Part shown: positions 1 to 25,863 of the stretch, piece by piece
Numbering within the stretch: position 1 is the first letter of the stretch
Layout of the letters: the number at the start of each line of letters is the position of its first letter
Virus record (IMG/VR): IMGVR_UViG_3300037258_001180
Coordinates: 1-25,863 of that record
Length of the DNA stretch: 25,863 nt
Reading direction: 5' to 3' (one strand)
DNA from: a virus
Translations under genes and position numbers: made by a program
Notes under the pieces: generated by a model
What the model was told of the DNA's origin: nothing
Databases searched by the model: none
What the model saw: only the letters and a program-made list of their open reading frames with translations

Positions 1-369
1 ATGCCGAATTACAACGCACAGGTACCGCCGTATTCAGTGAATCCGGGCGACGTGGCCCTAGTATTCAACAACGAAGCACCAGCGACGGGGCAGGCGAGCC
101 AGCAGCTTGCCGTGCCGAATTATTCCGGGTTTGCGGACAACGGCCGGACGGTTCGCTGGCAGACAATTTACGGAACTTCTCCGTCAGCCGTCAGCATCGT
201 GCTGCAAACAGCGATGGTGGACACCGACGGACAATACACAACGGTTGATACTTCGACGGCGGCAGGCGGGGAAGCGCGCACAGTGACCAACGTGCGGGGC
301 AACTTCCTGCGCGCCAAAGTTTCGTCGATCACAGGCGGTACGGGCGTAACGGTACAAGTTCTCGCTTGA
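1..369 (+). CDS. Small virion-associated-like protein (unknown)
   Basis: This 122-residue protein starts with an ATG at the very first base of the window, so its upstream signals cannot be seen and an earlier start is possible. No Cys, no signal peptide and no membrane segment is visible. It is rich in Thr, Val, Gly and Ala. The C-terminal half alternates hydrophobic and polar residues and ends in a Thr/Gly/Val stretch (SSITGGTGVTVQVLA), which looks like beta-sandwich structure. Small beta proteins of this kind often serve as decoration or minor tail proteins in phages. Its position just upstream of the packaging genes fits a virion role. I do not recognise a specific family, so the structural role is inference from composition and context. 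Confidence 0.7.
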   Translation: MPNYNAQVPPYSVNPGDVALVFNNEAPATGQASQQLAVPNYSGFADNGRTVRWQTIYGTSPSAVSIVLQTAMVDTDGQYTTVDTSTAAGGEARTVTNVRGNFLRAKVSSITGGTGVTVQVLA

Positions 370-510
370 TGGCAAGACGGGCCGAAGCATCGCCGTGGTG
401 ATTGGGTTTTCGTTCAGTGGTTTTTGTTCCGGCGGGGCGGCCCTGGTGCACGTCTTAGAGAAAATCTTGACGGCGCGCTCACATCCATTTTCGCGCGAGA
501 TAGGTACACC

Positions 511-969
511 ATGCCCAAAAAGACGAAGACATTTATCGTTGCTCTCGATGAGCAAGTAGCCAATGCCGACAATTCAAGCGGGGAAGCCACGCCAACCGTT
601 GCTGACGGACCGACAGCTTCTAAGGCTCAGACGCAGCAACGCGAGTCCGCGGCAGCGCGCAAACGACGGCGGCGGCACAAGAAGATGCGGATCGCCGACG
701 CGCTGAGGCGCGAGGGTCTGGACGAGAGGGAAGTCGCCAAGAGACTCGCGGTGGTGCTCGATCGGCAGACAGCCGCACAAACGACCGACGAAACGAACGA
801 CAAGCTGGCGGTGGAAACATTAATGAACTGCTTTCGGTACCTGGATGACGCCCCGCGGCCGGGCGGGAGCGGAGGCGCGCCGGTGGTGGTTAAACTGTCG
901 CACGACGTTCCACGGCCGCAACGGACTGGAAAAATCCAAGACGAGAAAGAGAGACGGGACAAGACATGA
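511..969 (+). CDS. Putative terminase small subunit-like protein
   Basis: This is a 152-residue hydrophilic protein. I chose the ATG at 511, in the phrase MPKKTKTF, over an in-frame TTG at 424 because the upstream extension looks unlike protein; the Shine-Dalgarno signal is modest in both cases. Residues 50-58 form a strongly basic patch (RKRRRRHKK). It is followed by a predicted helix-turn-helix-like segment at about 61-83 (ADALRREGLDEREVAKRLA), and the C-terminal quarter is charged. A basic, helical DNA-binding protein directly before the large terminase is the usual place for a small terminase subunit, which recognises packaging DNA. That role is inferred from position and the helix-turn-helix only. 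It could also be another DNA-binding protein. Its stop codon overlaps the start of the next gene (ATGA at 966-969), suggesting translational coupling. Confidence 0.6.
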   Translation: MPKKTKTFIVALDEQVANADNSSGEATPTVADGPTASKAQTQQRESAAARKRRRRHKKMRIADALRREGLDEREVAKRLAVVLDRQTAAQTTDETNDKLAVETLMNCFRYLDDAPRPGGSGGAPVVVKLSHDVPRPQRTGKIQDEKERRDKT

Positions 970-1130
970 GTGCGAGCCGGAATATGGTGGGATATATCGT
1001 TCAACTGAGTGGCGTGGGGGCATTTACTCTGGGTGGGATCCTGAGCGTGCATCACATTGCGATCGGCGCGTTGTTTCTTGCGGGCGCAGTGGCGTTTTAC
1101 GTAGGAGAAAAAGTCCGCACGCTCTCCTAA
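966..1130 (+). CDS. 54-residue membrane protein with two hydrophobic segments (holin-like?)
   Basis: This small ORF begins with an ATG that overlaps the stop of the preceding gene (ATGA) and ends at TAA 1128-1130. The product, beginning MSASRNMVGYIV, has two hydrophobic stretches at about residues 8-28 and 30-46. They are separated by a short HH turn, and the protein ends in a charged tail (GEKVRTLS). Two short membrane helices in a tiny phage protein recall class II holins or small membrane anchors. No endolysin sits next to it, so a lysis role is unproven. The start-stop overlap, continuous hydrophobic pattern and tight position between two packaging genes support a real gene. It has no recognisable family. 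Confidence 0.6.
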   Translation: MSASRNMVGYIVQLSGVGAFTLGGILSVHHIAIGALFLAGAVAFYVGEKVRTLS

Positions 1131-1223
1131 GCAGAGCGCTTTAGATTTATTGCCGCAATCAGCAGCAGAGTTGGCTTCGAAGTTCACTGGAAGTTCTCCC
1201 CTATTCTCCTGGGCGCAATCGAA

Positions 1224-2765
1224 ATGGCGAAAGTTCAATCGGGTTGTGCGCGCTGGGCTGAAACGGAAGGAAGGCCACTGACACTTTCCTACGATCCGTT
1301 TCCGAAGCAGCGGCAGTTTCATGCGTCGCCGGCAAAATACAGGCTGTTCGGCGGCGCAGCCGGGCCGGGAAAGTCCAAAGCGCTGCTGATGGAAGCGGTG
1401 CTTCAAGCGCACGAGCATCCCAGGGCAAACACTCTGCTGCTGCGGAGAACGTTTCCGGAACTCGAACAATCGCTACTGCTCTATTTTCGGCGAGACGTTC
1501 CGCGAGAGCTTTACAAGAGCTTCAACGATTCAAAGCACGTGGTGGAGTGGTGGAACGGATCGACGACACGATTTGGCTACTGCCAGAGCGAAAACGACGT
1601 TTACCAGTATCAGGGAGCCGAGTTTCTCTTCATCGGCATCGATGAGCTGACGCTGTTTACGCTGCGGCAATGGCAATTTTTGACGAGCCGCAACCGGTGT
1701 CCGGTGGCTGGAGCGTTTCCGTGCATGGCGGGTGCGACGAACCCAGGAAACATCGGGCACGCGTGGGTGAAGGCGCTGTGGGTGGACAAAAAGCCAGCCG
1801 CGGGCATGGAGACGCCTGAGGAATACGATCCGGGCGACTACGACTTTATTCCGGCGCGCGTGAGCGACAATCCGATCTATGCGACGGACGAGCAGTACAC
1901 GAAAACACTGCGGTCGCTTCCGTCACATCTGAAGCGGGCGTTTCTGGATGGGGATTGGGACGTCTTCGCGGGGCAATACTTCGACAGATTCGACTATTCG
2001 CGGCATGTGGTGCGGCCGGAACAGATCGAGTGGAAAGACTGGTGGCCGCGATGGATTTCGCTCGACTGGGGTTTCGAACATCCGGCGGCAGTGTATTGGC
2101 ACGCGGCGATACCGGGCAAGAGCGGGCCGGCGATTGAGCCGGGGGGGCAAGGATCGGCGTTGCGCGGGGACGAGGGGCGGCAGGGGCAGGTGGCGACGTA
2201 TCGCGAATATGTGACGCGACGAACGCCGCCGCGCGAGTTGGCACGCGAGATTGTGTCGAGAAGCGATTCGAACGGAGAACGAGAGAAGATCGATGCGATC
2301 TATCTTTCGCCGGACGCGTTTGCGAGGCGGACTGACGAGGCGTCGATCGCGGAACAGATGGGAGATGTATTCGCAGCAGCAGGATTTCCGCGGCCGATTC
2401 CCGCAGACGACGATCGCATCGGCGGCTGGATGCTGATGTACCAAATGCTGGACGCTGGCGAGTGGATCCTCGGCGAGAATTGCGTGGAGTTGATTCGGAC
2501 GCTGCCGAATTTGATTCGGGACGATGCGCGGATTGAGGACGTGGAGAAATGCGATGGCGACGATCCGGCGGATGCGGCGCGGTATGGACTGAAATCGCGT
2601 TACGGTGTGCGCCGACAGGGCAGCGTGTGGGTGCCGCTTGAGCAGCGGCTTGCAGCGCGAGTGACGTCCGCCGATCCGACGGTGCGGGCGATTCAAGCGA
2701 TGAAGGCGCAGTTGGAAGAGACGAGCAAGTTGATGCCGGTGTCGTTTTTGAGGCGACGGCGGTAG
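1224..2765 (+). CDS. terL: Terminase large subunit (ATPase plus nuclease)
   Basis: This 513-residue protein is the motor that pumps phage DNA into the procapsid through the portal and cuts the concatemer. The N-terminal ATPase has a Walker A loop, GGAAGPGKS, at residues 43-51, a Walker B strand, FLFIGIDE, at 134-141 (catalytic E141), and a coupling motif, GATNPGN, at 170-176. The C-terminal RNase H-fold nuclease shows LDWG at 280-283 (metal-binding D281), a second acidic site, SPDAF, at 362-366 (D363), and a third Asp in DPADAARYG near 447-455. Together these are the complete catalytic set, and the length is normal for the family. A Gly-rich insert lies at about 297-325 within the nuclease domain. 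The start at 1224 lacks a strong Shine-Dalgarno site. The portal gene lies about 1.1 kb downstream, as is typical. Confidence 0.95.
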   Translation: MAKVQSGCARWAETEGRPLTLSYDPFPKQRQFHASPAKYRLFGGAAGPGKSKALLMEAVLQAHEHPRANTLLLRRTFPELEQSLLLYFRRDVPRELYKSFNDSKHVVEWWNGSTTRFGYCQSENDVYQYQGAEFLFIGIDELTLFTLRQWQFLTSRNRCPVAGAFPCMAGATNPGNIGHAWVKALWVDKKPAAGMETPEEYDPGDYDFIPARVSDNPIYATDEQYTKTLRSLPSHLKRAFLDGDWDVFAGQYFDRFDYSRHVVRPEQIEWKDWWPRWISLDWGFEHPAAVYWHAAIPGKSGPAIEPGGQGSALRGDEGRQGQVATYREYVTRRTPPRELAREIVSRSDSNGEREKIDAIYLSPDAFARRTDEASIAEQMGDVFAAAGFPRPIPADDDRIGGWMLMYQMLDAGEWILGENCVELIRTLPNLIRDDARIEDVEKCDGDDPADAARYGLKSRYGVRRQGSVWVPLEQRLAARVTSADPTVRAIQAMKAQLEETSKLMPVSFLRRRR

Positions 2766-3104
2766 GGAAGGCAGTGGCTAGTGGTTAGTGGGCAGATGAG
2801 GCGAAAGAGCCGGCAACTGAGCGCCAACCATACGTGTTTAGACAAGCGCGAAGCCCCGTTTGCGAGGATCTGGAAGGGAAGAGGGGTTCTTCGCGAAGCT
2901 GTTTTGTGCTGTTGGTGGAAATTGCGGCGCTCAGAATGACGGCGTAAGAGCAACTGCAAAACCCGCCGCCGCGGGCAGGCCGTGCCCTGACGAAAAATCG
3001 ACGCTGCGAGATGGAGTTGGAAGTTCGAGTTCCGTTAAAGGCTCTAGTCTTTTCCGCAGTGCCGTAGCCAAAGTTTGACGCAAGAATTCTTGAGGGTGAT
3101 CCCA
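2766..3104. other. Gene-free stretch resembling host dispersed intergenic repeat
   Basis: These 339 bases between the terminase and the next small gene hold no convincing gene. The text at 2772-2791 (a reiterated 'agtggctagtggttagtggg' type sequence) and at 2927-2942, whose complement reads CCGTCATTCTGAGCGC, looks like the short repetitive intergenic sequences I recall from Acidobacteria and some other soil-bacterial genomes. The segment at about 2880-2895, containing gaggggttcttcgcg, belongs to the same type. Two short adjacent GC-rich inverted repeats lie near 2963-2988, without a T-run. Short ORFs here have no ribosome site and look like translated repeat. Assignment as a host repeat rests on recall, not a search. 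Confidence 0.45.
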
Positions 3105-3452
3105 ATGCTAGCTGATCTGATTACGCATATTCGTGCGCTGTGGCATCGAATCACGGCGAGCCGATACGTGCAGGCGCTTGAGATGGAGATTTTGCGCTTG
3201 CGGGCGGAAAATCGCGCGTTGATGAATTCTATTCTGGGAGTGGCGGGGATTCCTCCTGTGGTGACGAAGGACAGCGAAGGCAGCGGAGCGTCAACTGCAA
3301 TGAAGGCGGCGACGAACGGCAGCGGAAGCCCAATCCCGAGCAATGGGCAAGCGGCGCAGCCACTGCGGAAACGATCGTGGCAGCAGATTAACCGGGCGCT
3401 GGAGATCGAATCGGCGCGGAAGAAAGATCCGGGCGAAAACAGCAGCTCGTAG
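3105..3452 (+). CDS. Small coiled-coil protein of the packaging/head cluster (unknown)
   Basis: The predicted product has 115 residues. I chose the ATG at 3105 (MLADLITHI) because a GAGGGTGAT Shine-Dalgarno-like sequence lies just upstream; an in-frame TTG at 3075 would add ten residues but has poor signals. Residues about 20-45 form a leucine-zipper-like amphipathic helix (LEMEILRLRAENRALMNSIL). A Gly/Ser/Ala-rich linker follows, and then a basic C-terminal helix (KRSWQQINRALEIESARKK). There are no Cys residues and no membrane segment. The protein sits between the terminase and portal genes and probably oligomerises. I do not recognise the family. A head-morphogenesis accessory role is inference from context only. 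Confidence 0.65.
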   Translation: MLADLITHIRALWHRITASRYVQALEMEILRLRAENRALMNSILGVAGIPPVVTKDSEGSGASTAMKAATNGSGSPIPSNGQAAQPLRKRSWQQINRALEIESARKKDPGENSSS

Positions 3453-3497
3453 TTGAAGTTCACAGCGGGAATTTATTCGCAATCCATTCGGAAGGGC

Positions 3498-3502
3498 GGA
3501 GG
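3498..3502 (+). promoter_or_regulatory. Ribosome binding site that sets the start at 3507
   Basis: GGAGG lies four bases before the ATG at 3507. It favours this start over the in-frame TTG at 3453, which directly abuts the preceding stop codon and has no such site. Confidence 0.7.
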
Positions 3503-3506
3503 ATGC

Positions 3507-3881
3507 ATGCCATTTATTCGAGGACGGTATTACGTGAATCCGATCGCGGGCGGCGCGCTGGAGGCGGCACGAGAAGCGGAAGAGGCGCTGGCTGCGTCGC
3601 ACGGCTCCGATGACAACGAGGGAGATGGACAAGACGACAGCGGGAACGATGCGGCGGCCGGCAAGCCTGCGCGACGGATTGATATCGAGATTGCTGAACT
3701 GGTGCCCGCGCAGTCCGGGCGCGCAACAAAGGGCTATATCGCACGGGTGCATCGAGACGCTGTTGCTGAAACGAGTGGCTCGAACGGCGCTGCGCAACCG
3801 GAAAAGCGCGTGTTTTACGACCAGGGACAATTAGTGAACTTTTTGAGAAGCGAACTAGCGAAAAACGGCAGCCGCCGATAA
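3507..3881 (+). CDS. Small acidic-linker protein upstream of portal (unknown)
   Basis: This 124-residue protein starts MPFIRGRYYVNP behind a clear GGAGG site. The N-terminal segment is compact and basic-aromatic. Residues about 20-55 form an Ala/Glu/Asp-rich, probably disordered linker, and the C-terminal part (about 56-124) resembles a small alpha/beta domain ending VFYDQGQLVNFLRSELAKN. The ordered end regions and the acidic linker recall small phage accessory proteins, but I recognise no family. It ends ten bases before the portal start, so it is very likely cotranscribed with the portal gene. A role at the portal or procapsid is only suggested by position. Confidence 0.7.
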   Translation: MPFIRGRYYVNPIAGGALEAAREAEEALAASHGSDDNEGDGQDDSGNDAAAGKPARRIDIEIAELVPAQSGRATKGYIARVHRDAVAETSGSNGAAQPEKRVFYDQGQLVNFLRSELAKNGSRR

Positions 3882-3891
3882 GCGAGAGCAG

Positions 3892-6300
3892 ATGTCTATC
3901 ACACAAACGAAATTTCCGAAGGCTGATGCGGCAATTGTCCCACTGGAAACGCCGGTGCAAAAAGAGTCCGCCGGCGATTACGGCCCGAACAACGAACGTT
4001 TGCCGGAACGGCTGCAGGAAGCGCTGCGACGGCTAGTGTTCCAATTTTCGACCGAGTCCGAGTCGACGCGCCGGCAGGAGATCCGCCGAATCAAGCAGGC
4101 GCACCAATTCTGGCGCGGGCTGCAGTATTTGTGGTGGAACGAGCGCGACCAGAATTGGCATCTGCCGTTCCAGGGAAAAATGCTGGGCAACAGCTCGCTC
4201 GACTCGATGCCGCGTTACGAGTTCGTAACGAATATTTATCAGGCGTTTGGATTGTCACTGGTGGCCGTGCTCTCGCAGGACGTGCCGCGGGTGCGGTTTT
4301 TTCCGTCGTCCGCGCAGGCTGAAGAGGATGTGGCTGCCGCGAAGGCTGCGACGGAAGTTTCGAGCCTGGTGGAGCGGAATAACCGGATCGGGAACCTGAT
4401 TGTCGATGAGGCGTTTCATCTTTGGACGGATGGGAAGGTGGGCGCGTACGTGCGGTATGTAGTGGATGGGCAGCGATTTGGTTTTCATCCGGAATCGGAG
4501 CTTGGCGCGCGCGAGGTGAAGATCGGGTCGGATACGTATGTGTGTCCGGAGTGCGGCGCGGAGACTGGAGCGCACGCGAAGAAAAAAGTCGCGGCGAAGA
4601 ACGCGGGCGGAGCGGTGAGGCAGGGCGATGGTGACGGTGGGGCGTCTGATGCGAAGAGTGACACGTCGATTGATGGATTGGGCGTGATGAGCTGCGTGCA
4701 ATGCGGCGCGTTGTTGACGGAAGAGGATTTTGTCGCGGCCGAGACGATTACGGTTCCATCGGGCGAGACGCGGCTACGAGTGCCGAACGGGCAAGAAGTG
4801 GTGACGATCGTGGGCGGGCTGGAATTGAAAACACCGCCGTGGGCGAACGAGATGCATGAGTATCCGTATCTCCAATGGAATATGGAGGTACACCTGGCGC
4901 GGCTGCGGGCTGCGTATCCACATGCGGGGGACAAGATCGGGCCGCCGGTAGCGTCCGGCGGGCAGGAATATGAGCGACTGGCGCGGCTCGCGCAATCGCA
5001 GGGCGGTCCGCTGACGGAGGGCGGAGATTTCAACCTCAACTTGATCACGTTTCAGCGGACGTGGCTGCGGCCGTGGGCGTTTTTCGCGCTGGACGACAAG
5101 GAACTGCGCGAGCAACTGCTGCAAGTTTTTCCGGATGGCGCGTATGTGGCGTTTGCGGGAGACGTTTACTGCGAAGCGCGCGGTGAAAACATGGATGATC
5201 ACTGGCGGGTATTACATGCGTTGCCGGGCGATGGATCGAGCGGGCGGCCTGCGTTGGGCGATGCGCTGATCAGCGTGCAGGAGCGGTTTAACACACTATC
5301 GAATTTGCAGATGGAGACTTACGAATACGGCATACCGCCGATCTATGCCGACAGCGAAGTGCTGGATTTCGATTCGCTGCAGAACCAGACGGCGGAGCCG
5401 GGATCGCACTATCCGGCGCGCGCTAAAGCGGGACAGTCACTCGCGGCGGGATTCTTTCAGCCGGCCGCGGCGGAGGTGCCGCCTGATCTGGCGGAACACG
5501 CAGCGAGTTTGATGGGGCCGGTGGCGCAGTTTTTGACGGGAGCGTTTCCCGCGCTGTTTGGCGGGGCGATGGCGAACAACGAGACGGCGTCCGGATACGC
5601 CATGGCGCGCGACCAGGCGATGGGGCGGATTGGCCTGGTGTGGAGGAGAATGAAATTCTTCCATGCGGACGTGATGTTGCTCGCCGTGGATTGTTTCCGA
5701 AGGAACAGACCGAACGATGTGGAGGTAACGCTGCTGGGGACCGGGGCGGCGTTTGAATCGCAATGGATACGCCTAGCTGACCTGAAGGGGAATCTCTTCA
5801 GCTATCCGGAGACGGACGAGCAGTACCCAACGCTGTGGTCGCAGCAACGGGCGGTGCTGTTGCAGTTGATGGGAAGCAGCGATCCGCAGATGCAGGCGAT
5901 GCTGGCGCATCCGGAAAATATGGCGTTGGTGAAGCGGCTGATCGGGCTGGAGGAATTGGTCGTGCCGGACGACGAGTCGCGGACGAAACAGTATCGGGAA
6001 ATTGCGCAGCTTGTGGCGGAAGTGCCTGTGGTGCGGCGCGACGATGGGTCAGGAGTCGAGCTGATCCTGCCGAGTATCGTGCCGGATGAGTTTGCGGACA
6101 ATCACGCGGTGGAGCTGGAAATTTGCATGAGATGGTTTTCGTCAGATGCGGGGCAGGTGGCGAAGATCGACGCGCCGGCGGGCTATGCCAATGTGAAGGC
6201 GCATGCGATGTTCCATCGGGATTATTTGCGGAAGCAGCAGGAGCAGGCTGCGGCGGCGAGCGGCGTTGGCAACAGCGCGCGGGTGCGGACTGCATCGTAG
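3892..6300 (+). CDS. Portal protein, large podovirus-type, with zinc-ribbon-like insert
   Basis: This 802-residue protein lies just after the terminase group and before a scaffold-like gene and the capsid gene, the canonical portal position. The portal is the dodecameric ring through which DNA enters and leaves the head. The size is in the range of P22-type portals rather than the roughly 400-500 residues of many siphovirus portals. The N-terminus has an alpha-helical segment, RRIKQAHQFWRGLQYLWWNERDQNWH. It is followed by FVTNIYQAFGLSLVAVLSQDVPRVRFFP at about 104-131, a pattern familiar from podovirus portals. Two CxxC pairs at C218/C221 and C268/C271 flank a Gly/Ala/Lys-rich insert and could form a zinc ribbon. 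Sequence around residues 460-600 contains the stem/wing-like helices. The portal call is by length, context and sequence gestalt. Confidence 0.85.
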   Translation: MSITQTKFPKADAAIVPLETPVQKESAGDYGPNNERLPERLQEALRRLVFQFSTESESTRRQEIRRIKQAHQFWRGLQYLWWNERDQNWHLPFQGKMLGNSSLDSMPRYEFVTNIYQAFGLSLVAVLSQDVPRVRFFPSSAQAEEDVAAAKAATEVSSLVERNNRIGNLIVDEAFHLWTDGKVGAYVRYVVDGQRFGFHPESELGAREVKIGSDTYVCPECGAETGAHAKKKVAAKNAGGAVRQGDGDGGASDAKSDTSIDGLGVMSCVQCGALLTEEDFVAAETITVPSGETRLRVPNGQEVVTIVGGLELKTPPWANEMHEYPYLQWNMEVHLARLRAAYPHAGDKIGPPVASGGQEYERLARLAQSQGGPLTEGGDFNLNLITFQRTWLRPWAFFALDDKELREQLLQVFPDGAYVAFAGDVYCEARGENMDDHWRVLHALPGDGSSGRPALGDALISVQERFNTLSNLQMETYEYGIPPIYADSEVLDFDSLQNQTAEPGSHYPARAKAGQSLAAGFFQPAAAEVPPDLAEHAASLMGPVAQFLTGAFPALFGGAMANNETASGYAMARDQAMGRIGLVWRRMKFFHADVMLLAVDCFRRNRPNDVEVTLLGTGAAFESQWIRLADLKGNLFSYPETDEQYPTLWSQQRAVLLQLMGSSDPQMQAMLAHPENMALVKRLIGLEELVVPDDESRTKQYREIAQLVAEVPVVRRDDGSGVELILPSIVPDEFADNHAVELEICMRWFSSDAGQVAKIDAPAGYANVKAHAMFHRDYLRKQQEQAAAASGVGNSARVRTAS

Positions 6301-6321
6301 GCGCGCGCTGCGAGGCTACGG

Positions 6322-7188
6322 CTAGAAGGTGCGTTCGGCGGAGTTGCTGTAAGTGCGCGTGCCGTAGGCGTTTTTTTGCGAAGGTGGCGGAGCGACGAGG
6401 CGAACGACGTGCAAGAGGCGTTCGGGCTTGAACGGCTTGGCCATGCAGACGACGGCGCCGAGCTGGTGGCTGGCGGCGTAATCGGCAGGCTGCGCGGAAC
6501 GCGTGAGGAGAATTACAGGCACGTGTTGGAGGCGCTCGTTGCGCTTGACGATAAGGCAGAGATCGTGGCCGGACATATCTTGCGCTTCGACTTCGGCGAC
6601 GAAGACGGCCGGAATAGTGGTTTTGAGAACTTCGAGAGCTTCCTTCGCCGTAGGGACGATGATGACTGTGTAGCCGTCTTGCTGGAGAATGCCGCGCATG
6701 ATTTCGGCGGTGCGGACGTCGGGTTCGACGGCGAGCACGACGGATTGCTGGGCGGCTTGCTGTGTTTGTGCGCCGGCGGCTGGAGCATGAGACGGAGCCA
6801 GCGAACCGGAGGCGCGATATTGAGGGCCTTTGGCGGCGAGGAATTGGACAGCAATGGCAAAGCGCTTGTCGGGCTGTTCCACCACGCGAACGATTTCGGC
6901 GGGCTCGGCTTTATTGAGCGCGGTGGCCGCAGAGGAATAGGGAAACGTGATGTGGACGGATTGTCCGACTACGTAGCCGGGACGGCTGGATGTAAAGAGC
7001 AGGCCATCGCGCGACACGTCAATGCTGGTGCAGATTTCTTCCGGAGTTTGGAAATTCGAGGCTCGGATGTGGACCTGAGCGCTAATTTTGGCGCGTTTGC
7101 GCCGGCGTCTCTCGGCGCCGCCGGAGAAGGATTGCTGTTTGGCTGGCGAGGCGACGGCGCTGGACGTAGTTGAAGTTGCGGTACTCAT
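6322..7188 (-). CDS. PilZ domain fused to a pseudo-receiver domain (cyclic-di-GMP type regulator)
   Basis: This 288-residue protein lies on the opposite strand to the structural genes. The N-terminal PilZ domain (about 26-117) shows the arginine-rich motif ERRRRKRAK at 26-34 and DVSRDG at 57-62 (D57, S59, G62). These are the RxxxR and D/NxSxxG signature residues that bind cyclic-di-GMP in PilZ proteins. An Ala/Gln/Pro-rich linker leads to a CheY-like receiver (about 149-266) with T229 and K251 correctly spaced. The residue at the phosphoacceptor position is Glu199 instead of Asp, so normal phosphorylation is unlikely. The start is the ATG at 7188, with AAGGGGGG five bases upstream; an in-frame upstream start would add 15 unlikely residues. 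The gene converges on the portal with a 21-base gap. This architecture is typical of Acidobacteriota chromosomes, so it is likely acquired cargo. Confidence 0.9.
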   Translation of the reverse strand: MSTATSTTSSAVASPAKQQSFSGGAERRRRKRAKISAQVHIRASNFQTPEEICTSIDVSRDGLLFTSSRPGYVVGQSVHITFPYSSAATALNKAEPAEIVRVVEQPDKRFAIAVQFLAAKGPQYRASGSLAPSHAPAAGAQTQQAAQQSVVLAVEPDVRTAEIMRGILQQDGYTVIIVPTAKEALEVLKTTIPAVFVAEVEAQDMSGHDLCLIVKRNERLQHVPVILLTRSAQPADYAASHQLGAVVCMAKPFKPERLLHVVRLVAPPPSQKNAYGTRTYSNSAERTF

Positions 7189-7193
7189 TAAAA

Positions 7194-7201
7194 CCCCCCT
7201 T
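7194..7201 (-). promoter_or_regulatory. Strong ribosome binding site of the PilZ-receiver gene
   Basis: On the minus strand AAGGGGGG lies five bases before the ATG at 7188. It fixes this start and argues against the longer ORF reading from 7233. Confidence 0.75.
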
Positions 7202-7348
7202 GAAAACCATGCGGGGAAAGGTTGTTGCCACACTCAGGCCAGAGAACCTTCACCAGCTCCAAAGGGTAAGTTTCGCTGGGGAACACGATTTGGGGAATAG
7301 TACGTTGGTATCAATTTTAAAGGGCGATTCTGCAGTATAGGCACGCGC

Positions 7349-7354
7349 GGAGGG
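7349..7354 (+). promoter_or_regulatory. Ribosome binding site favouring the start at 7364
   Basis: GGAGGG abuts the ATG at 7355, which leaves no spacer, but lies nine bases before the in-frame ATG at 7364. The second ATG is therefore the better start. Confidence 0.6.
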
Positions 7355-7363
7355 ATGGCTTTC

Positions 7364-8533
7364 ATGGCTGCTGTATTAACGGCTGAAAACAACATCGGGC
7401 AGGGTGCCGGGAATTCGGGCACGCCGCGCCAGGACGCGGCGGCAAAGGTGCGGGATTCCTCCGCGGGGATGGGCCGCAACGCGACGGATGACGAAATTCT
7501 AGGGCTTGGGGATCGTACCCGGACTAAAGCCCGTAATTTCAAGGTTGAAGACTGGCCGGATGGTGAGGAGGAAACGTCGCTGGGGCGAAATGAAATCGAA
7601 GAAAAGGGCGACAATCCGGCCGCTGGGCAGGCGGGAAAGGACGTCGAGGCAGAGCAGGGAATTGATGAGCCTGAGCAGTATCGGGAGGCGTTTGAGGCTA
7701 ACCCGGAGCTGAAGCGCGCCTGGCAGGACGCTCAGGCTTACAAGGAACTGTTTGCGACGCCTGAGGAGGCCCGGACTGCCACGCGACTGCTGGCGGACGT
7801 CAACGCCATGGACGCGCTGTTTTTCTCAAAACGCGCGGAGGATCACGTTGAACTAGCTCGAATGGTGGCAAAACTCGATCCTGGAGCATTCGCGTCACTG
7901 GCGAAGGCTATGAACAGGTTTCCGGAAGAGAATCGCGGGCCGGAAGGAAAAGAGCAACAGGCGGATGCAGCTCGAGATGGCGCTACTCAGGCTGGACGCA
8001 CAGCGAAAGAGCGTACGGACGCACGGGCAGAAGATTCGGCCGCACTGGCTAACGTGCAACACGAATTTCTGCAAGGAGCGAACGCGGAGGCTGTGAAGGG
8101 CGTGCTTGCCGCGATTGAGTCGCAGGTTGACAGGCTACTTCCAGAGAAGGCCTCGGGTGGGGCCCGCAACAGAGTGGTGAGCGAGATTTACAGAGAATTG
8201 GACGCTTCGCTTCAATCCAACGGACAGTTTGCGAAGCAATTGCGAGGCGCGCTTCGCTCGGGCGACCTTGATACCCGGCATCACAGCGCGGTGGTCTCGC
8301 TGATCGTGGGGAGGGCACGACAGGCGCTCCCTAGCGTGGCGAAACGAGTGCTGAATGAGTGGACGTCAACGATTCTGGCCGCCAGCCAAGATCGACGTGC
8401 CAGACAGCGCTCGGCGGAGACCAGGGTGGACATTGGAGGTTCGCGCGGAACGGGTGGCGAGGGCCATCACGCGAGGTCGCCCCGCGATATTGATTACGGC
8501 CGCATGTCCGATGCCGACATTCTGAATTTGTGA
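7364..8533 (+). CDS. Scaffold-like head assembly protein
   Basis: The product has about 389 residues (ATG at 7364; the ATG at 7355 would add three). It is highly charged and helical, without Cys or membrane segments. A disordered, Gly/Asp/Arg-rich N-terminal region (about 1-95) precedes long alpha-helical segments (about 100-330) with Ala/Leu/Glu/Arg heptad-like character. A basic stretch follows, and then a short acidic C-terminal tail, RMSDADILNL. This composition, the acidic tail and the place between portal and major capsid protein match scaffolding proteins of P22-like phages, which guide capsid assembly and then leave. There is no recognisable protease motif. The call is by composition and order; no specific family was identified. 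Confidence 0.7.
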   Translation: MAAVLTAENNIGQGAGNSGTPRQDAAAKVRDSSAGMGRNATDDEILGLGDRTRTKARNFKVEDWPDGEEETSLGRNEIEEKGDNPAAGQAGKDVEAEQGIDEPEQYREAFEANPELKRAWQDAQAYKELFATPEEARTATRLLADVNAMDALFFSKRAEDHVELARMVAKLDPGAFASLAKAMNRFPEENRGPEGKEQQADAARDGATQAGRTAKERTDARAEDSAALANVQHEFLQGANAEAVKGVLAAIESQVDRLLPEKASGGARNRVVSEIYRELDASLQSNGQFAKQLRGALRSGDLDTRHHSAVVSLIVGRARQALPSVAKRVLNEWTSTILAASQDRRARQRSAETRVDIGGSRGTGGEGHHARSPRDIDYGRMSDADILNL

Positions 8534-8557
8534 GCAGTCTCACGGCGCGCACGAGTG

Positions 8558-9256
8558 TTAAAGATGTGCACGCTCTGTTGATTGCTTGTACGCCCAGATA
8601 GCCTTTGCGACTCCGTCGATAAAGGAATTCACCTGGGGCGATGTGACTCCAGAAGGAATCTTGATCAGTCCTGCTGAGACCATATTGGCGATGGCCGTCG
8701 ATAGATTGGTATCGACGGTTGTCCAATTTACGGAACCATTCGATGTCCCTGTAACCACATAGGAATCGATTACGCGGAGGCTGATGCCAGGAGTCATCAG
8801 CTGGAGAAAGCCGCCGTTTGTATTCATGGCATTCACAAGGTCCATCGAGAAATATTGCAGATCAGTCTTTGTGGTTTCGGCAGGCAGCGTAGCGAGATCG
8901 TTAGATAAGAGAGCGTTGACAATCTGCTTAATTGCCGTCTGCTGCGCGGAAGTATTCGCAGTGCCGTTGGCATTTGTAGGCGGCATGGCGTCAGCAATCG
9001 CGCTAGATGTTCCCACCACGACAAGATAAGTCTGATCCGTTTCCAAAATCTTCGACACAGAAACACCGTAAGCCTTGAATTGCGGCAACGTCATGCCATA
9101 GCGCGGAGAAGTAAGGCCGGTGCTGACAGCATTGGTGACAAAACACTCCACGGCCTGGTCCTGGCTCGAAGTGCATTGAGCCGAGGCAGATGCGGCAGGG
9201 AACAATTCGAAAACAGCCAGACACACTACGGCAATTCCCCATCGGGCACGCGTCAT
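8558..9256 (-). CDS. Secreted protein of unknown function (cargo gene)
   Basis: This 232-residue protein begins with a clear Sec signal peptide: MTRAR, a hydrophobic core (GIAVVCLAVFELF), and an AXA cleavage site near residues 25-27 (ASASA before QCTSS). The mature part has two nearby Cys (about 28 and 38), which could form a disulphide. It is otherwise rich in Ala, Thr, Ser, Asn and Val, with helices predicted around AIKQIVNALLSND. No catalytic motif is recognised. The start is fixed by AAGGAG on the minus strand, seven bases ahead of the ATG (complement CTCCTT at 9263-9268). It converges on the scaffold-like gene with a 24-base gap and lies inside the structural cluster on the opposite strand. 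It probably acts in the host periplasm or at the surface; function is unknown. Confidence 0.75.
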   Translation of the reverse strand: MTRARWGIAVVCLAVFELFPAASASAQCTSSQDQAVECFVTNAVSTGLTSPRYGMTLPQFKAYGVSVSKILETDQTYLVVVGTSSAIADAMPPTNANGTANTSAQQTAIKQIVNALLSNDLATLPAETTKTDLQYFSMDLVNAMNTNGGFLQLMTPGISLRVIDSYVVTGTSNGSVNWTTVDTNLSTAIANMVSAGLIKIPSGVTSPQVNSFIDGVAKAIWAYKQSTERAHL

Positions 9257-9262
9257 ATGGGA

Positions 9263-9268
9263 CTCCTT
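9263..9268 (-). promoter_or_regulatory. Strong ribosome binding site of the secreted-protein gene
   Basis: AAGGAG on the minus strand lies about seven bases before the ATG at 9256, supporting this start and an actively translated gene. Confidence 0.75.
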
Positions 9269-9317
9269 AATGGTGTTCTGTAGCGTGCTGCCTAACGTGG
9301 GTTGGGCCCGTGGAGCG

Positions 9318-9345
9318 CGCGCTGGCCTGTAATTGTGCCAGCGCG
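9318..9345. repeat. Nine-base perfect inverted repeat upstream of the capsid gene
   Basis: cgcgctggc at 9318-9326 pairs with gccagcgcg at 9337-9345 across a ten-base loop. No T-run follows on either strand, so it is not a typical intrinsic terminator. It could be an operator or an RNA hairpin in the leader of the capsid transcript. Confidence 0.45.
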
Positions 9346-9584
9346 GGCATAATCTCGCGCCGCGGCGCAGCCATCAACTGACCGTAGGAGCAGTTTGCGG
9401 ACAGCCGCACGACTGGCCTGGATCAGCAGTCATATCAGCGCCGCCGAAAATGTTGCAAGTACCCAGCACTGTCCGAAGAGGACAACCGGGAGGACGGCAG
9501 ATCTCGACAGCAATTTCCAAACGAGCTCGCGTCCTTCGATCAGTGTGAAATAGCGAATTCCAATCCAAGGGAGATTTCGAACCA

Positions 9585-10859
9585 ATGGCACAGATGCAGA
9601 ATGCACAGTCTGTTGCGCTGCAATTGGAGAAGGTGAGAGACAAACTTCCCCTTCTCTATGAACGTGACGACATTTTATTGACGATGATCCAGCAGCGCGG
9701 CGATGTAGAGCGTGTCAGCTCCCGCAATATGCGACTTCCGCTGCAGATTCGTCCGGGAGGCAAAGCGGGCCTGGCGAATATGGACGGAGGCGACCTCGGG
9801 CGCGGTTCTGGCACGACCTACGATGTGGCGCAAGTGACGCCCGTTTTCTTCCGCCACGCCGTAGAAATTACGAAATTGGTGGAGTACGCGTCCAACGCTC
9901 CCGAAAAATCTATCGAGAACGCGGCTAAGCGGGAAGTGAAGAACAACATGGCGCAGTTCCGGTCGTTTCTCGACAAGGTGATGCAGACCAACGGGAATGG
10001 CGTTCTCGGAACGGTGGGATCGATCACAACCAGCGGGCTTCCAAGCGGCGTAGCAGCACAGTTCACGATGGCGAAGCCGCCGGGCGCGCAGCTCTTCTAT
10101 TACAACCAAACGGTTCAGGTTTACGATCCGACGCTAACCACAAACCGGGGCTCCGCGAACGTATTGCTCGTCGATCCCTTTAACTCACTGATCCAGGTGG
10201 ATAGCCTGCCGAGCGGCACAAGCGCAAACGACTTGGTGGTGCACGACGGACTCACGGGGTCTTTGCCTGTGTCGCTGTTTGGCATTCTCTACCACCAAAC
10301 CAACGCCACGACCGGAACCTGGCTCAACATGAACCGCGCGACGTACCCGGTGGAACTGGCGACGCCGCGAGTGAATGGAAACAATTCGGCGATCACACCC
10401 GGAGCGGTGCGCCTTGCGATCAATAAGGTGCGGAAGTCACTGGGTACGAACCAACTGAATAAGCTGATCGCTTACACGTCACTCGAGCAGGAACACCAGT
10501 GGGAACAGCTCGGCGTGACCATCTCGCAGATCATCAAGGAGGGAGCCGGCGGCCGCGCAAGCGACCTCGACTTGCTCTTCACAGGCGAGAAGTCGATGGC
10601 GGGAGTGCCCATTAAGTCGAGTATCAACGCCAATCAATCGCGCGTCGATTTCCTCGACCTATCGCACTGGGGCCGGGCCGTGATGCAGGACATCGACTTT
10701 TACGATGTGGGCGGACAAACCGTATTTCCGATCTATGGCGCCAGCGGCGGGTTGGCCAGCGCATACATCTTCTACTTCGTGACGGGCTTCCAGGTTTGGA
10801 ACGACTCGCCGCGCAGTGGGGCTTACATCGATAACCTCGCGATTCCATCTGGTTACTAG
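9585..10859 (+). CDS. Major capsid protein
   Basis: This 424-residue protein follows the scaffold-like gene. The ATG at 9585 has an AAGGGAG site about ten bases upstream. An N-terminal helical arm (QLEKVRDKLPLLYERDDILLTMIQQRG) leads into a folded core. The core includes PVFFRHAVEITKLVEYASN at about 87-105, a helix MAQFRSFLDKVMQTNGNGVLG, and a beta-rich domain with Gly, Asn and Thr. The C-terminus has YIFYFVTGFQVWNDSPRSGAYIDNL. Length, absence of Cys, composition and position between scaffold and terminator identify it as the major capsid protein, presumably with the HK97 fold used by all tailed phages. I cannot name the precise family. The strong downstream terminator also fits a highly expressed capsid gene. 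Confidence 0.85.
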   Translation: MAQMQNAQSVALQLEKVRDKLPLLYERDDILLTMIQQRGDVERVSSRNMRLPLQIRPGGKAGLANMDGGDLGRGSGTTYDVAQVTPVFFRHAVEITKLVEYASNAPEKSIENAAKREVKNNMAQFRSFLDKVMQTNGNGVLGTVGSITTSGLPSGVAAQFTMAKPPGAQLFYYNQTVQVYDPTLTTNRGSANVLLVDPFNSLIQVDSLPSGTSANDLVVHDGLTGSLPVSLFGILYHQTNATTGTWLNMNRATYPVELATPRVNGNNSAITPGAVRLAINKVRKSLGTNQLNKLIAYTSLEQEHQWEQLGVTISQIIKEGAGGRASDLDLLFTGEKSMAGVPIKSSINANQSRVDFLDLSHWGRAVMQDIDFYDVGGQTVFPIYGASGGLASAYIFYFVTGFQVWNDSPRSGAYIDNLAIPSGY

Positions 10860-10968
10860 AGCATTGCCACAGCGGTGATCCACTGGTCCTCCCCATCGGC
10901 GAGCGAAGCCCCGTCAAAGGCGGCTGCAGGAGTTGGATGGACCGGTAAGAAGCACCGCACAACCCCAC

Positions 10969-11004
10969 AAGGGGCGGCTACTCCCCGCCCCTTTCCCCCT
11001 TTTT
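10969..11004 (+). terminator. Intrinsic terminator after the major capsid gene
   Basis: A nine-base GC-rich stem, AAGGGGCGG (10969-10977) with CCGCCCCTT (10985-10993), closes a seven-base loop. It is followed by a pyrimidine run with five T at 11000-11004. This is a good Rho-independent terminator, about 110 bases after the capsid stop. It likely insulates abundant capsid message from the downstream genes or lets only part of the transcription through. Confidence 0.8.
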
Positions 11005-11068
11005 CCATGGTTCAGGCTGCGATCAGTGCATTGGGGCGGCCCCGGCGGACTCGCGGGTGGCGGTATGA

Positions 11069-11686
11069 ATGGGCGAGACAGTTCAACGTTTCAGCGCAAT
11101 AGGAAGATCAACAAACACCGAGGTTCCTGTGATTTGCGTAACCAGAGAAACGCACGAGGCTCCTGAGAGCCTCTGCAAACGGCTGAAACAGGCAGGCGGA
11201 ACAAACCGGCTGGGAGAACCAAATTTTCGCGTCGTGTGGGGCGGTAGCAGGCTCGGGTGGATCGGCGGCCGATGGACGGACCGCGACGCACACGGAAACG
11301 TGATTCGCGAGATCGTCGAGCTGCGGCACGTGCCGAAGTACACTCCGATCGACCGGTGGCACCTTGAACGATGGACGCCGCCAGAAAGCTACGGATCGCC
11401 GGAGCAATGGTATGAGAGAACGATGGAGACCGAGGATGGGATGTGCGTGCCAGCGCTCGGACCCTACCCTTCGCGCGGAGAATACGAGCATTGTTTTACT
11501 TTGAGCGGCGCGGAGAACGAATTTGTACCGTTGACGCCAGCAGCGTGCGACTGGGTGGTACGCGCAATCGAATGGGCGCGGCGCCAGCCGAAAAGCGCAT
11601 CGAGAGCGGCGATAGTTGAGCGCGAAGCAAAGCGAGAGGACGAATGGAACCGCCGAGCCGATGAAGCGCTTGAACAAGTTTTCTGA
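11069..11686 (+). CDS. Hypothetical protein downstream of capsid (unknown)
   Basis: The product has 205 residues if started at the ATG 11069. A GTG at 11129 (then 185 residues, VICVTRETHEAP) has a better GAGG site five bases upstream and is a serious alternative. The sequence is rich in Trp, Arg and Glu: GGSRLGWIGGRWTDRD and ERWTPPESYGSPEQWYERT suggest a compact mixed alpha/beta fold. A long basic-acidic C-terminal helix (REAKREDEWNRRADEALEQVF) follows. There is no signal peptide and no membrane segment. It is the first gene after the terminator and ends 35 bases before the zinc-ribbon protein, so the two probably share a transcript. I do not recognise its family or function. Confidence 0.7.
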   Translation: MGETVQRFSAIGRSTNTEVPVICVTRETHEAPESLCKRLKQAGGTNRLGEPNFRVVWGGSRLGWIGGRWTDRDAHGNVIREIVELRHVPKYTPIDRWHLERWTPPESYGSPEQWYERTMETEDGMCVPALGPYPSRGEYEHCFTLSGAENEFVPLTPAACDWVVRAIEWARRQPKSASRAAIVEREAKREDEWNRRADEALEQVF

Positions 11687-11721
11687 AACATTTCGTAGAG
11701 ACAGCCCGAAAGGAACATACC

Positions 11722-12456
11722 TTGCAGATCGCCAGAGAAAATGCGCGTGTCGCTCCAACCAATAACGGCAGGCGGGACTTGCTGATCGAGACGCAAACGC
11801 GAGGAGACGCCGCGTTGACGGTGTCGATAGCGTCCGTCTCAGATCAGGATTGGTACATTTCGCGCACGCACGGTGTGTATCACATTCCGGCGTGCGGTAA
11901 GGATCAGCCCTACGCGTTGCTGATGATTACGTCTCGCGGGGACACGATCGATTTGGGCGACAACCGCCGATTTCCTTTTACAATTTCTGCGCGCGACATA
12001 GCGGACGATTTGCTTCAGGACCTGCAGGATCACGGCATTTTCGTTTGCGCGGGTGCGCGTCCGACGCCTGAGGAGCTTGCTGCGGCGACGGAGCGGCGTA
12101 CCAGGTATTACCAAACGCTGATTGCCGAAGGCGATATGATGTGGGCGCGCGGGCATTCGTTTCGAGAAATTTCCGATCTACACCGGCGCGCGGCGATCTC
12201 GCTGGGTATTGAACGCGAATGGGCCTACGTTCCGATGCGAACCAGCGAATGCCCTGCGTGCGGCGAGAAAGTAAAAGCGGGAGTGGCTATTTGCAAGCAT
12301 TGCCGCGCGATCCTCGATCACGAGAAAGCTGCGAAGCACGGACTGGTACGTGCGGCTGAGCCGGATTTGACAGCGAGGCCGGCTGCGCGCGAAGGGACCG
12401 CGCAAAACGAAAGAGCGCAATCGAATACGACGAACCAGAGCGCGCAGCATCGATAG
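11722..12456 (+). CDS. Zinc-ribbon protein of the phage structural cluster (unknown)
   Basis: The product has 244 residues. The chosen start is the TTG at 11722, preceded by AAAGGA with seven bases spacing; no better ATG lies in the early part. Residues about 40-115 look like a small alpha/beta domain. A helical middle section (about 116-165) follows, then a zinc ribbon with C177-P-A-C180 and C191-K-H-C194. The C-terminal 45 residues are polar, Ala/Gln/Asn-rich and probably disordered. The ribbon suggests a metal-stabilised protein or nucleic-acid contact. It sits directly before the tailspike gene, but its role is not identifiable. Confidence 0.75.
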   Translation: MQIARENARVAPTNNGRRDLLIETQTRGDAALTVSIASVSDQDWYISRTHGVYHIPACGKDQPYALLMITSRGDTIDLGDNRRFPFTISARDIADDLLQDLQDHGIFVCAGARPTPEELAAATERRTRYYQTLIAEGDMMWARGHSFREISDLHRRAAISLGIEREWAYVPMRTSECPACGEKVKAGVAICKHCRAILDHEKAAKHGLVRAAEPDLTARPAAREGTAQNERAQSNTTNQSAQHR

Positions 12457-12542
12457 GCGAGAAATTGCGGCGGGCGACGGGATTGTTGTTGGCCATGCAA
12501 AGAACGGTTGAGATTAAACAGAGTGAGAGAAAGGTGCGAGTG

Positions 12543-15500
12543 ATGACGATGATGGCGAAGGGACGGACGGCATTTGGCGAGATGACCCAAATGCTCTTAC
12601 GCCAGGGTGTGCGCCACACGAATGCGGTGGTCGCCTGGTCAGCACTGCTGATCGCTGTGATGGCCACGGCGTCCAGCATCTCGGCGCAGGGTTCGCGAAA
12701 GGACGACATCGTCTTCGGGCCCTCGGGGCATCCGATCGCAGGAGCAACGGTGAGAGTGTGCCAGGCGACGGCGACCGGATCGCCCTGCTCGCCGCTCGCG
12801 ACGCTCTACACCGATCTCACGTTGACAACGACCGCAGCGAATCCGCTGCAAGCCGACGGTATTGGCAATTATCACTTCTATGCGTCGGCCGGACGGTACC
12901 TGATTCAGATCACGGGGCCGGGAATAACGGGAACGCTGACGTATCCCGATGTGATCCTGGCGCCGGACGTAAGCACAACGGATACGGGGAACAATATTTC
13001 GGCGTTTGGGCTCTCGCTGGGAGGAAACCTGAGCGTCGCTGGAAACGCGACAGTGAGCGGGACGCTTACGACTTCAAATTTCAGCCCGGGAAGTTTTACG
13101 CCACTCTCACTGAGTGTGCAGGGGAATGCGAGTTTCGCCGGGCCTCGTCCTTATATCGACGTGACCGCGCCGCCGTATAACGCCGATCCGACAGGCGCGA
13201 GCGATTCGACAGCGGCGATTGCGGCCGCAATCTCCTTTGCGTGCTCTTACAATCCGAACAACGTTCCCGCGGTGTATTTCCCTTATACGAATAACATTTA
13301 CATGATCAGCCAGCCCCAGTCCGGCACGAGTGCAATTTTCACGACCTGTAACGGACTTGATCTGGTGGGCGGTGCAGGGAACACGCAACAGGGAGCGCAA
13401 TTCAAGCGTGCTCCGCAAGTGGCGATACTGGTCGCCCATCCCGGGTCGAGTCCGACCAATGCGCCGGTTTTTTTGGTGAATAACAATCACGGCGTCAGTT
13501 TCGAGAATCTGACGATCTCGGGCTATAACGAGGCAGTGGAAGTGGAGAATAGCGCAAACATCGCATTCAAGAATACGTGCTTGACGAACAACAGCAGTGC
13601 AACAGGACAGGCCAACAACGCCGCACTGTATATGCTTGATGCGCTGCAATTTTTCTATTTCGACGGCGGCTGCATTCAGTCAGGCGGCCCGCAGACTGTG
13701 ATAATGCAGAACGATAATGCGGGTACGCCGATCTCGCTGGTCTTCTTCCACGATACGGAAATTAGCGGCGACGGTATCGACTTCCTGACAACGCGAGCCG
13801 GACCGACAGGCGGCGCGGGGAACATGACATTTGACAATGTGGTGGATGAAGACTGCAATGCTCCGTTTATGTCGATCAACGATACGAGTGGCAGCGGAGC
13901 CATGATCGGATTTGGCGCTCTCACGTTAAATCATGTGGTGATGGCAGACTGTAGCGCGCCTTATCCGCTCTTGCAGTTCAATGCTCCCGGCGATTTCCTG
14001 ACGGGCGTGAATATTATTTATCCGCAGGGGCCGAGCAGCGGTGCGCCGGCTATCAAATTTGTCGCGGGATCGTATTCGGGATTCATCCACATCACGGGCT
14101 GTTTTTTCAGCTGCACGACTGCGGCGGTGGATAACAGCGGCGATACGCTGAACGGAGTTGTGGTCGATAACTTTTACGGGCAGGACTACCAAGTATCCGC
14201 GGCGGATCCGAATACGCTCCGCAGCGATAGCCCAGGCGGAATCGGAGCGCCATTACGGCTTTTTCCCGCGGGGCAATCTTACGCGACAGTAGGATTGGAT
14301 CCCACCGAAGGGCTTCTTTTCAACCAGGGCAAGACGTTTGGCTACTCGGGCGGCGTGGTGCAAAAGTCGCCGAACACGTTAGGACTGGAATTTCCTACGG
14401 TGGTTGCGCCGACTGGCGTCACGGCGACAGCAGCGGCCGGCGGCAGCCTGCCAAACGGCACGTACTACGTGACGGTGTATTCGAATACCGGAGGGTTTAG
14501 CTGCTCGGGGGGAACTTTTTCCGCTCCGTCGTTTCCGGTGGTTCCAGTGGCGCTTTCGGGAAGCAATGGAACTATCAACGTGAACTGGGCTTTGCCATCG
14601 CCGAATCAAGCTACGAATTTCTGCGCGATTGCATTTGGGTCAGCCACTCCGGGGCAGGGAAATGCTCCCGCGAATTTTGTAAACAGCAGCAGTGGAACGA
14701 GCGTTTCGATCACGAGCACGGCACTGACGACAGACCCGGAACAATTTCCGATCACGCCGATGAGCGAATACCATCGCTTTACCTATAATTCGCTGGGCGT
14801 GAACACGACGAGTCCGGCGTACAACCTGGATGTGAATGGCTCGGCGGCCGTGAACTCGTTAAACGGAGTGCAAAAGGCGGAACGGTTTGCGGGAGCGGAC
14901 GCGGGGATACAAATCAATGCGTGTCTAACGGCGGCGGCGGCGTCTGCCGGAGTGTGCGACGCTCGCGGATTGACGGGAACGTATACCGCGACGCACCACA
15001 TTTCGATTCCTGCGCATACGTCTTTGTTGTGGTGCCAGGGCAAGCTGACCATCAGCGACACCGGCACGCATGATGCGGTGGAGTTAGCTGGTGACGGCGC
15101 CGCGATGTACGGATGCGGCGAAAGCGGATCCGGTACAGTGCCGCGGCCACAAACTTCCGGATACATCGCTTGCGGGATCGCAGGGTGCACCGACGTCGAT
15201 AACCCGAGCGCAGGAACGGCGAACGTCGATTGGATTCATATCGACAAAATGTATCTGCAAGCGAATGGCGCGAGTTCGACGGTGCTTAATCTGACCAGCG
15301 TGGGGCACGCGGATATCGAAAATAACCGATTTGTACTCGGTACCGGCGGAGGATCGTTTGGCGTTTACGGAAATACTTCAACTGGGAATGAGGATTCGAC
15401 GAACTCGCTGGTGAAACACAATGAGTTCGATGCGCAGAGCGAAAATGATACGTGCCTGTCGCTGGCCGGCGTATTCAACTCCATAAAAGTGGAACAGAAC

Positions 15501-17105
15501 TCGTGCTACTTGCCAGCTGAGAATACCGGAACGATTGGGTTCGCACTCGCGAAGGATTCGAATGGAAATTATCCGGACAATGATGAGTTCGACGCGAACG
15601 ATTGCGAGGCGGCAACTACGTCATTTGGGCAGATATGTTTCAACCTGGTAGGAGCGCAGAATGTGCAGATCGGACCGACGAACCGGTGCGAAAACGTGTA
15701 CAACTGCATTCAGTTTCCGTCCGATGGTTCGGCGGTGGGCAATCATATGATCGACCCTTACCTCTCACTTTCGGTGAACACGATGGTGAAACCGAACGAA
15801 CCGGCGGCCGCGCAACAGGCGATGGACAATACGGGAACGAATTGGCAGCCGTCGTTCCATTACGGCTTGAATGATTTAGGCGGAACAAATCTGCTTGCGA
15901 ATCCCGGGTTCGAGGGCTGGACGAATTCGACTACGTTGTATGGCTGGGGTGGCGCGAGCGGCACGAACATAAATCAGGCGGGAAGCGGGATCTATTCGCA
16001 ACAACAGAGCGGTTCGGCGCCAACTGATTCGAGTACGCAGGGTTCGTACAATGTGAAAATTGGCGACGGTGCGACCGCGGGCCTGGGAATTCACTCCGGA
16101 TGCATTCAAGTTGATCCGACTATGAATTACACGCTGGCCTTCCGGATTGCAGCGACAAGCACGAGCGTAAAGTTTAGGCCGGGATTCCGGTTTTATTCAG
16201 ATCCGAATTGCACAGAGGCGGATCGGATCACGAGCGTCTCGACGAACGCGAGAGTGCTTCAGCCCTCTTTTTATGCCGGAACGTCCGCATTGGCGGGAAC
16301 AGGCGCGAACTGGCAATCGACGAACGCTTCGCTGACGTATAACAACGGAATTACTTGTAACTGCAACGTGACGGGCGCTGACTGGAATGTGGCGACGGCG
16401 AGTGCGTGGACTCCCACGCGAAATTACGCGATAACTTTTCGCGTTCCCAACGCGTTTTCGAGTTCGAGCACAATAGCGCAGTCGATGCGCGTCTTGGTTC
16501 TCGAGAATACGGCGGCAAATCCGAACCAAATCTTCGTGGATGATATTGCTTTGTCACAAGGACCGGTGAATACGAGAGTCCCGCACACGGCTTCGGTGAC
16601 CGAAAATGGAGCGTGCGTCGGCTGCGGGATTAACACCGTATCGAACTACTCGATGGGAACCGTGACGGCCGGAGATGCTCCGGGATCTGCCAACCAGGTG
16701 GATGTCTCGGTGATCTATTTGCCGAATGTGAGCTTCTCGCACGTCACGGTGGATGTATCGACGCTCGATTCGAGCACAAGCGACTTCTATAGCTGGGCGA
16801 TTACGGATACGGCCGGGAATGTGAAGTGTTCGATGTCTTCGGCTGTTAATTTGACAGCGACAGGAACGAACCAGCAGACGTGTTCGCAGGGCACCGTGAC
16901 GCTCGCGAATGGCACGTATATTTTTGCGTTCACCGGCAATGCCACGACAGCGAAGATCGCATATAGCGGAACGGCGCCGCTTGCGCTATCGACCGCCGTC
17001 TCGACATCGACAAGCTCCAGCGGCGCCATGAGTTTTCCGATTGGCATGCCGACGGCGGGGCAAACGTTCAGCAGTTACGGATTGCCGGCGATTCTTCTGA
17101 ATTAG
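12543..17105 (+). CDS. Tailspike / receptor-binding protein with beta-helix domains and an N-terminal signal peptide
   Basis: This is a 1520-residue protein. I chose the ATG at 12543, with AAAGGTG six bases before it, rather than the TTG at 12465. Residues 29-42 are strongly hydrophobic (AVVAWSALLIAVMA) and end in SISA before QGS, a Sec signal-peptide pattern unusual for a phage tail protein. A carboxypeptidase-regulatory-like beta domain (about 54-140) follows. It contains NPLQADGIGNYHFYA and GRYLIQITGPG. A pectate-lyase-type beta-helix begins near 204 with NADPTGASDSTAAIAAAI, the usual tailspike opening. A fibronectin-III-like segment lies near 621-735. The motif SPAYNLDVNGSAAVN near 750-770 is typical of tail fibres. 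A second beta-helix starts near 780, a carbohydrate-binding-like region begins near 1115 (NPGFEGW), and a C-terminal beta domain ends in SYGLPAILLN. It probably binds or degrades host surface polysaccharide; catalytic residues are not identifiable. Confidence 0.85.
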   Translation: MTMMAKGRTAFGEMTQMLLRQGVRHTNAVVAWSALLIAVMATASSISAQGSRKDDIVFGPSGHPIAGATVRVCQATATGSPCSPLATLYTDLTLTTTAANPLQADGIGNYHFYASAGRYLIQITGPGITGTLTYPDVILAPDVSTTDTGNNISAFGLSLGGNLSVAGNATVSGTLTTSNFSPGSFTPLSLSVQGNASFAGPRPYIDVTAPPYNADPTGASDSTAAIAAAISFACSYNPNNVPAVYFPYTNNIYMISQPQSGTSAIFTTCNGLDLVGGAGNTQQGAQFKRAPQVAILVAHPGSSPTNAPVFLVNNNHGVSFENLTISGYNEAVEVENSANIAFKNTCLTNNSSATGQANNAALYMLDALQFFYFDGGCIQSGGPQTVIMQNDNAGTPISLVFFHDTEISGDGIDFLTTRAGPTGGAGNMTFDNVVDEDCNAPFMSINDTSGSGAMIGFGALTLNHVVMADCSAPYPLLQFNAPGDFLTGVNIIYPQGPSSGAPAIKFVAGSYSGFIHITGCFFSCTTAAVDNSGDTLNGVVVDNFYGQDYQVSAADPNTLRSDSPGGIGAPLRLFPAGQSYATVGLDPTEGLLFNQGKTFGYSGGVVQKSPNTLGLEFPTVVAPTGVTATAAAGGSLPNGTYYVTVYSNTGGFSCSGGTFSAPSFPVVPVALSGSNGTINVNWALPSPNQATNFCAIAFGSATPGQGNAPANFVNSSSGTSVSITSTALTTDPEQFPITPMSEYHRFTYNSLGVNTTSPAYNLDVNGSAAVNSLNGVQKAERFAGADAGIQINACLTAAAASAGVCDARGLTGTYTATHHISIPAHTSLLWCQGKLTISDTGTHDAVELAGDGAAMYGCGESGSGTVPRPQTSGYIACGIAGCTDVDNPSAGTANVDWIHIDKMYLQANGASSTVLNLTSVGHADIENNRFVLGTGGGSFGVYGNTSTGNEDSTNSLVKHNEFDAQSENDTCLSLAGVFNSIKVEQNSCYLPAENTGTIGFALAKDSNGNYPDNDEFDANDCEAATTSFGQICFNLVGAQNVQIGPTNRCENVYNCIQFPSDGSAVGNHMIDPYLSLSVNTMVKPNEPAAAQQAMDNTGTNWQPSFHYGLNDLGGTNLLANPGFEGWTNSTTLYGWGGASGTNINQAGSGIYSQQQSGSAPTDSSTQGSYNVKIGDGATAGLGIHSGCIQVDPTMNYTLAFRIAATSTSVKFRPGFRFYSDPNCTEADRITSVSTNARVLQPSFYAGTSALAGTGANWQSTNASLTYNNGITCNCNVTGADWNVATASAWTPTRNYAITFRVPNAFSSSSTIAQSMRVLVLENTAANPNQIFVDDIALSQGPVNTRVPHTASVTENGACVGCGINTVSNYSMGTVTAGDAPGSANQVDVSVIYLPNVSFSHVTVDVSTLDSSTSDFYSWAITDTAGNVKCSMSSAVNLTATGTNQQTCSQGTVTLANGTYIFAFTGNATTAKIAYSGTAPLALSTAVSTSTSSSGAMSFPIGMPTAGQTFSSYGLPAILLN

Positions 17106-17137
17106 GCGTTCGTTTCCTTCTTCGAAAGCGATTTCCA

Positions 17138-17512
17138 ATGGTCATCCCCGAAAATGCACATTTGTGGGCGCTTTTTGTCGCCGGACATGGTTTGCACGTG
17201 CTGAAACGCGCCAGTCTTTCGACGGTGTCACACCTATCCGGAACAAAAAGTCGCCGTGAATGGATCAAAGTGAACGCCCTTACTCTGGCAATTCGATTTT
17301 TTGTGAACGCTGCAACGTTCTCTTACTGGATCACCCATCCCGGAGTGGCGACACACGTCCTGGGAGCCGTGGGAATTCCGGTCAATTTAACGTTAGAGCC
17401 GGGGCATGCGACGGCGGCACTGTTCGGGCTCTCCGGCGACAGCATGGTGGATTGGGCAGCGGCCAAAGTTCCTTTCCTGCAGAAAGAAATCCCGCCCATT
17501 CCAGTTTCGTGA
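17138..17512 (+). CDS. Membrane-associated protein, possibly holin-like
   Basis: This 124-residue protein has two or three hydrophobic segments: around 9-21 (LWALFVAGHGLHV, amphipathic), 45-65 (NALTLAIRFFVNAATFSYWIT) and 70-95 (VATHVLGAVGIPV and TAALFGLSG). A short C-terminal region is rich in Pro and Lys. The size and multiple membrane segments are compatible with a holin, which permeabilises the inner membrane at lysis, but no endolysin gene is adjacent. The ATG at 17138 has only a weak ribosome site. The gene lies between tailspike and adaptor. A membrane channel for DNA ejection is another possibility. Confidence 0.55.
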   Translation: MVIPENAHLWALFVAGHGLHVLKRASLSTVSHLSGTKSRREWIKVNALTLAIRFFVNAATFSYWITHPGVATHVLGAVGIPVNLTLEPGHATAALFGLSGDSMVDWAAAKVPFLQKEIPPIPVS

Positions 17513-17571
17513 ACTGGAGTGCAGCAAGTTCGAATTGAAAATTACATCGTAGACGTGCTCGGAGGAATGTC

Positions 17572-18288
17572 ATGCCTGTTGTTCCCACAACTGCATATTC
17601 GCAAGCCGAAGACGCGATGAGTCTGGCACGAGCGTTGCTCAACGACTCAGCCGCTTCGGTCTTCACAGACACGCTTCTTCTACCGCTACTCAATTCGGCC
17701 TACCGCGGATTGCAGCGGGAGCTTGCCGAAAATGGCGTGAGCGTGATGGCAGAGCAACAGGACATCGAGCTCGACCTCGATCCGGAGACGGGCATCACGA
17801 GTACGGAAATCAGCGATGTCTCTAGTCCTCAGCTCCCAACAGATTGCCTGGTGCCGCACATGCTGTGGGAACGCGCCGCCCCAAATACCACAGATGTTTT
17901 TGTTTCCATGGAGAAATTTACGAGCGGCGGAGGAATGCTTAACCTGCAGCCCAGCACTTACCTCCGATTGTGGGAATGGCGGGAGGACAAGGTCAATTTA
18001 ATTGGAGCAACACAAGCAGTTACGGTGCGTATCCGCTACGAAAAGCTTCTCCCTCTACTAACGCTCGGTACTGACCCGGTTCAGATCCGATCTGCAACGG
18101 ACGCGCTAGGATTTGCTACTGCGGCGCTTGCCGCACGGTCACGAGGAGCACGGGCGCTTGCGCAAGATTTGTTAGGAACAGCGCAAATGGCCACAGAACA
18201 AATGATCGAGCGATACGTCCGCCCGGAGCAGGTGAAAGGACGACGGAGAATGCCCTATAGCTATCACCCTCGCGTGATTTACCTCTAA
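17572..18288 (+). CDS. Head-tail adaptor / tail-tube-A-like connector
   Basis: This 238-residue protein starts at the ATG 17572 with GGAGGAATGTC just upstream. The N-terminus, AMSLARALLNDSAASVFTDTLLLPLLNSAYRGLQRELAENG (residues about 15-55), is an all-helical opening very like adaptor proteins of short-tailed phages, such as those of T7 gp11 / P22 gp4 type. These bind below the portal ring and prepare it for tail attachment. A beta-rich middle and a helical C-terminal part follow (residues about 175-215). It ends RMPYSYHPRVIYL. The gene lies upstream of the nozzle-like gene, apart from an antisense insertion, which fits a head-tail connector. The assignment is by sequence pattern and order. 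Confidence 0.7.
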   Translation: MPVVPTTAYSQAEDAMSLARALLNDSAASVFTDTLLLPLLNSAYRGLQRELAENGVSVMAEQQDIELDLDPETGITSTEISDVSSPQLPTDCLVPHMLWERAAPNTTDVFVSMEKFTSGGGMLNLQPSTYLRLWEWREDKVNLIGATQAVTVRIRYEKLLPLLTLGTDPVQIRSATDALGFATAALAARSRGARALAQDLLGTAQMATEQMIERYVRPEQVKGRRRMPYSYHPRVIYL

Positions 18289-18310
18289 TTACGTTGACTG
18301 GCGCCGCGGC

Positions 18311-20230
18311 CTAGTTTTTTATGATGTCGACTGTTACCGACACTCCTCGAGTAGCATTCAGGGACGTACCATTTTGGCTCGACGCGCTAGCTTGTATCAA
18401 AATTGAGGCCGTGCCGACTGGTGTCGCGGCGATCGTCATGGAGTTATGGTGGCATCCCACTAAAACCATTCCAACAGCAATGGCTAAGCCCACAACTCTC
18501 ACGTAACGATAGCGCTGAGCGGCAATGAGCAGCGGCACGACAATTAAAAGTAAGAATGAAAGAGCTACGAGTAAGGGATGCCCACGGAAGTCAGAGCCTG
18601 GCAAGTACGGAAAAGCTAGGAGCTTAGCTTCGATCGCGTTGGAAGAAGTCTGAATGGTGACGGTTACAGCGGCCGGCGAACCGACCGTGGGAGTTACAGA
18701 CGCGGGACTGACGGTACACACGCTGTTCGCCGGGGTTCCGCTAGGGCACAAGAATGATACATGCTCGCCGCTTTGACCAAATGCTCCGAGCGCGACGACT
18801 TGCAAATGGAAAGTGCCGGATGCTCCCTGGATTATTGACACTTCCTGCGGCTGACCACTCGCAAGCTGAAGCTGATAATCGGTTCCTGTACCAGCCAGGG
18901 ACGCCGTCGCCGACCCAATGGTGAGTGTGGAATCGAGTGTGCCAACCGAAGCGGGAGTGAGCGCAACGTTGATCGTGCAGCTCGCGCCCGCCGCTAGTGT
19001 CGACACGCACGACGTGCTCTCAACCGTGAAATCACTCGTCGTCGCCGGCGCGGCCGGTTGAAACGCGATGCTGTTGCCCGAAATTGCCGCCTGTGAATTA
19101 TTGGTGAGTGTGAATTGCTCCTGCTGCGACGTGCCACCGATCGGCTCGTTTTGGAAAGTCCAGGTGCCTGGCGACAACGAGAGCGCGGCTGGCGGGTCTC
19201 CCGCATTCTGTGCTTCGATGATGCGATTTAAGCCCTGCTCGGCAGCGTAAAGATTGCGTCCTTGTTGATCGAAGGCCAAGGCACCGGGCTGTTGGAGATT
19301 GGTCATCACCGCTGTTGTGGCGCCGGTATGAGCATCCACTCGCAGGATTCGTCCGAAAGTTGAATCCGAGATGAAGAGATTGCCAGCGCCGTCTACGGCC
19401 AAACCCGCGGGGCAAACAAGATTCGATCCGGGCGAACACGGTGACGCGTCAGAGACGGTTCCGGTCACGGTTGATCGGCCGTCGAGTGTATTCACGACGT
19501 GCATGGAGCGCGTCTGAAGATCAATTGCCAAGACCGAACCCGTCTGAGGCGAAGCCACGAACGCTTCAGTTCCTTCGGCTGTAACAGCCACACTGGAGGG
19601 AGAGGCGACTTGAGCGATCACTTCGAGGGCGCCAGTAGCCGCGCGCAAAACATCCAACACGCCAGTGTGGTCTGCAATATACAGATTGCCGGCCCCATCT
19701 AGCGCGATTCCTAGCGGACGTGAAAGCGATAGGTTCTGGCGGGGCGCCCAGCGGCCAGCGACGCTGCGGATAATTCCCGGTTCTGTGCTTCCAGAGGCCG
19801 CAATACGGCGGATCGTGTCATTTTCGGTGTCTGCAATATAGATCGTGCCATCGCGGCTGACAGCGACGCCGCTTCGTTCATACAAAAGCCCCGCATCCAA
19901 GCTCAATTGCGCCGAAGCGGCCGGTCCGCCATCTCCCAGAGAGCCTTCTGCTCCGATTCCGGCGACATCCGTCAGGGCGGCGGTACGATTGGGCGACGCG
20001 ACCAGAGGGGAAGAGTCCAAGGCGAAAACCTGGTTCTTCGGCGAGGCCAGAGTGACATAAACAGACGATTGGGGACCGATAGCGAGACTTCTGGCAGGCA
20101 CACCCTGAGCTATAACGAGAGGCTGCGTTGCTCCCGAGGCTCCAATTGAAGAATTTGCCTCGTTTTGAGGGAAAGCAACTGTAACAAGAACAATAGCCGC
20201 CACCGCAGCCGCAATCAAGACTCGACGCAC
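18311..20230 (-). CDS. Membrane-anchored NHL beta-propeller with ASH-type domain (cargo gene)
   Basis: This 639-residue protein is read from a GTG at 20230, with AAGGAG six bases before it; the TTG at 20233 would be too close. A signal/anchor segment (residues 4-20, VLIAAAVAAIVLVTVAF) is followed by an NHL-repeat propeller at about 45-320. At least five blades show the pattern GVAVSRDGTIYIADTENDTIRRI and GLAVDGAGNLFISDSTFGRILRVD. An ASH/Hydin-like beta domain (about 340-445) contains FTLTNNSQAAISG and SCTINVALTPASVGTLDSTLTI. Two membrane segments lie near 551-571 and 579-593, and a 46-residue Thr/Ser tail follows GCHHN. This combination is common among extracellular Acidobacteriota proteins. 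It points to a surface scaffold or adhesin, not to a virion role. It converges on the adaptor with a 22-base gap, so it is likely a cargo gene. Confidence 0.85.
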   Translation of the reverse strand: MRRVLIAAAVAAIVLVTVAFPQNEANSSIGASGATQPLVIAQGVPARSLAIGPQSSVYVTLASPKNQVFALDSSPLVASPNRTAALTDVAGIGAEGSLGDGGPAASAQLSLDAGLLYERSGVAVSRDGTIYIADTENDTIRRIAASGSTEPGIIRSVAGRWAPRQNLSLSRPLGIALDGAGNLYIADHTGVLDVLRAATGALEVIAQVASPSSVAVTAEGTEAFVASPQTGSVLAIDLQTRSMHVVNTLDGRSTVTGTVSDASPCSPGSNLVCPAGLAVDGAGNLFISDSTFGRILRVDAHTGATTAVMTNLQQPGALAFDQQGRNLYAAEQGLNRIIEAQNAGDPPAALSLSPGTWTFQNEPIGGTSQQEQFTLTNNSQAAISGNSIAFQPAAPATTSDFTVESTSCVSTLAAGASCTINVALTPASVGTLDSTLTIGSATASLAGTGTDYQLQLASGQPQEVSIIQGASGTFHLQVVALGAFGQSGEHVSFLCPSGTPANSVCTVSPASVTPTVGSPAAVTVTIQTSSNAIEAKLLAFPYLPGSDFRGHPLLVALSFLLLIVVPLLIAAQRYRYVRVVGLAIAVGMVLVGCHHNSMTIAATPVGTASILIQASASSQNGTSLNATRGVSVTVDIIKN

Positions 20231-20236
20231 CAATAG

Positions 20237-20242
20237 CTCCTT
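20237..20242 (-). promoter_or_regulatory. Ribosome binding site fixing the GTG start at 20230
   Basis: On the minus strand AAGGAG is followed by CTATTG and then GTG. The six-base spacing favours GTG at 20230; the TTG at 20233 would be only three bases away. Confidence 0.7.
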
Positions 20243-20399
20243 GTGTTCGACGCGTTGGATTCACATACAGAGGTCCAGGTTGCGTCGCAAAACGGCCATC
20301 ATAACAGCCACGGCGAAGACTACCTAGCACCGGATCGCAGTTTTAACGCGAAAAACGCCGGGCTAACGAATCAAGCAGCAATTTTTTAACGGAGGAAGC

Positions 20400-20753
20400 A
20401 TGGCACTTACTTTCACAGTTGTGGACACGTGGGACGATGGCCAACGCATCCATTTGGCCGGAACGGTGGCGGCAACAGGAAATTACACGACCGGGGGTGA
20501 CACGATCGACCTTTCTGAAAATCCAATCGTGGCCTCTTCCCGGGCACCCATCCAGGGCACAGCCTGGATGGATGGCCTTGCCGGTTATGACTACGTCTTC
20601 TTTCCAGGAGCAGCGATGAACAACGGCAAGGTGAAGATCTTCCAGGAGGGAAGTGGCGCTGGCGCGTTTCCTGAACTGGCCGCGGGCGCATATCCCGGGC
20701 CAATCACCTCGGATGCGATCACGTTCTACGGCATCTTTAAAAAACTTCAGTAG
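20400..20753 (+). CDS. Small virion-like beta protein (unknown)
   Basis: This 117-residue protein starts at the ATG 20400 behind a strong GGAGGAAGC site. It is rich in Gly, Thr, Ala and aromatic residues, with no Cys, membrane segment or signal peptide. The pattern RIHLAGTVAATGNYTTGGDTIDLSEN near residues 16-41 recurs in small beta-sandwich proteins of phages. The C-terminal part (YDYVFFPG, KVKIFQEGSG, ITFYGIFKKLQ) adds predicted strands. The strong ribosome site suggests abundant synthesis. It precedes the nozzle-like gene by 69 bases and could be a head decoration or minor tail protein. I do not identify a family. Confidence 0.7.
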   Translation: MALTFTVVDTWDDGQRIHLAGTVAATGNYTTGGDTIDLSENPIVASSRAPIQGTAWMDGLAGYDYVFFPGAAMNNGKVKIFQEGSGAGAFPELAAGAYPGPITSDAITFYGIFKKLQ

Positions 20754-20822
20754 TGATTCCCGCAACAGACTGAACGTACCGACAAACCGGCGGAATTTAT
20801 TGCCCGCGACCGAGCGTGAGCC

Positions 20823-23210
20823 ATGTCTATCGAAACATTTTCTCCATTGCCGCTGAACACGTTTGGAACTTGGGTCACGCTACTTGACCCTTCCGATGTG
20901 CCGCCCGGAATGTCGCCCAGCCTCGGTGACGTGGATTTCTTTCCCGGGGGCATTCGTACGAGGCCAGGGCTGGTGACGCAATTATCCGGCGTAAGCGCGA
21001 CACCGCAAATCAACGGATTAAAAACCTATGTTACGCCGGGACTTGCGCAACGCTGCATCGTCTTCGATTCGCTTGGGAATGTTTATAAGGAATCGTCGCC
21101 GGGGCTTCTCTCCCCGATCAGCGGCGGCGTGATCTTGCCAAACCTGTATCTCGATTCGACGACTCATTTCGGCCGTGAATATATGGCCTTCGGTGACGGC
21201 GTAAGCGGACAGGACATGCCGCGGCAGTACGACGATAACTTCTTCGACCGGGTCAGCCAGATCGGTCCTGCCGAAGGGCCGGCAGTAGCCGATTCCAGTT
21301 CGTCAGGAAGCATTTCGCCGGGGCCACACCAGTGTGCCGTCGTATTCGTGACGCGCCAAGGCTATTGGACGGCGCCTTCGCCCGCGGTGACGTGGACGGC
21401 GGCGGGCGGGAATATGGTTAGCGTGACGAACATCCCGACGGGGCCGTCGAATGTAGTGCAGCGGTTGCTCGCTTTCACAGGGTCAGAGGGTGCGAACTTT
21501 TATCACGTCCCCGCGACGATGGTGATCAACGACAATTCGACGACTTCTGTGACTCTCGATTTTACGGATACGATTCTGCTATCCGGCGTGAGCATGGATT
21601 ATCTGTTCTCGCAAATCCAACTTCCCGAACAGCTAGGCGTGATCGATTATGCGGAACGCCTTTTCTGGTGGGGCGAACGGGCCCAAATGGATAATTGGCG
21701 CAACCTTTCTTTTGACGGAGGTTGGGATGCGTCGGGAAGCGGCCGCCCATTGGGCTGGGGTCTCGATCCCTCGTTCGGCGCAGGTGCAAGCAGGGAATCG
21801 AGCGATACGGTCTGGGGCGACGCCTACAAGATCACGGCTGATGGCACGAGTCTCGTGCGGGGAATGATCGAACAGAGCGCGATCCGCGATGCAAACGGCA
21901 ACCCGATGTGCGTCAACAACGTGGATTATTCGATCCGGGTTCGGGTGATGCGGACCACGGGACTTACACAGGGCAACCTGCTGATCAACGCGTTCAGCGC
22001 TACGCTCGGCCAGATAGGCACCGGAATCGCGGTGAGCGCGTCGCAGGCGACGGATAATTACCAAGAGTTTTCAGCACAGCTCTTTCCACCACAAGCGTCA
22101 CTGCCGACCGACCTTTCTCTTCGCGTCTACGCGGACGGCACGCCTTCACCGACTGGCGAAGCGTTTATCATCGACAATATCGAGATCTTTCCGACGGACG
22201 AACCGTTGAACGCGTCAATCGTGCGAGCGTCTGGAAGCGAAGAGCCTGAGGCCTACGACGGAGTGACAGGCTTCATGAGCATTGCCGAAAACAATGGGCA
22301 GTGTATCCGTGCAGCCTTTACCCTGCGCAATAACCTCTACTTTGTGAAGGAACGAAGCATGTATGTGACGGCAACCGATGGCGTTAATGAGCCGGCGCTG
22401 TGGACTGTCGAGGAAGTGTCAAACGAGGTCGGGACGCCGTCGGCACACGGAGTAGGAATTGGCGAAGAGTGGGTAGTGATCGCGGGTCGTTCGGGGCTGT
22501 ATCTCTTCGATGGGAGCGAACCCACTAAGCTCTCGCAGGAGATCCAGCCAACGTGGGACGCCATCAATTGGCAATATGGGCAGCGTCTCTGGGTGCAGGT
22601 CGACATACAGCACAAGAAAATCTACGTGGGTGTGCCGATGGGAGCCGTCACACAACCCAATCAAATTTTGATGTTGGATTATGCGGAGGGATTCGGCGAT
22701 CCGCTGCTTGCGATGTTCAGCGCACCGGAACGTTCGCGGAAATGGGCTCCGTGGACGATTTCTGCTAACTCCTGTGGACTGATCGAACGCTCAAACGGGA
22801 CGGCTCAAATCTTTTTGGGAACGAACAATAGCACCGGGAAGATCTACGGACTGACGCCCGGGCAATATTCGGACGATGGAAATGCGATCGACTCATTTTG
22901 CGGCACGGCATTTCTCGCAGCGACTGGACTGAGCGGGCGAAATTTATTTGGTTACCTGACTGCGTATGTTCAAGGGGCAGGCACGCTGTCGCTTTCAGCC
23001 TATTCGCCTGGGGACTCCAGCGTGACTGCCCTTGGATCATGGACGCTTGCGGCACCTGCAGGACGAGATATGGAGCAATTTACGAATCTGCTCGCAGAGC
23101 GAGTGTCATATCAAATCGGTACAAATGCCGTGGGGTCATGGTTCTCGCTCACAAAACTTGTTCCTTGGGCGAAACCAGACCCATTTGCAATCGTGCGCGG
23201 GACGAACTAG
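20823..23210 (+). CDS. Tail nozzle / DNA stabilisation-like protein
   Basis: This 795-residue protein begins MSIETFSPLPLNTFGTWVTL and looks like the beta-rich tail proteins of short-tailed phages (P22 gp10 / T7 gp12 type). These form a propeller-like nozzle below the adaptor. Key signs include DVDFFPGGIRTRPGLVTQL near 37-55, typical of the first strand region. Others are IDYAERLFWWGERAQMDNWRNLSFDGGWD near 276-305, and ERSMYVTATDGVNEPALWTVEEVSNEVGTPSAHGVGIGEEWVVIAGRSGLYLFDG in the C-terminal half. The last has the ordered propeller-blade pattern. A carbohydrate-binding-like jelly-roll insertion may lie near 310-470. There is no signal peptide. Its position after adaptor and small protein fits tail assembly. 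The call is by sequence pattern and context. Confidence 0.75.
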   Translation: MSIETFSPLPLNTFGTWVTLLDPSDVPPGMSPSLGDVDFFPGGIRTRPGLVTQLSGVSATPQINGLKTYVTPGLAQRCIVFDSLGNVYKESSPGLLSPISGGVILPNLYLDSTTHFGREYMAFGDGVSGQDMPRQYDDNFFDRVSQIGPAEGPAVADSSSSGSISPGPHQCAVVFVTRQGYWTAPSPAVTWTAAGGNMVSVTNIPTGPSNVVQRLLAFTGSEGANFYHVPATMVINDNSTTSVTLDFTDTILLSGVSMDYLFSQIQLPEQLGVIDYAERLFWWGERAQMDNWRNLSFDGGWDASGSGRPLGWGLDPSFGAGASRESSDTVWGDAYKITADGTSLVRGMIEQSAIRDANGNPMCVNNVDYSIRVRVMRTTGLTQGNLLINAFSATLGQIGTGIAVSASQATDNYQEFSAQLFPPQASLPTDLSLRVYADGTPSPTGEAFIIDNIEIFPTDEPLNASIVRASGSEEPEAYDGVTGFMSIAENNGQCIRAAFTLRNNLYFVKERSMYVTATDGVNEPALWTVEEVSNEVGTPSAHGVGIGEEWVVIAGRSGLYLFDGSEPTKLSQEIQPTWDAINWQYGQRLWVQVDIQHKKIYVGVPMGAVTQPNQILMLDYAEGFGDPLLAMFSAPERSRKWAPWTISANSCGLIERSNGTAQIFLGTNNSTGKIYGLTPGQYSDDGNAIDSFCGTAFLAATGLSGRNLFGYLTAYVQGAGTLSLSAYSPGDSSVTALGSWTLAAPAGRDMEQFTNLLAERVSYQIGTNAVGSWFSLTKLVPWAKPDPFAIVRGTN

Positions 23211-23361
23211 CGCGATCTCGGCAATCTGCTGTTTCAATCGACATCGACTGAGGTCTGGTACTCAGCTGGCGTCACGGCCTGAGTTTCATTTCTTTTATAT
23301 TCGGTTTAGTGGCACACGCTTCGCCGAAATATCTTTCTCGCTGTGATAGGAAACCAACGAA

Positions 23362-24369
23362 ATGCTCACGATTAGTCAAATTGAGGCCCTGCGCAAAACA
23401 AATCCGCAACTCTACGAAACTGTGAAGCGTCTCGCCGGAGCTTCTCTTGGGCCGAATCAGGGTTGGAGTATTGATGATCAGATTACGGATGGCACAAATT
23501 TCGCGCGCGTCGCAAGTGGCGCGCTAACGAGCGGGAAAATCGACCCGACAAAGCCCGGTGTCCTGATGAAGGGATCGGTGCCACCCACGTGGTCAGGATC
23601 GTTTGCGTACGTCTCGACAACCTCGACGCTCACATGGAACTGGACCGGGCTCACAATTTTTCGAGCGGACGGAACTGCCACTGCAGTGTCGAATGGCTCG
23701 ATAGTTGTGACAGGGCTTGCGGCTGCAACTAGCTATTACTTCTATCCTTATTGGGATGAGGTTGCGTCAACATTGGACTGGGTAGCGAGTGGAAGTGGCT
23801 CTCCGGCGCTCGCGCAGACCAACAAGACGAACACGGCAGCACAACAGCAATCGCTCCAAGGACGTGTGCCACTATCGCAGGGAGCGATCATCGCCGCAAC
23901 GACTTCCAGCGGAACAGGTGGTGGGTCCGGAGGAGGGAGCGGAAGCTGTCTTCGCTCAGGAGCTCTGGTGCTCACGAAAGAGCGGGGAACTGTTGAAATT
24001 GAAACGTGCAAAGTGGGCGAGCACCTTCGTTGCCCGTCACCTGCTGGCGGGGAAACATGGACGCGCATCATACGTGTTGAAGTGCGTGATGCGGACACGT
24101 TCATTCGGCTTCATTTCTCGAACAGCGAGACGTTGGACGTTACACCACACCATATCTTCACATTGGCCGACGGTTCGCCGATGCGCGCCGAGCGCCTGTG
24201 CCTGAGCGACATTTTTGTGGGAAGGTTCAGCCGGATCACACTGCAGAAAATCGAAGCCATCGTGGAAGATGGACAAAAAGTGACTGTGAGTTGTGAGCCT
24301 AATCACGAATTCTTCGCGGGTCGCCATACTGCGACAGTATTAACTCACAATTACACGTTTAGCTCATAA
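23362..24369 (+). CDS. Tail protein with C-terminal bacterial-intein-like Hint domain
   Basis: This is a 335-residue protein. Residues 1-70 are a helical/coil region and residues about 75-150 form a fibronectin-III-like beta domain (TWNWTGLTIFRADGTATAVS, VVTGLAAATSYYFYPYWDE). A Gly/Ser linker (about 184-195) runs into C196 in SCLRSGALVLT, the intein block-A cysteine. A TPHH motif at 261-264 supplies T261 and H264 of block B. Block F is SCEPNHEFFAG near 310-320, and the domain ends in H329-N330 followed by Y331. This is a complete A-type bacterial-intein-like (BIL) signature. Such domains are known to cleave themselves, which would release the N-terminal part and a short TFSS tail. No homing endonuclease is present. 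The gene is near the tail cluster, so it is presumably a virion protein processed by self-cleavage. Confidence 0.85.
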   Translation: MLTISQIEALRKTNPQLYETVKRLAGASLGPNQGWSIDDQITDGTNFARVASGALTSGKIDPTKPGVLMKGSVPPTWSGSFAYVSTTSTLTWNWTGLTIFRADGTATAVSNGSIVVTGLAAATSYYFYPYWDEVASTLDWVASGSGSPALAQTNKTNTAAQQQSLQGRVPLSQGAIIAATTSSGTGGGSGGGSGSCLRSGALVLTKERGTVEIETCKVGEHLRCPSPAGGETWTRIIRVEVRDADTFIRLHFSNSETLDVTPHHIFTLADGSPMRAERLCLSDIFVGRFSRITLQKIEAIVEDGQKVTVSCEPNHEFFAGRHTATVLTHNYTFSS

Positions 24370-24432
24370 GGCATACTCCAGTATTGCAAGCATATCTGCT
24401 TCGCACGAGTTCGAGTTCTACGGTCCAACTAT

Positions 24433-24807
24433 ATGACAGGCAAATGCTATTACTTGACGACGCTCGGTGATTGGAAACGGCATGCCGCGTCTTTCGCAAA
24501 CTCCCATTGGGTTGCTCTGCAAGTACCAGATAACAGTAATGAGTGCCATGCCACTCCAAACACACAGGCGATGGTTGAGGAGACGGCATCAATCCTAGTC
24601 CTAATCGAAGCGGATGAGGGCACACATGGAGTGCTTGAAGATGACCCGTCGTTCGAGCCTCTGCCGCATCCACTTTCGCAAAAGGCAATTTCCGAAACGG
24701 CGCAGGCGGCTCTTAGCTCTCACGGCGTCGTGCGTGGAGCCTCTACATTCGATGCGACCGAAATAATCGCTCGCGTCCATCCGCTTTTGCGACACCGCGT
24801 GTTTTGA
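24433..24807 (+). CDS. Hypothetical protein (unknown)
   Basis: This 124-residue protein lies between the Hint protein and the GNAT-like protein. It starts at the ATG 24433, but with only a weak ribosome site. The sequence has a beta-strand-like opening, TGKCYYLTTLGDWKR. A mixed region with two Cys (5 and 38) and ETASILVLIEADEGTH follows, then a predicted helix pair near 80-115 (AISETAQAALSSHG and ATEIIARVHPLLR). No signal peptide or membrane segment is present. I recognise no family. Tight spacing with the downstream gene (gap about 34 bases) suggests co-expression with the tail genes. Confidence 0.6.
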   Translation: MTGKCYYLTTLGDWKRHAASFANSHWVALQVPDNSNECHATPNTQAMVEETASILVLIEADEGTHGVLEDDPSFEPLPHPLSQKAISETAQAALSSHGVVRGASTFDATEIIARVHPLLRHRVF

Positions 24808-24841
24808 GTGGCAGACGGCTCTGGAAAGGGAATTGGCATCG

Positions 24842-25246
24842 ATGATCGTGCGCGAATACACTCCAGGCGATCTGGCAGCTCTAAAACGCATGCATGAGCG
24901 CCAAGGGTTTGACTATGCTTTTCCGAACATTGCCGATCCCATCTTCGTCTCAAAACTTGTCGTGGAAGACGGACCGGCGGGCGTCGTAATGGCATCGCTC
25001 GCGCGCCTGACCTGCGAAATGTATCTGTTAATGGATCCCGAAGCGGGATCTGCGCGGGATCGATACGGGCGAATCGTACAGTTGCACCGCGCCGGGCAAA
25101 CTGACCTCGCCGCGCGTGGATTAGACGACGCTCATGCGTGGCTTCCCCCGCGTATCGCAGTGAGATTTGGCCGGCGCCTTGAGGCCCTCGGTTGGATCCG
25201 TGATGACAAATGGACACCCTACTGCCAGCGCCTCAATAATCTCTGA
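24842..25246 (+). CDS. Phage GNAT-family acetyltransferase-like protein
   Basis: This 134-residue protein starts MIVREYTPGDLAALKRMHERQGFDYAFP. The ATG at 24842 has an AAAGGG sequence about 11 bases upstream; a TTG at 24833 would add three residues. The pattern of REYTPGDLAALKRMHERQGFDY, then KLVVEDGPAGVVMASLA, YLLMDPEAGSARDRYGRI and FGRRLEALGWIRDD matches a recurrent small phage family annotated as GNAT N-acetyltransferases. It is shorter than typical GNATs, and the usual acetyl-CoA loop (Q/RxxGxG/A) is not visible, so catalytic activity is uncertain. It is frequent next to tail genes in phages, where its role is unknown. Confidence 0.7.
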   Translation: MIVREYTPGDLAALKRMHERQGFDYAFPNIADPIFVSKLVVEDGPAGVVMASLARLTCEMYLLMDPEAGSARDRYGRIVQLHRAGQTDLAARGLDDAHAWLPPRIAVRFGRRLEALGWIRDDKWTPYCQRLNNL

Positions 25247-25299
25247 CTGCACAGCTTTTGGCGGGCGATAGAGTCCGCTCGAGTGTCTGTTTGAAAAAT

Positions 25300-25304
25300 G
25301 GAGG
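25300..25304 (+). promoter_or_regulatory. Ribosome binding site fixing the start at 25309
   Basis: GGAGG lies four bases before the ATG at 25309 and argues against the longer ORF starting at 25258. Confidence 0.7.
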
Positions 25305-25308
25305 ACGT

Positions 25309-25863
25309 ATGTCTCGCGGTGCGCAGCAAAATACTCGCAATCTTGCAGACCAGCAATTGACGCAGCAGAACCAACTGATTTCGCAATCGAACCAGCAAGG
25401 GCAACAAGATCGCTCATTGCTGGTACCCGCTATCGACAACTTATTGAACAGCCCTGGTTTCACACCTCAGCAGCAGTCGGATATTACGCAGCAAAGTCTC
25501 GGAGCAGCGAACACTGCCTACGATGCACTCCGAGAGCGCGCTGCCAATCGTGTTGCCGCGACGAACAATTCTGCCGGGTATGGCGACCTAGTTGCTCAAC
25601 TTGGGCGTCAACAAGCTCAGAGCGATGCGAGTCAAGCGCAGCAGAACCAGATCGCATTCGCAAATCGGCAAAGGCAAGACCAAATGGCTGGCCTCAATGC
25701 TGCGAGCCAAACCTACGGTATCGACACCAATCTGTTGGGAAAAGCTATGGGCGTCCCTTCAGAACTACTCAGCGTGCGACAGCGTGCCTCAACTGGGTCC
25801 TCTACGAGCGGATTTGGAGGGCTGTTCGGCATTGGCTCCGGCATCGCATCGCTGTTCGGGTGA
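25309..25863 (+). CDS. Gln-rich internal virion / DNA-ejection-like protein
   Basis: This 184-residue protein starts MSRGAQQNTRNLADQQ at the ATG fixed by GGAGG. The N-terminal two thirds are strongly rich in Gln, Ala, Asn and Ser, with long helical stretches (QQNQLISQSNQQGQQDRSLL, AYDALRERAANRVAA, AQSDASQAQQNQIAFANRQ). The last 20 residues are Gly/Ser/Phe-rich and hydrophobic (GFGGLFGIGSGIASLFG). Gln/Ala-rich helical proteins downstream of the tail genes are common as internal virion or ejection proteins of short-tailed phages, which go into the host envelope with the DNA. The glycine-rich hydrophobic end could contact membrane. The window ends exactly at its stop codon, so further ejection genes may follow. 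Family identification is not certain. Confidence 0.6.
   Translation: MSRGAQQNTRNLADQQLTQQNQLISQSNQQGQQDRSLLVPAIDNLLNSPGFTPQQQSDITQQSLGAANTAYDALRERAANRVAATNNSAGYGDLVAQLGRQQAQSDASQAQQNQIAFANRQRQDQMAGLNAASQTYGIDTNLLGKAMGVPSELLSVRQRASTGSSTSGFGGLFGIGSGIASLFG

Follow-up and report, generated by a model that had tools for sequence, protein, structure and literature searches.

The locus studied here raises the question of what an intein-related Hint domain does at the end of a protein from a phage tail cluster, and whether it cleaves that protein, joins it to something else or simply caps it. Phage inteins are known inside enzymes, and a terminal Hint on a tail-tip-like protein would add self-processing to virion assembly. 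The window, that is the whole stretch of DNA analysed, comprises the 25,863 bases of a virus record in IMG/VR, whose first codon is ATG and whose last is a stop, as would be the case in a trimmed provirus. ORF 23362-24369 (+) encodes 335 aa, with the stop at 24367-24369, and the residue numbers used below are exact. An earlier note, made from the letters alone, had proposed a complete type A bacterial-intein-like (BIL) Hint domain in the last 140 residues of this protein, and the residues it named are all in place, with C196 after ...GGGSGGGSGS, followed by T261-P262-H263-H264, N314-H315-E-F-F and H329-N330-Y331. The features of the locus are collected in Table 1.

Table 1. Features of the Hint-bearing protein and of the surrounding cluster in the window.
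Feature	Position	Strand	Support
Tail-tip-like protein with C-terminal Hint, 335 aa	23362..24369	+	20 intact homologues
N-terminal segment, aa 1-30 (MLTIxQIEALRxxNPQLYE...)	23362..23451	+	hhalign prob 92.7, E 4e-7 to Hint-less proteins
Beta-rich, possibly FN3-like region, aa 76-150	23587..23811	+	similarity to L022 1339-aa tail-tip protein
Gly/Ser linker immediately preceding Cys196, aa 183-195	23908..23946	+	pN/pS 0.19
Hint domain from Cys1 to the terminal Asn, aa 196-330, lacking an endonuclease insert	23947..24351	+	profile and fold matches
Cys196, N-terminal nucleophile (Cys1)	23947..23949	+	invariant 20/20; present in L007 Hint
Block B TPHH (T261, H264)	24142..24153	+	invariant 20/20
Block G His329-Asn330	24346..24351	+	invariant 20/20
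C-terminal tail YTFSS, five residues	24352..24366	+	fixed length; pN/pS 0.137 over 5 codons
MTGKxYYLTTL-family gene, 124 aa	24433..24807	+	co-inherited with Hint protein
Virion structural protein, 795 aa, upstream of Hint gene	20823..23210	+	phrog_3287, E 2.6e-7; syntenic in cluster contigs
Conserved cluster gene, flanks Hint-gene position in Hint-less genomes too	24833..25246	+	cluster comparison
Gln-rich conserved cluster gene	25258..25863	+	cluster comparison
Major head protein, mostly single copy	9585..10859	+	phrog_14242, E 2.4e-5; in 44/89 family genomes
Terminase large subunit	1224..2765	+	phrog_979, E 5.6e-41

A C-terminal Hint domain and its place among known Hint proteins

Relatives of the Hint were collected from 7 loci on viral contigs and 13 in Acidobacteriota MAGs, and a profile built from 16 Hint stretches was searched against PDB sequences. 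The top match was 2LWY, 'BACTERIAL INTEIN-LIKE DOMAIN' (C. thermocellum BIL; E=3.2e-4), aligned over positions 4-135 with the T..H pair in register and ending exactly at HN, while the runner-up chain reached only E=0.085. Using AlphaFold2 with 17 sequences as input, we modelled a 144-aa Hint stretch (pLDDT 71.9, pTM 0.69; the poorest parts are the tail and the residues right behind block B, model positions 76-99) and compared the predicted fold with the PDB using Foldseek. Again 2LWY ranked first (E=4.3e-7, TM about 0.68), followed by Tetrahymena BUBL BIL2 in second place and then by class 3 and class 1 inteins and hedgehog; the top 20 matches (E<=1e-3), and 50/50 among the PDB matches listed, belonged to the Hint superfamily. 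The identification of aa 196-330 as a complete Hint domain is therefore firm, as the earlier note had it, and from the fold match C196, H264 and N330 would be expected to meet in one site.

Family-level and single-sequence searches differed in what they returned. The family profile recovered 2LWY, but the window protein scanned singly against Pfam gave only Vint (0.034) and Hint (0.069), both under cut-offs, and the whole 335-aa protein gave nothing in NCBIfam at E<=1. The window Hint thus lies under the curated cut-offs of both collections, the sole Hint above the TIGR01443 cut-off being that of L007, on an unrelated phage fragment. When members of the family were scanned singly, Intein_splicing was matched by 10/16, Hint by 7 (best 7.5e-5), PT-HINT by 2 (best 3.8e-5) and intein_Nterm by 12 (best 0.0016). 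Because of the fold result, we read the sub-cut-off scores as limited sensitivity of single sequences. Searching 50,697 phage records with the 335-aa protein by tblastn returned weak matches to ribonucleotide-reductase inteins and nothing else, and a Hint-profile scan across the phylum was positive in 1/396 genomes, the query's own only. The beta-rich region at aa 76-150 had been called fibronectin-like, a label we consider not established, since it has no Pfam match and the fold of the whole protein, with 7 sequences as input, was unusable at pLDDT 36.

In its motifs the domain resembles the A-type BIL 2LWY, with which it shares the Hint fold, Cys1, block B TxxH, a terminal His-Asn and a length of about 140 aa. 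The three motifs are present in 20/20 homologues, there is no homing endonuclease domain (the chain runs for 135-143 aa from Cys1 onwards), and the residue after Asn is not Cys, Ser or Thr, being Tyr in 20/20 and Phe in L007, a non-nucleophilic position that is also like A-type BILs. Those domains are described from non-conserved bacterial proteins, in regions that are hypervariable, and their C-terminus is cleaved through Asn (PMC7765530). Unlike them, the window Hint terminates a tail-tip-like protein, where a fixed five-residue tail is all that follows it, and is conserved across a clade together with a partner gene in a phage-derived cluster. Since its carrier is itself conserved across that clade (about 58-83% identity, fixed architecture), and is not a non-conserved protein with a hypervariable region, we name the domain A-type-BIL-like and do not file it as a member; of the earlier assignment to type A, the A-type-BIL-like ends are supported.

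Phage inteins such as those of the phiCbK terminase and ribonucleotide reductase likewise place the Hint superfamily in phage genes, but they interrupt enzymes and splice (PMC3556154), whereas the window Hint is terminal, sits on a structural protein and has neither a C/S/T at +1 nor a meaningful C-extein. Hedgehog Hog domains (fold matches 1at0 and 6tyy) are also C-terminal Hints that process an N-terminal partner, although the window Hint keeps the terminal His-Asn and a sterol-recognition region was not seen in it. Tail fibres and spikes can carry C-terminal self-cleaving chaperone domains, for example Peptidase_S74; the window Hint may resemble these in role only, since it too would process a fibre-like protein of the virion from its C-terminal end, and is unrelated to them in sequence. 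The literature searched (most subscription journals lie outside it) yielded no account of a structural virion protein that ends in a Hint. A class 3 intein was also considered, given that C311 and T328 are invariant, but Cys1 is invariant too and, as judged from the 2LWY alignment, C311 would fall beyond the block F:4 position, for which reasons we rejected it.

Conservation of the Hint, its carrier and its neighbour gene

Conservation was assessed across 20 intact homologues at near-saturated synonymous sites (pS 0.62-0.84). Invariant positions were C196, R198, V203, V260-H264, F266, C280, D283, C311, P313, F317, A319, G320, L327-N330, Y331, F333 and S335, with H315 conserved in 19/20. The pN/pS ratio was 0.15 in block B, 0.30 in the Hint, 0.31 in the FN3-like region and 0.19 in the Gly/Ser linker, and the tail followed the pattern Y-x-F-[S/T/N]-S, with exactly five residues in every copy. 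Two of the invariant Hint cysteines, C280 (24199-24201) and C311 (24292-24294), are additional to Cys1 and lie beside block B and within the block F region, respectively. Three further MAG copies were broken or altered, one by a stop inside the Hint between block B and block F (L018:1729-2772), one by frameshifts (L021:3010-3806) and one by the absence of the Gly/Ser linker (L017:3842-4702), so some lineages may not need the Hint or may be losing it, though these defects may be MAG errors.

Several observations bear on the carrier, the invariant tail, the co-inherited gene at 24433-24807, the Hint-less counterparts and the domesticated-looking chromosomal setting all being additions to the earlier note. 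In four genomes (G483, G433, G436 and G450) the homologues of the 795-aa protein and of 24833-25246 flank a gene for a protein of 179-273 aa, which shares its first ~30 residues with the window protein (hhalign prob 92.7, E about 4e-7), and has a different middle domain, a Gly-rich end and no Hint. From this sequence comparison the shared segment is a probable docking motif, and the Hint is evidently not part of the basic structural unit. No such counterpart was recognised in the ORF listing of G428, or at the expected place in that of G454. The same-position proteins offer a ready comparison in related bacteria.

A second line of evidence comes from the unrelated phage fragment that carries L007 and, on the same contig, L022. 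Here a 1339-aa Pfam Phage-tail_3 protein with a CBM5/12 module (L022:3121-7140) ends in the FN3-like region, a Gly-rich linker and a different Hint, and aa 39-179 of the window protein are 46% identical to it. The genes ahead of it encode DUF2460, BR0599/Gp84_N and NlpC/P60-like proteins, and the order DUF2460, BR0599, NlpC-P60-like, Phage-tail_3 is a hallmark of the siphophage tail tip. Since the cassette stands at the end of this Phage-tail_3 protein it belongs to the tail tip, and the context suggests that the protein acts at the tail tip or as a fibre, facing the host. The Hint of this fragment ends HN-F-K-S-N, and scores above cut-off for TIGR01443 intein_Cterm and at E 8e-5 for Vint. An hhalign comparison of the window and L007 Hint types was not significant (prob 1.3); we do not claim a common recent origin for them, and with no significant likeness between the two it may be that the arm persisted and the processing part was swapped. 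The Tunturi_4 tail protein was rejected as a relative, because its match covers only the repeats upstream in L007, without the Hint.

The neighbouring MTGK family comprises proteins of 109-150 aa that start MTGKxYYLTTL, encoded directly downstream of the Hint gene in most loci. Among 89 genomes from a single family of Acidobacteriota, 17 have the Hint protein and exactly the same 17 have the MTGK gene, which is absent from 6 Hint-less contigs. Trees place the Hint-bearing genomes in one host lineage, so this co-occurrence counts as one evolutionary event; the divergent MTGK homologue directly after the Hint in L022 is a second, independent case. In L184:3065-3487 and L186:295-663 the MTGK gene directly precedes the terminase gene and does not follow the Hint gene. 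The family has no match in Pfam, PHROG or PDB, and a search of phage records found no member. As the FN3-like region and the Hint always occur together, the MTGK gene may serve either.

Cleavage, ligation or a folded cap

Taken from sequence, our preferred reading, to which we give a probability of about 0.58, is that the 335-aa protein is a virion part from which cleavage at Cys196 and Asn330 would free a 195-residue structural part, with the MTGK protein serving the cassette. In the pathway that we infer, including the cleavage and its timing, the fate of the thioester and the role of MTGK, the protein would be a tail-tip- or fibre-like part made of a docking segment, a beta-rich body, a Gly/Ser arm and a Hint fused to the tip of that arm. 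Once the protein has folded, Cys196 would attack the Ser195-Cys196 bond in an N-S acyl shift aided by T261 and H264, giving a thioester, and Asn330 would cyclise with the aid of His329, cutting off the YTFSS tail. Hydrolysis or aminolysis of the thioester would then separate the structural part from the Hint and leave it with a Gly-rich C-terminus, in the same layout as the Hint-less proteins. MTGK would probably be an assembly chaperone or a partner in the processing reaction. Since only five residues follow Asn330, C-terminal cleavage alone would free a pentapeptide, and the meaningful event would be at Cys196.

The Hint would provide the flexible arm with a natural terminal thioester, which an amine could attack. 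Were the amine the newly freed N-terminus of the five-residue tail, splicing to ...GGGSGS-YTFSS would follow; were it a group of another virion protein, the structural part would become covalently bound to that protein. We regard such ligation or splicing as unlikely, while taking it seriously on account of the tail, whose fixed length and invariant Y331, F333 and S335 are not obviously expected of a discarded peptide; the pattern would fit ligation, or equally packing against the active site, and extends over five codons only. The Tetrahymena BUBL system ligates ubiquitin-like units, and its BIL2 is the second-best fold match. BILs without a +1 nucleophile gave predominantly cleaved products (PMC7664689), although titles cited there and in PMC7765530 report splicing or ligation by BILs that lack a nucleophilic side chain, and to judge from those titles the earlier statement that splicing is unlikely was too strong. 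Either way, trimming or joining of the tail part may involve a protein chemistry that the literature searched does not link to such parts.

Chaperone genes often stand directly after fibre genes, and the position of the MTGK gene in most Hint loci would suit a Hint that acts as a folded C-terminal cap, like an intramolecular chaperone, retained or slowly cleaved, with MTGK as the fibre-assembly chaperone. MTGK also varies with the whole FN3-like plus Hint cassette and cannot be assigned to the Hint alone. We nevertheless think this improbable, as invariance of exactly Cys1, TxxH and HN is a catalytic pattern, and the position upstream of the terminase in L184 and L186 is unlike that of a simple downstream chaperone. 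The stop, frameshift and linker deletion in three MAG copies, together with relatives that have the cluster and live without a detectable Hint, could instead suggest a selfish or swapped module under loss, an inactive relic without present function. This is very unlikely given the purifying selection on block B and the Hint, the 20 intact copies and the perfect co-retention with the MTGK gene, and cleavage at Cys196 remains our preferred reading.

A candidate domesticated cluster in Acidobacteriota

The head protein is found in 44/89 genomes of the family, as against 17/89 for the Hint protein, and the setting points to a candidate GTA-like element in a phylum that is abundant in soil. The complete module of G007 lies within a 309-kb chromosomal contig (C46, about 51-83 kb; L063-L065), where genes for a universal stress protein and a TrmJ-like protein separate the head gene from the tail gene that comes next. 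A thioredoxin-like gene and then nadE follow the cluster in 8/16 genome contigs, an isocitrate dehydrogenase gene also follows in the same order in four genomes, and the nadE-adjoining clusters include genomes whose head proteins are only 58-71% identical. Head-protein distances tracked those of rpoB (Mantel r 0.81, p 1e-4), and the two trees shared 9/20 splits against 0.2 by chance. No tyrosine integrase (PF00589) was found inside the cluster in 11 genomes or in two ~40 kb virus records.

The cluster is like gene transfer agents (GTAs) in having phage packaging and structural genes, mostly in single copy, at a conserved chromosomal position, with a largely host-congruent tree and no tyrosine integrase. 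Unlike them, it includes a clade, G454-G458, that conflicts with vertical descent, as its head proteins place it with the Hint-bearing clades and rpoB makes it the deepest; the G454 cluster is rearranged and its terminase is 42% identical. A tailocin was rejected, since terminase and head protein are present. The cluster is thus a candidate domesticated, GTA-like element of Acidobacteriota, with a temperate phage family that prefers a site near nadE as a possible alternative, and no GTAs of Acidobacteria were described in the literature searched. That GTA-like Acidobacteriota particles have a tail tip matured by a BIL-type Hint and its partner, with the thioester joining the arm to YTFSS or a virion protein, is a combination we hold to be doubtful. 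The tail module of the window also contains, in antisense orientation, a gene (18311-20233, -; PF01436 E 1.8e-12) whose NHL-repeat product looks secreted, and this gene occupies the same place in other Hint-bearing contigs.
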